Below are positions 1 to 64,000 of a stretch of 64,000 nucleotides of DNA, in pieces. A program made the translations under genes and the position numbers. Position 1 is the stretch's first letter. Each line of letters opens with the position of its first letter. Origin of the DNA: Halobacteriovorax marinus SJ (GTDB taxonomy: Bacteria; Bdellovibrionota; Bacteriovoracia; Bacteriovoracales; Bacteriovoracaceae); the NCBI RefSeq assembly GCF_000210915.2, contig NC_016620.1, positions 1,426,001-1,490,000 of the forward strand, in the 5' to 3' direction. Under the pieces are notes generated by a model. That model was not told the DNA's origin and made no database searches. It saw only the letters and a program-made list of their open reading frames with translations.

Positions 1-14
1 TGTAGTGTGTGGGT

Positions 15-53
15 GTCAGGTAACAAGCTTCGGCTTGTTACCTGACTTTTTTT
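15..53 (+). terminator. Rho-independent terminator of an upstream plus-strand gene
   Basis: A perfect 14-bp stem (15-28 with 33-46) closed by a TTCG tetraloop is followed by seven T. The T run lies only on the plus-strand side, so it ends a gene to the left of the window. The DOMON-like gene stops at 52, so the two transcription units converge here. Confidence 0.9.
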
Positions 54-564
54 ATAGTGCTACAAATAAGTTTTGATCATGAAAATTTGGTCCATTTTGA
101 GAATGCTCTATGGCCCAATAACTTAAGTCATTTTCTTTTATTACCGCCGTTAAATTCATTCTTAGGTCCTTTGAAAAATCAAAGTTCTCAATCAGCGACA
201 ATTTATTAATTTCCACTTCTAAAAGATAAGTTGTGCTCTCTCTTTTCTCAGATATATTTAAAATTTCGCATTCACTTTCTTTTAAAGGTGAGCGGTACTG
301 ATCAAAGTAGAAGCAATTCCACTGCCCGCATGGGGAGAAATTGAATTCATAGTAGTGTCCCGCGCAGTCTCTTAAGAAGAACTCAAAACAAGTTCTCTCC
401 CATAATCCAATCTCTCTATTTGAGGAAACTCTTGTAGGTAAGCTCGTATTGGAGTTTAACTTTTCTAGTTTAAATTGTAGTAGAATGGAATCATCACTTA
501 GGCTTGCACTCGCCAGAAGTTCTAGCGAGTGAGCTTTATCAAATGGTTTTAAATTGTAAATCAT
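52..564 (-). CDS. DOMON-like domain protein
   Basis: A 170-residue protein of unknown role. It shows the conserved DOMON-like pattern: a [10 protein letters not shown] segment near residue 55, then [20 protein letters not shown], and a C-terminal [17 protein letters not shown] segment. Proteins of this type are beta-sandwiches thought to bind a ligand such as sugar or heme, but no substrate can be read from the sequence. No signal peptide is visible. Its ATG overlaps the stop of the upstream stomatin gene by 4 bases, so the two are probably translationally coupled. The domain call rests on motif resemblance; the function is open. Confidence 0.7.
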
Positions 565-1307
565 CTCTTAGATATATTATTTAAGAAGTCTATTGGTAGA
601 GGGAAGAATGTTGTTGATTTTCCATCTCCTGAAGAGATTTCTTTCATAGTATCTAGGTATCTAAGAATGATTGCATCTTTTTCACTTCCTAGTATAGCAG
701 CAGCTTCGGCCAACTTCTTAGAAGCCTGTAGCTCTCCATCAGCAGAAATAACTTTCGCTCTCTTATCTCTCTCTGCTTCTGCTTGCTTGGCCATGGCCCT
801 TTGCATTTCTATTGGAAGGTCGATGGCCTTTACTTCTACCGCAGAAACTTTAATTCCCCATGGCTCTGTTTGGTCATCTAGAATTGTTTGAAGCTTTTGA
901 TTGATATCTTCTCTTTGTGAGAGAATTTCATCTAATTCAAATTGTCCAATAACTGATCTAAGTGTAGTCTGAGAGATTTGAGCAGTTGCTTGTAAGCTGT
1001 CTTCAACTGCGATAATTGCTTTCTCTGGATTATTTACTCTAAAGTAGACAACACCATTTACTTTTAAAGTTACGTTATCTTTTGAGATAATATCTTGTGA
1101 AGGAATATCCATAGTCACAGTTCTTAGATCAACTCTTCTCATCTTTTCAAGACCAGGAATTAAAATGATAAGTCCAGGTCCTCGTACACCTGAAAAACGT
1201 CCAAGTCTAAAGATAACAGCTCTCTCATATTCGTTGAGAATTTTGACTGTATTAAAGACTAGAATCAGTAGAATAACGATAAAGGGTACAAAGGGCATGA
1301 TATTCAT
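561..1307 (-). CDS. Stomatin/slipin (SPFH/band 7) membrane protein
   Basis: A 248-residue SPFH protein of normal slipin length. It has one N-terminal membrane segment (about residues 4-22), then the band-7 domain starting [13 protein letters not shown], with the [14 protein letters not shown] and ITKDNVT-like ([16 protein letters not shown]) signatures, and an Ala/Glu-rich coiled helix around residues 165-205. Such proteins form ring-like oligomers that organise membrane microdomains and are substrates of NfeD/STOPP proteases. An NfeD-type protease is encoded 2.2 kb away on the same strand but is separated by two plus-strand genes. A GGAGAAA ribosome site precedes the ATG. It is followed by the DOMON-like gene with a 4-base overlap. 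Confidence 0.92.
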
Positions 1308-1626
1308 AATTTCTCCAAATTTATAAAATTTGGATCATTTTACCCTGATAAAAATAAGGACTTCAAGAAGATCAGGTACTCGTTGCGTTGCGACTTAAAT
1401 AAAAACCAATTTGACCTAAACTTTACAATATTGTGACAACTCTATGTTTCGTGAATGTAATTATACTTATGAAGGACACTTAGACGCCACTAAGTTAAAA
1501 AATTCTAATTCCCTTCCCCAAATCCCACCTAAATTTTCCCCCCATCTGAGTGTCCTGACCCATTCTGGGTATTGACGTTCTCCTTGTGGATTGAGAAATT
1601 ATTTCTACACACAATCAGGAGCAATA
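1308..1626. other. 319-base intergenic region with long inverted repeat and C-rich tract
   Basis: This is the divergent spacer between the stomatin and MazG-like genes. It holds an 11-bp inverted repeat (1473-1483 with 1546-1556, one G-T pair), a competing local hairpin (1479-1494), and five C runs between 1511 and 1543 that give a G-quadruplex pattern on the minus strand. A TATACT at 1462-1467 would place a plus-strand transcription start close to 1474, but I find no convincing -35. A TTGACG at 1572-1577 could serve the MazG-like gene with a poor -10. No open reading frame of interest is visible. Confidence 0.55.
1473..1556 (+). ncRNA. Possible structured RNA or leader with C-rich loop
   Basis: The ends AGGACACTTAG and CTGAGTGTCCT would pair to close an 84-nt element whose interior is rich in CCC runs and poor in G. 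CTTAG at 1479-1483 can instead pair with CTAAG at 1490-1494, giving two mutually exclusive folds. A TATACT box at 1462-1467 would start transcription almost exactly at the 5' arm. It might be a free small RNA with anti-Shine-Dalgarno-like C runs or the leader of the MazG-like gene. No known family is recognised and the call is an inference from pairing alone. Confidence 0.3.
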
Positions 1627-2019
1627 ATGAACACACAAGAGTATGTAAAGCTAGCAATTAAAACGGAGTCAACTGACTTTGAATCTATGAATACAAGACT
1701 GCAAGACGATGGACTAAAGAGATTGCTTCATGCAGGGATCGGACTTTCTACGGAAGCCGGCGAATTCTTAGATGCATTAAAGAAACATATTTTCTATGGC
1801 AAAGAACTTGATCGTGTCAATTTAGCAGAGGAGATGGGGGATTTATTTTGGTATCTCGCTATTGTTGCTGATGAGCTCGGTGTAAATATGGATGATGTCA
1901 TGGAGAGAAATATAGAGAAATTAAAGGCCAGGTATGGGGAGAAATTCTCAGAAGAGAAGGCCGAGAATAGAGATCTAAAAAATGAGAGATCAATTCTTGA
2001 AAAACAAACAATGAATTAA
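1627..2019 (+). CDS. MazG-like nucleotide pyrophosphohydrolase
   Basis: A 130-residue all-helical MazG-like protein expected to hydrolyse nucleoside triphosphates to the monophosphate and pyrophosphate, i.e. house-cleaning of damaged or excess nucleotides. The metal-binding pattern is visible: GLSTEAGEFLDALKK followed by NLAEEMGDLFWYLA (the ExxE...ExxD motif), then NIEKLKARYGEKF typical of this subfamily. I chose the ATG at 1627 because AGGAG lies at 1617-1621; the frame opens upstream at 1591 but without such a site. The tail after residue 108 is charged and probably disordered. A strong terminator follows immediately. The exact substrate cannot be told. Confidence 0.85.
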   Translation: MNTQEYVKLAIKTESTDFESMNTRLQDDGLKRLLHAGIGLSTEAGEFLDALKKHIFYGKELDRVNLAEEMGDLFWYLAIVADELGVNMDDVMERNIEKLKARYGEKFSEEKAENRDLKNERSILEKQTMN

Positions 2020-2025
2020 AGTAAT

Positions 2026-2051
2026 AAGGCCTCAAGTACGAGGCCTTTTTT
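2026..2051 (+). terminator. Terminator of the MazG-like gene
   Basis: An 8-bp stem AAGGCCTC/GAGGCCTT (2026-2033 with 2040-2047) with a 6-base loop runs into six T (2046-2051). It begins six bases after the stop codon of the MazG-like gene. Confidence 0.85.
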
Positions 2052-2201
2052 ATAGGTTGATCTTTCTTAGTAGACCATTTGCCCACATAGAAAACTCGTT
2101 TCTAAGCCAGCTAATATCTTCAAACTTTACAACACCGTGCTGATTGAGGGCGAGTAGTAGAGTGAATACGTTGGATAATTTCTTTCTTGGTAGTGTCATA
2201 T
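2050..2201 (-). pseudogene. Small open reading frame broken by a frameshift
   Basis: On the minus strand an ATG at 2201 has a good ribosome site (AAAAGGA, 5 bases away) and begins MTLPRKKLSNVFTL. At a CTCTCT run near 2160 the frame is lost. Adding one base there, or removing two, lets it continue LLLALNQHGVVKFEDISWLR and on to a TAA at 2050-2052, giving about 50 residues with a protein-like composition. I recognise no family. It may be a decayed small gene, a sequencing error at the dinucleotide run, or chance. The downstream part lies against the MazG-like gene's terminator. Confidence 0.35.
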
Positions 2202-2301
2202 AAATCCTTTTATCTATTTTTAATAGATATGGGCGGGATTATCAAGTTCCCTTAGGCCTAATTTTTTTAAAAGATATTTTAATTAAACCGATAAGATCAC
2301 T

Positions 2302-3534
2302 ATGATAGTGAGTCTCTATAAATATATAGTATTTTTCTTATGCCTAGTCTTAATTCCATTAAGAGCTAGTGCGATAGATATTAAGATTAGTGAAGACTTG
2401 CGAGAAGCCTATGATATGTATAGAGAGATCAAGAAGGCCGGTGGATTTGAATTAGTCGAAGTTCCTAAGGAGAGTGTAAGAGAGACCGCTCTATGTGTCT
2501 CTTGTCATAAGCTATCTGGTCTAACAAAAGAAGTGAATAAGGTACTCTTAGCACTTGCTGAAAACGAAGATAAATTAGATCCTTCCAAGAGAACAGTAGA
2601 GGAAGTAGAGGGGCTTAGCGCTCTCTACCACTACACTTTATCTGAAGGAGATTTCTTTAAAGAGAGTGTTTGTGAGAGATTCGATGATTCTCATAATAGA
2701 GAATTCGATGAGAATATTGACTTTAGTAGGGCCCATATTCTCGCTTCTAATGAAATTCCCATCGCAAACTTAAACTCCTTTCATCTTCGCGATGGTAAGA
2801 AGAGAACTTTCTTCTATAAGGCCAAGGGCGAAGAAGATCTCTATATCAGAATTGATGTTCACGACCAAGAAAAGGCAAGAATCACTTATTACAAATTAAA
2901 TACTGTTGCTGCCTCTGGTTCTAATGGCGCAGGAAGTAGTGTCGCCCAGGAGCCTGCTCGTAAGAAAAAGAAAAGGGAGAGCTGGAGTCTATGGACAGGT
3001 AGTAGTGAGGATGATGAACCACAAACTGAAAGTGAGTCTCATATAAGTTATGGCGCAGGAGTTTCTATTGAACACAAAGATCACTTGCCGCGCAAGCTGA
3101 CTCTTATAAAGGGAAATTCATTTACAACTCTAGGGAGTGCTCTTGGAGTAAAGACAAGTACAGAGCTTAGTACCAAAGAGCAAGTCGCCTCAATTAGTTT
3201 GAGCTCCAGTAAGGGTGATGACTACGCTAAGTTAGAATTAGATAAGGATGTTTTAGAATTACAAGTCCCTACTAAAGTAGATATTCTTGATAGTGGGCTT
3301 AAGCTTGAGACAGTCTTTTCTATGAACTCAAACGAGGAGCAAGAAGTTTCTTTTAGTCTCGCGGGAGAGCGCAGGGCCAGCACAAGTCTTATTCTTCGCC
3401 GAGATGAGAGAGGAAACTCAGGCACTCTGGCAAGGACTCAGAGATTTGGAGAGTCACAGTCTTTAAGTGTTCAATTCACTGGCGGTGACTCTAGGTCTAA
3501 TGAAGCGTGGATTCGCTATGAATTAGCCTTTTAG
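2302..3534 (+). CDS. Secreted protein with one CXXCH motif, family unknown
   Basis: A 410-residue exported protein. Residues 1-24 form a signal peptide ending RASA. A single CVSCH motif at residues 65-69 is the pattern for covalent heme c attachment, though one motif alone is not proof. A basic/Ser-rich linker (about 205-245) separates the N-terminal part from a C-terminal half rich in alternating polar/hydrophobic strands that ends in ...RYELAF, resembling an outer-membrane barrel or a beta-helix. I know no named family. The 3' end overlaps the convergent NfeD-type gene by 12 bases. Function is unknown; a heme-bearing envelope protein is one possibility. Confidence 0.75.
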   Translation: MIVSLYKYIVFFLCLVLIPLRASAIDIKISEDLREAYDMYREIKKAGGFELVEVPKESVRETALCVSCHKLSGLTKEVNKVLLALAENEDKLDPSKRTVEEVEGLSALYHYTLSEGDFFKESVCERFDDSHNREFDENIDFSRAHILASNEIPIANLNSFHLRDGKKRTFFYKAKGEEDLYIRIDVHDQEKARITYYKLNTVAASGSNGAGSSVAQEPARKKKKRESWSLWTGSSEDDEPQTESESHISYGAGVSIEHKDHLPRKLTLIKGNSFTTLGSALGVKTSTELSTKEQVASISLSSSKGDDYAKLELDKDVLELQVPTKVDILDSGLKLETVFSMNSNEEQEVSFSLAGERRASTSLILRRDERGNSGTLARTQRFGESQSLSVQFTGGDSRSNEAWIRYELAF

Positions 3535-4827
3535 AGAAAGCTCCGTCTGCTCAAGAACTTCTACACTCTCACCAATATCGTATTTCTTAGAACTTTCTAA
3601 ATTCCAAACTTCTCCATGTATTTTTACTTGGTACTTAAAGTTTGATCCGTCTTCGGACTCTGAGAGAATGGCCAGAATTGTCGCCTCTTCACCAACCTGA
3701 TTATTAAATTTCGTTTGACCAATATTCTTATGGTCTTTAACTAAGTAATAGCCTACAAGAAGAAGAAAGAAGCTAATGGCACCGGCCGCTGAATAGATAA
3801 GAGTTTGACTAACAACAATGTAGCTATCATCTGTGCGCAGTAAAAAGAGCGATCCCGTAATAAAGCTTCCTAGACCTGCAAGTGAGAGTATTCCATAACT
3901 CGTGATATAGATTTCAATGATAAATAAAACAAAGGCCAGAATAATAAGTCCCATGGCCCCAAAGTTTAATGGGAGCACTTGAAAGCCAATGGCCGCAAGT
4001 AGTAGGGCAAAGGCACCGAGAGATCCAGCAATAAATCCTCCCGGAGCTTGAAACTCTAAATAAATTAATGCCGCACCAATGAGAAAGAGAATATAGGCAG
4101 TATTTGGGTTGGCAAAAATATTGAGAAGCTTTTGACCAAGATCCATTTCATAGCTTGTGAAGTTAATATTCTTTGAAACAATTTTCCTATCTTCTCCTAG
4201 GATATGGATAACTCTCTGGTCGAGTACTTTACTTAGTTGGGATTTCTTATTTAAAATTTCATCGATTAATTTCTTTTCTTTCGCAACGTTTGCCTCGAAG
4301 CTTGAAGCCTTCTCAATCATATCTCCAAAGAGTGTTGCATTTCTTCCTCTCGTTTGGGCCAAACTCTGCACTAGGGCCTTTAAGTCATTAACAGACTTAG
4401 ATCTAAGATCTGATTGTTCGATATTGCCCGACATCTGAATGGGAGTAGCGGCACCAATATTGGTTCCGTCTGACATGAGGAGAACGTGGGCAGCACTGGA
4501 GATGATAGCTCCTGCACTCGTGGCGCTCGCTCCCTCTGGTGAGACCCAAATAATAACTGGTTTATCGCTATTGCCAATGAGTGTGAGAATTTCCTTCGTT
4601 GTGGAAACAAGACCACCAGGAGTATTCATTTTAATAAGTATGGCGTCACTTTTTTGTTTAGTGGCCCGATTAAAACCTTGTTCAATGTAGTTAAAAGTTG
4701 CAGGAGTGATAGGAGAGTTAATACTTAGTTCTAGAACTTCTTCAATATGTATATCACTGGCCTTCGCATCTTTAAAAAAAGTGAGTAGAGATATTGTTAA
4801 GATTAGAAGTATTTGATAGGTTTTCAT
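3523..4827 (-). CDS. NfeD-family membrane-bound ClpP-class serine protease
   Basis: A 434-residue STOPP/NfeD protein. A signal peptide (about 1-23) leads into a ClpP-like periplasmic protease domain with NTPGG (68-72) and the nucleophile Ser104 in ATSAG; Lys144 in SKSVND is the likely dyad partner by analogy with the archaeal PH1510 enzyme. Four or so membrane helices follow (about 235-360) and then a C-terminal OB-fold NfeD domain (about 375-434). Such proteases cleave the C-terminus of partner stomatins, and a slipin lies nearby at 561-1307. The frame extends to a TTG at 4842, but the ATG at 4827 has AGGATAAA in front and starts the signal peptide properly. Confidence 0.92.
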   Translation of the reverse strand: MKTYQILLILTISLLTFFKDAKASDIHIEEVLELSINSPITPATFNYIEQGFNRATKQKSDAILIKMNTPGGLVSTTKEILTLIGNSDKPVIIWVSPEGASATSAGAIISSAAHVLLMSDGTNIGAATPIQMSGNIEQSDLRSKSVNDLKALVQSLAQTRGRNATLFGDMIEKASSFEANVAKEKKLIDEILNKKSQLSKVLDQRVIHILGEDRKIVSKNINFTSYEMDLGQKLLNIFANPNTAYILFLIGAALIYLEFQAPGGFIAGSLGAFALLLAAIGFQVLPLNFGAMGLIILAFVLFIIEIYITSYGILSLAGLGSFITGSLFLLRTDDSYIVVSQTLIYSAAGAISFFLLLVGYYLVKDHKNIGQTKFNNQVGEEATILAILSESEDGSNFKYQVKIHGEVWNLESSKKYDIGESVEVLEQTELSLKG

Positions 4828-4847
4828 ACTTTTTATCCTCAATTTCT

Positions 4848-6170
4848 ATGGAGTTACACTTGCAACCATTATTTAAAATAATATTATGTCATATTTTAAA
4901 CCCTAAATCAGATAAGTCATGCGATTTCGTCAAAAATGCGGCCTTAGTCTTAAAAAGATCTAAAGATGGCTATAAAGTTGTTGAATATGGAAGGGAAAAA
5001 GATATTCTTCCACAATATGCTAGTAAGAAATCTATTGAAGTTATGGACACGCTTGGAAAAGTTGTGATGCCTTCTTTCTTTGATACTCACTTTCACTGGG
5101 TTCAGGATGATGTGAGATTAATGCCTAAGAAGAATCTTCTTCAATGGCTTATTAATTACACGTGGCCTTATGAAGCTAAGTTTAAAGATAAATCTTATTC
5201 AAAATCAAAAGCTCAGAAATTTTCCGAGGAGCTAGCTTCAGTTGGAACTCTTGGAGGAGCTTGTTATGCCTCTATTCACGCGCACACTGTTGATGATGCT
5301 CTTAAGTACTTCGTTGGTGATTTTGTTGTTGGAAATGTTTTAATGACAATGGAGTCTCCTGACTATCTTACACAAACTAAGAAGCAGGCCATCTCTCTTG
5401 TAAAAAAACAAACTAAGAAGTTTAAGGAGAAGTATGCAGTAACTCCGAGGTTTGCTCCTACAACTCACCCTGATGTTATGGAGCAAGCAAGTAAGCTGGC
5501 CAGAGAGAATAAATCATTTATTCAAACTCACTTAAGTGAAACAGAAAATGAAATTGATTACGTGATGGGACTCTATAAGAATATTGAAGGATATGAAAAA
5601 GTCGCAACTTATACAGATATCTATAAGAAAGCAAAAGTCTTAGGTCCAAAGACTATTATGGGTCACGGAATTTACTTATCAAAAGATGAGATGAAAACAC
5701 TCTCTAAGACAAGAACTTCTATTGCTCATTGCCCGACTTCAAATGCGCCTGTTAAGCAATTGGGTCTAGGTTCTGGATTATTTAATTTTAAATTTGCTGA
5801 AAAGCACGGAGTTGATTGGTCTCTAGCTAGTGATATAGGTGGTGGTCCTTTTGTTTCTATGTTTGATGTTATGCAGTCTTTTGTTGCTCAAAATAGAGCG
5901 GCGAAGGTGAGTGGGGCAACTTATACAAAGGCGCTTTTCCGCGCCACTGTAGCGGGTGCTAGGGCCCTTAAAATGGAAAAGAAAGCTGGTAGCTTTGAAG
6001 CTGGTAAGTTTGGTAATTTCATTGTCGTAAACACTCCTAAAGATCTCACTGGTGGAGCAGAGAAAGTCCTAGAGAGAATTGTCTCTAGCCAAAGAAAGTC
6101 TAGAAAGAAATATGATGCCATGGTTGAGCAAACTTTCTACCGTGGTGAGTGCATTTTCCAGCGAGACTAA
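4848..6170 (+). CDS. guaD: Amidohydrolase, guanine deaminase-like
   Basis: A metal-dependent amidohydrolase of about 440 residues, the usual length of guanine deaminase, which converts guanine to xanthine and ammonia. Visible metal ligands are the DTHFHW motif after VVMPSFF, QTHLSE, the GHGIYLS segment, AHCPTSN, and Asp in LASDIGGGPFVSM; the DIGGG form is typical of guanine deaminases rather than of SAH or cytosine deaminases. The start is uncertain: the frame is open from 4794 and overlaps the divergent NfeD gene. The ATG at 4848 is the first that leaves the neighbour intact, but no clear ribosome site is seen. A hairpin terminator follows. Confidence 0.8.
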   Translation: MELHLQPLFKIILCHILNPKSDKSCDFVKNAALVLKRSKDGYKVVEYGREKDILPQYASKKSIEVMDTLGKVVMPSFFDTHFHWVQDDVRLMPKKNLLQWLINYTWPYEAKFKDKSYSKSKAQKFSEELASVGTLGGACYASIHAHTVDDALKYFVGDFVVGNVLMTMESPDYLTQTKKQAISLVKKQTKKFKEKYAVTPRFAPTTHPDVMEQASKLARENKSFIQTHLSETENEIDYVMGLYKNIEGYEKVATYTDIYKKAKVLGPKTIMGHGIYLSKDEMKTLSKTRTSIAHCPTSNAPVKQLGLGSGLFNFKFAEKHGVDWSLASDIGGGPFVSMFDVMQSFVAQNRAAKVSGATYTKALFRATVAGARALKMEKKAGSFEAGKFGNFIVVNTPKDLTGGAEKVLERIVSSQRKSRKKYDAMVEQTFYRGECIFQRD

Positions 6171-6179
6171 TCCCTTTTT

Positions 6180-6211
6180 GGGCCCTGCGGGGCACGGGTC
6201 CCATGATTTTT
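6180..6211 (+). terminator. Probable terminator of the amidohydrolase gene
   Basis: A GC-rich hairpin (GGGCCC-TGC-GGG-GCA-C-GGG-T-CCC, 6180-6202, two small bulges) is followed by ATGATTTTTATTT. It lies 10 bases after the stop codon. Confidence 0.6.
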
Positions 6212-6285
6212 ATTTAAATCAGAGCTTCATATTGAGGATTTATATAGTTTAGTTTCTTAACTAGTTGATAATTTGTGGTTAATTT

Positions 6286-6300
6286 TTAAGAAAATCTTAA
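6286..6300. promoter_or_regulatory. Palindromic operator candidate
   Basis: TTAAGA and TCTTAA arms are separated by AAA, a perfect 6-bp inverted repeat about 208 bases upstream of the XRE regulator start. No bound protein is known. In so AT-rich a stretch a chance palindrome is possible. Confidence 0.3.
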
Positions 6301-6420
6301 CTTAAGTGGAATTTGTTTCCTAATTATCAAGAAAATTTAAGGTTGAAATATAAAAATTATTCACCTCTATTGAGTCTAAGTGTTTGATATAAATGAAAAG
6401 TTAAAAAATCTTGATAAATA

Positions 6421-6461
6421 TAACCAAAAGTTATTTGGAATTAACCATGATTATTTGGTAT
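6421..6461. promoter_or_regulatory. Tandem repeat, operator candidate of the XRE gene
   Basis: Two head-to-tail copies of TAACCA-(3-4 nt)-TTATTTGG(A/T)AT lie at 6421-6441 and 6442-6461, one after the other, 47 bases before the start codon of the helix-turn-helix gene. Each copy carries CCA...TGG dyad halves. The roughly two-helical-turn spacing fits side-by-side binding of a dimeric regulator, possibly autoregulation. Confidence 0.45.
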
Positions 6462-6507
6462 TTTATTTATAAATAAATGTGATGATTTAAACACAGGAGA
6501 AAACATC

Positions 6508-6831
6508 ATGCGCTGCTTTACAAATATTGCAAAATTAATCAGAACTAAGAGAATCAACCATCCAAAAGGTTACTCTCAATCAGAACTATCTCATCTTCTA
6601 GGATATAAGAATGGTCAGTTTATCTCTAACGTTGAGAGAGCTCTATGTAATATTCCTTTAAAGATGCTTAAGAAAGTTTCTGAAGTTTTAGATATTAATG
6701 CTGACGAACTTAAGGAAGCTATCCTTAAAGATCACGACCAAACTCTTGATAACTACCTAAAGCTTGAAGGTGCTTCTGAAATGATGCCAAATACTGTTAA
6801 GAAAGCTTCTGTAGTATCTGCACAAATTTAA
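6508..6831 (+). CDS. XRE-family helix-turn-helix regulator
   Basis: A 107-residue small regulator. Residues about 5-70 form an XRE/Cro-type five-helix DNA-binding domain: IAKLIRTKR, then GYSQSELSHLLGYKNGQFISNVERA (helices 2 and 3) and PLKMLKKVSEVLDINADELKEAIL. The remaining 35 residues carry no recognisable domain. AGGAG at 6495-6499 precedes the ATG. It stands alone between two terminators, with an unusually long repeat-bearing upstream region, so it is probably autoregulated. Its targets are unknown. Confidence 0.85.
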   Translation: MRCFTNIAKLIRTKRINHPKGYSQSELSHLLGYKNGQFISNVERALCNIPLKMLKKVSEVLDINADELKEAILKDHDQTLDNYLKLEGASEMMPNTVKKASVVSAQI

Positions 6832-6858
6832 TTTCATTTTAATTAGATTAGAAAAATA

Positions 6859-6885
6859 AAGGCCGCATTCTCTGCGGCCTTATTT
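6859..6885. terminator. Bidirectional terminator
   Basis: AAGGCCGCA (6859-6867) pairs with TGCGGCCTT (6873-6881) over a 5-base loop. T-rich sequence lies on both sides; TTATTTTT on the minus strand is the stronger. It separates the convergent XRE gene and the Cys-repeat protein gene. Confidence 0.8.
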
Positions 6886-6887
6886 AT

Positions 6888-8129
6888 TTATAGATCTTTA
6901 TTCTTATAGACTTTTATATTGAATCTCTTATTCTTCTCTAGCTTTTGTGGGATAGAGTGAATGAGGTTCGCTGGCATGTCTAACTTAACAGTCACATCAA
7001 CTTCTAGTTTTACACCTTTTCCTAGGAAGCCTCTGAGTTGATCAAAACCAAAGCGCTCTAGTTCGATACTCAGCTCTTTGTCAGAAACTGTGAAGTCTTC
7101 AAACTTAAATTCTCTGTTAAAGTGAATATCATTATTAGACTCTTTTCTTACTTTGATTTGAATACGCGCTTTCTTTAAAGGGTTAGTCTTATCAAGCTTA
7201 AGTTTAAAGTCTCCGGCCTTATTCATCCAAAGAGATTTCTGTGTTGCTTGCATAGGCTTTAAAAGCTTTTTAAGATTTCCAAAATTAATCTTAACTGTTT
7301 CTCTTGTTTGCTTTTCGCTATCGTTATCTAAGACTACTTCACTTGCTTTGTGCATTAGTTGCATGTAAGTCGTTTCAGTTCTTAGGTTGTTATAGTTAAT
7401 AACTAAGTTTCCACTTGAGTTAAGAGAGAGGTTGATCTCCGCTTTACCTAGTTGATCTTTGTCAGTGAATTCAAAAGATACAGTATGAGAGAATTTCTTA
7501 TCAACTTGATAAGGAACTTGAACTGGTTTCTTACAAGCGTAACTTACTGTTCTATATCTTGTAACGTCTCTACAGATATATTCTTGGTATGGAACTGAGT
7601 TACATTCATTTCTCGCTGGTACCCAGTCACAAACTCTTCTGTTTACATTGCTACATTCTCTATCAGTGTAAGGAACATTTCTACAAACTTGAGGACCGCT
7701 TACGTCGCGACATCTCTGTCTTCCTGGAACGTTAGTACATCTCTCAACACCGTTTCTCGTTCTACACACTCTTCTTGCTGGCTCATTCACACACTCTCTA
7801 CGAGTTCTACCTGGCTTACATTCTCTACGTGTTCTTCTTACGTCGCGGCACTGGCGATCAGTTTCAGTTCTACAAACATTTCTTCCTGGTACCCAGTGAC
7901 ATTCATTTCTATAGCGAGTCTCATATCCACATTGCGTGTCTTGGTAGGGCTCTTGTCTAGTACAAGTACTATCGACATACTCAGTTCTATAAAGAGTAAT
8001 TGCCTTAACTTCTTCTAAAGTAACTTCTTCAGTTGGTTGTAGATCATAGTCTACAGTGGCGCTCTCTGTGGCAAGAGCGTTGAAATTTAGGGTCAACATT
8101 AGCCCTAGAAAACATAGAATGTGTTTCAT
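6888..8129 (-). CDS. Secreted cysteine/arginine-repeat protein
   Basis: A 413-residue exported protein with no family I can name. A signal peptide (about 1-20) precedes a repeat region at residues 56-199 with 16 cysteines spaced 8-13 apart (56, 67, 77, 86, 94, 104, 113, 122, 131, 140, 149, 159, 167, 176, 186, 199). The unit is roughly C-R-x-V-P-x-R-x-x, highly basic. The even number of Cys suggests disulfides. The C-terminal half (about 205-413) is Lys-rich and predicted beta-strand-rich without Cys. It is transcribed alone, ending at the shared terminator with the XRE gene. A surface or periplasmic structural role is a guess. Confidence 0.75.
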   Translation of the reverse strand: MKHILCFLGLMLTLNFNALATESATVDYDLQPTEEVTLEEVKAITLYRTEYVDSTCTRQEPYQDTQCGYETRYRNECHWVPGRNVCRTETDRQCRDVRRTRRECKPGRTRRECVNEPARRVCRTRNGVERCTNVPGRQRCRDVSGPQVCRNVPYTDRECSNVNRRVCDWVPARNECNSVPYQEYICRDVTRYRTVSYACKKPVQVPYQVDKKFSHTVSFEFTDKDQLGKAEINLSLNSSGNLVINYNNLRTETTYMQLMHKASEVVLDNDSEKQTRETVKINFGNLKKLLKPMQATQKSLWMNKAGDFKLKLDKTNPLKKARIQIKVRKESNNDIHFNREFKFEDFTVSDKELSIELERFGFDQLRGFLGKGVKLEVDVTVKLDMPANLIHSIPQKLEKNKRFNIKVYKNKDL

Positions 8130-8249
8130 TTTTCTCTCCTATTTTAATAATAGAGTAATTAGAGCAAGAATTATGCCAGTAATTCCAAGGGTTTGCGATG
8201 CGTCTAGTGGTTGAAATTATTTTTACGAGGATTTGGCACTTTGGACCTA

Positions 8250-8298
8250 GGGATATTTTGTCACTAACTAAGTAGTGGCAAAATACCCGTCAGTTTTT
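8250..8298 (+). terminator. Orphan imperfect hairpin with T run
   Basis: GGGATATTTTG...CAAAATACCC (8250-8260 with 8279-8288) closes an imperfect hairpin with inner pairing CACTA/TAGTG, followed by CAG and TTTTT at 8294-8298. The T run is on the plus strand, although both flanking genes are on the minus strand. It may end an unannotated plus-strand transcript, or act as a weak end signal for the minus gene at 8300-8857. Confidence 0.4.
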
Positions 8299-8299
8299 C

Positions 8300-8857
8300 T
8301 TAGAGACCTTTGTATTGCTTATAGTCATCAATTGAGCCAACACTCTCTTCGGTATCTTCAGAGTATTGTGTCTTGGCCTCTTTTTGAAGTTGCAAAAAGT
8401 GAGGATCGTCAAAGTCACCTTGGTGAGAGACATGTTCAGCAATAGGTTCAATCTCGTGATTTACAGAGTAGATATGATCTTCTTTAAGAGAGTTGAAGTG
8501 CTTTTGGAAAATATCTAGTTTATCCCCAGAAAGACCGCGCTCAAACTCTCTTAGTTTAGCAATCGTATTATAGTAGATTCTCTCAAGTTTGGCCTTCTGC
8601 TTTGGATCCGCTCTATGGTAGAGGGCAAAGTATTTCTTGCGGGCCACAAGGTGTTGTTCTAGGAGATTATTATACTTAAGGGTAATTTGATCTTCTAGAG
8701 AGAGCTTAGGCCCTCTTCTATTATTGTAGCGTTTCTTGCGATTATTATTATTGCTTGGTTTATTGGAAGCTTGTTGCGCGTTTGGATTCTTCTTCTTAGG
8801 TCTACCGCGATATCTTCTGTTTCGGTTAGACTTTGGCTTTGCTTGGTTTTCGGACAT
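8300..8857 (-). CDS. Basic N-terminal, helical protein of unknown function
   Basis: A 185-residue cytoplasmic protein. Residues 1-50 are very basic and Asn/Arg/Lys-rich (RRYRGRPKKKNP, RKKRYNNRRGP) and likely disordered, as in nucleic-acid-binding tails. Residues 52-125 form amphipathic helices (SLEDQITLKYNNLLEQHLVA, KAKLERIYYNTIAKLREFER). The last 50 residues are acidic. GAGGAA sits six bases before the ATG. I recognise no family. RNA or DNA binding is plausible from the composition only. It is divergent from mdh. Confidence 0.7.
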   Translation of the reverse strand: MSENQAKPKSNRNRRYRGRPKKKNPNAQQASNKPSNNNNRKKRYNNRRGPKLSLEDQITLKYNNLLEQHLVARKKYFALYHRADPKQKAKLERIYYNTIAKLREFERGLSGDKLDIFQKHFNSLKEDHIYSVNHEIEPIAEHVSHQGDFDDPHFLQLQKEAKTQYSEDTEESVGSIDDYKQYKGL

Positions 8858-8971
8858 TGATTCCTCATAGATTCTTCATCATAGATCAATTATTATTAGA
8901 TCTTCAAAGCTTTGATTTTATAGAGTGCTGTGGTGTTAGTCAATTGATGGAGTTGATAACACATTGAGACT

Positions 8972-8999
8972 TTGAAAAGCGTTGAAAAATGATTACAAA
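8972..8999 (+). promoter_or_regulatory. Candidate promoter of mdh
   Basis: TTGAAA at 8972-8977 and TACAAA at 8994-8999 are separated by 16 bases, a fair sigma-70-type pair 37 bases before the mdh start. Read by eye only. Confidence 0.35.
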
Positions 9000-9035
9000 T
9001 ATTAAGACTTAACATGAGTTTATAAGGAGATATAT

Positions 9036-10022
9036 ATGACAACTAAGCGCGTTAGAGTAGCGGTAACTGGTGCAGCTGGACAAATTGGATATGCCATTCT
9101 TTTTAGAATTGCTTCTGGTCAAATGTTTGGGACAGATACTGAAGTTGAATTAAGTTTATTAGAACTTCCTGTTGCCCTTGGTGCACTTGAAGGTGTGAAG
9201 ATGGAATTGGATGATTGTGCATTCCCACTTCTAAAAAATATTAAGTGTACAGATAAGATGGAAGAAGCTTTTGATGGAGCTAACTGGATTTTAGCAATTG
9301 GTGCAGTTCCAAGAAAAGATGGAATGGAAAGAGCTGACCTTCTAAAAGTTAATGGCGGAATCTTTGGACCATTAGGTAAGGCGATGGCATCACACGGAGC
9401 TTCGGACTGTAAATTATTTGTTGTAGGAAATCCATGTAACACAAATTGCTTAATCGCAATGGAGAGCTCAGGACTTCCAAAAGAGAGATTCTTTGCAATG
9501 ACTGCGCTTGATGAAAATAGAGCGAAGACTCAACTTGCAATGAAAGCAGGTGTTGATGTTACTGAAGTAACAAATATGACAATTTGGGGAAATCACTCTG
9601 CAACTCAATATCCTGACTTCTACAATGCTAAGATTGGTGGAAAGAGCGCCGCTGAAGTCATCACTGATACTGAGTGGCTAAGTGGAGAGTTTATCTCAGT
9701 TGTTCAAAAAAGAGGTGCAGCTATCATTAAAGCAAGAGGAGCTAGTTCTGCTGCTTCTGCTGCTAATGCCTGTGTTCAGGGTGTATACAACCTGACTCAC
9801 GACACTCCTGCTGGAGAAACATTCTCAATGTGTCTTGCTTCAAAAGGTGAGTACGGTGTAGATGAAGGGTTGATCTTCTCTTACCCTTGTAGAGTTGAAG
9901 GTGGAATTTTAAAAGTTGTTGAAGGTGTTGAGCACAATGCTTTTGGACAAGAGAAATTCCAAACGACACTTGAAGAACTTAGAAGTGAAAAAGCTTCAGT
10001 TAAAGAAATGGGATTAATTTAA
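9036..10022 (+). CDS. mdh: Malate dehydrogenase
   Basis: A 328-residue NAD-dependent malate dehydrogenase, the TCA-cycle enzyme interconverting malate and oxaloacetate in the cytoplasm. It shows the Rossmann start [19 protein letters not shown], substrate arginines in [14 protein letters not shown], the NPCNTNC segment, [10 protein letters not shown], and the catalytic His in [12 protein letters not shown]. Length and motifs match the cytosolic/Thermus-type MDH group rather than LDH-like MDH. AAGGAGA precedes the ATG and a hairpin terminator follows at once, so it is a single-gene unit. A candidate promoter lies at 8972-8999. Confidence 0.97.
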
Positions 10023-10031
10023 TTTCAATAT

Positions 10032-10058
10032 GAGGGCCTAATTTAGGCCCTCTCTATT
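10032..10058 (+). terminator. Terminator of mdh
   Basis: GAGGGCCTA (10032-10040) pairs with TAGGCCCTC (10044-10052), followed by TCTATTTTA. It lies 9 bases after the mdh stop and overlaps the end of the convergent small lipoprotein gene. Confidence 0.75.
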
Positions 10059-10214
10059 TTAGATGGCGTTAGTACGTTGCATCTGATGATCTAGTCTTCG
10101 AATCTCTTTTTCTATTCTCTCAAATTCTCCCTTAGAACTCGGCGTTCTAGAAGTCGTTGTACAAGAAGTTAAAAAAATACAGATCAAAGCTATTGGGATA
10201 AATATTTTCTTCAT
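10059..10214 (-). CDS. Small lipoprotein, 51 residues
   Basis: A short gene encoding 51 residues that begins MKKIFIPIALICIFLTSC. The lipobox LTSC puts the lipidated Cys at residue 18, leaving a mature peptide of only 34 residues: a Thr/Ser spacer then a charged helix (GEFERIEKEIRRLDHQMQR). AAGGAG lies six bases before the ATG. The stop codon abuts the mdh terminator. It resembles many tiny predicted outer-membrane lipoproteins and no family can be assigned. The signal sequence, lipobox and ribosome site together make it a credible gene. Confidence 0.75.
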   Translation of the reverse strand: MKKIFIPIALICIFLTSCTTTSRTPSSKGEFERIEKEIRRLDHQMQRTNAI

Positions 10215-10302
10215 AGTTGAGCTCCTTAGTCAATTATACGGCTAAAAGAGTCAACTACTTAAATATATTTCTATGTTTTAAATGATTCTAGAGACTTAGA
10301 AT

Positions 10303-10764
10303 TTACTCTAAATGATTCTCTTCTTTGAATTTAACTAGGGCCTGGTAGTACTCTCTCTGCTCTTCCATAGAGAGTGAGGCCATGGTCTTTACATTCTTTT
10401 TGCGAATACCTTTTTGGGCCAAGAGCGCATCGGCACTTCTTAATCGCTTAGTAATATTCTTAGCGATTGTAATAAGCCATGGTGGGAATTGCTTATCAAC
10501 TTCTTCAACGGGAACCTTTATAAGTGTTGTATCTTCTAAACATATGGCGCAAGCGCTTCTATTAGTCTTGTCAAAGAAGCTTAACTCCCCAAGGTATTCA
10601 CCGCTCTCTAAATGGGCAAGTGGAGTAACCTGAGTTCCTTTATGGACAAAAATAAGAATCTTTCCCGAGTGAATAATGAAGAGGTCGTGATCGACTTGTC
10701 CTTCAGCACAAACGATGTCACCTTTCTTTAAATTTAATGTAAGCGGTCCTGATATCTCACTCAT
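10303..10764 (-). CDS. Cyclic-nucleotide-binding domain protein without HTH
   Basis: A 153-residue protein made almost wholly of one cNMP-binding (CRP-like) beta-roll, residues about 5-110: GDIVCAEGQVDHDLFIIHSG, then HLESGEYLGELSFFDKTNRSA, the phosphate-binding-cassette position. The C-terminal 40 residues are helical and basic, with no winged-helix DNA-binding domain. It therefore probably senses a cyclic nucleotide and acts on a partner protein, but residues needed for cAMP binding are not clearly all kept. The ATG at 10764 is preferred to the upstream TTG. The SGNH-like gene lies 24 bases upstream, so the two are likely cotranscribed. Confidence 0.8.
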   Translation of the reverse strand: MSEISGPLTLNLKKGDIVCAEGQVDHDLFIIHSGKILIFVHKGTQVTPLAHLESGEYLGELSFFDKTNRSACAICLEDTTLIKVPVEEVDKQFPPWLITIAKNITKRLRSADALLAQKGIRKKNVKTMASLSMEEQREYYQALVKFKEENHLE

Positions 10765-10788
10765 TTTACTTCCCAAGGTTATGAAACT

Positions 10789-11922
10789 CTAGATTTTAAG
10801 AATTGTCTTAATCGCCAATATGATTTCTTTTTGTAACTTCTCATAATAAATTGTCTGCGGGTAGTGCTCATCTACAAAAGTAATATTTCTTCCAAGACCA
10901 CTTTCAACAATATTTGCAAAATCAATTAGCTTGATACCATTCTTCTTAGCATTATTTTGAATCAACTTGTTGAAGACGGCATTAGATCTCCAGTTTCCAC
11001 AATCAAAAGTTGCTGCCATCTGAAAATTCTTCTTGGCCTCTTTTAGAATTCCCTGATTAAGTTGAGCTCTTGCCATTAGATAGTAAGTCTGAGCATTCCC
11101 AATAGATTTAGAGAGTAACTTCTTTGATCTGGCACTTGCTTCTTTTGACCTTCCTGACTCAATTAATTTCTTTATATCACTCTGCTCATCTAGAATTGTA
11201 CTTGAGACAGCGTTATCACACACAATTCTTGGCGGGATTTCTAAATTCACAGGAGGGGTAATGTAGATAAATGTAGAGCCTTTCTCTCTGGCCAAAGATG
11301 CTAGCTCTTCAAGTTCGATCATATAGTAATTGTAAATAAGCTCTGCTCTTGTTTGAGAAACTTTAGCACCAGAGGCCTTCGCAAAGGGCTTTATAGTGTG
11401 GTCGAGATAGAAGTACTTTGTCGGTTTCTTATAAATGATCTTACTCACCTGAGGTACAGTCATAAGCAGAGAAGAAAAGCGATCGTCTTTGAAAATTTTC
11501 ATATTATAATCGTAGACATCTTTATCTGCCGTGATGACTCTATTTTCAAAGAACTCTTCACTTCCTCCAACGTAAATTACAATTGGAGGTAATTTCTTTA
11601 GAACTCTTAGCTTTTTAATTGTTCTGTGCAGACCTTCATTAGCAGCTGACCAATTATAGATATTTAATTTATTTCTAAGATTCTTAGAAAGAGTTTCATT
11701 CACGGCGGGAATATATTTTTCTAAATATTCACCCATGCGATCACCCACAATGAGTATATCGCTACTTCGAATTTCTTTAAGATCAGCACTCTTATATTGA
11801 GCTCCATCCACGATATAGGGGAAGGGATAGATCGTCGTTGGTTTATTCTGAATGCGAATGATAAATAGGGCGCCAACGGCAATAGAGGCGACTGTGAATA
11901 AAATAAATAGTTTTTTAATCAT
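10789..11922 (-). CDS. Membrane-anchored SGNH-hydrolase-like protein
   Basis: A 377-residue protein with one N-terminal membrane or signal helix (about 4-24). The SGNH/GDSL pattern is seen as ILIVGDRMGEYL (block I, with Asp/Arg where GDS is usual), YVGGSEEFF (block III region) and the C-terminal VDEHYP carrying the Asp-x-His dyad. A TPR-like hairpin lies at about 275-310 (YYLMARAQLNQGILKEAKKN). The missing block-I Ser makes catalytic activity uncertain. Acyl-esterase or polysaccharide O-acetyl-modifying roles are common for exported proteins of this fold, but nothing here decides it. Likely an operon with the downstream cyclic-nucleotide-binding gene. Confidence 0.65.
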   Translation of the reverse strand: MIKKLFILFTVASIAVGALFIIRIQNKPTTIYPFPYIVDGAQYKSADLKEIRSSDILIVGDRMGEYLEKYIPAVNETLSKNLRNKLNIYNWSAANEGLHRTIKKLRVLKKLPPIVIYVGGSEEFFENRVITADKDVYDYNMKIFKDDRFSSLLMTVPQVSKIIYKKPTKYFYLDHTIKPFAKASGAKVSQTRAELIYNYYMIELEELASLAREKGSTFIYITPPVNLEIPPRIVCDNAVSSTILDEQSDIKKLIESGRSKEASARSKKLLSKSIGNAQTYYLMARAQLNQGILKEAKKNFQMAATFDCGNWRSNAVFNKLIQNNAKKNGIKLIDFANIVESGLGRNITFVDEHYPQTIYYEKLQKEIILAIKTILKI

Positions 11923-12036
11923 TATGTACTTTTAAACAGTTATATAAGTAAAAATTTCTCTGTTTCCTTTATTGTATATAAAAATTCTGCTACATAAAAG
12001 CTCTGATATATTAGGAAAATTGTAATAGGCAAAATT

Positions 12037-13245
12037 ATGCATAGCGTCCCAGAGCTGCTGTCGCCGGCAGGAAGTTTAGAAAAGTTAAAAGTGGCCATCC
12101 TCTATGGTGCCAACGCCGTTTATTTGGGCGGACAGAAGTTTGGACTAAGAACTGCGGCGGATAACTTCACTAGCGCAGAACTAGAAGAGGGTGTTGAGTT
12201 TGCACACTCAAGAGATGCTAAAGTCTATGTGGTTCTAAATAGTTTTCTTCACGATTCAGACTTAAATGAATTACCAGAGTTTCTAACTTTACTAGACACT
12301 CTTAAAGTTGATGCAGTTATAGTTTCTGATCTTGGTGTTATTGAAACAATTAAGAAGTACTCTAATATTGAAATTCACCTCTCGACGCAAGCGAGTTGTT
12401 TAAATACTGAAGCCGCACTTCTTTGGAAAGAGATGGGTGTGAAGAGAGTTGTTCTTGGAAGAGAGATCTCTTTACAAGAGGCAAAGAAAATCAAAGAAAT
12501 CTCTGGGCTTGAAATTGAAATGTTTATTCATGGTTCAATGTGCATGGCCTACTCTGGAAATTGTGTTATTTCAAACTATACGCAGGGAAGAGATAGTAAT
12601 CGAGGTGGTTGCGCTCATAGCTGTCGTTTTGAATATTCTCTTGATTTTAAAAATATAGATAAGGCAACAGATGAACAAGTTAAGGCCTACTTTATGTCTT
12701 CTAAAGACTTAGAGGGGATTAGGGCCCTTCCTGAGTTTATTGAAGCGGGTATTGATTCTCTAAAAGTTGAGGGACGAATGAAGAGTCATCACTACGCAGG
12801 GACAATAAGCAAAGTCTATTCCGATGCCCTTAACCATTATAGAGACAATGGTGACTTGGTCTCAAAGGAAGTTCTCCACTGGGAGAGTGAACTTAGAAAA
12901 ATTACCCATAGAGATTATACTCTCGGATCTTTGAGAGAACCGGCCGGTGCAGACTCTATCTATACGGAAAGAGAGCACGAGTCTTCTGACTATGTTGTGG
13001 CAGGAATTGTTCTAGAGGTTGTTAAAGATAAGCACTTACTTGTTGAAGTGAGATCAGCATTCTACCCTGGAGATACATTAGAACTAGTGCCTTTTAATGG
13101 TCCATGCGTAGAGTTTAAGGCAGATATGATGGTTGAGACTGATGGTGAAGATTGTCAGAAAAGTAGACCAGGCATACTTCTAAAAATTCCTTATGTGAAA
13201 GAGGCCATGCAGTGGAATCTTATTAGAGCGAAGGTGCTACAATGA
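12037..13245 (+). CDS. trhP: U32 peptidase-family protein, TrhP/YegQ-like
   Basis: A 402-residue U32 protein. These were named peptidases, but bacterial YegQ/TrhP is needed for prephenate-dependent 5-hydroxylation of U34 in tRNAs. The N-terminal barrel begins PELLSPAGSLEKLKVAILYG. Four conserved cysteines for an Fe-S cluster are present at 169, 176, 192 and 196 (HGSMCMAYSGNC...GGCAHSCR), followed by KVEGRMKSHHY. The C-terminal domain (about 310-402) is the beta-barrel typical of the family. The stop overlaps the next U32-like gene by 4 bases. Related RlhA and UbiU proteins share the fold, so the substrate is inferred. Confidence 0.82.
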   Translation: MHSVPELLSPAGSLEKLKVAILYGANAVYLGGQKFGLRTAADNFTSAELEEGVEFAHSRDAKVYVVLNSFLHDSDLNELPEFLTLLDTLKVDAVIVSDLGVIETIKKYSNIEIHLSTQASCLNTEAALLWKEMGVKRVVLGREISLQEAKKIKEISGLEIEMFIHGSMCMAYSGNCVISNYTQGRDSNRGGCAHSCRFEYSLDFKNIDKATDEQVKAYFMSSKDLEGIRALPEFIEAGIDSLKVEGRMKSHHYAGTISKVYSDALNHYRDNGDLVSKEVLHWESELRKITHRDYTLGSLREPAGADSIYTEREHESSDYVVAGIVLEVVKDKHLLVEVRSAFYPGDTLELVPFNGPCVEFKADMMVETDGEDCQKSRPGILLKIPYVKEAMQWNLIRAKVLQ

Positions 13246-14423
13246 GAGTTTGTACATATGTTGACCACATAGATGAAGCAATCCTTGCAAAAGAAGTTAG
13301 AGTAGATGAAGTTATCCTTGGAAATATGCTCTTTTCTCGCTTTGGTAAGATTTCTCCAAAGAGATATTATGACTTCTGTGTTGAAGTGAAGAAGCTTGGC
13401 CTTCGAATTGTTTTTGATTGGGATATTCTCATGACAGAGACAACTTTTGATAAGAGAGTGGAAGAGCTCTCTCATATTGAATGGGATATTATCGATGCTA
13501 TTAGAGTTCAAGATCCTGGAGCGCTCAATTGGGTAAAAAAGAATCTTCCGAATAAACCAATTCAACTAATAACTGAGACTGGTAATCATAATTTAATTGG
13601 TCTTAAGAAGTGGAGAGAATCAGCAGGTGAGATGTTGGAGAGAATGGTTCTCTCAATTGAGCTACCTAAAGATAAGCTTTCTAGCTATATTAAAGAACTC
13701 GGTGTTCCTGTAGAGATCTTAGTGGCTGGAAGAATCCTTCTCTTTTATACTCCGAGAAATTTAATCTCTCCCTATATTCTAGATCACGATGACGATAAGA
13801 CTAAGGCCACAATGGAGAGCTCTTACGAGTTAGAGGGCTCTAGTGAGGAGAGTCCACACAAAGGCTTTCCTCTCTTAGAGAATATACATGGAACATTTAT
13901 GTTCAATACTAAGGATCAATTTCTCTTAGACCATTGCCACGAACTAAGTGAAATGAATCTTTCGGTTGCTCGTGTAGACTTTAGGCATATTGAAGATAAG
14001 AGCTTTTTAGCTAAGGCGGTTAATGCGATTAGATTGCCACTGGCCAATTCAAATGCACCTCTAAAAGATATCTATCCCCTTCCTATTATAAGAGGATTCT
14101 TTCACGTTAATAAATCAGACGTTCTCTTTAAGAAATTAAAGAATCAAAGAACACTTAGAAATGATGAGAATTACCTTGGTGATGTACTAGATGTAAAAAA
14201 GAAGAAGCACCTTGGGATTATGATTAAGTCTAAGAATCTCACTTTAAACTTAGGTGATGAGCTACTTCTTAAAACTCCAGATGGTAAGGAAAAGACGCTG
14301 AAAGTGAGTGATATGAGAAACTCTAGTGGTGAAGATATTGATTCTGTGGAAATAAATAATATTGCCTTTATAAATCATATTTCTGGAATTAGTGTAAAGA
14401 CCCGCGTTTATCGCCAAAAATAA
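13242..14423 (+). CDS. Second U32-like protein lacking the cysteine cluster
   Basis: A 393-residue protein starting within the end of the TrhP-like gene (ATGA overlap), so made together with it. The TIM-barrel-like N-terminal part resembles U32 proteins (VDEVILGNMLFSRFG, LGLRIVFDWDILM, GALNWVKKNLPNKPIQLITE, VPVEILVAGRILLFYTPRN), and a C-terminal barrel (about 305-393) matches the accessory domain of the upstream protein. It lacks the four-Cys cluster. A heteromeric partnership like UbiU-UbiV is possible, but here one partner appears cluster-free. Function unassigned. Confidence 0.65.
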   Translation: MRVCTYVDHIDEAILAKEVRVDEVILGNMLFSRFGKISPKRYYDFCVEVKKLGLRIVFDWDILMTETTFDKRVEELSHIEWDIIDAIRVQDPGALNWVKKNLPNKPIQLITETGNHNLIGLKKWRESAGEMLERMVLSIELPKDKLSSYIKELGVPVEILVAGRILLFYTPRNLISPYILDHDDDKTKATMESSYELEGSSEESPHKGFPLLENIHGTFMFNTKDQFLLDHCHELSEMNLSVARVDFRHIEDKSFLAKAVNAIRLPLANSNAPLKDIYPLPIIRGFFHVNKSDVLFKKLKNQRTLRNDENYLGDVLDVKKKKHLGIMIKSKNLTLNLGDELLLKTPDGKEKTLKVSDMRNSSGEDIDSVEINNIAFINHISGISVKTRVYRQK

Positions 14424-14541
14424 ATTGCACTTCACAAATGGCGCAGACTCTTTTTTATTCTATAGTGCTTATTTAGTAATGATAGAGCACTCCTTCTAAG
14501 TCTTCGAAAGTTTATTCATGTTTAAATATCATTAGTTGTAT

Positions 14542-14577
14542 TTAACTTTCGTTAACTTTTTTTAACTACAATTTAAC
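14542..14577. promoter_or_regulatory. Four helically phased TTAAC motifs
   Basis: TTAAC occurs at 14542, 14552, 14562 and 14573, spaced 10, 10 and 11 bases, about 75 bases upstream of the 996-residue protein gene. Direct repeats at this period are how OmpR/PhoB-family regulators usually bind side by side. The bound protein is unknown. Confidence 0.45.
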
Positions 14578-14592
14578 CTGGGTACAGACCTA

Positions 14593-14627
14593 AAATCGTT
14601 AAAGAGAAACATTAAATCTGACGATTT
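14593..14627. repeat. Inverted repeat in the leader of the 996-residue protein
   Basis: AAATCGT (14593-14599) and ACGATTT (14621-14627) form a 7-bp inverted repeat with a 21-base loop, ending 25 bases before the GTG start. It could be an operator or a leader hairpin. Confidence 0.3.
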
Positions 14628-14652
14628 AAGTAATGTAACTTTTGGAGAGATT

Positions 14653-17643
14653 GTGTACAACCGCGCTGCTAAATTTATTTTAATTACTCTACTGAGTTTT
14701 CAGGCCATGGCCCTACCGGGTATGAGTAATGTGGTTTATGACTTTTCTGTCAATAGTGGACTCTTTTCTAGCGCTGCTATTAAGTGCCAAGATAGCTCTA
14801 CTAAATCTAATACAGGACTTGATCAAATCGCAGAATTTATGAACCAAATGAACTGTAATAAGATTACGGATCCTACAGGTTTTTGTAATTGTGTTAATTC
14901 TGTATCAAATAAAGGAATTGCCATCTCTGATGAAGAGGCCGAACACATTAGAACTGTTATCGATAGTGTAGCGACTAAGAAAGTGATGGAATCTCTTGCA
15001 AATGAAGTAGATAAGATTGAAGGATATAAAGATGTCGTATCTATTATGTCTTCAGAGTATAAGTCGGCACCAAGATGTTTTGATGCAAGACCTGGTGACA
15101 CTCTCTTTGGAAGATTTAGTACAAAGCAAAGAAGAGGAATACCTCTTGATCAAAAAGATCAACTCTTAAAAACTATTTTTAATAAGATTCATAAAGATGT
15201 AGCAGATCATCCTCTTGTTCCACTAGAAGATGTTCTTTCTGATGCAACTCATGTGAAGTATGAAGCATTAAGACACAATATTAAAAGAACTGGTGATGGT
15301 TTAATGCAAAGTAGTGCTACATACGACATAAATAACTTAGACTGGAATCTTTTCAATGATAGTCCCGTTTCAAGGCTTCTTAAGAGAAATCCTGAATTGC
15401 CAATCCAATTGGGACATTTTAGAAAAGTTCAAGCTGAGAGATTTTTATCTCCTACTTCAGTCCTTCCTTTTTCTCCTGGAGCAAATCAGTCAATCGCAAC
15501 AGATGAAGAGAGAAGAAGAGATGAGTTATTTAGAAGAGCTCAATTTAATCATTCTGATGGTACAGCTGAAGATCTTGTGAATTCTGCTGTAGAAAATGCA
15601 TGTTCTGATATTAGAAGAGAGATAAATAAGCTTGTTGAGAGTCTTGATATTGAAAAGAATGTAAGAAGTATTAAAGCCGCTCTTTTTAACCCTACAACTG
15701 AAAGAGAAATGGCGTCATTTAGAATTATTGAAGATGCCTTTGCAAAGAAGTTAAGTGGTTCAAGTACTGATGACAAGAAAAGAGTCCAAGAGTTTATCTT
15801 TAATATGGATATTCTTTATTGTAGAGATTTAAAGATTTCGCAGGATATTGCTAAGAATGAAGAAAGTATGAGTGAGGTAGAAAAACTCAGAACGGAACTC
15901 CAAAGAAGAGCAACAGAGGCGGAAGTTGCTAGACAAGAAAAAAGTGAAGTCTTTAGCAAACTAGAAGAAGAAAGAAAGAGATTAAGAGATTATATGGACG
16001 CTTCTGATAAAAGTAAGCAGAAGATCGCTCTTTACCAAGAAATGGTTAATGGTAAGTATTTAATAGAAGTTAATGGAGTTCTACAATTTGATTTGAAAAA
16101 TATTGAATTCTTAGAAAGAGTTAGGGCCGCCGATAAGGATTTCTTTGCTATCATAAGAGAGTATAAGAGAGCAATGCGTCCATTCCCTATAACAAAGGAA
16201 AAGCTCTTAGATAAAATTGATGTTGAATTTGATTCTATTGGAAGATTCAATAATGCTATAGCTGAAGTTCGTGAAAACCTTCAGAGTCTAGACACTCAAT
16301 ACCTAGAGTCGCAGACCAAGTTAGCACTCATTGAAGATGCTCACTCAAAGCTTTATTCTCGACTAGAGAAAAAGGTTGGTAGTGGTAATGCTATTAGTAT
16401 CGTAGCAAGTGCTGATAAAGAAGTTAATAGAACTTTTGGTGTGAAGTCTGGTGTGGACTATGTTGTTGATAATGAAATCAGACAAGGGCGTGATGTCTTT
16501 GCTGAAATTGAAAAGAGTAAGAAAGTAATTGCCGATTATAATAGTGAAGAATTTGAAGTAAAGTCAAGGCCAACTCAGTTTGAAGATGTAGCCTCAGTAG
16601 AGGAGCAGGTTGTCGCTTCTACAAGCACGGATACTGAAAGTGTTACTTCTCCAGAAGAGAGCTCTAATACTTTTTCTAACAATACAAGTCCATTCGATAG
16701 AAAGCCTGCCTCACTTGATCCAACAAGTATGAATACAAACACTATGGCACAGAGGGATTCATTAAAGGCAAGTGATAGTAGAGAAAATACTACTAATCAG
16801 GGTAGCAATAGACAGAGAGAGCTAGAAGAAAAGTTAAAAGAACTTGAAGCTCTAGCATTTAGCAATAATAACTCTGCTACTTCTAAAGAAGAAAAGAGTG
16901 AAAGCGCTATTGATAAGCAAATTGAAGAACTCAAAGAAAAAATAAATATTGAAAAAATCAGATCAGAAAAACTTAAGGTCGCTAATGAGATAAAGGGACT
17001 TAAAGAGAAAAAGAATCAATTGACATCTGCACCAGCAGTAAGCGCTCCTGTCGCTCAAGTTAGAGATTTCTCTTCATCAACAGCTAGAGCTGTAGGAAGA
17101 AGACCTGCTACGGCGCAAAGAAGCTCCTCTGTTAGTTCGAACTCTAGTGCAGCAAGCTCAGGTGGAAATTTTTCAAGTGGAAGCTTATCTTCTACATCGA
17201 GTTCTTCTTCAAGTGCTGCCGCTTCAACAGCAGGACCTAGCTCTTCACGTGAGAGTGTAAGTAGTGAAGGTAGTAATTTTGAAAAGAGTAAGACTCTTTC
17301 TCTAAGAGGTGTGGCAAGTTCATCAAGTAGTTCAAATGAGTCTGCTTTAGAGATCGCTACTTTTACAGGAGATACTAATACTGTTGATGCTAGGTTAGTA
17401 AAAGTTGATTTTAATTTAAACGGCGATGTTACTTCGAAGGAAAAGCTCTTAGAATCCTTATTCATTGATGGGGAAGAAGAAATTATTGTAGAGACTCCTG
17501 AAGGCGAGAAAATCATTGTTAAAAATAACACAAGAAAACCTGCTAGTATTAAGAAAGAAGAGAATAAGAGTGAGGAAAACACTAAAAAGATGAGGCATCA
17601 AAACCTGATTGATCTTTTAAAAATAGGACAGATTGATCAGTAG
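14653..17643 (+). CDS. Large secreted coiled-coil, Ser-rich protein
   Basis: A 996-residue exported protein with no recognised family. The GTG start has GGAGAG in front and opens a signal peptide (about 1-21, ending AMALPG). Residues 40-340 are mixed and contain several Cys (including NCNKITDPTGFCNC). Coiled coils run at about 400-450 and 535-580 and again at 720-795 (RELEEKLKELEAL, KQIEELKEKINIEKIRSEKL). Residues 800-905 are a low-complexity Ser/Ala tract. A compact C-terminal domain (about 905-970) contains LLESLFIDGEEEIIVETPEG. It has its own long upstream region with phased TTAAC motifs. A structural or adhesive envelope role is a guess. Confidence 0.72.
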   Translation: MYNRAAKFILITLLSFQAMALPGMSNVVYDFSVNSGLFSSAAIKCQDSSTKSNTGLDQIAEFMNQMNCNKITDPTGFCNCVNSVSNKGIAISDEEAEHIRTVIDSVATKKVMESLANEVDKIEGYKDVVSIMSSEYKSAPRCFDARPGDTLFGRFSTKQRRGIPLDQKDQLLKTIFNKIHKDVADHPLVPLEDVLSDATHVKYEALRHNIKRTGDGLMQSSATYDINNLDWNLFNDSPVSRLLKRNPELPIQLGHFRKVQAERFLSPTSVLPFSPGANQSIATDEERRRDELFRRAQFNHSDGTAEDLVNSAVENACSDIRREINKLVESLDIEKNVRSIKAALFNPTTEREMASFRIIEDAFAKKLSGSSTDDKKRVQEFIFNMDILYCRDLKISQDIAKNEESMSEVEKLRTELQRRATEAEVARQEKSEVFSKLEEERKRLRDYMDASDKSKQKIALYQEMVNGKYLIEVNGVLQFDLKNIEFLERVRAADKDFFAIIREYKRAMRPFPITKEKLLDKIDVEFDSIGRFNNAIAEVRENLQSLDTQYLESQTKLALIEDAHSKLYSRLEKKVGSGNAISIVASADKEVNRTFGVKSGVDYVVDNEIRQGRDVFAEIEKSKKVIADYNSEEFEVKSRPTQFEDVASVEEQVVASTSTDTESVTSPEESSNTFSNNTSPFDRKPASLDPTSMNTNTMAQRDSLKASDSRENTTNQGSNRQRELEEKLKELEALAFSNNNSATSKEEKSESAIDKQIEELKEKINIEKIRSEKLKVANEIKGLKEKKNQLTSAPAVSAPVAQVRDFSSSTARAVGRRPATAQRSSSVSSNSSAASSGGNFSSGSLSSTSSSSSSAAASTAGPSSSRESVSSEGSNFEKSKTLSLRGVASSSSSSNESALEIATFTGDTNTVDARLVKVDFNLNGDVTSKEKLLESLFIDGEEEIIVETPEGEKIIVKNNTRKPASIKKEENKSEENTKKMRHQNLIDLLKIGQIDQ

Positions 17644-17650
17644 ATGGGTA

Positions 17651-18757
17651 TTATCTTAAATCAAGAATAGTAAAAACAACTTCAATCCCACCATTGGAGA
17701 GGAATGTCTTCTCCATTACCTTTACATCTTTTAATTTATGAAAGGCCCAGCTTGGGAAGATGAGACCTACGAAGTCTAGATCGATACTTTCTTTAGCGTG
17801 AGTAATGATTTGTTGAACAAATTCATCTAGCTCGTGCTTAAGTTTAATTCTCTTTCCATATGGAGGGTTGATTATGGCAACTTTTGATTTTGCGCTTTGA
17901 ATATTAAAGTAGTCACATTGTTCTATGAGGGCCTTATCTCCAATATTTTTTAAATTATCTCTGATGGCGGCAATGGCCTTAGGAGATAGATCATAACACT
18001 CAACACGGCTAAAGAGCTCGCTTCCAATTTTCACTCTCTTCATTAGTGGGAGTTTTATGAAGTAGGGGGCGTATTGATAGTCAAAGTCTCTAGAATCGTT
18101 GTAGCTGTAAAAATTCAGGGCCTCAAGAGAGAATGTCCCTGTTCCCGACATTGGGTCTAGGAGAGTTTCTCCTTTAGATGAGTATTTTGAGAGCCTATAG
18201 ATTAGAGCTGCCGCCAAACTTTCTCTAAGTGGCGCAAGGTCGGTATTTAATTTATAACCCCTCTTATCCATGCGATCTCCTGTAAGACTCAATTCAATTC
18301 TTACTTGGTCATCGTAAATATCAATATGAATTTTATTTCTAAGGGTCTTGTTCTTTGGGGCCGACTTGAGCGGATGCTTTTTAAAGGCTTCCTCAATAGC
18401 ACTCGTAGCACTTTCCTCGATACCTCTTGTGTGAATGAGTTTTGACTTTTTCGTAGAGACCTTTATAAGAGGGAAGTCTCCTCTAAGAAACTTGTGCCAC
18501 TCAATTTTTGAAATCTTATTAAAGAGCTTTGGTCTATCCTTGGCCTTAAATTCTGCGATAATCAAATAGGCATTGGAAGGAATTTTTAAGTAGGGAATAA
18601 GTGGACAGATATTGGATACTTTTGCTTCTAGAAATATCTTTCCCTTTTTAATCTCAGCTTCAGGTACGTCACTATTTAAGATGAGCTTCCACTTTTCACA
18701 AAACTCTTGGTGAGCAGTTTCTTCAAGTCCGGGGGATACCGTAAGGCTAAATTTCAT
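17651..18757 (-). CDS. RlmL-like THUMP-domain RNA methyltransferase
   Basis: A 368-residue SAM-dependent guanine-N2 methyltransferase of the RlmL/YpsC/Trm14 group. An N-terminal ferredoxin-like and THUMP region (about 1-155) precedes the methylase domain with the SAM motif LLDPMSGTGTFSLEAL and the catalytic NPPYGKR. RlmL-type enzymes methylate G2445 of 23S rRNA; the exact target here is inferred. I prefer the ATG at 18757 (MKFSLTV, as in the family) over the ATG at 18775: a TATAAT box at 18782-18787 would start transcription about at 18775, leaving no leader for the longer form. It converges with the 996-residue protein gene. Confidence 0.85.
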   Translation of the reverse strand: MKFSLTVSPGLEETAHQEFCEKWKLILNSDVPEAEIKKGKIFLEAKVSNICPLIPYLKIPSNAYLIIAEFKAKDRPKLFNKISKIEWHKFLRGDFPLIKVSTKKSKLIHTRGIEESATSAIEEAFKKHPLKSAPKNKTLRNKIHIDIYDDQVRIELSLTGDRMDKRGYKLNTDLAPLRESLAAALIYRLSKYSSKGETLLDPMSGTGTFSLEALNFYSYNDSRDFDYQYAPYFIKLPLMKRVKIGSELFSRVECYDLSPKAIAAIRDNLKNIGDKALIEQCDYFNIQSAKSKVAIINPPYGKRIKLKHELDEFVQQIITHAKESIDLDFVGLIFPSWAFHKLKDVKVMEKTFLSNGGIEVVFTILDLR

Positions 18758-18781
18758 ATCTCTTTCTTCTGACATTGTGAT

Positions 18782-18787
18782 ATTATA
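18782..18787 (-). promoter_or_regulatory. Candidate -10 box of the THUMP methyltransferase
   Basis: A perfect TATAAT on the minus strand 25 bases before the preferred start. No good -35 is seen at the usual distance. Confidence 0.35.
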
Positions 18788-18819
18788 GAGCTTAGAAACC
18801 TACAAAGCTAGCAGAGAAG

Positions 18820-19752
18820 ATGTTTGAGTACAAATTACAAGAGAGTTGGCAAAACTATAGATATGATTTTGGTTTAGGTCGAAATTGTCTCTTTGTGAGC
18901 TTCTTTAATTTATTTATTTTCCTCTACAGCCTAATTTACTTAGGTTCATTTCGTTTACTCTTATTGCTTCCCTTTGTTCTCTCTATGAGCTTGGCGCTCT
19001 TTAATAAGAGTATTAAAGAGCTTAGTTTAACTAAGACATTTATTCTTAATATTCTCTTTTTAGCTTTTATTATTCCCTTTAATTATTCACTTACTGGAAT
19101 CGTAGATAGTGATGCTCATGCTCTTATTCGCTATGACGAATTCTTTGCACGAGTGGATGTCATTCTCTTAGGTGCTACTTCAAGTGCGAATCTCTTTTAT
19201 GAGACTTTTGGTAAGGCATTCTACAGTAAAGCACTATATTCTTGGCTCCAACTCTCTTATCTCTCTTTCTATATTTTTCCCTTTTACCTTGGGATTGTTT
19301 ACTATTTAAAGCTAGAGAATCGAAATAAATTTCTCATTGGAAGACTTCTGAGCTCTATTACTATTTTCTTTAGTATTAACTACTTTCTCTACCTAGTGGT
19401 TCCCGTTACAGGGCCTCAGTACTTTATGCCCTCTGAATTTCAATTTGATTTACCCCTCTATGATTTTGCTGCTTATATAAATTCTTCTATAAGGGCCGGA
19501 CAGCCTACTTACATTGATTGCTTTCCTAGTGGTCATATGGGAGTTTCGCTCTTATGTACTCTGTGGTTTGCTAGAATGAAGTCTCGCCACTTCTTTGTTT
19601 CTTTATTTCTAACAGTAAGTATAGGTGTTGCAACGATTGCTCTTCGCTACCATTATTTATTAGACTTGATTTCTGCTGTTCCCCTAGTATTATTCTGCTA
19701 TAAAGTCTCAACTCAAGTGATCCCCGTTCCCGTTTTTAGGAGAAGAAGATGA
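18820..19752 (+). CDS. PAP2/inositolphosphotransferase-type membrane protein
   Basis: A 310-residue multi-pass inner-membrane protein with about seven helices. The PAP2-like active-site motifs are PVTGPQYF (weak motif 1), CFPSGHMGVSLL (motif 2, with the catalytic His) and RYHYLLDLISAV (motif 3). The arrangement matches the Aur1/Ipt1-type PAP2 branch that hydrolyses or transfers lipid phosphates. The substrate is unknown; undecaprenyl or prenyl diphosphates would fit its position ahead of an isoprenoid operon, but that is inference. Its stop overlaps the next gene by 4 bases. Confidence 0.82.
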   Translation: MFEYKLQESWQNYRYDFGLGRNCLFVSFFNLFIFLYSLIYLGSFRLLLLLPFVLSMSLALFNKSIKELSLTKTFILNILFLAFIIPFNYSLTGIVDSDAHALIRYDEFFARVDVILLGATSSANLFYETFGKAFYSKALYSWLQLSYLSFYIFPFYLGIVYYLKLENRNKFLIGRLLSSITIFFSINYFLYLVVPVTGPQYFMPSEFQFDLPLYDFAAYINSSIRAGQPTYIDCFPSGHMGVSLLCTLWFARMKSRHFFVSLFLTVSIGVATIALRYHYLLDLISAVPLVLFCYKVSTQVIPVPVFRRRR

Positions 19753-20441
19753 GTGGCCAACTATTTTTAATTCCAACGCCTATTGATGAAGAGAGCCCAC
19801 TGGAGAAGTGCGCACTCGATATGCTCCTAAAGGCCTGTGAAAAACCGGATGAAAATATCTTCATCATTGAAGACCTTAAGCCGGGAAGAAGGCGTTGGCT
19901 GCGCTTTGGTCTTCCTAGAGAGAGGGTTGAGAGCTTTACACTATTTAATGAACATACTCGAAGAGATGAGCTACCAAAAATTATGAGCGCTCTTAAAAGT
20001 GGAAAGAATGCCTATATTATGAGCGATGGTGGCCTTCCCGCTTTCTGTGATCCTGGGGTAGAGCTGGTTAGAAGTTGTCATCAAGAGAATATTAGAGTGA
20101 GTGCAAGCCCCTTTGCTAACTCTATCTCCCTCGCCTTGGCCCTGAGTGGATTAGATCACAATAAATTTAGCTTCGGCGGCTTTCTTCCCATTAAGGACCC
20201 TGAGAGAAGTGAAGAGCTAAAGTTACTCACTCAAAGAAGGGAAACTCTTATTCTAATGGACACGCCCTATAGAATGAAGAAGTTGCTCGAAGAAGTTCAA
20301 TCTCTAAGACTTGGTAGAGTTTGTTTTCTGGCCATGGACCTCAATTGTCCAAGCGAGGAGCTTCTCTATGGCAAAATCGAGAAGATTATCTCTAAGATAT
20401 CTGATTTTAAGCGTGAATTTATTTTAATATTAGGGGCTTAA
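19749..20441 (+). CDS. RsmI-like SAM-dependent tetrapyrrole-methylase-fold protein
   Basis: A 230-residue protein of the TP-methylase fold. LFLIPTPIDEESP is the first strand, and MSDGGLPAFCDPGVELVRSC corresponds to the RsmI DAGTPLISDPG segment. RsmI makes 2'-O-methyl C1402 in 16S rRNA. This is a shorter paralogue type that lacks the RsmI C-terminal domain and has Gly-Gly where RsmI has Ala-Gly, so the target may differ. The ATG overlaps the PAP2 stop (ATGA), showing coupling. It lies 57 bases upstream of the IDI-2 start. Confidence 0.75.
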   Translation: MSGQLFLIPTPIDEESPLEKCALDMLLKACEKPDENIFIIEDLKPGRRRWLRFGLPRERVESFTLFNEHTRRDELPKIMSALKSGKNAYIMSDGGLPAFCDPGVELVRSCHQENIRVSASPFANSISLALALSGLDHNKFSFGGFLPIKDPERSEELKLLTQRRETLILMDTPYRMKKLLEEVQSLRLGRVCFLAMDLNCPSEELLYGKIEKIISKISDFKREFILILGA

Positions 20442-20476
20442 AGCCCTGTAGGTCTTCTTTTTCTTAGACGGTTCTT

Positions 20477-20498
20477 AGGCTTTGTGCTACCAAAGCCT
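20477..20498 (+). promoter_or_regulatory. Hairpin ending at the start codon of the IDI-2 gene
   Basis: AGGCTTTG (20477-20484) and CAAAGCCT (20491-20498) form a perfect 8-bp hairpin with a 6-base loop; the next base is the A of the ATG at 20499. No T run follows, so it is not a normal terminator. It would cover or displace the ribosome site. Confidence 0.45.
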
Positions 20499-21497
20499 AT
20501 GGGAAATTTATCAGATAGAAAGTATGCACATATTCAGTTGGCCGATGATGCTCAATTAGAAGCTGGTCATATAAATAAATTATTCGATTACGAACCTCTC
20601 TTTAGCTCACATCCAAGTACTATTGACCTCTCAACAAGTTTCCTAGGTAAGACTCTTGGGGCACCATTGTGGATTTCAAGTATGACTGGGGGAACGGGTG
20701 AGGCGAGAATTATCAATCAAAATTTGGCCACTGTAGCGGCAGAGTTTGGGCTTGGTATGGCGCTTGGTTCATGTAGGCCAATTTTAAAGAGTGATAATGA
20801 CTTTGAAGACTTCAATCTGCGTCCAATACTGGGTGCTGAGCTGCCTTTTTGGGCAAATTTAGGAATTGCTCAAATCGAAGAGTTAATTGAAAACAACGAG
20901 TTGGAGAGCATTAAAGAGATGCTCTCAAAGCTCTCAGCAGACGGTCTGATTATTCATATCAACCCTCTCCAAGAGTGGTATCAGCCAGAGGGAGATGCTT
21001 TTGCGCGCGCTCCAATTGAGACAATTAAAGATGTTATAGCGGCGCAGATTCCTGTGATGGTTAAGGAAGTGGGGCAAGGAATGGGACCTCGCTCTTTGAA
21101 GGCACTATTAGAATTACCTATTAAAGGTCTCGAATTAGCGGCTTTTGGGGGAACTAACTTCTCTAAGTTAGAGAAATTACGAGAGAATGAAGCTCTTTCA
21201 CACAAACATTCTGAGCTAATGTTTGTTGGACATACTGCACTAGAAATGATAGATCAGATAAACCTTTTACGTAATGAACTCGGCGATAAATGTCTTTGCA
21301 AAGATATTATCATCTCTGGGGGAATATCAGACACTCTCTACGGGCACTGGCTTAGCGAGAGATGTACTCTAAATAATGTTGTTGGTAGGGCCAAGAGTTA
21401 CTTGGATCACGCCACAGACATCGAAGAGTTAAGAGCGTATGTCAGAGGTCAAATTGAAACACTTAAGATGGCCAAGGCCTTTTTAAGAGCTAGATAA
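20499..21497 (+). CDS. fni: Isopentenyl-diphosphate delta-isomerase, type 2
   Basis: A 332-residue FMN-dependent IDI-2, which interconverts IPP and DMAPP, the last step of the mevalonate branch. The N-terminal SDRKYAHI, FMN-binding SSMTGGT, MALGSCR, INPLQEWYQPEGD (catalytic Gln and metal Glu), and VKEVGQGM are all present, and the length is normal. Two starts are possible: GTG at 20484 or ATG at 20499; I take the ATG because homologues begin just before SDRK, but neither has a clear ribosome site and an 8-bp hairpin lies between. First gene of the mevalonate run. Confidence 0.92.
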   Translation: MGNLSDRKYAHIQLADDAQLEAGHINKLFDYEPLFSSHPSTIDLSTSFLGKTLGAPLWISSMTGGTGEARIINQNLATVAAEFGLGMALGSCRPILKSDNDFEDFNLRPILGAELPFWANLGIAQIEELIENNELESIKEMLSKLSADGLIIHINPLQEWYQPEGDAFARAPIETIKDVIAAQIPVMVKEVGQGMGPRSLKALLELPIKGLELAAFGGTNFSKLEKLRENEALSHKHSELMFVGHTALEMIDQINLLRNELGDKCLCKDIIISGGISDTLYGHWLSERCTLNNVVGRAKSYLDHATDIEELRAYVRGQIETLKMAKAFLRAR

Positions 21498-21508
21498 GGG
21501 GTTGTATC

Positions 21509-22831
21509 TTGAATATTATCAGTGGATTTTCAAAGCTCACTAAGCTTGAAAAGATAAACTACCTAGTAGAAAACTTCCTGGAAGGAAGCCGTTTCTCAAA
21601 AGAAAAAATTAAAAGCTTCTGGCATGATAATGCTCTCGAACAAAAAGTCTTCGACGACTTTTCTGAAAATACAATAACTAACTTCTATGCACCATATGGT
21701 GTTGTTCCAAATTTCTTACTCAATGGAAAAATCCACTGTATTCCAATGGTGATTGAAGAGTCATCTGTTGTTGCAGCAAGTGCTAAGGCCGCAAAGTTTT
21801 GGCTGGACCGTGGTGGCTTTAAGGCCAGTGTGGTTTCAACTATTAAAGTTGGTCAAGTTCACTTTATTTGGAAAGGTGAGAGTGCGCAGTTGTATTCATT
21901 CTTTAATGAAGTTAAGAGCGAGCTCATTGAGAGTGTATCTCCACTCGTTCAAAATATGAAGAAGCGTGGTGGTGGACTGCTTTCACTTGAGCTTAAAGAT
22001 TGCACTGACCTTGAAGAGGGTTACTATCAATTTCACGGTGAGTTTGAAACATGTGATGCCATGGGCGCTAACTTTATTAATAGTGTTCTCGAAGCTATTG
22101 GAAAGAAGTGGCAGGAGTTCATCTCTCTCAATAATTCTTTTGAACAAGAGCAGAGAGATGTCCAAATTGTTATGTGTATCCTCTCTAACTACACACCTAA
22201 GTGTTTAGTTAAAGCTTGGGTTGAGTGCGATATTAATGAACTTAATGACTCTGGTCTAGGAATGGAGCCAAGTGAGTTTGCAAATAAATTTGCTCGCGCA
22301 GTAAGAATTGCTCAAAAAGATGTGGGACGTGCAGTCACTCACAATAAAGGAATCTTCAACGGAATTGATGCCGTTGTTTTAGCTACAGGAAATGACTTTA
22401 GGGCCATTGAAGCCTGCGGTCATGCTTATGCTGCCAGAGATGGTCAGTATAGAAGTCTAAGTAATTGTAGTATTGAAAATGGAAAGTTTAAATTTGAAAT
22501 AGAAATACCTCTCGCTCTAGGGACAGTTGGTGGCCTAACGTCACTTCACCCAATGTCTAAAATATCACTAGATATGCTAGGCAACCCAAATGCTAGAGAG
22601 TTAATGATGATTACAGCGGCTCTAGGTCTTGCGCAAAACTTTGGCGCAGTGAGATCTTTAGTTACTACTGGGATTCAAAAAGGACATATGAAGATGCACT
22701 TGATGAATATCCTCAATCATCTTGAGGCCAACGATCAAGAGCGCGAACTCGCTAGAAAAGAGTTTGAAACACAAGTGATCTCTTTTAATAGTGTGAGAGA
22801 CTTTATTGCGGGATTAAGGAATTATCAGTGA
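21509..22831 (+). CDS. Hydroxymethylglutaryl-CoA reductase, class II
   Basis: A 440-residue HMG-CoA reductase of the bacterial class II. It contains EESSVVAASAKAAKFW (catalytic Glu), DAMGAN, the LATGNDFRA segment, and C-terminal GHMKMH with the catalytic His. In this operon it should work in the biosynthetic direction, reducing HMG-CoA to mevalonate. The start is a TTG at 21509, preceded by AAGGGG six bases away; no in-frame ATG occurs for about 80 codons. It follows fni by 11 bases and overlaps the next start by 4 (GTGA). Confidence 0.94.
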   Translation: MNIISGFSKLTKLEKINYLVENFLEGSRFSKEKIKSFWHDNALEQKVFDDFSENTITNFYAPYGVVPNFLLNGKIHCIPMVIEESSVVAASAKAAKFWLDRGGFKASVVSTIKVGQVHFIWKGESAQLYSFFNEVKSELIESVSPLVQNMKKRGGGLLSLELKDCTDLEEGYYQFHGEFETCDAMGANFINSVLEAIGKKWQEFISLNNSFEQEQRDVQIVMCILSNYTPKCLVKAWVECDINELNDSGLGMEPSEFANKFARAVRIAQKDVGRAVTHNKGIFNGIDAVVLATGNDFRAIEACGHAYAARDGQYRSLSNCSIENGKFKFEIEIPLALGTVGGLTSLHPMSKISLDMLGNPNARELMMITAALGLAQNFGAVRSLVTTGIQKGHMKMHLMNILNHLEANDQERELARKEFETQVISFNSVRDFIAGLRNYQ

Positions 22832-23862
22832 TTATAGAAAATAGAGAACCAGAGTTTATTAGAGAAATTAAGTCTAATAAGACATTAGTTCAAAAAAATA
22901 ACGATCATATCTTCTATGGTCATGGAAAACTTCTACTAACTGGAGAGTACTTTGTTTTAGATGGAGCAAAGTCTTTGGCGTTACCAACAACTGTAGGTCA
23001 GTCACTCTCTGTTAAATATTCTCCTTCTTTTTCTCCTAAGCTCTATTGGAAGAGTTTTGATGTGGCCGGAAATCTGTGGTTTGAGACAATCTATGAATTT
23101 TGGAGATTTGAAATTACGAAAGAGAATCCTTCGCCTGAAGAGTTAGTTCTTCAAAAAGTTCTAAGACAGGCCCGCAAACAAAATCCTCACTTTCTAAGAG
23201 ATGATATTGATGTTCATGTTGAAACTCACCTTGGTTTCCCGATTGAGTGGGGGCTAGGTTCTAGTTCAACTCTCGTGCATAATATGGCCCAGTGGGCGTA
23301 TATTAGTCCATTTGAGCTTCAATTTGAGACTTATGGTGGTTCTGGATACGATGTGGCCTGCGCTCAGTCAGAAGGTCCAATCTTCTACTCTAAAAATACT
23401 AATGGGCCAAAGTGGTCACCAACTATATTCGATCCTAAGTTTTCTGATAACCTCTACTTTGTATATAGAGGAAAGAAGCAAGACTCTAGAAAGGCCATAG
23501 AATATTACAATAGTCTAAGACCAATTGATCCAGGCATTATTCTAAGTATCTCAGATATTACTAATGAAATCTCTAAGACAAATTCACTTAAAGAGTTTGA
23601 GTTCCTTATTGGAGCACACGAGAAAATAATTGGTAAAACTCTTGATCTACGCCCAGTAAAAGATGAACTCTTTTCAAACTTCTGGGGAGAAGTGAAGTCT
23701 CTTGGAGCATGGGGTGGAGACTTTGTTCTGGTGACAAGTGATAGATCGTCTACAGAGACTAAGAAGTACTTTAACGATAAAGGATATGATGTATTCATTC
23801 CTTATAATGATTTAATTTTAAAGACAGAGAAGAAAGACCTAACGAATGAATACCTACATTAG
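22828..23862 (+). CDS. GHMP kinase of the GYDIA type, probable mevalonate-pathway kinase
   Basis: A 344-residue GHMP-superfamily kinase. It shows GHGKLLLTGEYFVL near the start, the ATP loop EWGLGSSSTLVHNMAQWA, and YGGSGYDVACA, the variant of the GYDIA motif known from Flavobacteria-type kinases that sit in mevalonate operons. Since a mevalonate kinase and a diphosphomevalonate decarboxylase are also encoded here, it most likely fills the phosphomevalonate kinase step. That assignment is by elimination. The GTG start has AAGGA seven bases before it and overlaps the HMG-CoA reductase stop. Its end overlaps the next gene by 17 bases. Confidence 0.8.
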   Translation: MIIENREPEFIREIKSNKTLVQKNNDHIFYGHGKLLLTGEYFVLDGAKSLALPTTVGQSLSVKYSPSFSPKLYWKSFDVAGNLWFETIYEFWRFEITKENPSPEELVLQKVLRQARKQNPHFLRDDIDVHVETHLGFPIEWGLGSSSTLVHNMAQWAYISPFELQFETYGGSGYDVACAQSEGPIFYSKNTNGPKWSPTIFDPKFSDNLYFVYRGKKQDSRKAIEYYNSLRPIDPGIILSISDITNEISKTNSLKEFEFLIGAHEKIIGKTLDLRPVKDELFSNFWGEVKSLGAWGGDFVLVTSDRSSTETKKYFNDKGYDVFIPYNDLILKTEKKDLTNEYLH

Positions 23863-24934
23863 AAATTATAGTAAGAATGAGTTAATTGAAGATACTGGTA
23901 GAATTTCGTGGACATCACCATCTAATATTGCCCTTATAAAGTACTGGGGAAAGTATGGTCACCAGCTTCCTTGCAATACATCTATCAGCTTTACTTTAAA
24001 TGAGTCTAAAACAACGATGGACTTCTCTTGGAGTTCAAAAGACACTCCAAGTGATGAGATCGTTTTAGATTTCTATTTTGAAAATAAGAAAAACCAATTA
24101 TTCGAAGATAAGATTAGGGCCTTTCTAGAAAAGAATAGAGAACTCTTTCCTATGCTTAAATTTTTAAATTTAGAAATAGAGTCGACGAATTCCTTTCCTC
24201 ATTCGGCCGGAATAGCTTCTAGTGCTTCGAGTATGTCAGCACTTGCTCTAGGTCTTTGTTCTATTGAGAATCAGGCATTTGATCTCGATATATGTGAAGC
24301 AGATTTAATTCAAAAGGCAACTTATGTTGCAAGACTTGCTTCTGGTAGTGCTTCAAGGTCTGTATTTCCAGAGGTTGCTAGTTGGGGAGAAAACACTCTA
24401 ACATCAATTAAATCCAGTGATGAGCTAGCTGCTCCTGTAGAAGGAGTTCACGAAGTTTTTAAAACTTATAGAGACTCTATCGTCATTGTCGATGGTGGTG
24501 AGAAAGCGGTGAGTTCTAGAGCTGGCCATGCTCTTATGGAGGCGCATCCTTATCGTGAGGAGCGTTTTAAAAGGGCCAATGAATTAGTCGAAACTCTCTA
24601 CAATATTTTGAAGAGTGGCGATACGAAGTCTTTTTGCGACCTCGTTGAAACAGAGGCCCTTGAGTTACATGGGCTTATGATGAACTCTAATCCAAGCTTC
24701 ATTCTTATGAAGCCGAATACTTTAGCAGTAATTGAAAAGATTAGAGAATTTAGAAAAGAGAGTGGACTTGATCTTTGTTTCACTCTTGATGCTGGACCAA
24801 ATGTTCATATTCTCTATCCACAAAGTATAGAAGAAGAAGTTCAGAAATTTCTTTCAAGCGAAATTAAACCGTTGGCCCAAAATGGATTGATCATTCATGA
24901 TAGAGTTGGGCAAGGGCCTGAAAGGTTTCTATAA
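23846..24934 (+). CDS. mvaD: Diphosphomevalonate decarboxylase
   Basis: A 362-residue enzyme that converts diphosphomevalonate to IPP with ATP. Diagnostic segments are SPSNIALIKYWGK, NSFPHSAGIASSASSMSALAL (ATP loop), ASGSASRSVF, and FTLDAGPNVHIL with the catalytic Asp. The length is slightly longer than the yeast/bacterial norm because of a charged insert near residues 60-90. It starts inside the end of the upstream kinase gene and is followed directly by mevalonate kinase. Confidence 0.95.
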   Translation: MNTYIRNYSKNELIEDTGRISWTSPSNIALIKYWGKYGHQLPCNTSISFTLNESKTTMDFSWSSKDTPSDEIVLDFYFENKKNQLFEDKIRAFLEKNRELFPMLKFLNLEIESTNSFPHSAGIASSASSMSALALGLCSIENQAFDLDICEADLIQKATYVARLASGSASRSVFPEVASWGENTLTSIKSSDELAAPVEGVHEVFKTYRDSIVIVDGGEKAVSSRAGHALMEAHPYREERFKRANELVETLYNILKSGDTKSFCDLVETEALELHGLMMNSNPSFILMKPNTLAVIEKIREFRKESGLDLCFTLDAGPNVHILYPQSIEEEVQKFLSSEIKPLAQNGLIIHDRVGQGPERFL

Positions 24935-25837
24935 ATGCGCTCTTTCTATTCTAAAGTTCTACTCTTTGGTGAGTATTCAATAATTAGAAATTCAATGGGA
25001 CTTGCTGTTCCTTATCAACTATTTGAAGGAAAGTTAACTTTCCCAAGAGAGAAGAAAGACCGTTTTGATAGTGAGCTTAAGGCCTTCTGCCAGTACTTGA
25101 AGAATCTGGATACGAGAGGTGAGCTACTCTGTTCATTTGATCTTTCAAGTTTTGAATTTGATATAGGTCAAGGGCTTTACTTTGACTCATCTATCCCTCA
25201 GGGTTATGGAGTGGGTAGCTCTGGAGCTGTGGTCGCTGCAATTTTTGAAAACTACGCACTCTGTGAAGCAGATCAAAGAGATAACCTAGATTATCTTAAA
25301 AATGTTTTCTCACAGATGGAGTCTCATTTTCATGGCTCAAGTAGTGGCTTTGATCCTCTAATCAGCTTTCTAGATAGCCCAATTCTCATCTCTGAATCTA
25401 GGGAGTATCAGAAAGTCGATATTGAGAAAAACTCTGGAGACGGAGCAATTTTTCTCTTAAATACTGGTCGTCCAAGAAGAACGGAGCCTCTGGTAAATCT
25501 CTTTCTAGAAAAGTGTAAGGCCGCTTCTTTTGAGAACCTCTGTGACAATGTTCTTGCACCTATCACTAATAATTGTATCGAGGCCTTTATTACAAATGAT
25601 AAAGAGAGTCTATTTGAGTTCTTTAGAGAGTTATCAGATTTTCAATTTAGACACTTTGGTCCGATGATTCCAAACCTCTATAGTGACTTATGGAAGACGG
25701 GTCTTAAGCATGAAAATTTCTATTTGAAGCTATGTGGTGCCGGTGGTGGTGGCTTCTTACTTGGGATGACCATGAATTTAAAAGAGGCGATGAAAGAGCT
25801 TGGCCCTTATGAAATTCGCCCCCTTTATAGATTCTAA
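24935..25837 (+). CDS. Mevalonate kinase
   Basis: A 300-residue GHMP kinase that phosphorylates mevalonate. It has SKVLLFGEYSII at the N-terminus, the phosphate loop SSIPQGYGVGSSGAVVAAIF, ESHFHGSSSGFDPLIS (the mevalonate-kinase-like HG.SSGfDp motif), and C-terminal CGAGGGGFLLG. The ATG begins right after the mvaD stop (TAA-ATG), so it is last in a tight operon. The convergent enoyl-CoA hydratase-like gene ends one base away, with no terminator visible between. Confidence 0.88.
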   Translation: MRSFYSKVLLFGEYSIIRNSMGLAVPYQLFEGKLTFPREKKDRFDSELKAFCQYLKNLDTRGELLCSFDLSSFEFDIGQGLYFDSSIPQGYGVGSSGAVVAAIFENYALCEADQRDNLDYLKNVFSQMESHFHGSSSGFDPLISFLDSPILISESREYQKVDIEKNSGDGAIFLLNTGRPRRTEPLVNLFLEKCKAASFENLCDNVLAPITNNCIEAFITNDKESLFEFFRELSDFQFRHFGPMIPNLYSDLWKTGLKHENFYLKLCGAGGGGFLLGMTMNLKEAMKELGPYEIRPLYRF

Positions 25838-25838
25838 T

Positions 25839-26672
25839 TTAACTATTGCTACTCATTTGTTCTGCACGCTCTCTCTTAAGTCTTGAAGAGAGTTCTCTAG
25901 CACTTGTCGTTTGTGCTGCTTCACCATGTTTTGCAATCTCTTTCCAGTCTCCTGTACACATACCTGCAATACTAAATCTCTTTTCCCATTCAAGTCCGTG
26001 ATCAAGGTTTTTTAGAATAGGCTCAAGTAGACTTCTCTTTGTTTGAATTCTCGCAACATCTGGTTGTGAGCAAATAGTTTTTAAGTACGATGGAATTGGA
26101 TTAGTTTCTGTATAGTTCTCGCTAATGATGTGATGTCTAAGGAGTTCTTGTGAGTTAAGTGTTTTAGAGAGGAGGAGCCACTGTCTTGCACTAGCGTTAT
26201 TTAAAACCGCACTAGTGAAGTTGACTGCGCCACATGAGGGAACAATTCCCTTTTGAAGATGATTGAACTTTACTTTTACGTCTTCATTCGCAAATCTAAT
26301 ATCAGCTCCCATGGCAAGCTCCACACCAAGTCCCTCACATCCCTTTCCTAGGTCTGCAATAATTGTCTGTGGTAGAAAGTACATGCTATAGATGAGTTTT
26401 TGTAGTTTCTCAAAATTCTTCTGTCTCTTCTCTTCACTCCATGTTGCAAATTCCTCATCATCGAGTCCTTTACAAAAATAATCTCCACTTCCACTTAAGT
26501 GAATGGACTTGATCTCTAGGTGTGTTGAGATCCAGCTAAAGAGAGTTTCGAGTTCGAAAATCATCTCTGTGTTAATGGCATTTTGAACTTCAGGACGATT
26601 TAATTTGATGCTGATACTTCGCGTTTCTTTGCTAAGATCAACACTGAGTGTGTTGTAGCTAAAAAGTGACAT
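25839..26672 (-). CDS. Enoyl-CoA hydratase/isomerase family protein
   Basis: A 277-residue crotonase-fold protein. ISIKLNRPEVQNAINTEMI matches the family start; LSGSGDYFCKGLD forms the first oxyanion-hole segment and ADLGKGCEGLGVELAMGADIRFA the second. The catalytic Glu pair of true hydratases is not obvious (LQKGIVPSCGAVNF), so it may catalyse another crotonase reaction. The C-terminus is basic. Transcribed alone on the minus strand, convergent with the mevalonate operon. Confidence 0.82.
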   Translation of the reverse strand: MSLFSYNTLSVDLSKETRSISIKLNRPEVQNAINTEMIFELETLFSWISTHLEIKSIHLSGSGDYFCKGLDDEEFATWSEEKRQKNFEKLQKLIYSMYFLPQTIIADLGKGCEGLGVELAMGADIRFANEDVKVKFNHLQKGIVPSCGAVNFTSAVLNNASARQWLLLSKTLNSQELLRHHIISENYTETNPIPSYLKTICSQPDVARIQTKRSLLEPILKNLDHGLEWEKRFSIAGMCTGDWKEIAKHGEAAQTTSARELSSRLKRERAEQMSSNS

Positions 26673-26821
26673 TTATACCTTCCTTGGTCTTGCTGGAATC
26701 TATCCTTGATTCCATGAATAAATTTTTTCAAAAAAGGCCAAACTCTGTCAAAAAAAAATAGGGAATAGGACCATAAATCTATGGATATTTAGTGATTTCT
26801 AGTACTTGCTTGTTGTTCTTG

Positions 26822-27394
26822 CTAGCTCGATTCTAGGAGAGATTGAAGGTCTTCATATAATTCCCGATCTTGAATGTCGGACTTTGAAGGTGATATTTGT
26901 GTTTTCTCAATGGCCTTCTTTCTAAGTTTTAAGATTTTAAGATCGTCGTTAAGAGCAGTGACGAGCTTTTTATTTTTATAATATTGTATTTCAAAGTTTG
27001 AACCGTGGTAGGCGCTAGGGTTATCTCTGATATTAACAATGACGCCCACTTTCTTCTTCTCATAAGCAGGGTCTCTATAAAGGCGAAGATGTCCTCTAAT
27101 AAGACTTAAGAGACGTACTCCATCAGAGTTAGACTTTCTCAAAATAACCTGTGTATTTGGTGCGAGGATGACGGTACCAATAACTTCATCATTGAAATCA
27201 ATGACTGCACTTCCATCTCTTGCTGTTGTAATAACCTCGTTGATGGCCACAGGGGTTTGTGTGGTGACTTTTCTAATATCATTTCTTACTTTGGAGTATT
27301 TTAATGTGTGACCTTGTAGAGGGGAGACATAGATCTCTGCGTTTGTGATATTAACTAGTGTTAGAAAGAGAAGTGATAGAGCTACTTTTACGAT
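26822..27394 (-). CDS. FecR-like secreted protein without a standard start codon
   Basis: The frame from 26822 reads open for 190 codons up to an ATC at 27394. It encodes a signal peptide (IVKVALSLLFLTLVNITNA), then a FecR-like beta domain (VITTARDGSAVIDFNDEVIG, APNTQVIL, LIRGHLRLY) and a helical tail. The first ATG/GTG/TTG in frame is GTG at 27250, which would remove the export signal. The ATC overlaps the stop of the upstream PilZ-GAF-AAA gene, with AGAAGG just before it. A rare start codon, a -1 frameshift from the upstream gene, or a sequence error would each explain it. The upstream gene is likely a functional partner. Confidence 0.6.
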   Translation of the reverse strand: MVKVALSLLFLTLVNITNAEIYVSPLQGHTLKYSKVRNDIRKVTTQTPVAINEVITTARDGSAVIDFNDEVIGTVILAPNTQVILRKSNSDGVRLLSLIRGHLRLYRDPAYEKKKVGVIVNIRDNPSAYHGSNFEIQYYKNKKLVTALNDDLKILKLRKKAIEKTQISPSKSDIQDRELYEDLQSLLESS

Positions 27395-29094
27395 ACCTTC
27401 TTCTCTCTTGTTTCAGACTTTATCATCTTCATGATCTTGTCTGGGTGTATACTTGTATCAGCACTGAAGATTAATCTCTCTTCTATATTTTTGAAACCAT
27501 GTATTTCTTCTTTTTCAATATCTATCACTTCACAGTCATGACTCGTGAGCATAAATGTCTTCTTAATGACTTTCTCAAGTTCAGTGATATTACCCGGCCA
27601 ATAATGTGAGATGATATATTGCATACTTTCAGGGCTTAATTCTCTTGGAGCAAGACCTCTCTTTACGCACTCAATTCTAATAAAGTAATTGGCAATAGTA
27701 AGTATATCATCTCTTCTATTTCTAAGAGGAGTGAGGTGGAATCTAGATTGTGTGAGCTTCTTATAGAGTTGCTTGTGAAAGAGGCCACTTTTAATTTCAT
27801 AAATTAGATCTTTGCAACTAGTCGTTATAAACTTACAGTCTTGAAATTGAATCCAATTATATAGTCTAGACTGATCACTTGAAGATAAAGAATCGATATT
27901 CTTAAAAATTAGTGTTTGTTCGCTAGAGAAATTACTTGTAGAAGATAATATCTTTTCTAGGTGAGCAGGGTCTTTGCAATTAAAAATATCTTTCTCACTA
28001 TTATTTGATAAGTACTTCGCAAAGAATTCCTTACCAAGCCCTTTCTCTCCAACAATGAAGACATTGGTCTTACCATATTTTAATTTCTTTAAAGTTGTTC
28101 GGATTGCAGATGATTTCTGTGTTGAACCAAAGTAGATAAATGAATCTTTTAACTCAGGGTTTAAGTGAGCAATGCTCGTTGACTTAGATTTTACTATATA
28201 GTTCAAGAATCGCTTTGCAATTACAAGCGAGAGGAAGTGTCCCATATTCTCATCTATAATAGAGAATTGACCGCCCTTTTTGTTATTAAATTGTAGGACA
28301 CCAATACACTTTCTTTCTTTATTTAATAGCGGTAGGCATAGGGTATTGTTAAGAGTGAATTTATCTTCATCTCTCTCTTTTGGCTCTTTTAAAAAAGTAT
28401 TGATACATCTAGAAGTCGTAAAGCACTTACCAAGTTCTCCCTTATTAAAGGAGTTGTCTTTTATATGGGTGCAGTTGGAGCTGTGATAGATGTTTTCTAG
28501 TTTATCTTTTTCTAAATTAATTTTCCAAACTCTAACCTCCTCGCAGTGAAGTAGGTGAGCACATTCATCTAGTAGAGATGAAATATCAGAGCGACTAAAT
28601 TCTTTATAGAGAACATTTAATAGACCAAATAACTCTACTCCATCATCAACATTAATTTCTCTAACGGAGAGTGAGGACTTAATGAGAAAGTCCTTAAGCT
28701 TCTTGCCTGAGAAGCCAGCAATATAATCAGTGATGAAATACTTTAATTCCGATTCTTCTGATTGGTTAATTAATTCGACACCGTAATTATATGTTTGTTC
28801 CTCAGAATTTTCTTGAAAGCTTCGAATGATAAAGCCTTCAACTTCAAGGTCCCATTTATTGAAAATCTTCTTTGTGAAGATCTCTATTTTTACTTTTGTT
28901 CCAATAGGTATATGAATATTTGATTTGAAAGAGAGACTAAAGAGATTGAAGTCAATGAGTCTCGTATCTTGTCCAAGTGTTTGTCTATTTCCATTTTGAT
29001 GTAGCAGAGAGATTCTAAGGAAAATCTTATCATTTTGCTCTGAACGTACTCTGAATGATCTGTAGAATTTGAAATTTTTTAATCCATTACCCAT
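27388..29094 (-). CDS. PilZ-like/GAF/decayed sigma-54-activator AAA+ protein
   Basis: A 568-residue cytoplasmic protein in three parts: a PilZ-like beta domain (about 5-130, starting FYRSFRV and ending YNYGVELI), a GAF domain (about 165-305, with LCLPLLNKERKCIGVLQFNN), and an AAA+ region related to sigma-54 activators (about 325-520). Walker A GEKGLGKEF and the LTPLRNRRDDIL and YWPGNITELEKVI segments are kept. The GAFTGA loop is deleted and Walker B reads TLIFKNIDSL, without the acidic pair. No C-terminal DNA-binding helix-turn-helix is seen. It probably does not remodel sigma-54 holoenzyme; a sensor or scaffold role is inferred. Divergent from a paralogue. Confidence 0.75.
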   Translation of the reverse strand: MGNGLKNFKFYRSFRVRSEQNDKIFLRISLLHQNGNRQTLGQDTRLIDFNLFSLSFKSNIHIPIGTKVKIEIFTKKIFNKWDLEVEGFIIRSFQENSEEQTYNYGVELINQSEESELKYFITDYIAGFSGKKLKDFLIKSSLSVREINVDDGVELFGLLNVLYKEFSRSDISSLLDECAHLLHCEEVRVWKINLEKDKLENIYHSSNCTHIKDNSFNKGELGKCFTTSRCINTFLKEPKERDEDKFTLNNTLCLPLLNKERKCIGVLQFNNKKGGQFSIIDENMGHFLSLVIAKRFLNYIVKSKSTSIAHLNPELKDSFIYFGSTQKSSAIRTTLKKLKYGKTNVFIVGEKGLGKEFFAKYLSNNSEKDIFNCKDPAHLEKILSSTSNFSSEQTLIFKNIDSLSSSDQSRLYNWIQFQDCKFITTSCKDLIYEIKSGLFHKQLYKKLTQSRFHLTPLRNRRDDILTIANYFIRIECVKRGLAPRELSPESMQYIISHYWPGNITELEKVIKKTFMLTSHDCEVIDIEKEEIHGFKNIEERLIFSADTSIHPDKIMKMIKSETREKKVS

Positions 29095-29183
29095 AAGTAT
29101 TTTATCGGTTTTTATCTAATAGAGTTTAAGAAAAAAGAATATTTTGCCGATAATATTAAAGATTAGTAGGGGAATAGAAATCT

Positions 29184-31049
29184 ATGAATAATATTGTAAA
29201 ACTTAAGTCATATCGCTCGTTTAGGATACCTGTTTCGGATAGTGATAAGATAAGTATGCAAATTTTAAAGTATAATTCTAAGACAGTAGATTACCCTAGC
29301 TCAGCTTGGAAGCTCTCAAATGTCAGTCTATCTGGGGTTGCTTTTGAATCTAGTTTGAAATTTGAACCAGATGGAGTCTTGGAGTTAGAGTTCAAGTTTA
29401 AAGGTCATACTTTTCACGTATGCTCTAAAGTAGCGAGATCTATTCCAAATTATAATGTTTTTGGAGAGGTCGAGAGCTTTATCTATGGTGTTGAGTTCTT
29501 CACTGAGGATCAAGACAATGGAAAGGAATTTATCTCTTCTTATATCTCAAGCTTTAGTACTAGAAGACTGAAGAAGCATCTCATTAATCTCTTAATCAAT
29601 GAGAGTCGAATTAATACTTTCTCAGATGGACAGAAGCTCTCTCTTTCCTTGTCGTTATTCCTTGATATGAAGCAGTTTAAAGGGATAGGAGATTTTCTAA
29701 GGGTTGTTTTTAAAGAATGTTGTCGCTTCTCTCACTCTGATATTGGAAATATTTATTTGTTAAATATGAAAAAAGATTCTCTATATCTCTACGATATGGA
29801 GAAAGAAGAATTTCATAGGTATTCAGGATTAGAGAATCAGGTTTTGGCCAATGATATTCTAGATCAAAAATCTTTTAAGATTATTCGATCAAATGGAAAA
29901 TTAAATTTAGAAAACTTCCCCTCAACGCCAATGAGTGAAGATGGAGTTGAATTCTCTAGTGCACTATATTTTCCTTTATTGGACTCTCAAGGTAAGTGTT
30001 GTGGGTTCTTTGAATTTATTAATTTTGATAAGAATAAGAGTTTTAGCGAGAGAGATCTCTCAGCAATTGAACTCTTTAGTAATGTATTTACTCTATGTTT
30101 TGGCGATCTTGATAAGACTGAGTTTGTTTCTCACTTAGAAGATAATATTGGATACGTAGATAATGCAAAGTTAATTGGAAGAAGTAAGGGCATTGATGTT
30201 GTTGATGAGTTCATACATGGACAAGGTGCTCATGTAGAGAATGTTCTTATTCAGGGTAGTAACGGAGTAGGAAAGATTCATATTGGAAAGAGCATTCATC
30301 ATAGAAGCGCTACTAGTAATATGCCTATAGGAACTCTACTTTGTGAAACAATTGTTGATAGAGCTGACCTAGAGCTCCAACTCATAGGCGATGAAGAGCA
30401 TGTTGGAAAGCTTGAGCTTTATTCTGGAGGTTCTCTAATTATTCATGAACCCTCAGCTCTGAGTAAGTCTTGCCAAGACTTCCTATTTGAAACTCTCTCT
30501 AAGAGATCTGATGTTAGATTAATTACAACAACAACGAAGTCTTTAATTGATAAGTGCGATAATAATCTATTTAGTAGGGACTTATATGAATTTCTCTCTA
30601 GAAACTTTATATCAGTTCCCGACTTATCTGAGAGAAAAGAGGATATTGGGCCTCTAGTGAATCACTTTCTAGATCTACTATGCTCTCAGTACGGTCTTCC
30701 TTCTAAACGTGTGTCCAATTATGTCATGAGAACTTTTGAGTCTTATTCATGGCCTGGAAATATTGAAGAGTTGAAGGTGACGATAGAGAGACTTATTAAT
30801 TACTATCCTTACTTAAGATACTTAGATGAATTGCCTGAGAAAGAGTTTCCAATCATTGGAGAATATCCAAGGCAAAGTGGTATTGTAAAAGAGGTTATGC
30901 TAGATGCCACTCATGAGTTAGATCTTACAGCTGTCAAAGAGGGGATCATTACTAATTATTGCAAGGCCCATGGTTTAACGCGAGAAGAGTATGACAATCT
31001 CTATGCTAAAGAAGAGGAAATTACAGAGAATCAACAACTTGCTTCTTAA
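29184..31049 (+). CDS. Paralogous PilZ-like/GAF/decayed sigma-54-activator AAA+ protein
   Basis: A 621-residue protein with the same order as its divergent neighbour: PilZ-like (about 5-125, YRSFRIP...YGVEFF), GAF (about 165-300, ALYFPLLDSQGKCCGFFEFI), then AAA+ (about 325-545). Walker A is GSNGVGKIH. The GAFTGA position is replaced by GDEEHVGKLELYSGG, and Walker B is SLIIHEP, keeping Glu but not Asp. ERKEDIGPLVNHFL and YSWPGNIEELK are retained. A Fis-like C-terminal helix pair may survive in degenerate form near residues 580-605. The start has GGGGA upstream. The two proteins may form a complex; that is inference. Confidence 0.75.
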   Translation: MNNIVKLKSYRSFRIPVSDSDKISMQILKYNSKTVDYPSSAWKLSNVSLSGVAFESSLKFEPDGVLELEFKFKGHTFHVCSKVARSIPNYNVFGEVESFIYGVEFFTEDQDNGKEFISSYISSFSTRRLKKHLINLLINESRINTFSDGQKLSLSLSLFLDMKQFKGIGDFLRVVFKECCRFSHSDIGNIYLLNMKKDSLYLYDMEKEEFHRYSGLENQVLANDILDQKSFKIIRSNGKLNLENFPSTPMSEDGVEFSSALYFPLLDSQGKCCGFFEFINFDKNKSFSERDLSAIELFSNVFTLCFGDLDKTEFVSHLEDNIGYVDNAKLIGRSKGIDVVDEFIHGQGAHVENVLIQGSNGVGKIHIGKSIHHRSATSNMPIGTLLCETIVDRADLELQLIGDEEHVGKLELYSGGSLIIHEPSALSKSCQDFLFETLSKRSDVRLITTTTKSLIDKCDNNLFSRDLYEFLSRNFISVPDLSERKEDIGPLVNHFLDLLCSQYGLPSKRVSNYVMRTFESYSWPGNIEELKVTIERLINYYPYLRYLDELPEKEFPIIGEYPRQSGIVKEVMLDATHELDLTAVKEGIITNYCKAHGLTREEYDNLYAKEEEITENQQLAS

Positions 31050-31077
31050 GGTGCCACAAGTTGTTGACGGCAATTTT
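31032..31077 (+). terminator. Terminator spanning the stop codon of the plus-strand PilZ-GAF-AAA gene
   Basis: CAACAACTTG (31032-31041) and CAAGTTGTTG (31057-31066) form a perfect 10-bp stem whose 5' arm is inside the coding region; ATTTTT follows at 31072-31077 after a short GGCA spacer. The 15-base loop contains the TAA stop. Confidence 0.5.
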
Positions 31078-31154
31078 TCTAGAAAATTCTAATAGATAAT
31101 CTTTAACATACCGAAAAGACGATAAATATAGTTTTGAATCAATTATTTAGCTTT

Positions 31155-31167
31155 ATTGAGACTCAAT
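31155..31167. repeat. Perfect short palindrome upstream of the 584-residue protein gene
   Basis: ATTGAG-A-CTCAAT, 6-bp arms around one base, lies 47 bases before the start codon at 31214. It could be an operator; nothing identifies a binding protein. Confidence 0.3.
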
Positions 31168-31213
31168 TAAGAGACAATAGAAGAGAATAATTGCGCTTAA
31201 AAGTGAGTAAGTT

Positions 31214-32968
31214 ATGAAAACTAAAAAGGTGATTTTAACAATTTTTGGACTAGGTATCTTCTTGATGTCTAACTCCCTTGTTCTGGCAAATGAATGTTCT
31301 GATGGTCTTATTTGGAATGAAACAATTAAAGACTGTCTAAATGCCGAGGACGATAATCGTGTTAATGAAAAACAGCGAATGTGTGACTCAAAAGCAGAGG
31401 GAGCTGCCAAAGATGAATGTAATCAAATGGTTCAAAGTTTTGATAAAGACCCTGCCAATTATGTTTCAACAACGAAAGTAGATACTTCAAAGAAGGAAAA
31501 ATCCCTAAAGAAAATAAGTACTGCAAAGTCTGCTGTGAGTGCAGGGATTGCTGCTTATAAATTATTTGAAGCTTACAATGCAGCAAAGAGTGCAAAAGAT
31601 GTTTTCAGTAATATGTGCATGTCGGGAATGCTCTCAATTGCTACAGGTGTAATGTCATTTATGAATGACAAGAATATGGATAAGCAAGTTAAGCAAACTC
31701 TAAAGCAGGCCAAAGATAAATTAAAAAGATTATTAGATGAGAATAAGAGAACTAAAGGGACTAGTTACGAAATGCAGATAAAGCTCATGCAGGCCTATAA
31801 AGAAATGCTAGATGCTGGTGCCCAGGCTGCCGGTATTCGTGAAGATGGTTATAAGCAAGAAGTTACTATGTATTCTATCTCTCTAGGTATTGCAGCAATT
31901 GAAATTGCAATTTATTCAATACCTCCAGTTGCTGCAGCTGCGGCCGACAAGATCAAGTGTGCTTCTTGGGTAGCGGGTAGTGCGGCCATTTCACTTGTTC
32001 TTGGAAACCAAATGAAGAAAGCAGCTTCAAATGCTAAGAGTAAGTATGAATCTGAGTCAGAGAAGTTAGGAAAGATTTTGAAAAAGTATATGGATTTCTT
32101 TAATAAGAAACATATCGATCAAATGTCTCTAGCGACGAAGATGGCGGTAAATGGTAGTGCTGGAGCTCCTATAAATGCAAAGAACAATAATGAAGCTACA
32201 AATTTTAATAATAAGAATTTAACTGAAGCTGAAAAGAATATGTGTGAGGCCGCTCCATCAACTGAATGTTGTAATGACTCTGGAAAGAAGTGTCCAACAT
32301 TCAATGTATCAATATCTAATCCAACGATTGCTGGTGTTATGGAAAAAGCAGGTATTGATGGAATTTTGGATCGAGGAGATCAGAGACTCAAAAGTGGAAT
32401 TGGGACAGATGATGGAACTAGTAAGGCGCTAGATAGAGACTTAAAGAGATCTAGGGCCTTTAAGCAGAGAATTTTAAAGCAACTTGCTGACCAAGGGAAG
32501 TTAACGAGTGCTCAGGCTGAATTATTTGATGAAAAGAAACAAATGAAGGCCTTTCTTAAAAAGCAATTTGGTAATGAGAACGTGAGACTTGGTTCATCAT
32601 TCAATGACAATATGGCACTTCCTGACTCAGATAGAATTTCTAAGCTTATAGGTGAAGGTGATATTCCAAAAGAGCTCAAAGAAGAGAAGAAGAAATCTTC
32701 ATCTTCATTTAACTCTCTGGCAGCTCTTTCAAAAATAAATAATTCTCTTGGAGATTTAGACCTTGAAGATGAAGATGATGCCTCAAGCTCATCTCTTAAT
32801 GGTTCAGATGATCTGGCCATGAATGCAGGTCTAGATGCTGATGAGGAATATGTCTATGATAGAGAGCAAATCGTAGAGAAGCCTGAAGTTTCAATTTTTC
32901 AGGTAATAAGTAATAGGTATAATGTTTTAAGAATAAATAAGCGCTTTGGACAAAGAGCTAGTAAGTGA
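31214..32968 (+). CDS. Secreted helical protein of unknown function
   Basis: A 584-residue protein with a signal peptide (about 1-25, ending VLAN). A small Cys-containing segment (CSDGLIWNETIKDC and MCDSKAEGAAKDEC) follows, then mainly Ala/Lys-rich helices (95-310) with a hydrophobic pair at about 220-270 that could span a membrane. CEAAPSTECCNDSGKKC is a second Cys cluster near residue 340. The C-terminal third is charged, with a Ser/Asp-rich linker (about 495-545). No family recognised. It is monocistronic and ends in a strong terminator. Confidence 0.7.
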   Translation: MKTKKVILTIFGLGIFLMSNSLVLANECSDGLIWNETIKDCLNAEDDNRVNEKQRMCDSKAEGAAKDECNQMVQSFDKDPANYVSTTKVDTSKKEKSLKKISTAKSAVSAGIAAYKLFEAYNAAKSAKDVFSNMCMSGMLSIATGVMSFMNDKNMDKQVKQTLKQAKDKLKRLLDENKRTKGTSYEMQIKLMQAYKEMLDAGAQAAGIREDGYKQEVTMYSISLGIAAIEIAIYSIPPVAAAAADKIKCASWVAGSAAISLVLGNQMKKAASNAKSKYESESEKLGKILKKYMDFFNKKHIDQMSLATKMAVNGSAGAPINAKNNNEATNFNNKNLTEAEKNMCEAAPSTECCNDSGKKCPTFNVSISNPTIAGVMEKAGIDGILDRGDQRLKSGIGTDDGTSKALDRDLKRSRAFKQRILKQLADQGKLTSAQAELFDEKKQMKAFLKKQFGNENVRLGSSFNDNMALPDSDRISKLIGEGDIPKELKEEKKKSSSSFNSLAALSKINNSLGDLDLEDEDDASSSSLNGSDDLAMNAGLDADEEYVYDREQIVEKPEVSIFQVISNRYNVLRINKRFGQRASK

Positions 32969-32970
32969 TA

Positions 32971-33000
32971 AAAAAAGAGCTGGAAATTCCAGCTCTTTTT
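32971..33000. terminator. Bidirectional terminator
   Basis: AAAAAGAGCTGGA and TCCAGCTCTTTTT form a long symmetric stem with a 3-base loop (32972-33000), A-tracts on one side and T-tracts on the other. It serves both the 584-residue protein gene and convergent trxB. Confidence 0.88.
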
Positions 33001-33006
33001 ATTTGT

Positions 33007-33933
33007 TTAATTTTCTTCTAAGAATCTTTCGGCTCTAATTGCGGCCTGACATCCACTTCCTGCAGCACTAATGGCCTGTCTGTAGTAGCTATCTTGTACA
33101 TCACCACAAGCAAATACACCTTCAACATTAGTATCTGGATGCGCTCCCTTTGTAATAATGAAGCCATGATCGTCGAGATCAATCTGTCCATTTAAGAAGC
33201 CTGTATTTGGAGAGTGTCCAATTCCCATAAAGAGACCGTTAGTTGGACGCTCAGTAACTTCACCTGTCTTTAGGTTTTCAACTTTGATTGATGTCACACC
33301 TGTTTGGTCAGCAATAATTTCTGTAACAGCGCTATCCCATACAAATTCGATCTTCTCATTGTTGAAGGCCCTTTCTTGCATTGGCTTAGATGCTCTTAGA
33401 GAATCTCTTCTGTGAACAACATAAACTTTCTTTGCAAATTTTGTTAGGAAAGTGGCCTCTTCCATTGCTGTATCACCACCACCAACAATGTGAACGATTT
33501 GATCTCTATAGAAGAATCCGTCACAAGTTGCACAGGCACTGACTCCTTTTCCGATTAACTCTTTTTCATTTGGCAGACCAAGGTACTTTGCACTTGCACC
33601 AGTTGAAATAATAAGAGATTCGGCCATTAATTCAGTACCATTTTCACACGTGAGCTTAAATGGTCTCTTTGAAAGATCAACTGCCGTTACGTGAGTTTGT
33701 AGATATTCTGTACCAAATCTCTGAGTTTGTTTTTTCATATTGGCCATTAGTTCTGGCCCCATAATTCCCTCTGGAAAACCTGGGAAATTATCTACGTCAG
33801 TTGTAGTCGTTAATTGACCACCAGGCTCATGCCCTTCAATGACGAGTGGATTTAAATTTGCTCTAGAAGCATAGAGAGCGGCCGTATATCCCGCAGGACC
33901 TGAGCCTACAATGACAACTTTTCTTGTTTCCAT
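33007..33933 (-). CDS. trxB: Thioredoxin reductase
   Basis: A 308-residue NADPH-dependent flavoenzyme that reduces thioredoxin. It carries the FAD motif VIVGSGPAGYTAALYASRA, the redox-active CATCDG (about 134-139), the NADPH motif IVHIVGGGDTAMEEA, and the C-terminal FACGDVQDSYYRQAISAAGSG. All are intact and the length is standard. Its ATG overlaps the stop of the small upstream gene by one base (TAATG), so they are cotranscribed. Confidence 0.97.
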   Translation of the reverse strand: METRKVVIVGSGPAGYTAALYASRANLNPLVIEGHEPGGQLTTTTDVDNFPGFPEGIMGPELMANMKKQTQRFGTEYLQTHVTAVDLSKRPFKLTCENGTELMAESLIISTGASAKYLGLPNEKELIGKGVSACATCDGFFYRDQIVHIVGGGDTAMEEATFLTKFAKKVYVVHRRDSLRASKPMQERAFNNEKIEFVWDSAVTEIIADQTGVTSIKVENLKTGEVTERPTNGLFMGIGHSPNTGFLNGQIDLDDHGFIITKGAHPDTNVEGVFACGDVQDSYYRQAISAAGSGCQAAIRAERFLEEN

Positions 33934-34118
33934 TAATTATTTTCCTCGATTTCTTTTTTGATATGTTCTGGACGATCGTCTTTTTCAGGGTTGAGTTCGT
34001 AGTAACCCGCTACAGATATTAATTCGTCTGGGTGTTTCGCCTTCTTTGTCGTCTTATAAGTTTCACCTGTAAGAGTACATTCATAGCGAAAGATTTCTTT
34101 TTTCTTTGATCTGGCCAC
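33933..34118 (-). CDS. Small basic/acidic protein upstream of trxB, possibly L33-like
   Basis: A 61-residue protein. I start it at GTG 34118 because AAGGAAGGA lies just upstream; the frame is open further but without such a site. The sequence (ARSKKKEIFRYECTLTGETY then KTTKKAKHPDEL) vaguely follows ribosomal protein L33 in its first 40 residues (Lys-rich start, TGE-Y-TTKK, P-EL), but the zinc cysteines are absent and the C-terminal half is acidic. It may be an unusual L33 relative or an unrelated small protein. It is coupled to trxB by a TAATG overlap. Confidence 0.55.
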   Translation of the reverse strand: MARSKKKEIFRYECTLTGETYKTTKKAKHPDELISVAGYYELNPEKDDRPEHIKKEIEENN

Positions 34119-34300
34119 GTGGTCCTTCCTTATTTTTCTGTATTTCCAAAAAGTTATAAGGCAAATAGAGCTATTTTTCAAGTTTGACGCAGGTGGACTT
34201 TAACGAATAAGGCTAAAATTGCCAAAATTTGAGAAAAATACTCACTACATGTTAAAATATTTAGGTATTTAATCTTTAAAGGGAATTGGAGATCACATCA

Positions 34301-35866
34301 ATGACGCTTAGGTCTTTATTTATAAAGCTCATTCTTTCAAGTCTGATTTGTTCTAATATATTTGCTCAATCATTTAACGAAGCTCAAATTTCTTTGGCCA
34401 GCTCTACTGGAAAAAGTGCAGTCATTAAACTTGGAAGATTGCAGGGGCTCAAAGAAGGGATGAGAGCGACTTTTCTAGTTCAAAGCGGAAGTCTCGGATA
34501 CCCAAAGCTTGAGAAGGTAGCACAGGGAGAGTTAGTTAGGGCCCTGGATACACAGTCTTATTGGTACTTTAAAAAAGTTTATAACCCGGCTCGAATTCGC
34601 GCTAATCAAAAGCTTGTTTTCATGGCAATGGAAACAGAGCTCAAAGGTGTTAGAGACTTTAAAGTCCTTAGTCGTAAAAGAGTTTTCCCAAAGAATAAGA
34701 AAAATAAAGACATTGATTTTGAAAATGAAACAGGCGTTCCTCCTGAGTTAGTTGTAGAGGGAGAGAAGTATGTTAAGTCAAAAGAGTTGATCGATAATAA
34801 AATGACTTTTGGTCACGACATAGAAATTCAACAATTCGATTTATGGGCAAAGAGAAACGGGCTCACTAAAGTTGATGACTTTTTGCGAGAATTTGAACGC
34901 AAGTACGTGGATGCTAACTTCAAAGAAAAAAGCAGCTATGACGATGAAGTTGAAAAAATTAAGAATAATATTTATCACGCTCAAATCGATGGGTTTATTT
35001 CTAAAATCAATAGTCAAAAATATGGACTTAGAGGTCTCTACCGAGATCAAAAGAGAGATCAAGATAATAAAACGCTTAAGGATAGAAACGATATCTTAAA
35101 TGTCTACGAAGAATCACGTGAAGAGCTTAAGAGAAAGAGAATTCTTGGAGTTGAAAATAGTAAGAAAGTTGTTCGTGATGGTGCTCTTTGGTCAGCAGAC
35201 TTTGATGATGAGGGCCTTAGAAATTACATGTTAAAGAGCGGTATTGAAGAAGAAGAGATTAGACAATACAGAAATCTTACTCAAAAAACAGGTAATGAAA
35301 TTACTTTTAGAATCAGCTCTGCCGTTAGTAATCACTCTACACAAGAAGACGACAATCATAGAAATAAAGGTTACTCAGTGGCCGTCGGTTACGAGTATCA
35401 CCTTATGAGAACTTCTCCTAGTTTACTTAGATTCTCGTTAGAAGTTTATGCTCAGAGATCAATTGAGAATATTGATATTGGTGGAATTAATGGACGCTTT
35501 TCAATGGGCTCTTTTGGCGGTCAGTTAATGTACTACTTCTATAATAACCCGGCCATCTTAAATCAGTGGGCATGGTTTGTAGGTGTAGGTGCGAGACGAG
35601 GAAATGCAGATGTCACATCTGTAGAGCTTTCGAATCCTTATGAATATCAAGTAGTGGGACTCCCAACTTGGAGTATTGGAACAAAGTATAGATTTAAAAC
35701 AGGGGATTCATTTGAGGATGATATACCTGTTGGTGCAGGTATAAACTTACGTCTATCGGGAGAGAGAATGAGTCTCTCATCTGTCTCAACGAATTTAGAT
35801 AATGTTAATACTGATATTTTATTGAATGATATTAAGCTTACAGTTGGGTTAAGTGTTTATTTTTGA
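34301..35866 (+). CDS. Outer-membrane protein with N-terminal periplasmic module
   Basis: A 521-residue exported protein. The signal peptide is about residues 1-22 (ending IFAQ). A small module (about 25-105) contains GKSAVIKLGRLQGLKEGMRA, resembling the strand-rich domain seen in the downstream protein. A charged helical middle (about 150-320) follows, then a C-terminal beta-barrel-like region (about 330-521) with alternating strands and a final YF, the outer-membrane assembly signal. The ATG at 34301 has GGAGA eight bases upstream; a TTG at 34286 is less likely. It forms an operon with the next gene, 7 bases away. No family name. Confidence 0.72.
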   Translation: MTLRSLFIKLILSSLICSNIFAQSFNEAQISLASSTGKSAVIKLGRLQGLKEGMRATFLVQSGSLGYPKLEKVAQGELVRALDTQSYWYFKKVYNPARIRANQKLVFMAMETELKGVRDFKVLSRKRVFPKNKKNKDIDFENETGVPPELVVEGEKYVKSKELIDNKMTFGHDIEIQQFDLWAKRNGLTKVDDFLREFERKYVDANFKEKSSYDDEVEKIKNNIYHAQIDGFISKINSQKYGLRGLYRDQKRDQDNKTLKDRNDILNVYEESREELKRKRILGVENSKKVVRDGALWSADFDDEGLRNYMLKSGIEEEEIRQYRNLTQKTGNEITFRISSAVSNHSTQEDDNHRNKGYSVAVGYEYHLMRTSPSLLRFSLEVYAQRSIENIDIGGINGRFSMGSFGGQLMYYFYNNPAILNQWAWFVGVGARRGNADVTSVELSNPYEYQVVGLPTWSIGTKYRFKTGDSFEDDIPVGAGINLRLSGERMSLSSVSTNLDNVNTDILLNDIKLTVGLSVYF

Positions 35867-35873
35867 GGTTTAA

Positions 35874-36932
35874 ATGAGATTTTTGGCAATTTTTACTTTA
35901 TTTATTCTTTCTATCAATTCCATTGCGCTTGAAATTGATGAGAAGTTAACGATCCGTATTTTAGGTCTCTCTGATACTAAGAAAACACTTCTTACAAATA
36001 GAGGTATTGAAGACGGTTTGGTTGTTGGAGATCACGCTAAGTTCTTTTTAACAACAGGGGTGATTGCTAGAGCGGTTGTAATAAAAGCTTCTCCTGGAAG
36101 ATCTATTTGGTCAGTGTATAGAATTATTGACTCTGATAAAATTACTAAAGACAAAGTTGTAAATATTAAAATTGCCTCACCTGTTAAGCTTACTGAAGAT
36201 CCTACTCGGGCCATTAAGTCTGATGATATGAGTGGAACGATTCCTGTTATGGCCAGAGGTAAGACCTCAGAGCCAATCCCTGAAGTTAGTGAAGAGGATA
36301 GGTCTGACTTAGACTCTATGATGGATGAGCAAGCTCCAGTGATCGTTGGAAGCTCTTCTGGAAGTAAGACTTTAGAAGTCTTTGGAGTATTATCTTTAAA
36401 TTCTCTTTCTGGTTCGTATGAACAAGGAGATAATTCGGGAGACTCTTCAGTTGGAAATATTGATTTCTCAGTTGGTTTTGAAAAGTACTTTTCAACTAAG
36501 GGTTCATTCTTAGAAAATATCTCTATCTTTGCTCTAATATCTAAGAGAACTTCAAAGTCTGGACTTGAAGTTAGTACTTCTAGTGATTGGACTGAGTATG
36601 GAATTGGAGCCAATTGGCATTTCTATAATTCTCCATTTGTTAATAATAAACTTATTGGTTATGCCACACTTGCTGGCGGTGTTGGAAGTGCTACTACAGA
36701 GACTGAAGTTTCTTCAACATCAACAGCCTCAGCAGACCCTCTCAGTGGTTCAAGTAATTTTATGCTTCTTGGAGTTGGTGGAAAGTACTATCTTAGAAAC
36801 GGTTTTGGTGCGAGAGTGACTCTTGATTACTTTAGATCAGGATCTACATTTGAATTCGATGATAGTGATGAAAACTTAACACTAAGTCTGTCTGGAATTC
36901 GCTTTAGAGTAGGGATGTCTTACCGTTTCTAG
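35874..36932 (+). CDS. Outer-membrane barrel protein, second of the pair
   Basis: A 352-residue exported protein. A signal peptide (about 1-18) leads into a module (about 20-105) with LLTNRGIEDGLVVGDHAKFF, matching the G-R-x-x-G-L-x-x-G-x-x-A pattern of the upstream protein. A Ser/Asp-rich linker follows (about 110-160) and then an eight-strand-like barrel (about 165-352) ending in MSYRF, a typical outer-membrane terminal signature. It is cotranscribed with the upstream protein. Its stop overlaps the stop of convergent glpD in a shared CTAG. Confidence 0.75.
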   Translation: MRFLAIFTLFILSINSIALEIDEKLTIRILGLSDTKKTLLTNRGIEDGLVVGDHAKFFLTTGVIARAVVIKASPGRSIWSVYRIIDSDKITKDKVVNIKIASPVKLTEDPTRAIKSDDMSGTIPVMARGKTSEPIPEVSEEDRSDLDSMMDEQAPVIVGSSSGSKTLEVFGVLSLNSLSGSYEQGDNSGDSSVGNIDFSVGFEKYFSTKGSFLENISIFALISKRTSKSGLEVSTSSDWTEYGIGANWHFYNSPFVNNKLIGYATLAGGVGSATTETEVSSTSTASADPLSGSSNFMLLGVGGKYYLRNGFGARVTLDYFRSGSTFEFDDSDENLTLSLSGIRFRVGMSYRF

Positions 36933-38332
36933 AGAGTGTGTTTCGTAAAGTATTCAGTGAGGACTTTATCGAAGTCTTCACTGTGAATCCTTCTCTTCTC
37001 TAAATCATCATAAGTTCTAGGAAGTTCATCTTTAATAATTTTTTCAATAATTTCTCTCGTCAATTCTGGCTTGTGAAAGAAGTTGTATTGACACTTTTTA
37101 GAAAGAGGCACCTTTGTCTTGTCTGGATTATACGAGATATTTTGAGCTTTAATAATTTCTCTTGTGATATCCTGGGCCATAGTTCTAAAGGTCGTATATT
37201 TTCCTCCGACAATGACATAGAGTTTAGAAAGAGGAGTGAAGACTTTATGCTCTCTAGCAGTTTTTCCTCTATTTTGAGCATCATCCTCCATGACAAGAGG
37301 CCTAATGCCCGCAAAGCTTTCAGTGATATTATCTCTTCCTATTTTAGCGCCTGGGAAGAATTCATTTAAATTAGTTAATAAGTAATCAATTTCATTTTCA
37401 GAAGGAGTGACATCAAAGAAGTCATCTTTGACTTCTTCTTCTGTTGTTCCTATTAAGACACGATCGTGGTGTGGAATAACAAAAATGACTCTTCCATCAC
37501 TTGGAGTAAGAACAACTGGATGCTCTAGGGGAAAGTCAGTTCTTCTTACCCATATATGACTTCCTTTTGAGGGAAGGAGTTTATCACTCCACTGAACTTG
37601 CGGTAAGTTCTCTTTCATAAATCTATCTGTAAAAGGACCTGTGGCAATGACGAGATTCTCACATGTGACAGTGCGCTCTTGATCCGTAAGTTCATCTCTA
37701 AGAGTTAATTTATAGTGTCCGTTATTATCCTTAGAGATATCGGATGCACTAGTATAGTTGAGAGCACAGGCATTCTCTTTATTAATCGCATCCATGATAA
37801 CTTCAAGAGTTAATTTACCATCATCGACAATTGCATCTGAGTAGATACCCGATCCACTGAGGTTGTGCTCTTTAATATGTATAATTTCTTTTAATGTCTT
37901 CTCTTTGTCAGCGAAGCCTCTAGTCGCATTTTGAAAGTTAGAGAGAAAGTCATAGAGATAAATTCCTAAGCGCACCATCCATAAAGGTCTTAGGGAGTCT
38001 TTGTAGACGGGTAGGTAGAAGTGCTTTTCTTTACAAATATGTGGAGCCAATTTAAGCCATAGATTCTTTTCACTTAGTGCCTCGTGTACTAGGGCGAAAT
38101 CGAAGTTCTCGAGATAGCGAATTCCTCCGTGAAGCATTTTAGAGCTACTATTTGAGGTTTGGCTGGCAAAGTCCTTCTTTTCAACAAGGAGACTATCGAC
38201 TCCATGTAGAGCAAGATCTCTAAGAATTCCAGCACCGACAATACCACCGCCAATGACAATTGTATTAAAGTGACTTTTTTCTAGTTCTAATAGAGGTGAG
38301 GTACTATGTATTAATTGTTGTCGATGACCCAT
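36929..38332 (-). CDS. glpD: Glycerol-3-phosphate dehydrogenase, FAD-dependent
   Basis: A 467-residue membrane-associated flavoprotein that oxidises glycerol-3-phosphate to dihydroxyacetone phosphate and passes electrons to quinone. It shows the FAD motif TIVIGGGIVGAGILRDLALHG (about 24-44), SSKMLHGGIRYLE, SKGSHIWVRR, the IGTTEEE segment, ESFAGIRPL and VGGKYTTFRTMA. The C-terminal domain is shorter than in E. coli GlpD. AGGA lies upstream of the ATG. It starts 22 bases inside the end of the upstream acidic protein gene, so the two are probably one transcript. No glpF/glpK is nearby. Confidence 0.94.
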   Translation of the reverse strand: MGHRQQLIHSTSPLLELEKSHFNTIVIGGGIVGAGILRDLALHGVDSLLVEKKDFASQTSNSSSKMLHGGIRYLENFDFALVHEALSEKNLWLKLAPHICKEKHFYLPVYKDSLRPLWMVRLGIYLYDFLSNFQNATRGFADKEKTLKEIIHIKEHNLSGSGIYSDAIVDDGKLTLEVIMDAINKENACALNYTSASDISKDNNGHYKLTLRDELTDQERTVTCENLVIATGPFTDRFMKENLPQVQWSDKLLPSKGSHIWVRRTDFPLEHPVVLTPSDGRVIFVIPHHDRVLIGTTEEEVKDDFFDVTPSENEIDYLLTNLNEFFPGAKIGRDNITESFAGIRPLVMEDDAQNRGKTAREHKVFTPLSKLYVIVGGKYTTFRTMAQDITREIIKAQNISYNPDKTKVPLSKKCQYNFFHKPELTREIIEKIIKDELPRTYDDLEKRRIHSEDFDKVLTEYFTKHTL

Positions 38333-39909
38333 ACAGCACTTCCTGAGCAGCTTATTTTATACTTTGAACCATCGCCTAGGGGAGTTATCTGATAATTAAT
38401 TCCCACAATGGCATTTGCATTCTTCTTCATACACTGAGGTCTAAGTTTTTCACTTAGATCGTTATATATGGCCGATTGGGAGACTTTAAGTTCAATTTCC
38501 TCTTGTAGTTCTTCATCTTGGTCTTGGTCAACGTGACCCTTTGCCTGACGTTCGTGGAAGTCAGTTAAATTTTGATCACTCGTAAGCTCGTCTTCGTCGA
38601 CTATTGTAAAGTCAGAGACAATACCAAGGTATTCTATAATTTTATAATTTTCTAATGTAGGTGTTGTAGAAATAATAATTGACTCAATATCAACTGAGGA
38701 CTTATCAATTCTCATTGTCTCATTCTTATTTTGATTTACTCTAGACTTTGAAACGAGACCCACACTATCGGCTTCATAGGACTTCGATGGATGGAGTTCA
38801 TCTGAAAGACCCATCTGAATATCAAGGTCAAAACGTCTAAATTTATGAGTGAGATAGATAGCCGCATACTCAGAGATTTGAGAGATGAGTAAACTACCTC
38901 CCTCTAAAGACTGTTGCATGGCCACTTCCGTATCTGGGCCCACTAATTCATGTTCTCTAAGAATAATGAGAATATCTTCAGCGTCTTCTTCATATTTTAC
39001 ATTTCTAAGAATTACGCTAAAGGGAGGATTTCCACCCTGAGCAATTTTTCCGTAAGTTATATTCTTAGCAAATGATTTTACGTCTTCAAATTTTTCAGAT
39101 CTATCGCTGTAACTACTTTGTGGAGTGGCCACAGGAGTAATCTCTGTGAGTGTACTCGTAGCGCTCTGTTCTGGAGTCTCTTCTGCTTGGAAGTCAGAGT
39201 TGCTATCGTTATCATCTTCGAAACTATCATTGAATTGATCGTATTCTTCTTGTTCTTCTTCTTCTTGTTCTTCTTCTACTTGTTCTTGCTCGCTATCTTC
39301 GGAGAAGTTATTGTCTCCAAATTGATAGTCTTCGGATTCATCATCTGCATCACTTTCTTCATCGTCACTTTGAAAGTCTCCACTATCAAAGGATTGAAAA
39401 TCGTCTTCTTCGTTCTCGTCTTCATCTTCACTATCTTCATCTTGAGTAGAAAACTCGTCTGAAGAGTCTCCAAATTGATAGTCATCATCACTATCAAAGG
39501 AAGACTCATCCTCATCTTGCATTTGGAAATCAGAGAAGTCATCAGACTCTTCTGAGTCAACAGAAAAGTCTGGAGTATCATCTTCGCTATCGCCATCATC
39601 TGACGTACTATCGAAGCTATAATCTTCATCTGAGCTTGAGTCTTGGAATTCATCTGAATTATCTGAGAAATCTACTTGAGAATCATCGTCGGATTGAAAG
39701 TCATCTTCTGTTTCCGCGCTAAATGAGTCCATCTCATTTTCTTCATCGTCTTCAAGATCATCAAGTCCTGGAAGGTGTTCTGTAGAAGGAGGTTCGTCCT
39801 CTGAATTAAGAGCGGCATCAACTTCGGGATCGTCTTGGTGGAGGAACTCTGAGAGGTCCTCAATTCTTGTCATATCTGATTTTTCACCGATTTCGTCTTC
39901 GTCACTCAT
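38311..39909 (-). CDS. Acidic low-complexity protein with C-terminal YbjQ (DUF74) domain
   Basis: A 532-residue cytoplasmic protein. Residues 1-255 are extremely rich in Asp, Ser and Glu, with DYQFGD recurring at least twice. The middle (about 280-370, FSVILRNVKYEEDAEDILII and on) has the helix-strand rhythm of ribosomal L7/L12 C-terminal-like domains, a weak guess. The last about 120 residues (IIISTTPTLENYKIIEYLGI, ANAIVGINYQI, SCSGSAVWV) match the YbjQ/UPF0145 family, usually a free-standing 100-residue protein. The acidic arm may be disordered or bind cations or basic proteins. It has its own start upstream of glpD. Confidence 0.75.
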   Translation of the reverse strand: MSDEDEIGEKSDMTRIEDLSEFLHQDDPEVDAALNSEDEPPSTEHLPGLDDLEDDEENEMDSFSAETEDDFQSDDDSQVDFSDNSDEFQDSSSDEDYSFDSTSDDGDSEDDTPDFSVDSEESDDFSDFQMQDEDESSFDSDDDYQFGDSSDEFSTQDEDSEDEDENEEDDFQSFDSGDFQSDDEESDADDESEDYQFGDNNFSEDSEQEQVEEEQEEEEQEEYDQFNDSFEDDNDSNSDFQAEETPEQSATSTLTEITPVATPQSSYSDRSEKFEDVKSFAKNITYGKIAQGGNPPFSVILRNVKYEEDAEDILIILREHELVGPDTEVAMQQSLEGGSLLISQISEYAAIYLTHKFRRFDLDIQMGLSDELHPSKSYEADSVGLVSKSRVNQNKNETMRIDKSSVDIESIIISTTPTLENYKIIEYLGIVSDFTIVDEDELTSDQNLTDFHERQAKGHVDQDQDEELQEEIELKVSQSAIYNDLSEKLRPQCMKKNANAIVGINYQITPLGDGSKYKISCSGSAVWVIDNN

Positions 39910-39972
39910 TATAATACCTGAAGTAATAGTTGATAATAATATTATAACAGAAGATTACTTTTAGTGAGCAAG

Positions 39973-40001
39973 AAAAAAAAAGGCCCTACCGAAGTAGGGC
40001 C
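39973..40001 (-). terminator. Terminator of secA
   Basis: On the minus strand GGCCCTAC-TTCG-GTAGGGCC is an 8-bp stem with a stable TTCG loop, followed by nine T. It begins 13 bases after the secA stop. Confidence 0.92.
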
Positions 40002-40013
40002 CCTCACAAAGTG

Positions 40014-42569
40014 TTAAGCACCGTGACAGTGTTTGAATTTCTTTCCTGAGCCACAAGGACAAGGATCGTTTCGACCTACCTTCTGGCTTCTTCTAGCAAC
40101 TGGCTCGCTTTTAGCCTGCTCTTGTTGCTCTGCTTGGGCCTGAGCTCTCTTGGCCGCTTCTAGTTGTTGCTCCAGCATCTCTTGTTGACGTTTCTTAATC
40201 TCTTCGATTTCTTCTGGAGTATAGAGTTTAACTCTAAAAATATTTTCTACAACTGCTTTCTTTACTTCCACTCGCATATTTTCAAAGAGGTTGAACGATT
40301 CTCTCTTGTATTCTGTGAGTGGGTTCTTTTGAGCATAAGCTCTCAAGTTGATTCCCTCTTTTACTCCATCCATTGAAAGGAGGTGATCCTTCCAGTGCTG
40401 GTCGAAGATTGTGAGTAGAATCTCTCTCGTGGCAAGTCTAACTTGATCATCGTCATATTGACTGAAGTTCTTTGCTAAGAGCTCTTTTGCAATTGTCTCA
40501 AAGTACTTCTCAATTGAGCCATCGTGCTTCTTGTAGCATTCATCAACATTGACTTCATAGTCAGTGTTAAAAGTATTTTGAAAACCTTTAACCATATCTT
40601 CCCATGGCCAAGTATCAATTTGTACTTTTCTCTCTGGTCTATAAGTCGCTACCAGCATGTCAGCGACATCCTCAATCATGTCATTAATAAAGCCAACGTT
40701 ATCATTGTCAGAGAGAATATCTTTTCTAATTCTATAGATGACACGTCTTTGCTCATTCATCACGTTATCGTATTCAAGAAGATGCTTTCTAATTTCAAAG
40801 TTGTGAGTTTCAACTTTCTTCTGCGCCTTTGCAATAGCATTGGAGATCATCTTGTGTTCAATTGGCTCATCTTCTTCCATACCTAATGTATTCATGAAAC
40901 CTTTGATCTTATCTGAACCAAAGATTCTCATTAAATCATCTTCAAGAGAGAGGAAGAATTTAGATTTACCTGGGTCACCTTGACGACCTGAACGCCCTCT
41001 AAGCTGGTTATCAATTCTTCTCGACTCGTGTCTTTCGGTACCGAGAATAAAGAGTCCACCTAATTCCTTAGTCTCAGGTGTAAGTTTGATATCCGTACCA
41101 CGACCCGCCATATTGGTTGCAATTGTAATCGCTCCCTTAGTCCCTGCGTTTTTAATGATCTCAGCTTCTTTTCCGTGTTGTTTTGCATTTAAAACGTTGT
41201 GAGGAATATTAGCTTTAGTCAGGGCCTCTCCCAATTCAATAGAGCTATCGATAGAGATAGTACCTACGAGAACTGGTTGTCCTTTGGCGTGAAGATCTTT
41301 TATTAATTGAACAATGGCCTTCGTTTTGGCCGCTGCTGATTTATAAATAACATCCGCTTCATCAATTCTTGCAATTGGTAAATTTGTTGGGATAACTACA
41401 ACGTCTAGGTTATAGATCTTTGCAAATTCTTCTGCCTCTGTATCCGCCGTACCTGTCATACCTGCAAGAGTAGAGTAGAGACGGAAATAATTTTGAAATG
41501 TAATTGAAGCGAGAGTCTGGTTTTCAGATTTGATCTCGACGCCTTCTTTAGCCTCTACGGATTGGTGAAGTCCATCAGACCATCTTGATCCCTCTTTCAG
41601 TCTACCTGTAAATTCGTCAACAATAATAACTTGTCCATCTTTTACAACGTAGTCCACATCCACTTTGAAGAGGTTGTGGGCCTTAAGGGCCTGGTTGAGA
41701 TGGTGAAGCATCTCAGAGTGCTCAACATCATAGAGATTTTCAATCTTGAGCATCTTTTGAACTTCGTTGACACCGTCTTCAGTGAAAATTGCAGTTCTAG
41801 ATTTTTCTTCAATAGTGAAGTGCTTCTCAATCTTAAGTTTGGGAATAACTTCATTGGCCACGTGATAGAGATCAGTTCTTCCTTCACTTGGTCCAGAAAT
41901 AAGAAGGGGAGTTCTCGCCTCATCAATAAGAATCGAGTCAACCTCATCCACAATACAATAGTGATGACCTCTTTGAACGTAGTCCTCAAGGTCAAACTTC
42001 ATATTATCTCTTAGATAATCAAAAGCGAATTCATTATTCGTTCCATAAGTAATATCTGAATTATAGGCGGCCTTTCTATCTTCGTCGTCCATATCTGCGA
42101 TTATGCAACCGACGCTTAGACCAAGCCAATTAAAGAGAACACCCATTTCCTCAGCATCTCTTGAGGCGAGGTAGTCGTTGACCGTGATAATATGTGCACC
42201 CTTTCCTTCAAGAGCTATGAGATAAAGTGGAAAAGTAGAACAAAGAGTTTTACCTTCACCGGTCTTCATCTCGGCAATCGTATTCTTAGTTAGAACAACA
42301 CCACCCATGATCTGTACATCATAGTGCCTCATTCCTAGAACTCTTACAGAGGCTTCTCTTACAGTCGCAAAAACTTCTGGGATAAGTTGCTCTCTCGTCG
42401 CTCCATTCTTAATCATTTCTCTAAACTTTGGAGTTTGCGCCTTGAGCTCTTCATCGCTCATTGACTTCATTTTCTCTTCAAGTTCGTTAATCTTTTGAAC
42501 ATAAGGTCTAAGAGCTTTTAAATCTCTTGAGTTCTTTGTCCCAAAAATAGTTTTTATAGGGTTGAACAT
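40014..42569 (-). CDS. secA: Preprotein translocase ATPase SecA
   Basis: An 851-residue SecA, the ATPase motor that drives unfolded preproteins through SecYEG. It has Walker [11 protein letters not shown] (about 102-111), [26 protein letters not shown] in the second nucleotide domain, [18 protein letters not shown], and the C-terminal zinc motif [19 protein letters not shown] that binds SecB and lipid. All motor motifs are intact. A ribosome site AGGAG lies upstream. It follows the M23 peptidase gene by 21 bases and ends in a strong terminator. Confidence 0.98.
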
Positions 42570-42590
42570 TGGTATATTTCTCCTCTTGGA

Positions 42591-43685
42591 TTAATCTAAA
42601 ATATAGTAAAATGGGTCAACGGGAGTACCGTTCACTCGTATTTCATAGTGAAGGTGTGGACCAGTTGAGTGACCAGTGTTACCCACCTTCGCAATGATTT
42701 GTCCTCGCTTAATTAGTTGACCTTTTTTAGCAATCACTTGAGAGTTATGCGCATAAACAGATTCAAGTCCATAGCCATGATCAATCTGTACAAAGTATCC
42801 GAAACCGGCCTTCTTGCCAGAGAAGGTAATTCTTCCATCAGCAGAAGCTAAAATGGGAGTACCAATTGGAGCACCAATATCTAGTCCTTCGTGCATCTTT
42901 AGCCTATTAGAGGTTGGAGAGATTCTTGGCCCATAGTAAGAAGTGATCCAACCCTTCGTAGGAAGAAGTGTTGGAGTCGAGCGCATAAAGCTCTCTCTGT
43001 CCAATAAGTATTGATCTAGGTCGTGTATATTTACTTCGAGATCTTTTACATAATCTTTTAGTAAATTAAATTTATAATCGAAATCAGCAAAATTTTCAGC
43101 TAGGGAAAAACTTTGCTTAGTGAGATCAGACCATTCTTTAGTAAATGCGTAGCCAGTTTGCAGTCCAAAGTTGGTTGCAATTTTCTGCTCGTAGAGATTC
43201 TTTAACTCGACAAATTTCTCTGAATTCTGTCCATCTTTTAGCTTATCTCTAATCGTTCCTTTCTCTTGAAAAAATGTTTGAGAATTATCTTCTTTAACTT
43301 CGTGCTCATGACTATGATCTTCCATAACCTCTGAGTTAGAGTTTGGTCTAATGGCCGGTCTCGTGAGATCAACCTTTTCGAAACCAGAGATGACTCTGAG
43401 TTTCTTCTCAAATGTTTCAATTCTTTCGATATCCTCAGTAAGAGTATTTATTTTCATTTGAAAGAGCTGAATTTGTTCTTTGAGTTGTCTATTTTCAAGT
43501 GTTAGGTGTTTATTTTGGTGAACCTGTCTAAGGATTTTCCAGTAATCGTAAGAAAGGATTCCAAGAACGAAGATACCCAACACGAAGAGGAAAACTAGAG
43601 CGTGGAAAGCGAGCCTAGGTATGCGAAAAGACTTAACGCCTTTTTCCCTCTCGGGCACAACCATGACTGTAAAATATCTATCCAA
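42591..43685 (-). CDS. M23-family metallopeptidase, membrane-anchored
   Basis: A 364-residue LytM/M23 zinc endopeptidase that should cut peptidoglycan cross-bridges. A single membrane anchor at about 26-46 places the rest in the periplasm. Coiled coils (about 50-100 and 155-230) precede the catalytic domain with zinc ligands His265 and Asp269 (MHEGLDIG) and His346 in GPHLHYEI; His313 and His344 are the catalytic pair. The full ligand set suggests an active enzyme, unlike EnvC/NlpD-type activators. It lies 21 bases upstream of secA in the same operon. Confidence 0.9.
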   Translation of the reverse strand: MDRYFTVMVVPEREKGVKSFRIPRLAFHALVFLFVLGIFVLGILSYDYWKILRQVHQNKHLTLENRQLKEQIQLFQMKINTLTEDIERIETFEKKLRVISGFEKVDLTRPAIRPNSNSEVMEDHSHEHEVKEDNSQTFFQEKGTIRDKLKDGQNSEKFVELKNLYEQKIATNFGLQTGYAFTKEWSDLTKQSFSLAENFADFDYKFNLLKDYVKDLEVNIHDLDQYLLDRESFMRSTPTLLPTKGWITSYYGPRISPTSNRLKMHEGLDIGAPIGTPILASADGRITFSGKKAGFGYFVQIDHGYGLESVYAHNSQVIAKKGQLIKRGQIIAKVGNTGHSTGPHLHYEIRVNGTPVDPFYYILD

Positions 43686-43898
43686 GAACTACTCCATGTA
43701 ATTGGTAAAATATAAATTAATGATCAATTCTAAAACTCCAAAGGCTGTATGGCAAATAAGTGTTTAATATTTGATTAAAAAAAATAAGACAAAGATGCGC
43801 TGTGTCTTTGGGCATTTATTTGATTCGTGTCAAATATTGCAATCATGCTTTTAATTTCATCTCTTTTCCTTTATTAAGGACACACAAAAGGAGAGTTT

Positions 43899-44294
43899 AT
43901 GAAAGTATTGCTAGTTTTAATTGGACTAACATTTTCTATGCAGGTAAGTGCGAAGCATATCTTAGATAGATGTCGTGATGCGGCACTTGCAACAGGATAT
44001 GTTTACGAGAATATTCTCAGTGCTACTGTTGATACGAAGAAGATGGATAAAGAAGATCAAGAGATCTTTTGGACTCTCTTAACTGATGACGTTTTCACAA
44101 TTGTAAAGCATTACCCAAAGAGCTATGAGCTTGGAAATTACTTTCCAGCTAATTCACATTTAAAATTTACTTTTAAACTTCTTAGAGAGCGTGACTATTC
44201 TACGGATGCGAGACTTGAAGATAAGCAAAGAAATTTGATTCATTATATGTCTGAAGTTTCTGGCGTAAAGATCGACTGCGCATACGCTCTTTAA
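43899..44294 (+). CDS. Small secreted protein, family unknown
   Basis: A 131-residue exported protein with a signal peptide (about 1-18, ending VSA). The mature part is helical, with Cys in LDRCRDAA near the start and a second Cys five residues from the C-terminus, well placed for a disulfide that staples the ends. AAGGAG precedes the ATG. No family is recognised. It is convergent with another small secreted protein and shares a hairpin terminator region with it. Confidence 0.72.
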   Translation: MKVLLVLIGLTFSMQVSAKHILDRCRDAALATGYVYENILSATVDTKKMDKEDQEIFWTLLTDDVFTIVKHYPKSYELGNYFPANSHLKFTFKLLRERDYSTDARLEDKQRNLIHYMSEVSGVKIDCAYAL

Positions 44295-44323
44295 AAAAAA
44301 ATCGAGTGGGAGTTTCCCACCCG
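44293..44323 (-). terminator. Terminator between two convergent small secreted protein genes
   Basis: CGAGTGGGA (44103+200-44111+200, i.e. 44303-44311) pairs with TCCCACCCG (44315-44323) with one mismatch. On the minus strand the hairpin runs into a nine-T tract (44293-44301). The plus side has only CTTT, so the main direction is minus. Confidence 0.72.
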
Positions 44324-44336
44324 ACTTTGGTCTTAA

Positions 44337-44765
44337 TTATCTATTACAAGTACCAGGGTATGTTCTTAGGTGTCTTGAAGTTGTGTTTGTAAATACGGCC
44401 GCAGAGTAAGAAGGGAAGTTTACACTTACAGTTGTAACTAGCTCTTCTCTACAGTAGCGATCTCTACCTTTCTCGTTGTCTTCAGAGATATTAGTCTTTC
44501 TTACTTTCTGAGTTTTTGTAGCGTCTGCATAGATAGTTTCTCCAGCGAATACACCTCTAAGTTCTGCAATTTCACCTTTACAGTTACTTCTTGAAGTACT
44601 TTTGTTTTTTAAGTAACCGTTTGCTGCGTTACCTAGTGTTTCAAGACCACTAACTTTAACTTTCATGTTTCCAAAGATAGTGCATTTTGCAGCGTCTAAT
44701 GAAACTTCATAAGCTGAAGCTGAAAAAGAAAGTGCAAGTAAAAGTCCTAATGTTAATGTTTTCAT
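44337..44765 (-). CDS. Small secreted Cys-containing protein
   Basis: A 142-residue exported protein with a clear signal peptide (about 1-18, ending SASA). The mature part has four cysteines (AAKCTIF, RSNCKGE, RYCREE, PGTCNR), enough for two disulfides, and looks beta-rich. A GGAG-type ribosome site precedes the ATG. No family recognised. The signal peptide and start are confident, the function is not. Confidence 0.7.
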   Translation of the reverse strand: MKTLTLGLLLALSFSASAYEVSLDAAKCTIFGNMKVKVSGLETLGNAANGYLKNKSTSRSNCKGEIAELRGVFAGETIYADATKTQKVRKTNISEDNEKGRDRYCREELVTTVSVNFPSYSAAVFTNTTSRHLRTYPGTCNR

Positions 44766-44953
44766 TCTAATCTCCTTTTTGATTTATCTGATAAAATGAA
44801 TCTACAACTTGTTATTTACTTTGAATTTAAAATTTATACTAATGGTCCTACTTTGTTCGCCACATTTTAAAAGTGATGAATTTGCCAACGAGTTTTTGAA
44901 GGGTTAAATAATAAGTTCATTTTTAGTGGGGACAAAGTGACCCGGAGGGATAG

Positions 44954-45703
44954 TTGAAAGAAGGATATGTTGACGTTTTAGCTCAAACCGTTGAGTGCTT
45001 TTTAAGCACTCATTCAAAGTACAGTCTAAATCGCTTGGCCAATAATTGTAGTGTTAGTGAGACAACTCTTAGAAGAATTGTTGCCAGGTCAATTAAATCC
45101 ATGCCTAAAGTGACAACAACTCTCTCCCTTCTCTCCGAAATTCATGGGGTGCAAAGCTTACAGGAATTACTGCCAAAGATAGATATTAAACTTAGAAAGT
45201 ACCTAGAGGAAGAATTAGACTTAAAGGTTATGACTGACGAGCAAAAGGAATTTAGATCTTCTTTACATGAAAAAGTTAAAGATCCAGTTTTCTTTCATGT
45301 TTTAGCTCTGGCGGGAACAAGTTGCGGTGTTAGAGAAGAGGTGGTTGAAGATCTTTTTGGGTTAGAGGGAATAAAAATACTTCTAAACTTATTTCAAGAA
45401 GATTATGTCCAAATGGAGAAGGGGCACTTTCATGCCTCAGAGAAGGGGATCGCTTTTCATCGCTCAATTATAAAACCAATAATCAATACGTCAGTTGAGT
45501 TTTTAGAAACAAAGGGGTCTTCTATAAAGACAAAGAATTTCTACTATCATTGGTCAGAATCATTGAATGAGAGTGGAATTGAGAAGCTGATTACTTTACA
45601 GAGAAATTTTTATAAAGAACTTAAGGACGCGCTGGCTGATCCCAAAAATCATGGAGATCAGCACTATTTCTTTTTTGGAGCAATAGATAGCTATAAATGC
45701 TAA
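44954..45703 (+). CDS. Helix-turn-helix protein, possible transcriptional regulator
   Basis: A 249-residue protein. The N-terminal 60 residues contain a helix-turn-helix-like stretch (YSLNRLANNCSVSETTLRRI then VARSIKSMPKVTTTL). The rest, about 90-249, is an effector-like helical region ending YFFFGAIDSYKC, reminiscent of regulators abundant in predatory Bdellovibrio relatives, though I cannot name a family firmly. The start is a TTG at 44954 with a strong GGAGGG six bases upstream; no ATG fits as well. Its stop overlaps that of the convergent symporter gene by 4 bases. Confidence 0.65.
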   Translation: MKEGYVDVLAQTVECFLSTHSKYSLNRLANNCSVSETTLRRIVARSIKSMPKVTTTLSLLSEIHGVQSLQELLPKIDIKLRKYLEEELDLKVMTDEQKEFRSSLHEKVKDPVFFHVLALAGTSCGVREEVVEDLFGLEGIKILLNLFQEDYVQMEKGHFHASEKGIAFHRSIIKPIINTSVEFLETKGSSIKTKNFYYHWSESLNESGIEKLITLQRNFYKELKDALADPKNHGDQHYFFFGAIDSYKC

Positions 45704-46998
45704 GTGAGTTGAATATTTCTTCGCTCCATTGTCTTTTGTACAACGAGAGCTCCAATAATATCTCCTTCAACATTGACTGCTGTTCTGAAAGTATCTAATG
45801 GCTTTTCAATTACTAGTAGAATTCCAATGGCCTCAAGGGGGATACCTGCGGCCAGTAAGACCATTTGCATCCCAGACATTGAACCACTAGGCATTCCAGG
45901 TGCTCCAATACTTGAGATCATACTCATAAAGAAAATGGCAAAAATAGTAAAAGTTGTCAGCTCTACTCCATAGAGATGGGCCAAGAAAATCGCGGCAATA
46001 CCTTCAAAGAGTGCCGTTCCATCCATATTCATTGTTGCACCAAGAGGGAAGACAAAACCACTGACGGCTTTTGAGACGCCTAGCTCTTCTTCACAGGTCT
46101 TCATTGTTACTGGAAGTGTTGCTGATGATGAGCTTGTTCCTAGTGCAATGAAGAGTGGGTTTGCAATTTTTCTAAAGAGAGTGATTGGGCCAATTCCACC
46201 AAATATTTTAGCGATAATTGGAAGGACGATCGCTCCATGGACAAGTGTCGCTCCAAAGACAACCGCTGCGAAGGCAAAGAGTTGCGTGAAGAGATCACCT
46301 GTGACTTTGAGTTTGAAATCAAAGACGATGGCAAAAATACCAATAGGACTTAACGTGATAAACCAACCTAAAATTGTTGTAAGTATTCTATTGATATCCT
46401 CGATTAAGAGAAAGAGCTGACTATCTGTTCTAAGCGAAGTGACCATGGCCAGCCCAATGAGAAGAGCGGCACAAACGAGACCGAGAATATTATTGGTCAC
46501 AAGTGATTCGAGTGGATTCGTGAGCGATGTTTTTAGAATTTTATGAACAACTGTAATGATTGAATTATCTTTAGCATCAATCATCTTCTTTGGTTTCTTT
46601 GTATGGTAGTCTCCTCCGATACTTTGAGACTTTTGAACGTTGACTCTAACAGATGAGTTCTTCCAAGGGTGAATAAAGAAGACGACAGTTAGTCCAATAA
46701 GTATAGCGATAAGGGTTGTAGATACGTAGTAAGTAACAGCAATCCCTCCAAGCTTCTTTAATTTCCAAGCTTCTTTTATTCCAGCAAGTCCTCCTAGTAG
46801 TGAGAAGAAAATAAGCGGGGCCACTAACATTTTTAGAGACTGAATAAAGACGTCTTTAATTAGAAGGATTAACTTATAAAATTCTGGAGTATTTTCTGAT
46901 GTGACCCATGTTGGATCGGCGAAAATGGCCGCAGACATATAGCCAAAGACACCAAAGATGGCGACCCAGACGGCCAAGTTTAATTTGATTTTTTTCAC
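45700..46998 (-). CDS. Dicarboxylate/amino acid:cation symporter
   Basis: A 432-residue DAACS-family (GltP/DctA-like) inner-membrane symporter that takes up dicarboxylates or acidic amino acids with H+ or Na+. About eight helices plus two re-entrant loops are seen. The signature serine-rich loop TSSSSATLPVT and FVFPLGATMNMDGTALFEG (substrate and cation site) are intact, as is the later SIGAPGMPSGSM loop. The periplasmic loop near 115-150 is longer than usual and Lys-rich. Specificity cannot be told. Confidence 0.92.
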   Translation of the reverse strand: MKKIKLNLAVWVAIFGVFGYMSAAIFADPTWVTSENTPEFYKLILLIKDVFIQSLKMLVAPLIFFSLLGGLAGIKEAWKLKKLGGIAVTYYVSTTLIAILIGLTVVFFIHPWKNSSVRVNVQKSQSIGGDYHTKKPKKMIDAKDNSIITVVHKILKTSLTNPLESLVTNNILGLVCAALLIGLAMVTSLRTDSQLFLLIEDINRILTTILGWFITLSPIGIFAIVFDFKLKVTGDLFTQLFAFAAVVFGATLVHGAIVLPIIAKIFGGIGPITLFRKIANPLFIALGTSSSSATLPVTMKTCEEELGVSKAVSGFVFPLGATMNMDGTALFEGIAAIFLAHLYGVELTTFTIFAIFFMSMISSIGAPGMPSGSMSGMQMVLLAAGIPLEAIGILLVIEKPLDTFRTAVNVEGDIIGALVVQKTMERRNIQLT

Positions 46999-47037
46999 TT
47001 GTCTTCCTTAACAAATTTTTTGAATAACTCTAGTATA

Positions 47038-47055
47038 CTCTAATTGAGATTAGAG
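47038..47055. repeat. Short inverted repeat upstream of the symporter gene
   Basis: CTCTAAT (47038-47044) and ATTAGAG (47049-47055) are a perfect 7-bp inverted repeat with a 4-base loop, about 40 bases upstream of the symporter start on the minus strand. No T run follows either side, so an operator is likelier than a terminator. Confidence 0.35.
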
Positions 47056-47093
47056 CGCCATTGACTAATTTTCTGTCTAGGTACTAGTGCTAT

Positions 47094-49403
47094 TTATGGA
47101 TTATATCTATTTAGATCCAAAATTCCGGCACGGTAGTACTCAGTCTCCAAGTATTTCTCTTTTATCCAATCACTATAATGCCAAAAGTTCGGATTCGTTC
47201 TCCTTACACCATACTTTGCGATGAACTTAGTATATTCAAGAGGAGTCGTTATATTGGCCATATCTTCCATGAAGTGGTGAATCTTATCTCTTTCAAGTTC
47301 TATGAAGAGGTTAGGATATGATCCTTCCACTCCTTTTATGAGTGTGAGGGTATCATTTTCCTGATCAAGGGAGTCTCTTGTTCTGGCATCATTTAAAAAG
47401 AAACTTACGTACTTATATTCCTTATTATGAGTGATGGTATAGAGCTCATCTTCAACTTTTAAAAGTATAATTTCTGGAAAGTAGCTTAGAAACTTTCCTT
47501 TCAGATTGTCGAGCTTGGCCAGAGAGGGATTAAGCTTTTGCACTGTAGGCGCAATGGCCCTCTTCACTCTTTTTTGAAAGTAATTATGAAGCTCTTCAAA
47601 TTTATCTTCTTTCTCAAGTCCGGTAACAAAGTTTGTATTGAGCCATTGACTAGGATTTTCTACAAAGAACTTTAAGTGATTTCTATTTCCACCATACCAT
47701 TTCTTGTGCAATACTTTTCTATCTTCAGAAGGGAGAAAAGAGAGAAAGAGGTTCTCTCCTTCCATTCTTAAGAAGTCCATATAGAGTCTTGTCTTTAGTT
47801 GGTGAGCAACATTGCCATAGACATTAAAGCCAGCAACTAAGAGGTAGTGAATTCGCTCGAGGATTGGGTAGTCAATGACCCAAGCTGTCTCTGGAGTTTT
47901 TCCGTGAAGTCCCTCTCTAACAGAAGCACTGTCAAGGTGTCTAAAGATAGTGAGAGCAGCATTTCTATTGTGATTATCACCATCCCAGATGATCTTACTC
48001 GCTTCACTTATATGAGACTTCTTCGCATCCTTAAAGTGTTGACTTCGGGCCTCTAGGAATTTCTTTTGCTTCTTCCAAAACTCAGACCATATACTTAAAA
48101 ACTCTATATCACTTTCTTCTGAGGCCGGTAGCTCCAATAGGTTTTTACTCTTGTTGATAAATTCATCGTTATTAGTGTCGATAGGAGAGTTGGGATCAGC
48201 GAAGTAAACCCAGAATCTATCTTCTATAACATTGAGTGCAATTTGCCCTCTACACACAGGTCCCTTGATGAAGCCTTCAATAAAGAATCTGGCATCGTCT
48301 AAGAGAAAGCTATACTTTGATTTAACTGGAATTTCTTTAAATACAATAAATGGATTAGAGGCCACTTCTGGGGCATACGAAGGAAATTCTGTGACTTTGA
48401 ATTTCTTATCGTAGAAAAGCTCTTCATAGCGCTTTAGCTTCTTATAGTTTAGCTTATATAAATTGTGTGATTTCGCTACAATGCTCGGCTTATACAGTTT
48501 AAAGCGGTAGTAGAATTTAGTTTTAGGGTCATCATATGGTCTTAGCGCATCTATCTCATCAGGTTCACCATCTCTATTTGTAGCTCTTACAAGACGATAA
48601 AAAACTCTCTCTGGTGCTGTATCAAAGTGAATATGAGCAAGGAAAATATGCTCGTAGATATAGCGAGCAATAAGTTTCGATTTTAAGTCATTTTTATTAA
48701 AGAGATTTTCAAAGATCGCGATTAATTTCTTGGTCGCTTTTGACTCTACCTTTTTATCATGTCCTTTTGATCCTTGTGCTACCCAATGTGCGAGAGTTGA
48801 AAATTCACTCTTTGTTAAGTTTGGTAGAGCAAAGGGCATTCCCATATAGCTATGATCTTCAACAAAGTCTTCGAATTCATCGACTTGAACGCAGTACTGT
48901 TCTCTGTTTAAAGATGTATCGATTTGTGAAGAGATGAGTCCGGCCCTTGGTTGAGGAAACATTTCTTTTAATTGAAGAAATTTATAAATAAGCGAGTTGT
49001 CTAGGTTGGCATGTGGATCTGTAGAATCGTCACTTACTACGGGATGAAAGCCTTTTTTTCTCCAGGCCTGTGTTGACTTCGCATCAATATTTAGACGCGA
49101 TGGTTTCATCGAAAGAATTCTTGAACCATCGTAAACTCTTTGTGGATTGGCCCCTCTTTGAATACCATCAATACTAGTGAGCTTTAACTGGCAAGGAGCA
49201 TCGTAACAGCCGTGGCAGACGACACATCGATTATCTAAAATAGGTCGTACTTTTTTTTGATAGTCAATATGAGCTTCAGGCAGTGTTGCCATTGTATCAG
49301 CGTGAATGACTTCATTATTAGTAACAACAAATTGTTCCTTATTAGAAAGTGAACAAGATGCTAGAAGTAAAAGTGTACTTAAGATAGTGAGGATTTTTTT
49401 CAT
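47094..49403 (-). CDS. cti: Fatty acid cis/trans isomerase, lipoprotein form
   Basis: A 769-residue Cti, the heme-containing periplasmic enzyme that turns cis unsaturated acyl chains of membrane phospholipids into trans, rigidifying the membrane under solvent, heat or salt stress. The c-heme site CVVCH at 60-64 lies in the family signature CVVCHGCYDAPCQLKL. Further family segments include RGANPQRVYDGSRIL, GMPFALP and HFDTAPERVFYRLVRA. The N-terminus carries a lipobox LASC with Cys17, so it is predicted to be lipid-anchored. Length matches the Pseudomonas/Vibrio enzymes. Transcribed in the same direction as the symporter gene, 95 bases away. Confidence 0.94.
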   Translation of the reverse strand: MKKILTILSTLLLLASCSLSNKEQFVVTNNEVIHADTMATLPEAHIDYQKKVRPILDNRCVVCHGCYDAPCQLKLTSIDGIQRGANPQRVYDGSRILSMKPSRLNIDAKSTQAWRKKGFHPVVSDDSTDPHANLDNSLIYKFLQLKEMFPQPRAGLISSQIDTSLNREQYCVQVDEFEDFVEDHSYMGMPFALPNLTKSEFSTLAHWVAQGSKGHDKKVESKATKKLIAIFENLFNKNDLKSKLIARYIYEHIFLAHIHFDTAPERVFYRLVRATNRDGEPDEIDALRPYDDPKTKFYYRFKLYKPSIVAKSHNLYKLNYKKLKRYEELFYDKKFKVTEFPSYAPEVASNPFIVFKEIPVKSKYSFLLDDARFFIEGFIKGPVCRGQIALNVIEDRFWVYFADPNSPIDTNNDEFINKSKNLLELPASEESDIEFLSIWSEFWKKQKKFLEARSQHFKDAKKSHISEASKIIWDGDNHNRNAALTIFRHLDSASVREGLHGKTPETAWVIDYPILERIHYLLVAGFNVYGNVAHQLKTRLYMDFLRMEGENLFLSFLPSEDRKVLHKKWYGGNRNHLKFFVENPSQWLNTNFVTGLEKEDKFEELHNYFQKRVKRAIAPTVQKLNPSLAKLDNLKGKFLSYFPEIILLKVEDELYTITHNKEYKYVSFFLNDARTRDSLDQENDTLTLIKGVEGSYPNLFIELERDKIHHFMEDMANITTPLEYTKFIAKYGVRRTNPNFWHYSDWIKEKYLETEYYRAGILDLNRYNP

Positions 49404-49442
49404 GCTGAAATTATAGGTTAAAATTTCAGCATGTAAAATAAT

Positions 49443-50186
49443 TTACTGAGCGACTACGACAATTACAGAAATATTATCATTACCGCCGTTGGCATTGGCC
49501 TGGGCAACGAGTGTTGTTACCGTTTGTTGTACAGTTTCAGGAGTGGCCTTAGCTGGATCAGGAATATACTTATTAATTATGTAAACAATATCGGCATCGG
49601 AAACTTTTCCGTGTAGTCCGTCAGAGCAACTTAGAAAAATATCTCCCTTACTTACTTTATAAGAGAAAATATCTACTTCAACATCTGCTTCAAAACCTAC
49701 TGTTCTAACCAGAACGTTTTTTTGTGGGTCATTAGCCGCTTGTTCTCTGTTATAGATTCCAAGATTTAATTTTTCTTGAACTAGTGAGTGATCTTTAGTG
49801 AGTTGAAATAATTTATTTCTATTCACTAGATAGGCCCTAGAGTCTCCGACATTTGAAATGTAGAGAGTGTCACCTTTAAAGTAAAAGCCAACAACTGTTG
49901 TACCCATACCTTGTAAGAGTTGGTCTTGATCTGATTTTTTCTTTATTTCATTATTTGCATAGACTACAGATTGGGAGAGAGCTTGTTTAGGGTCTTTGCC
50001 CATATTCTCTAGTAAGTGAGCTGGGATGAGATTAACTGCCATTTGTGAAGCAATATCTCCACCATTGTGTCCGCCCATTCCGTCGGCGACGACAAAAATA
50101 TTTTTATCGGGATTTAAATAAATAGAGTCCTGATTTGTTTTCCTCTTTTGTCCAATGTCTGTTAATCCCGAAGAGATGAGACCCAT
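49443..50186 (-). CDS. PP2C-family protein Ser/Thr phosphatase
   Basis: A 247-residue PPM/PP2C phosphatase (Stp/PrpC type) removing phosphate from Ser/Thr. Metal-site motifs are intact: QKRKTNQDS, FVVADGMGGHNGGDIAS, ISNVGDSRAYL, LTKDHSLV, FLSCSDGLHGKV and NGGNDNISVIVV. No membrane segment. It is transcribed divergently from prkA, a protein kinase-like gene, across a 224-base spacer; a kinase/phosphatase pairing is suggested by position only. Confidence 0.95.
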   Translation of the reverse strand: MGLISSGLTDIGQKRKTNQDSIYLNPDKNIFVVADGMGGHNGGDIASQMAVNLIPAHLLENMGKDPKQALSQSVVYANNEIKKKSDQDQLLQGMGTTVVGFYFKGDTLYISNVGDSRAYLVNRNKLFQLTKDHSLVQEKLNLGIYNREQAANDPQKNVLVRTVGFEADVEVDIFSYKVSKGDIFLSCSDGLHGKVSDADIVYIINKYIPDPAKATPETVQQTVTTLVAQANANGGNDNISVIVVVAQ

Positions 50187-50410
50187 TTTTCTTGCTCCTT
50201 AAAAAATATATTCTAAAATTTTCATTGATCCCATTATTTTTGTCAAATAAGAAGATTCTTCAATTTGTAGGTACTTGAGTAGTAGTGTCAGTTTAACACT
50301 GTGTAATTTTAGCCGAATTTTTTAATATTCTTCTTTCATTTAGAGCAAGTATAACGATATAATATTAATAAGAAATGGCCCCTTAATTTTTCTACGGATG
50401 GGAGTTGAAT

Positions 50411-52474
50411 ATGGCCCAAATTAATATCGCAAATTTCATGAAAGACAATTACAGAGTTGAAGACTTTACTCATTTAAATTGGAGTGGAGGATTTCAGGAC
50501 TATGTAAATCTCGTTACCGAAGATCCTAAGATTGCTAGAAATGCATTCCAACGTGTTTATGACATGATTATGTCTTATGGAACTTCAAATTACACTGAGT
50601 ATAAGAAAGATATCGTTAGATATCACTTCTTCGACGATCCTAATAATAATGGTAAAGATGCTGTTTTTGGGATTGATGTTCATTTAATGAAGTTAGTGAA
50701 TTTCTTTAAAGCCGCTTCTTCAGGTTATGGTACAGAGAAAAGGGTTCTCTTACTTCATGGTCCTGTTGGTTCAGCTAAGTCTTCAATTTCAAGAAATTTA
50801 AAAAAGGGTATTGAACACTATTCTAAAACTGATGATGGAAGAATGTTTACTTTCGAGTGGTATGACGAAGATGAGTCAGATATCCTTGGTGGACAAAAAA
50901 CATTTGCATCACCAATGCATGAAGAGCCACTGAAGCTTCTTCCATTGGATGTGAGAAAAGAATTTCTTGCTGAAATTAATAAGGGAAGAAAGGACGGAGA
51001 TATTAAAGTAACAGTAAAGGGTGAAGTTAACCCAGCTGATAGATTTATTCTCAATGCTTATCTTCAAAAATATGATGGTGATTGGACGAAGGTTATTGAT
51101 AATCACGTAAGAATAAAGAGATTGATTCTTTCAGAGAAAGATAGAATTGGAATTGGAACTTTCCAACCAAAAGATGAGAAGAACCAAGATTCAACTGAGT
51201 TAACTGGTGATATCAATTATAGAAAAATTGCTCAGTACGGATCTGACTCTGATCCAAGGGCCTTTAACTTTGATGGTGAATTTAATATCTCAAATAGAGG
51301 GATTGTTGAATTTATCGAGATGTTAAAGCTTGACGTTGCTTTCTTGTACGATCTCTTAGGTGCTTCACAAGAGCACTCAATTAAGCCAAAGAAATTTGCT
51401 CAAACAGATATCGACGAAGTTATTCTAGGTCATACAAATGAGCCTGAATTTAGAAAGCTTCAAAATAATGAATTCATGGAAGCCCTAAGGGATAGAACAG
51501 TTAAGATTGACGTTCCTTATATTACAAGACTTAGTAATGAAGTTAAAATCTATGAAAGAGATTTTAATGCAGAAAAGATTCCTCATGTACATATCGCGCC
51601 TCACACTTTAGAGATGGCCGCTATGTGGGCAGTTCTAACAAGATTAGAAGAACCAAAGAAAGCTGATCTTGCAAAAATTCAAAAGTTAAAACTATACAAT
51701 GGTAAGACATTGCCTGGTTATAACGAAGAGAATGTGAAAGAGCTTAGAAAAGAAGCTGTAAGAGAAGGTCTTGAAGGAATCTCTCCAAGATATATTCAAG
51801 ATAAGCTTTCAAATGCGCTTGTTAAGTACGGTCATACTGGTTCACTAAATCCATTCATGGTCTTTAATGAATTAGAGTCTGGTCTTAAGCACCACGGACT
51901 TATCAATAGTGCTGACCAGCTAGATCATTATAAAGAGATGTTAGCAGTAACGAGACAAGAGTATGAAGACATTGTAAAGAATGATGTTCAAAAAGCAATT
52001 TGTCTTGATGAGAGTGCAATTGAAACTCTATGTGCTAATTATATTGACAACGTTAAGGCCTATACTCAAAAAGAAAAAGTTAGAAATAAGTATACTAATA
52101 AGCTTGAAGACTCTGATGAGAGATTCATGAGAAGTATCGAAGAGAAGATTGATATTGCTGAGTCGAGAAAGGATGACTTTAGACGTGAGATCATGAACTA
52201 CATCGGTGCTCTAGCAATTGAAGGTAAGACTTTTGATTTTAAAATGAATGAAAGACTTCATAGAGCTCTTGAGCTTAAATTATTTGAAGATCAAAAAGAC
52301 TCAATTAAGCTATCAAGTATCGTATCTAAGGTTGTGGATAAAGAGACTCAAGAGAAAATTGAGGTTATTAAATCTCGTCTTATCAAGAGTTATGGTTACT
52401 GTGAAATTTCAGCTACTGATGCTCTAAACTATGTTGCAAGTATTTTTGCAAAGGGCGACTCGGCTAAGTCATAG
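50411..52474 (+). CDS. prkA: PrkA-family serine protein kinase
   Basis: A 687-residue PrkA/YeaG protein, an AAA+-containing ATPase with reported Ser kinase activity linked to starvation and stress responses. Walker [10 protein letters not shown] is at 117-125. The [16 protein letters not shown] segment, the [15 protein letters not shown]-like region, and the C-terminal PrkA domain with [20 protein letters not shown] are typical. The ATG at 50411 has GGGAG just upstream; a TTG two codons earlier is less likely. It is the first gene of the conserved prkA-yeaH-spoVR cluster, with a hairpin after it. Confidence 0.95.
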
Positions 52475-52481
52475 CACAATG

Positions 52482-52505
52482 GCGAGCACTAGATTCAGTG
52501 CTCGC
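52482..52505 (+). promoter_or_regulatory. Intercistronic hairpin between prkA and yeaH
   Basis: GCGAGCACT and AGTGCTCGC form a perfect 9-bp stem with a 6-base loop, followed by TCTTACT. The T content is too low for a full terminator, so it may be a partial terminator or an mRNA-stabilising structure that sets the ratio of PrkA to YeaH. Confidence 0.55.
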
Positions 52506-52528
52506 TCTTACTCCCCAAAGGAGACCTA

Positions 52529-53647
52529 ATGGATCATCCAGTCAAAAGAGATCATGCACGGTTTAGAAAAATTATTAAAGGCCGTATTCGTGACAATTTA
52601 AAGAAATATGTATCGGGTGGAGAGATGCCTATCCCAAAAGGGAAGGGTGTCTTCAAAGTTCCTATGCCACAAATCGAGACTCCAAGATTTAAGTTTGGGG
52701 ATAAGCAACAAGGTGGGACTGGTCAAGGTGATGGACAACCAGGTGATCCGGTAGATGGTCAACAAGGTGAAGATGGGCAACCAGGTCAAGGTGAAGCCGG
52801 AGATAATGAAGGTAATAAAGAGCTTGAGGTTGAACTAAGTGTTGAGGAATTAGCATCAATCCTTGGTGAGGAGTTAGAGCTTCCAAATATTGAACCCAAG
52901 GGAAAGAAGAGTTTAGAGTCAACAACTAATAAATACTCTTCGATTGGAACAGTTGGGCCTGATTCTTTAAAGCACTATAAGAGATCTTATAGAGAGGCCT
53001 TAAAGAGACAAGTTGCTACGGGAACTTATGATAGTAAGAACCCAGTTATTATTCCAATTAAAAGTGATATGCGCTTTAGAAGTTCCAATACAACTGTAGA
53101 GTATGAAAATTCAGCTGTTGTTATTTATATGATGGACGTCTCAGGCTCTATGGGTGATGAACAAAAAGAGATAGTGAGAACGGAGAGTTTTTGGATTAAT
53201 CTTTGGTTAAAGTCTCAGTACAAAGATATTGAGATTCGCTATATCATTCACGACGCTACAGCTAAGGAAGTTGAAGAAGAAGTTTTCTTTAAGACTAGAG
53301 AAAGTGGTGGAACGCTTATTTCTTCAGCTCTTAAATTATGTAGAGAAATTATTCAAACTGATTACAACTCTAGTGAGTGGAATATTTATCCATTCCATTT
53401 CTCAGACGGTGATAATTGGTCAACAGATGATACGAAGCTATGTCTTGATATTTTAGATAAAGATATTCTGCCAAATTCCAATGTCTTTTGTTACGGTCAA
53501 GTAGAGAGTCGCTATGGTTCGGGACAATTCTATAAGGATCTGCACGCTAAATACGGTACAGATAACGAGGGAGTCATTCTTTCAAAGATAAAGAATAAAG
53601 ATGCTATTTTAGATTCCATAAAAGAGTTCTTAGGAAAGGGTAAATAA
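52529..53647 (+). CDS. YeaH/YhbH-family VWA-domain protein (DUF444)
   Basis: A 372-residue partner of PrkA. The N-terminal [15 protein letters not shown] is the family signature. A Gly/Gln-rich linker (about 61-96) follows, and then a von Willebrand A-like domain with MIDAS motif DVSGSMG at 203-209 and later [12 protein letters not shown]. Proteins of this family are always seen with PrkA and usually SpoVR. AAAGGAGA precedes the ATG. The stop overlaps spoVR by one base (TAATG). Confidence 0.92.
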
Positions 53648-55161
53648 TGAATAGATCAAAACCTATTCAAGGTGAATTATTAAGACTAAAAGAAGAAATC
53701 GAGCAATATGCAATTGACTATGGTCTCACTTATTATCCAGTTGTTTTTGAAGTTTGTAATTACGACACAATTTGTATTTTAGCTGCTCAGGGTGGTTTCC
53801 CGTCTCGTTACCCACACTGGCGATTTGGTATGGAGTACGATCAACTCTCGAAAGGTAATATCTATGGCTTTCAGAAAATTTATGAATTGGTGATTAATAC
53901 AGATCCTTGCTATGCCTACTTATTAAGTTCAAATAGAATAGTCGATCAAAAACTCGTTATGGCCCATGTCTATGGTCACGCTGACTTCTTTAAGAATAAT
54001 GCTTGGTTTAGAACAACTGATAAGAGAATGATGGATGTGATGGCCAATCATGGTACTAAGATTAGAAAGTACATGAATAAGTATGGCCAAGATAGAGTTG
54101 AGGCATTTATTGATGCTGTTAACTCGCTTGAGAATCTCTTAGATGTAAATGTTCTCTTTGAAACTGCAGAAGTGGTAAGAAAGAGAGAGGAGCTAGAGAG
54201 AACTGCCCAGGAAGAAGAGTTAAGAGAAGATGACGATGACGTAAGATCAAAAGTTCTTAGATCATATATGAAGTCTAAAGAAAAGGGCGAATACTCTGCT
54301 GAGGAAGTCGTTGTTCCAAACGATAAGTATGACTTTAAAAAGATCGATGAGAACGTTAAAGGAACTCGCGATATAATGAAGTTTCTTATGCAGAATGCTC
54401 CGATTGAAGAGTGGCAATCAGATATCATTGGTTGTCTGCGTGAAGAAGCCTATTACTTCCTACCACAGAGAATGACAAAGATTATGAATGAGGGCTGGGC
54501 CAGTTATTGGCACTCCAAAATCATGACTAATAACGCTCTAAAGTCTTCTGAGATTATTGACTTTGCCGATGTTCACTCTGGTGTAATGGCAATGAGTCCT
54601 CAGAGTATTAATCCGTATAAAATTGGTATTGAGCTATTTAGAGATATCGAGCACCGCTGGGATACGGGTAAGTTTGGAAAAGAGTATCTTGAGTGTACTG
54701 ATATGAATAAGAAAGAGTCGTGGGATATGAAGTTAGGGCTTGGAAGAGAGAAAATCTTTGAAGTTAGAAAAAGTCACAACGATATAACTTTCTTAGATGA
54801 ATACTTTACCGAGGAATTCTGTCAGAGACAGCAAATCTTTACTTATAAATTCAATCCTAGAACTGGTCGTAATGAAATTGAAACGAGAGACTTTAAGGCC
54901 ATCAAGGCGAAGCTCTTACAACAATTAACGAATTTTGGTCAGCCGTTAATAGAGATTGAATCGAGTAATTATAATAATAGGGGAGAGATGTTACTTCGCC
55001 ATGTTCACCAAGGTGTTGATCTCGACTTAAGTTTCGCTGCAGATACGATGAAGAATATTTTTATGATTTGGAAGAGACCTGTTAATATTGCGACTGTTAC
55101 TGAAGAAAAAGAATATATCTATGTCTATGACGGTGAGAGTTTCAAGCCAGTTAAAAATTAA
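53647..55161 (+). CDS. SpoVR family protein
   Basis: A 504-residue SpoVR-like protein, third member of the prkA cluster. Named for Bacillus spore cortex formation, in non-sporulating bacteria it is a cytoplasmic stress-associated protein of unknown activity. Recognisable segments are YYPVVFEVCNYDTICILAAQ, GGFPSRYPHWRFGMEYDQLS, AHVYGHADFFKNN, and NEGWASYWHSKIM, with conserved His/Glu residues suggesting metal binding. Full length. It starts within the stop of yeaH, so is translationally coupled. Confidence 0.93.
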   Translation: MNRSKPIQGELLRLKEEIEQYAIDYGLTYYPVVFEVCNYDTICILAAQGGFPSRYPHWRFGMEYDQLSKGNIYGFQKIYELVINTDPCYAYLLSSNRIVDQKLVMAHVYGHADFFKNNAWFRTTDKRMMDVMANHGTKIRKYMNKYGQDRVEAFIDAVNSLENLLDVNVLFETAEVVRKREELERTAQEEELREDDDDVRSKVLRSYMKSKEKGEYSAEEVVVPNDKYDFKKIDENVKGTRDIMKFLMQNAPIEEWQSDIIGCLREEAYYFLPQRMTKIMNEGWASYWHSKIMTNNALKSSEIIDFADVHSGVMAMSPQSINPYKIGIELFRDIEHRWDTGKFGKEYLECTDMNKKESWDMKLGLGREKIFEVRKSHNDITFLDEYFTEEFCQRQQIFTYKFNPRTGRNEIETRDFKAIKAKLLQQLTNFGQPLIEIESSNYNNRGEMLLRHVHQGVDLDLSFAADTMKNIFMIWKRPVNIATVTEEKEYIYVYDGESFKPVKN

Positions 55162-55232
55162 TCTTTGTTGACGATAATCTATGTTTAGAGGAAAATAGTT
55201 TTAAATTAACTTTTTCCTCGGAACATCTAATT

Positions 55233-57074
55233 ATGCACAAAATTATTTTTTGTATCTTATTTCTATCTTTAAATTTCAAAACTCTTGCTAAGGTTAATAT
55301 TGCCTCTGTTTCAAAAATTCGAGGCAATGTAAGTGTTCTTTCTCCAGGTGATCACAAGGCCCACAGATTAAAGTTAAATGATCAACTAGCTGAAGATGCT
55401 TCAGTTGTGACCTATAAGAATTCATTTGTGCGAATTGTTTTTAAAGATGGTTCATCTGCGTCTCTTGGGCCAATGAGTAAGCTGATCGTAACTAAAATGG
55501 ACGAAAAAGGGGAGGGCATTATAACTCTCTTAAAAGGTCAGTTGCGATCAAAAGTAAGTAGGTCTACTGAAAATAAAAAGAAGCATAAATTCTTAGTTCG
55601 AACAAAGAGTGCAGCCCTCGGTGTAAGAGGTACAGAATTTCAGACTATTTATAATCCCTCTAATAATATAACGAATCTTCTAACTTATGAGGGAGAGGTC
55701 GCTATTAGTAAAGGTGAGCATAGAGTTCTAGCAGGGAGAAGTTATGAAGAGAGAGCGTCAGCACTTTCATCTAATAAACTTAGTCGCAGTCAAAAGCATA
55801 GATTAAAGAATAAGCTAACTAATGTCGTTGAGAACTCTTTAAACTCAGAGAAGGCAGTTGTAGTTAAGGGTGGGCAGTTTTCAAGCTCTATTGGTGGTGT
55901 TAAGTCGGCAACCCTTCCTGTAAATATCTCTCCAACTCAGCTCAATATTCTCTATGCCAATGCCGATCTTGTTGAGAATCAAAGTGCAAGTGACGCGGTA
56001 GCTATTGTAGATGATTCTAAGCCAAGTACTTTAAAGATTGTACAACAGGATGCACCTAAAGAAGGACTCTACGATAAGAGCTCTTCTAAATATGCTCAAA
56101 AATCTGGGGGCTTTATTGATATTAAGTCTGGACTCTATATTCCTCCTGCTAAGGATTCAGAATTCTCTCACACAAAGAAGACATATATCGCAAAGAATGT
56201 TGGAGGTATCGATCCAGTGACTGGTCAATATATTGCTCCAAAGGGTCTTGCTCTTGATGCTGAGAGAGGTTTTGTCTCTAAAGATAGTGGTTCTGACGAA
56301 CAGAGAAAGAGATCCCTTGCTCAAGCAAAGGCATTGAATGATGTTATTGAAAAAGATGTTGTCATTAAGAATCATGAATATGAAAAACCAGTTAGAGTTT
56401 ATTCACAGCTAGAGCTCTTTACTAAAGACTCTATCTCTGTGCAGTTAAGTTCTATCTCAAATAAGATTGAGCACTCAAATAGCAATACAACTGCCAATAA
56501 AGTTTTTGAAGAGAGTGGAAAGGGGTTAAGCGTTGGATGGAATCATTCTTCAAGCGGTAAGTGGCAGCCAGTTACTAATTTTCACTTTAAAAATATTCGC
56601 TTCTCTTCAACTGAGTTGACTCCTTTTTCACAGGGGAGTTCAAATCTATTTGGAGTTGATATAGGGATGAGAAGATACCTTTCGGAGAGGTTTAATTTTA
56701 GCGCTCTATTAAGATTACATCAAAACTTCTATACAGCAGCTTCAGAGGCCCTTGTCTACAGACTACAGAAGTCTACTTTCACTAATCTTGAGATCGGTGG
56801 ACAATTCTTTATTATCAAGTCAAAGCGCTATGATATAGATATTTCGCTGGCCTATGCATTTGCTCCAAGTAAGACAGCAAGAGATGTAGAAATTGAAAGC
56901 TCTTCTATGCTCTCTATTGGTGGAGGGTTTAGATATTGGGCCAATGACTTTCTTTGGTTAAAGCTAAATGCTCTAAGCCAAAGTACAAGTTATGATATTA
57001 AGTCTTCACACTATACAGCTACAGATGACAACTCAATGTTTAATCTTGGGTTAGAGATTGGGTTTGTTCTTTAG
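55233..57074 (+). CDS. FecR-domain protein with C-terminal outer-membrane barrel
   Basis: A 613-residue exported protein. A signal peptide (about 1-19, ending TLAK) precedes a FecR domain (about 25-175: VRIVFKDGSSASLGPMSKLI, TLLKGQLRS, TKSAALGVRGTEFQT, LLTYEGEVAIS). A linker (about 180-390) contains two imperfect repeats, GGFIDIKSGLYIPP and GGIDPVTGQYIAP. The last 215 residues alternate polar and hydrophobic strands in barrel fashion, ending in GLEIGFVL. FecR here would be the periplasmic sensor-like part rather than a sigma-factor regulator. Its stop overlaps the convergent TPR-like gene stop. Confidence 0.8.
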   Translation: MHKIIFCILFLSLNFKTLAKVNIASVSKIRGNVSVLSPGDHKAHRLKLNDQLAEDASVVTYKNSFVRIVFKDGSSASLGPMSKLIVTKMDEKGEGIITLLKGQLRSKVSRSTENKKKHKFLVRTKSAALGVRGTEFQTIYNPSNNITNLLTYEGEVAISKGEHRVLAGRSYEERASALSSNKLSRSQKHRLKNKLTNVVENSLNSEKAVVVKGGQFSSSIGGVKSATLPVNISPTQLNILYANADLVENQSASDAVAIVDDSKPSTLKIVQQDAPKEGLYDKSSSKYAQKSGGFIDIKSGLYIPPAKDSEFSHTKKTYIAKNVGGIDPVTGQYIAPKGLALDAERGFVSKDSGSDEQRKRSLAQAKALNDVIEKDVVIKNHEYEKPVRVYSQLELFTKDSISVQLSSISNKIEHSNSNTTANKVFEESGKGLSVGWNHSSSGKWQPVTNFHFKNIRFSSTELTPFSQGSSNLFGVDIGMRRYLSERFNFSALLRLHQNFYTAASEALVYRLQKSTFTNLEIGGQFFIIKSKRYDIDISLAYAFAPSKTARDVEIESSSMLSIGGGFRYWANDFLWLKLNALSQSTSYDIKSSHYTATDDNSMFNLGLEIGFVL

Positions 57075-58489
57075 TTTTCTTCACCGGGAGTAATTCGAAC
57101 GAGCTCACTATCGAGCTCTTCGATATCTCTTTGATCTATTGTTGGTATCTCCTGAATAGGAGTAACTTCCTGAGCACTCTTTAAGTTTTCTATGAAGTTA
57201 TTTTGAGTGACTTGCACTTCTTCGTCTCTATCAATTGTTTGACCAAGGTTTTCCCACATTATAGATTGCATAAGTGTCCAGCATGCTATGGCGTCCATTG
57301 CCCTACATGCGATATTGGAGTATTCAATCATTTGCTTTTGATTCTTGATTCTCATGGCGTTGTAGTACATCATTTGGTTTAGCTCAAAGGGAAGCTTTTC
57401 TTTATACTGAATATTTAGAATATCGAGATATTTCTGTGTCTCTAAGAATTTATCTTGTCTCATTTTAAAGAGAGTTTTTAGAGTTGTTTTCTTTCTCTCT
57501 GGAAGGTTCTTTTTTATGAGTCTGTCTAATAACTTATTTCCTTCCTCCCATTGTCCGAGAATCCAGACTAAGGGAAGAGATCTCTCTATAGCGTTTAGAG
57601 AGTTTTTCTTTTTTTGAAGTGCTAATTTATAGTGTCCAAAAGCTAATTCGTATTTCTTCCTCGCAAGGTTGTAATTACCTTTCATATTCTCAGAGTTAGG
57701 AGTTTCAATATCTTCAATGAAGCTCATTGCCTTTTCTTCATCACCGCTTCTAAAGTAGAGGAGTCCAATAAGCTCTCTCGTTCTCTTAGACATGTAATAA
57801 CTCTCTGGCATTGATTTAATAAGGTTTAATACAAGATATTCTTTATTTAAGTAAATTCCAGTCTTAATCCAAATTCTAAAAAAATCTTGATTTTGTAAAA
57901 CGTATTGAGTATCGGCAAATGAGCTGCCTTTGAATGTTTCTTCTCTATCGAATTTTAAATTGAAGAGGGTGTCGAGCCAATAGTGATCAGTTTGTGAGTA
58001 TCTAAGAGTCACTCGATCACAACCATCGAACTCGCGGTAGAGACCTTCGTTCTTATTTAAGGCCATCATATTTATAATTTTTAATATACATGTTTTAGTA
58101 TAGTGTTTGTTTTCATTTAGGTTCACTGAGTTGAGCGCCTCAAGTGAGGATTCATACTCGTCATTGATGAAGTGAATGATAGCGAGATATCTTGCTTTTA
58201 TGTAAGTAATGGTTCTATTTTTACTATCTAGCCTATCTAAGTAGTACTTCGCTGCCTCGACATCGCCGCCAATAATTAATTGTTTTACTTTTCTTAGAGT
58301 TGATAGATCTGCTTTTCTCGATTTGATGAGATTTCTTCTATTGAGTTCATCTACTTCAATATCGTCGAGTAGACCCCAGTCGGTATCTAATTCTTTGAGC
58401 TTAGACATATCTACAATTGCCGGAGTACTTTGGGCAAGTACTTTGAGGTTGTGGGCAAATAGAATACTCAGGATTATTAATATTTTCAT
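57071..58489 (-). CDS. Secreted TPR-like repeat protein
   Basis: A 472-residue exported protein with a signal peptide (about 1-19, ending VLAQ). The body is made of paired helices in the TPR style: for example GDVEAAKYYLDRLDSKNRT, FRSGDEEKAMSFIEDIETP, and the GNYNLARKKYELAFGHYKLA and LQKKKNSLNAIERSLPLVW region. The C-terminal 60 residues are acidic and Gln/Glu-rich, probably unstructured. A protein-protein interaction role in the periplasm is expected. Convergent with the FecR/barrel gene, their stops overlapping by 4 bases. Confidence 0.72.
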   Translation of the reverse strand: MKILIILSILFAHNLKVLAQSTPAIVDMSKLKELDTDWGLLDDIEVDELNRRNLIKSRKADLSTLRKVKQLIIGGDVEAAKYYLDRLDSKNRTITYIKARYLAIIHFINDEYESSLEALNSVNLNENKHYTKTCILKIINMMALNKNEGLYREFDGCDRVTLRYSQTDHYWLDTLFNLKFDREETFKGSSFADTQYVLQNQDFFRIWIKTGIYLNKEYLVLNLIKSMPESYYMSKRTRELIGLLYFRSGDEEKAMSFIEDIETPNSENMKGNYNLARKKYELAFGHYKLALQKKKNSLNAIERSLPLVWILGQWEEGNKLLDRLIKKNLPERKKTTLKTLFKMRQDKFLETQKYLDILNIQYKEKLPFELNQMMYYNAMRIKNQKQMIEYSNIACRAMDAIACWTLMQSIMWENLGQTIDRDEEVQVTQNNFIENLKSAQEVTPIQEIPTIDQRDIEELDSELVRITPGEEN

Positions 58490-58550
58490 ATACTTAATTT
58501 TTCGGAGTATTTACCGATATCTTTATAAAGATTTCCAAAATAGGTGTTTT

Positions 58551-60242
58551 ATGATCAGGGAATGGATCATTTTTCTTATATTCACTTTAAACTTCAGCGC
58601 TAGTGCTCTTGTGCCATTAGAAAGTATTCTTCTAGGAGACTTTGAAGAAAAGTACTCTAAGGAGTCTGCTGATCCCTTTGATTATTTATTTTTACAAAAA
58701 GTTGAGTTGCCTGGAAAGATGTCTGAGAAAAGAGATCTTACGATATATAGAGGTTACTATGAAGAGGCGATAAATCTTCAAAAGTCGTGTCGAGAAGACT
58801 ATCAATTGGCCTATCCGACACCTTGGCAAGAAGATCAGGTGAAGAGAAGTCTCTTCGCTACTCTTCAATATATTGGTTTAGATATCACGATAAGGGCCAT
58901 TCCAAAGTACGCTAAATATTTCGAGTTTTCTAGAGATGAGTATACTAACTTAGTTGACGGACTTGTAGGGAATTACTGTTCTAAGAATTTGAGCTTGATT
59001 AGTTTAAAGCAACTTAAGAGAAATCTCTTTAGTAAATTTGATAATGAAAATAATTTTAAACTTCCTGATATCTCTGAGAACTCTCTGTTTCCTAAGAGTG
59101 TAGCAACTCTTGCAACTCAAGATGATATTAAAGAGCGAGAGTTTTCTAAAACCCTTGAACTCTTTAAGACTTTTTGCAGTTGGGGTGGAGATATAGATAA
59201 TTTAAGACTGATGGTACCACTTATTAAAAGTCCAATAATCTATGCGCAGCTAATAAGGCAATTAACAAATGAAAAGTTGGAGTGGAATAAGAACTCTCGA
59301 AATGTTTTTAAGATTAAGAACTCAAGTACTGTTCAAGTTCTTTGTGAGGGGCTAATTTGTAGAAAGACTGATGCTAATGAATTCTATAAGAAGTTTCCAA
59401 CTTCTGTTGGGCATAAGTCCTACGATGATGATCTCTCAAGACTATATTGTAAGGAAGTCAGAGATTACGAATATAAAATTGCAGGGCAGGCACCTAAGAT
59501 AGCAAAGAAAATTAAGACAATGTCCTTTGATGAAGAGAACCTTCTCATTTCGCAGTTCATAGCCTTGCAGACTGGAATGCCCGCTCTCTTTATACGTGCA
59601 AATAACTACTCTAGAGGAAAGGAATTTCTAAGGGCCAGTGTTGATAAGTCATGGGATCAGTGGGCCATGAATCAGATCGATAAATTTAAAGGCGAGGTCT
59701 ATTACGAAGAGCCTCTAAGTGTTGAACTCGTAGATCGCGCTCTCTATTACAGAAATTTCTTACCTGATTTTAAAGTACACTTTGATGTGAACCTTGGTGA
59801 ATTAGATAGGACAAATCAAATTGTTGGAAAACTTTCGACAAAGTTTAACCTTAATTTTTCAAGAAAATTTATTCGCTGGGCAAGAAATGAATGGATTAAT
59901 TTAGATCCAAGAGATCAAAAGAGAAAAGATGAGCTCTTCCATAAAATGAAGCTTCGAATTGAACCAGTCGTTGAGAATATTAGATCAAAATTTCCTTATC
60001 CTCCTTGGGATGGAAGATTAGATATTATTATTAGAGATGAAATCTTAGAACAAATCTCAAAGTATCGTGGCAATCACTTTGATCAAGATGAAGCGGGTAT
60101 GATCAATATCCCTGTCTATATCAATTTTGCACCTTACGCCTTAAAGTATCTGCGCTATGAATATAATGTTGAGCAGAATCAAAAGAAATCTAAGCGCGAT
60201 GAGAAATTGTTTAAGTTAAATAGTATGGAAGTTAAAAAGTAG
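58551..60242 (+). CDS. Secreted protein of unknown function
   Basis: A 563-residue exported protein. I start it at ATG 58551 because it opens a good signal peptide (IREWIIFLIFTLNFSASAL) with AGGTG nearby; the frame extends upstream into the opposite TPR-like gene, which is not plausible. The mature protein is helix-rich and has scattered Cys (KSCREDY, GNYCSKN, KTFCSWGG, VLCEGLICR, RLYCKEV). No family is recognised. It directly precedes rpoH, 36 bases from that gene's start, so the two may be cotranscribed. Confidence 0.72.
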   Translation: MIREWIIFLIFTLNFSASALVPLESILLGDFEEKYSKESADPFDYLFLQKVELPGKMSEKRDLTIYRGYYEEAINLQKSCREDYQLAYPTPWQEDQVKRSLFATLQYIGLDITIRAIPKYAKYFEFSRDEYTNLVDGLVGNYCSKNLSLISLKQLKRNLFSKFDNENNFKLPDISENSLFPKSVATLATQDDIKEREFSKTLELFKTFCSWGGDIDNLRLMVPLIKSPIIYAQLIRQLTNEKLEWNKNSRNVFKIKNSSTVQVLCEGLICRKTDANEFYKKFPTSVGHKSYDDDLSRLYCKEVRDYEYKIAGQAPKIAKKIKTMSFDEENLLISQFIALQTGMPALFIRANNYSRGKEFLRASVDKSWDQWAMNQIDKFKGEVYYEEPLSVELVDRALYYRNFLPDFKVHFDVNLGELDRTNQIVGKLSTKFNLNFSRKFIRWARNEWINLDPRDQKRKDELFHKMKLRIEPVVENIRSKFPYPPWDGRLDIIIRDEILEQISKYRGNHFDQDEAGMINIPVYINFAPYALKYLRYEYNVEQNQKKSKRDEKLFKLNSMEVKK

Positions 60243-60278
60243 TTATGTTAGAGTTTGCCAAACTTTAATGGTCGAAAT

Positions 60279-61307
60279 ATGTCAGAAAATAAAAAAGATA
60301 AAAAGCACAGCGATACAGTTGTTGAGGTACTAAGTACTGAAGATCTTCTTTCAGAAAATGAGAGTAAGACGCTTGCAGATATTGAGATCTCCTTAAAAAA
60401 ATCTAATGAAGATGCCCAAGACCTTCTTCCCGCACTAACGAGTTCTAAAGATCTCGTTAAGTATGATAGTAAAATTGGTGATCCTCTTACGGCATATCTT
60501 AGAGAGATATCCAAGTATGAGCTTCTAACTATTGAAGAGGAGAGAGAGCTGACTCAGAAGTTAGTTGAGACAGGTGATATCGAAGTTGCTAAGAAATTAG
60601 TGGCCGCCAACTTAAGGTTAGTCGTTAAAATTGCCATGGAGTATAGAAGTTCATTTCAAAATGTTATGGACCTTATTCAAGAAGGAAATATTGGTCTCAT
60701 GAAGGCCGTCTCAAAATATGATCCAGATAAAGGCGCTAAGCTTTCGTACTATGCGAGCTGGTGGATAAAGTCCTATATCTTAAAGTATATTCTCGATAAT
60801 TTTCGCTTGGTTAAGATTGGAACAACTAATGAGCAGAAGAAACTCTTCTATAATCTCATGAAAGAGAAAGATCGCTTGGCCAAGCAGGGGATAGAACCAG
60901 ATCATAAATTGCTCTCTGAGAACCTTGGGGTTTCTGAAAAGGCAGTTGCACTTATGGATGGGCGAATGTCTAGCTCGGGTGGAGAACTAAGTTTAGAGAC
61001 ACCACTTGGACATGACTCTGGCTCGGGTGTACTTTCGGATATTCTTGTAGATCAGGATGAGAGTGATATTTCTGAAAAAATTGCAGATGCTCAAGGGCTT
61101 GAGATTCTCCAAGAAAATCTTAGAGACTTTGTTTCAGGACTTAAAGAGAGAGATAGAGATATCTTTAAAAAACGGTTACTTAGCGAAGTTCCTCCCTCCC
61201 TTCAAAATATTGCAGATGAATACGGTGTGTCACGAGAGAGAATACGCCAGATCGAAGAGCGACTCCTAAAGAATTTAAAGGTTTACATGTCTGAGTTTAT
61301 TAGATAA
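60279..61307 (+). CDS. rpoH: RNA polymerase sigma-32 (heat-shock) factor
   Basis: A 342-residue sigma-70-family factor of the RpoH type. Region 1.2/2.1 begins DPLTAYLREISKYELLT. Region 2.2-2.4 shows LRLVVKIAMEYRS, DLIQEGNIGLMKAV, YASWWIKSYILKYI. The RpoH box TNEQKKLFYNLM, region 3, and the region 4 helix-turn-helix LQNIADEYGVSRERIRQIEERLLKNLK follow. An N-terminal extension of about 70 residues is acidic and longer than in E. coli. The ATG at 60279 is chosen over a TTG at 60255; neither has a strong ribosome site. Confidence 0.9.
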   Translation: MSENKKDKKHSDTVVEVLSTEDLLSENESKTLADIEISLKKSNEDAQDLLPALTSSKDLVKYDSKIGDPLTAYLREISKYELLTIEEERELTQKLVETGDIEVAKKLVAANLRLVVKIAMEYRSSFQNVMDLIQEGNIGLMKAVSKYDPDKGAKLSYYASWWIKSYILKYILDNFRLVKIGTTNEQKKLFYNLMKEKDRLAKQGIEPDHKLLSENLGVSEKAVALMDGRMSSSGGELSLETPLGHDSGSGVLSDILVDQDESDISEKIADAQGLEILQENLRDFVSGLKERDRDIFKKRLLSEVPPSLQNIADEYGVSRERIRQIEERLLKNLKVYMSEFIR

Positions 61308-61387
61308 AGTGCGCCCATAAGTTTATATCCTCTTACTCGGTTGCAATAATAACATTGCTACTTGGTTTTAGGTGATTTGGAGATTTT

Positions 61388-61666
61388 ATGCTTACAACTG
61401 AACAAAAGAAAAACATTGTTGCTGAATTCGGAGCTGAATTTGGTAAAGGTGAGAAAGACTCTGGAAATGCTGCTGTACAAGTTGCACTTCTTACTCACAA
61501 CATCAACGGTCTTAAAGAACACTTTAACAAGCACATCCATGACTACCACTCAAACCGTGGTCTTCTAAAGATGATTGGTCAAAGAAAGGCCCTTTTAAAG
61601 TACGTTCAGAAGAAGAACGCTGATCAGTACCAGAGCTTAATTAAGAAGCTTGGTCTAAGAAAGTAA
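61388..61666 (+). CDS. rpsO: 30S ribosomal protein S15
   Basis: A 92-residue S15, a primary 16S rRNA-binding protein. It has AVQVALLTHNINGLKEHF and the hallmark DYHSNRGLLKMIGQRKALLKY. TTGGAG lies in front of the ATG. It begins the common rpsO-pnp pair; a strong terminator follows, so pnp is reached by readthrough or its own promoter as in enterobacteria. Confidence 0.98.
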   Translation: MLTTEQKKNIVAEFGAEFGKGEKDSGNAAVQVALLTHNINGLKEHFNKHIHDYHSNRGLLKMIGQRKALLKYVQKKNADQYQSLIKKLGLRK

Positions 61667-61670
61667 TTAA

Positions 61671-61705
61671 AAAAGGGGAACTATTTGTTCCCCTTTTCTT
61701 TTTTT
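61671..61705 (+). terminator. Terminator of rpsO
   Basis: AAAAGGGGAAC (61671-61681) pairs with GTTCCCCTTTT (61687-61697) over a TATTT loop and continues CTTTTTTT. It lies 4 bases after the rpsO stop. Confidence 0.92.
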
Positions 61706-61880
61706 GGGCCTAAAATATAGAAAACCCTGGATGGAAATAAAGCGCAAGGAAATTAGAGGATATTTGAAGTATTGGCGCTAACTTAAGAATCATTATTTGA
61801 AATATCTTTTAAATTCCCTCTTTATTGAAATCCTTAACATTTATAACTTATTGGCAAACGCTAATAGGTAAGGAGAAAAT
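61706..61880 (+). promoter_or_regulatory. rpsO-pnp intergenic leader
   Basis: A 175-base spacer. An imperfect dyad ATTGGC-AAAC-GCTAAT (61851-61866 approx.) lies just upstream of the pnp ribosome site AAGGAGA, and the motif TATTGGCGCTAAC occurs about 80 bases earlier. In E. coli a leader hairpin here allows PNPase to control its own mRNA; whether this structure does so is unknown. Confidence 0.35.
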
Positions 61881-64000
61881 ATGTTAAACGATAAGAAAGT
61901 TTATTCGTTGAACTATGGTGGCAAAGAAGTCACTGTTGAAACGGGTCGTCTTGCTAAACAAGCTGACGGTTCAGTTCTAGTATCATGTAATGGAACTCAA
62001 GTTCTTGTTACAGTTTGTTCTGCTCACGAAGTAAAAGATGGGCAAGATTTCTTCCCACTACTTGTTGAGTACACTGAGAAGTTTTACTCTGCAGGTAAGT
62101 TTGTAGGTGGATTCTTAAAGAGAGAAGGTCGTCCTTCAACTTCTGAAACATTAAACGCAAGACTAATTGATAGACCTCTTAGACCTCTATTCCCAGAAGG
62201 GTATATGTTTGACACTGTTGTTTCATGTAACGTTCTTTCATACTCTGATGAAGGTGATGCTGAAGTTCTAGCAGGTTTAGGTGCTTCTGCTGCATTAACT
62301 ATTTCTGATATTCCATTCAATGGTCCAATCGGTACATGTAAAGTTGGTAGAGTAGATGGAAAGCTTGTTCTTAACCCATCTCACTCTCAGTGGGCAGAGT
62401 CTGATCTTGAGATCGCTGTAGCTGCTTCCGCTGATGCCATTCTTATGGTTGAAGGTGAAGCGAAGGTCGTTCCTGAGAAAGAAGTTCTTGAAGCGATTTA
62501 CTTTGGTCACGACAATATCAAAGAATACGTTAAGCTCATGGAGCAAATGAGAAGTGAAATTGGTAGACCAAAGAGAGAGTTTGTCTCAGCGGCAGCTAAT
62601 GAAACAATGATGAGTAAAATGAGAAGTGACTTCGCTAGTGGAGCGAGAAACTGTATTTCTATCGATGATAAAATGGATAGACAAAGAGCTGTTAAGGCAC
62701 TTGAGAAAGAAGTTAAGAATGCAATGAGCGAAGCGCCTGAGGCCTTCGGACTTACTGCTGATGATAGCTTTGGAAAAGAAGCATACAAAGGTGTAGATGA
62801 GCTTCTCTATGAAATGATGAGAGGAGATATTCTAAACGAAGAAAAGCGTATTGCTGGAAGAGGAATGACTGAAGTTAGAGAGATCGAAACTGAAGCAAAC
62901 CTACTTGAGCACGTACACGGTTCTTCACTTTTCACTAGAGGTGAAACTCAGGTTATGGCCGCTGTAACAATCGGTGGTAAGCACGGTGAGAAGATGGAAG
63001 ATTCTATCAGAGGAACTGAGTTCCAAAAATTCTACTTACACTATAATTTCCCTCCATTCTCTGTTGGTGAGGCGAGAGGTGTAAGAGGTGTAGGACGTCG
63101 TGAACTTGGTCACGGTAACCTTGCTGAAAGAGCTGTTAAGGCAGTTATGCCATCTGAAGAAGAATTTGCTTATACAACAAGAGTCGTATGTGAAGTTATG
63201 GAGTCTAATGGTTCTTCTTCAATGGGATCTGTTTGTTCTGCTTCAATGGCACTAATGGATGCTGGTGTTCCTATTTCTAATCCAGTTGCAGGTATTGCGA
63301 TGGGGCTAATTACTGACGGTGAGAGATTTAAAGTTCTAACTGATATCCTTGGTGACGAAGATCACCTTGGTGATATGGACTTTAAAGTTGCAGGTACAGT
63401 TGACGGTATCACTGCAATTCAAATGGATATTAAGATTACAGGTCTTACTCGTGAGATCGTTGAAAAATCTATTGAGCAAGCTAGAGAAGGTAGACTTCAT
63501 ATTCTAGGTGAGATGGCGAAGACAATCTCAACTAAGAGAGCTGAGTTCAAAGATGGTGTACCAAGAATTGTTACTGTTCAAATCCCAGTTGATAAGATCG
63601 GTGCTCTTATTGGTCCAGGTGGTAAGAATATTAAGAAACTTCAAGAAGACTTTGATGTTACTGTGGAAATTACAGAAGAAGGACTTGTTAAAGTTCTTGG
63701 AACTGACACTGATATCCTCAATAACTGTGTAGCTTCAATCGATCTTCAAATCAATGGTCCAGAAGTAGGATCTATTTACGAAGCTGTTGTTGTTACAATC
63801 AAAGAGTACGGTGCATTCGTAGATATTATCCCTGGTGTTTCTGGTCTTGTTCACGTTTCTGAGCTTTCTGATGAAAGAGTTAAAGACGTAAGCGAGTACC
63901 TAAGTGAAGGTGATAAGGTTTCAGTAAAAGTTGTTGAAGTTGATAGAATGGGAAGACTCAAGCTATCTGCCAAAGCTGTGAAGCCAGTAGAGAAGAAAGC
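61881..64000 (+). CDS. pnp: Polyribonucleotide nucleotidyltransferase, cut by the window end
   Basis: The first 706 codons of PNPase, the 3'-5' phosphorolytic exoribonuclease of the RNA degradosome. The frame is open to the last base. Two RNase PH-like domains are seen: the first with EYTEKFYSAGKFVGGFLKRE, the second with RGTEFQKFYLHYNFPPFSVG and GVGRRELGHGNLAERAV. A KH domain (VDKIGALIGPGGKNIKKLQ) and an S1 domain (IKEYGAFVDIIPGVSGLVHV) follow. Typical PNPases are about 700 residues, so only a short tail is missing. AAGGAGA lies five bases before the ATG. Confidence 0.97.
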   Translation, partial: MLNDKKVYSLNYGGKEVTVETGRLAKQADGSVLVSCNGTQVLVTVCSAHEVKDGQDFFPLLVEYTEKFYSAGKFVGGFLKREGRPSTSETLNARLIDRPLRPLFPEGYMFDTVVSCNVLSYSDEGDAEVLAGLGASAALTISDIPFNGPIGTCKVGRVDGKLVLNPSHSQWAESDLEIAVAASADAILMVEGEAKVVPEKEVLEAIYFGHDNIKEYVKLMEQMRSEIGRPKREFVSAAANETMMSKMRSDFASGARNCISIDDKMDRQRAVKALEKEVKNAMSEAPEAFGLTADDSFGKEAYKGVDELLYEMMRGDILNEEKRIAGRGMTEVREIETEANLLEHVHGSSLFTRGETQVMAAVTIGGKHGEKMEDSIRGTEFQKFYLHYNFPPFSVGEARGVRGVGRRELGHGNLAERAVKAVMPSEEEFAYTTRVVCEVMESNGSSSMGSVCSASMALMDAGVPISNPVAGIAMGLITDGERFKVLTDILGDEDHLGDMDFKVAGTVDGITAIQMDIKITGLTREIVEKSIEQAREGRLHILGEMAKTISTKRAEFKDGVPRIVTVQIPVDKIGALIGPGGKNIKKLQEDFDVTVEITEEGLVKVLGTDTDILNNCVASIDLQINGPEVGSIYEAVVVTIKEYGAFVDIIPGVSGLVHVSELSDERVKDVSEYLSEGDKVSVKVVEVDRMGRLKLSAKAVKPVEKK

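Follow-up and report, generated by a model that had tools for sequence, protein, structure and literature searches.

Divergent PilZ-GAF-pseudo-AAA+ paralogues in Bacteriovoracia: candidate non-catalytic partner proteins with predicted attack-phase promoters

Why should a predatory bacterium keep, back to back, two proteins that resemble sigma-54 activators and seem to have lost both the machinery of catalysis and a means of binding DNA? The question is raised by two genes, here called A and B, in the stretch of 64,000 nucleotides of the Halobacteriovorax marinus SJ genome that was analysed (the window). An earlier note, made from the letters of this DNA, had described them as divergent paralogues across 89 bases, and both the arrangement and the two reading frames are as it gave them (Table 1); the 89 bases are those between the start codons.

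Table 1. Features of the A-B locus. Positions are those of the window.
Feature	Position	Strand	Remarks
Small exported FecR-related reading frame	26822..27394	-	Immediately follows A; no stop codon up to 27394, start not certain
Gene A, 568 aa	27388..29094	-	PilZ-like - GAF - pseudo-AAA+ (sigma-54-activator type), without HTH; ends ...EKKVS
C-terminal tail of A	27391..27408	-	REKKVS, ssrA-like end
AAA+ core and lid of A	27535..28131	-	Residues 322-520
GAF domain of A	28204..28650	-	About residues 149-297; NKFDE-type motif present (NK-x4-F-x3-DE)
PilZ-like domain of A	28717..29073	-	About residues 8-126, by alignment with C; DxSxxG gone (DFNLFSLSF)
Predicted FliA/sigma-28 promoter of A	29103..29129	-	TTAAA-N16-CCGATA, one mismatch
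Predicted FliA/sigma-28 promoter of B	29126..29152	+	TTAAG-N16-CCGATA, exact consensus
Gene B, 621 aa	29184..31049	+	PilZ-like - GAF - pseudo-AAA+, degenerate helical C-terminal end; ends ...QQLAS
PilZ-like domain of B	29205..29549	+	About residues 8-122; NxSxSG retained, RxxxR without first Arg
GAF domain of B	29685..30098	+	About residues 168-305; NKFDE motif disrupted
AAA+ core and lid of B	30171..30803	+	Residues 330-540
C-terminal tail of B	31032..31046	+	QQLAS, ssrA-like end

The AAA+ domains of A and B are of the sigma-54-activator type, as the note had said. Pfam Sigma54_activ_2 matches A with an E-value of 1.9e-42 and B with 3.5e-11, AAA_lid_14 matches them with 1.3e-13 and 2.2e-15, and the model of B fits the NtrC1 ATPase domain with Z 26.2 and an rmsd of 2.0 over 225 residues; the E-values and this fold match rule out a chance resemblance. 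The two domains proposed to lie in front of the AAA+ domain were found by way of homologues, since profile searches of the window's A and B gave no match to PilZ or GAF at E<1. PilZ exceeds its curated cut-off in two B orthologues (26.5 and 29.0 bits), GAF does so in an A orthologue (30.4 bits) and a B orthologue (23.1 bits), and both are matched over the cut-off in C, a further paralogue in the same genome. Across the family a PilZ match is present in 43 and a GAF match in 48 of 51 members. The PilZ fold of the window's own A and B is thus a putative one, assigned by homology only. The predicted structures of A and B (pLDDT 73 and 75, pTM 0.41 and 0.44) are reliable mainly in the AAA+ part, so that no domain arrangement is read from them, and the fold search, run with complete models, mostly reflects the AAA+ domain and is uninformative on PilZ or GAF.

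Motifs were compared by aligning A, B and C with three activators of this genome that carry GAFTGA. The absence of GAFTGA from both proteins, which had been noticed earlier, turns out to be a deletion of the entire loop, in C as well as in A and B. The damage to Walker B is also as described: the DE position reads KN in A, where both acids are gone, and HE in B, where the Asp is gone. In addition, A, B and C have replacements at both arginine-finger positions (FREDL..R) and at the sensor II Arg (GN[IV]R). Walker A is retained in the window's A (GEKGLGKE) and B (GSNGVGK); the full GxxGxGK pattern is present in 14/14 B, 40/40 C and 9/13 A proteins, with the Lys present in all 13 of the latter, and in A of one genus (g35) the P-loop is lost as well. 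The Fis-type helix-turn-helix (HTH) is lost in 13/13 A proteins and absent or degenerate in the 14 B proteins, in keeping with the claim that neither has a clear DNA-binding end.

Whose decay is this? C, the third full-length paralogue in the genome (locus L001, 3646-5586), aligns with A and B over almost all of their length and has the order PilZ-GAF-AAA+ followed by a Fis-type HTH. C-type matches were found in 122 of the 129 genomes of the class, and in 73/73 of the high-quality ones; the other 240 phylum genomes searched gave no match at E<=1e-60. Among the named relatives of C are those from Halobacteriovorax marinus and from marine Bacteriovorax isolates. The GAFTGA loop is missing from all of the 40 C proteins aligned, Walker A is intact in all 40, and just four have Asp as the first Walker B acid. 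Their HTH is near-invariant (40/40), with an invariant core, SREALRKK. C is thus a predicted DNA-binding regulator that belongs to the core of Bacteriovoracia. The earlier note had asked whether relatives with intact GAFTGA and Walker B might reveal a local decay event; with the loop absent from C (40/40) and from all relatives, decay in this genome only is ruled out. Its picture of decay within the pair needs revision, however. C has most of the same catalytic losses, which therefore predate the pair or arose in parallel with it, and the loss that is the pair's own, when set against C, is that of the HTH. Without an HTH, A and B cannot act at promoters alone as C-like regulators could. As a separate observation, C is followed in most genomes, in a survey of 40 C loci, by cdaA (diadenylate cyclase, PF02457, E 2.3e-41), a ybbR-like gene and glmM (the genes after C in L001 lie at 2332-3138 and 1404-2330), a neighbourhood that hints at a c-di-AMP link for C. 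Extension of such a link to A and B was considered and set aside, as linkage to A and B is lacking.

A sensory role for the domains in front of the AAA+ domain has also to be weighed, and a response to c-di-GMP had been suggested. The first Arg of the PilZ RxxxR motif is Tyr, Phe, Leu or His throughout A, B and C, and canonical c-di-GMP binding by any of the three is for this reason unlikely. The second PilZ motif, DxSxxG, is kept in C and takes the form NxSxxG in B; A of the window's genus no longer has it. The GAF domains are similar to cyclic-nucleotide GAFs in a PDB profile search, and an NKFDE-type motif is present in 39/40 C and 6/13 A proteins, so that a cyclic-nucleotide ligand is possible for C and some A proteins. 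A and B might then be second-messenger receptors, in which PilZ takes c-di-GMP or GAF a cyclic nucleotide and the AAA+ domain is no more than a dimerisation platform, a reading that would give a reason for the retention of both folds. It is nevertheless improbable, given the incomplete RxxxR, the loss of DxSxxG from some A proteins and the absence of the NKFDE motif from all 14 B proteins. NKFDE-like motifs are, moreover, common among bacterial GAF domains.

The distribution of the pair indicates how long it has been kept. Divergent A-B pairs occur in 14 genomes from four genera, A being cut by a contig end in one of them (G048), and the fifth genus, g35, adds three genomes, two with the pair complete and one with an A close to the edge of a contig. 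This makes 17 genomes and five genera, always with the divergent arrangement; the pair is absent from most genera. Its site is constant, with an enoyl-CoA hydratase gene on one side and trxB on the other. Of the 73 genomes that lack the pair and carry both flanking genes on one contig, 46 have them separated by less than 400 bp. In the tree, A, B and C each form a single clade (support 100/99, 100/100 and 100/99, respectively), the order of genera is identical inside the A and B clades, and the fifth genus falls within both. The constant site implies that the pair either arrived there a single time and was then inherited, or has been lost from other genomes, and the tree is compatible with both histories. 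A and B are best seen as HTH-less pseudo-ATPase paralogues of C that form an old pair, passed on by vertical descent. Near this site the window also carries mevalonate-pathway genes, at 21509-25837, for HMG-CoA reductase, diphosphomevalonate decarboxylase and a GHMP kinase.

Both A and B are under purifying selection. Between close relatives pN is 0.10-0.17 against a saturated pS of 0.78-0.82; pN and pS are given in place of dN/dS because the synonymous sites are saturated. The survey of relatives thereby bears out the parallel retention that had been proposed, and retention under purifying selection of two proteins with a non-catalytic AAA+ domain makes a non-enzymatic role likely. Once C is allowed for, a correlation between the A and B distances remains (partial r 0.68, with 0/5000 permutations as high). 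This fits a joint function, but could stem from genome-wide rate changes that C misses. In one genome (G047, locus L081) both proteins sit on very long branches, as if changing fast together.

A and B evolve some four to five times faster than C, with mean distances of 2.3 and 2.9 against 0.57. Such rates, together with the loss of the HTH, the loss of the P-loop in A of g35, the long branches in G047 and the absence of the pair from most genera, could mean that A and B are duplicates of C on a slow path to loss under relaxed selection, kept by chance or for some minor residual role. Against this, the full-length frames are intact in nearly all of the 17 genomes across the five genera, pN is far below the saturated pS, and the promoters and C-terminal tails discussed below have been retained while the surrounding sequence turned over. 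Slow death of the pair is quite improbable on this balance. Kept as a pair in five genera and preceded by attack-phase-type promoters, A and B are probably non-enzymatic partners and not decaying genes.

The promoters are predicted from sequence, with a consensus from Bdellovibrio, which belongs to a different class from Bacteriovoracia. The attack-phase promoters of that organism have the form TTAAG-N16-CCGATA, of the FliA (sigma-28) type, in 92/140 cases (Karunker et al. 2013, PMC3627812). The exact consensus was found once in the 64-kb window, ahead of B. The -35 boxes of the A and B promoters overlap, and since overlapping boxes can hardly hold two RNA polymerases simultaneously, competition between the promoters is possible. 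Such sites stand on both strands in each of the 13 spacers, which come from four genera. The 26 sites have 42 mismatches between them; in 500 shuffles the total averaged 115 and never fell below 104. At one mismatch or none, a site lies upstream of 14/14 B, 22/39 C and 5/13 A genes (11/13 A genes at two mismatches or fewer), against 13/223 other genes with an intergenic leader. In the fifth genus the B site is a poor match or missing (5 and 2 mismatches), and the A site has 2-3 mismatches. FliA itself is encoded in the genome (TIGR02479, 269.6 bits, cut-off 189.6).

A scan of the genome (G000:C1) with TAAA-N14-16-CCGATAA found 21 sites, against 5 in the reversed control, an excess that raises the possibility of a mappable FliA regulon. 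Many of these sites precede genes for exported or uncharacterised proteins, and a gene for a PilB/GspE-like ATPase also follows such a site. Elsewhere in the window, an attack-phase-type promoter with one mismatch (2267-2293, plus strand) precedes a gene whose product is exported, and a sigma-70-family factor of 350 aa, distinct from FliA, is encoded at 60255-61307 on the plus strand.

A second conserved feature lies at the other end of the genes. The proteins end in -[AV][AS] in 40/40 C, 10/13 A and 12/14 B cases, or 62/67 together, counts that come from related proteins and hence are not independent observations, against 8/450 other open reading frames; the remaining C-terminal region is not conserved between the three groups. 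C ends in Ala in 39/40 cases, as -AA or -VA, and A and B mostly end in -AS or -VS. The tmRNA tag of this genome, AESNFAPAMAA, ends in AMAA, and the main signal for ClpXP is a terminal Ala-Ala (PMC7652416). This resemblance suggests regulated proteolysis, with the Ser ends of A and B leaving room for doubt; that the tails of A and B serve as degrons has a little under an even chance.

The genes that follow A bear on a rather different reading, in which the pair would work at the envelope and not in transcription. The earlier note had raised a possible link of the pair to a FecR-like gene downstream. The small exported gene after A in the window has no Pfam or NCBIfam match, to FecR or otherwise, but its counterpart at the equivalent position in another genus is a FecR match (PF04773, 25.2 bits). 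An exported FecR-related gene follows A in three genera and is absent in two of the five, and a link to the pair is plausible. In g35 and g44, A is followed by a LolA_like gene (PF17131, E 3.9e-55 and 1.8e-49) and then by an exported protein, which is of FecR type (PF04773) in one of the two; the loci with the LolA-like gene are L250 (2270-5105), L251, L253 and L076 (5157-8043). A and B could accordingly be imagined as cytoplasmic sensor-scaffolds for these exported LolA-like or FecR-like neighbours, with C functionally unrelated, and proteins without a remaining DNA-binding end would suit such a task. However, A directly precedes the enoyl-CoA hydratase gene in g3 and g16, the neighbour of B is not conserved, and no membrane segment is evident in A or B, so that an envelope role is unlikely.

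The reading preferred here, with a probability of roughly 0.55, is that A and B are attack-phase, non-catalytic regulators of the partner type. They would be HTH-less partners derived within a core family that was already non-catalytic, and placed under predicted attack-phase control. From their anatomy, ancestry, genomic site, selection, promoter motifs and tails a mechanism can be sketched, in which expression, the heteromeric partner, the ligand and degradation are the conditional parts. Sigma-28 (FliA) RNA polymerase would transcribe A and B in the free-swimming attack phase. The proteins would bind nucleotide at most, without turnover, and would work through protein contact by their PilZ, GAF and AAA+ surfaces, with each other, with C, or with both. 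Assembly with C would tune the action of C at its DNA sites; that C is in fact the partner is a tentative proposal, with odds somewhat against it. On leaving the attack phase, ClpXP may clear A and B by way of their ssrA-like tails. In its most complete form, which is a speculative one and unlikely as a whole, A, B and C would constitute a predator-specific three-part switch, a DNA-binding pseudo-ATPase tuned by two partners that are made from overlapping FliA promoters and degraded through their tails at prey entry.

Judged by sequence, a branch of the NtrC/sigma-54-activator family has here lost catalysis and contact with sigma-54, either before a whole bacterial class spread or while it did so. 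One copy (C) persists throughout that class as a predicted DNA-binding regulator, and two more (A and B) have been retained, on the preferred reading, as HTH-less partners. The predicted attack-phase promoters make A and B testable candidates for control of the switch from attack to growth in Bacteriovoracia. Literature searches that paired PilZ with GAFTGA, or joined PilZ and GAF with Bdellovibrionota, turned up no account of a PilZ-GAF-pseudo-AAA+ family.

The family can be set beside several known systems. The FliA attack-phase regulon of Bdellovibrio (PMC3627812) has the same TTAAG-N16-CCGATA promoter, and a FliA homologue is present in both organisms; the case here differs in having two overlapping divergent promoters for a pair of paralogues, which are predicted and lie in another class. 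The short C-terminus recalls the Ala-type end of ssrA-like ClpXP degrons in part: C ends rather like the tmRNA tag, whereas A and B mostly end in Ser; for these proteins degradation is a prediction.

The family is also related to the sigma-54 activators, or bacterial enhancer-binding proteins, such as NtrC, NifA, ZraR and NorR, whose AAA+ core and lid it matches in both profile and fold. NifA and NorR also have an N-terminal sensory GAF domain, as do A, B and C, and C shares the Fis-type HTH. In contrast to these activators, A, B and C have the GAFTGA loop deleted, Walker B altered, and the arginine fingers and sensor II Arg replaced, and A and B have no HTH. Loss of GAFTGA has a precedent in the NtrC-type proteins VpsR, Rhodobacter capsulatus NtrC and Caulobacter NtrC, which lack it and are active at sigma-70 promoters (PMC10274813). 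VpsR came near the top in both the sequence and the fold searches. These three proteins keep the HTH and a receiver domain, whereas A and B carry PilZ-GAF in front, have no HTH and show further catalytic losses. It is C that comes closest to the VpsR class, combining the L1 deletion with a DNA-binding end, but with PilZ-GAF domains of its own.
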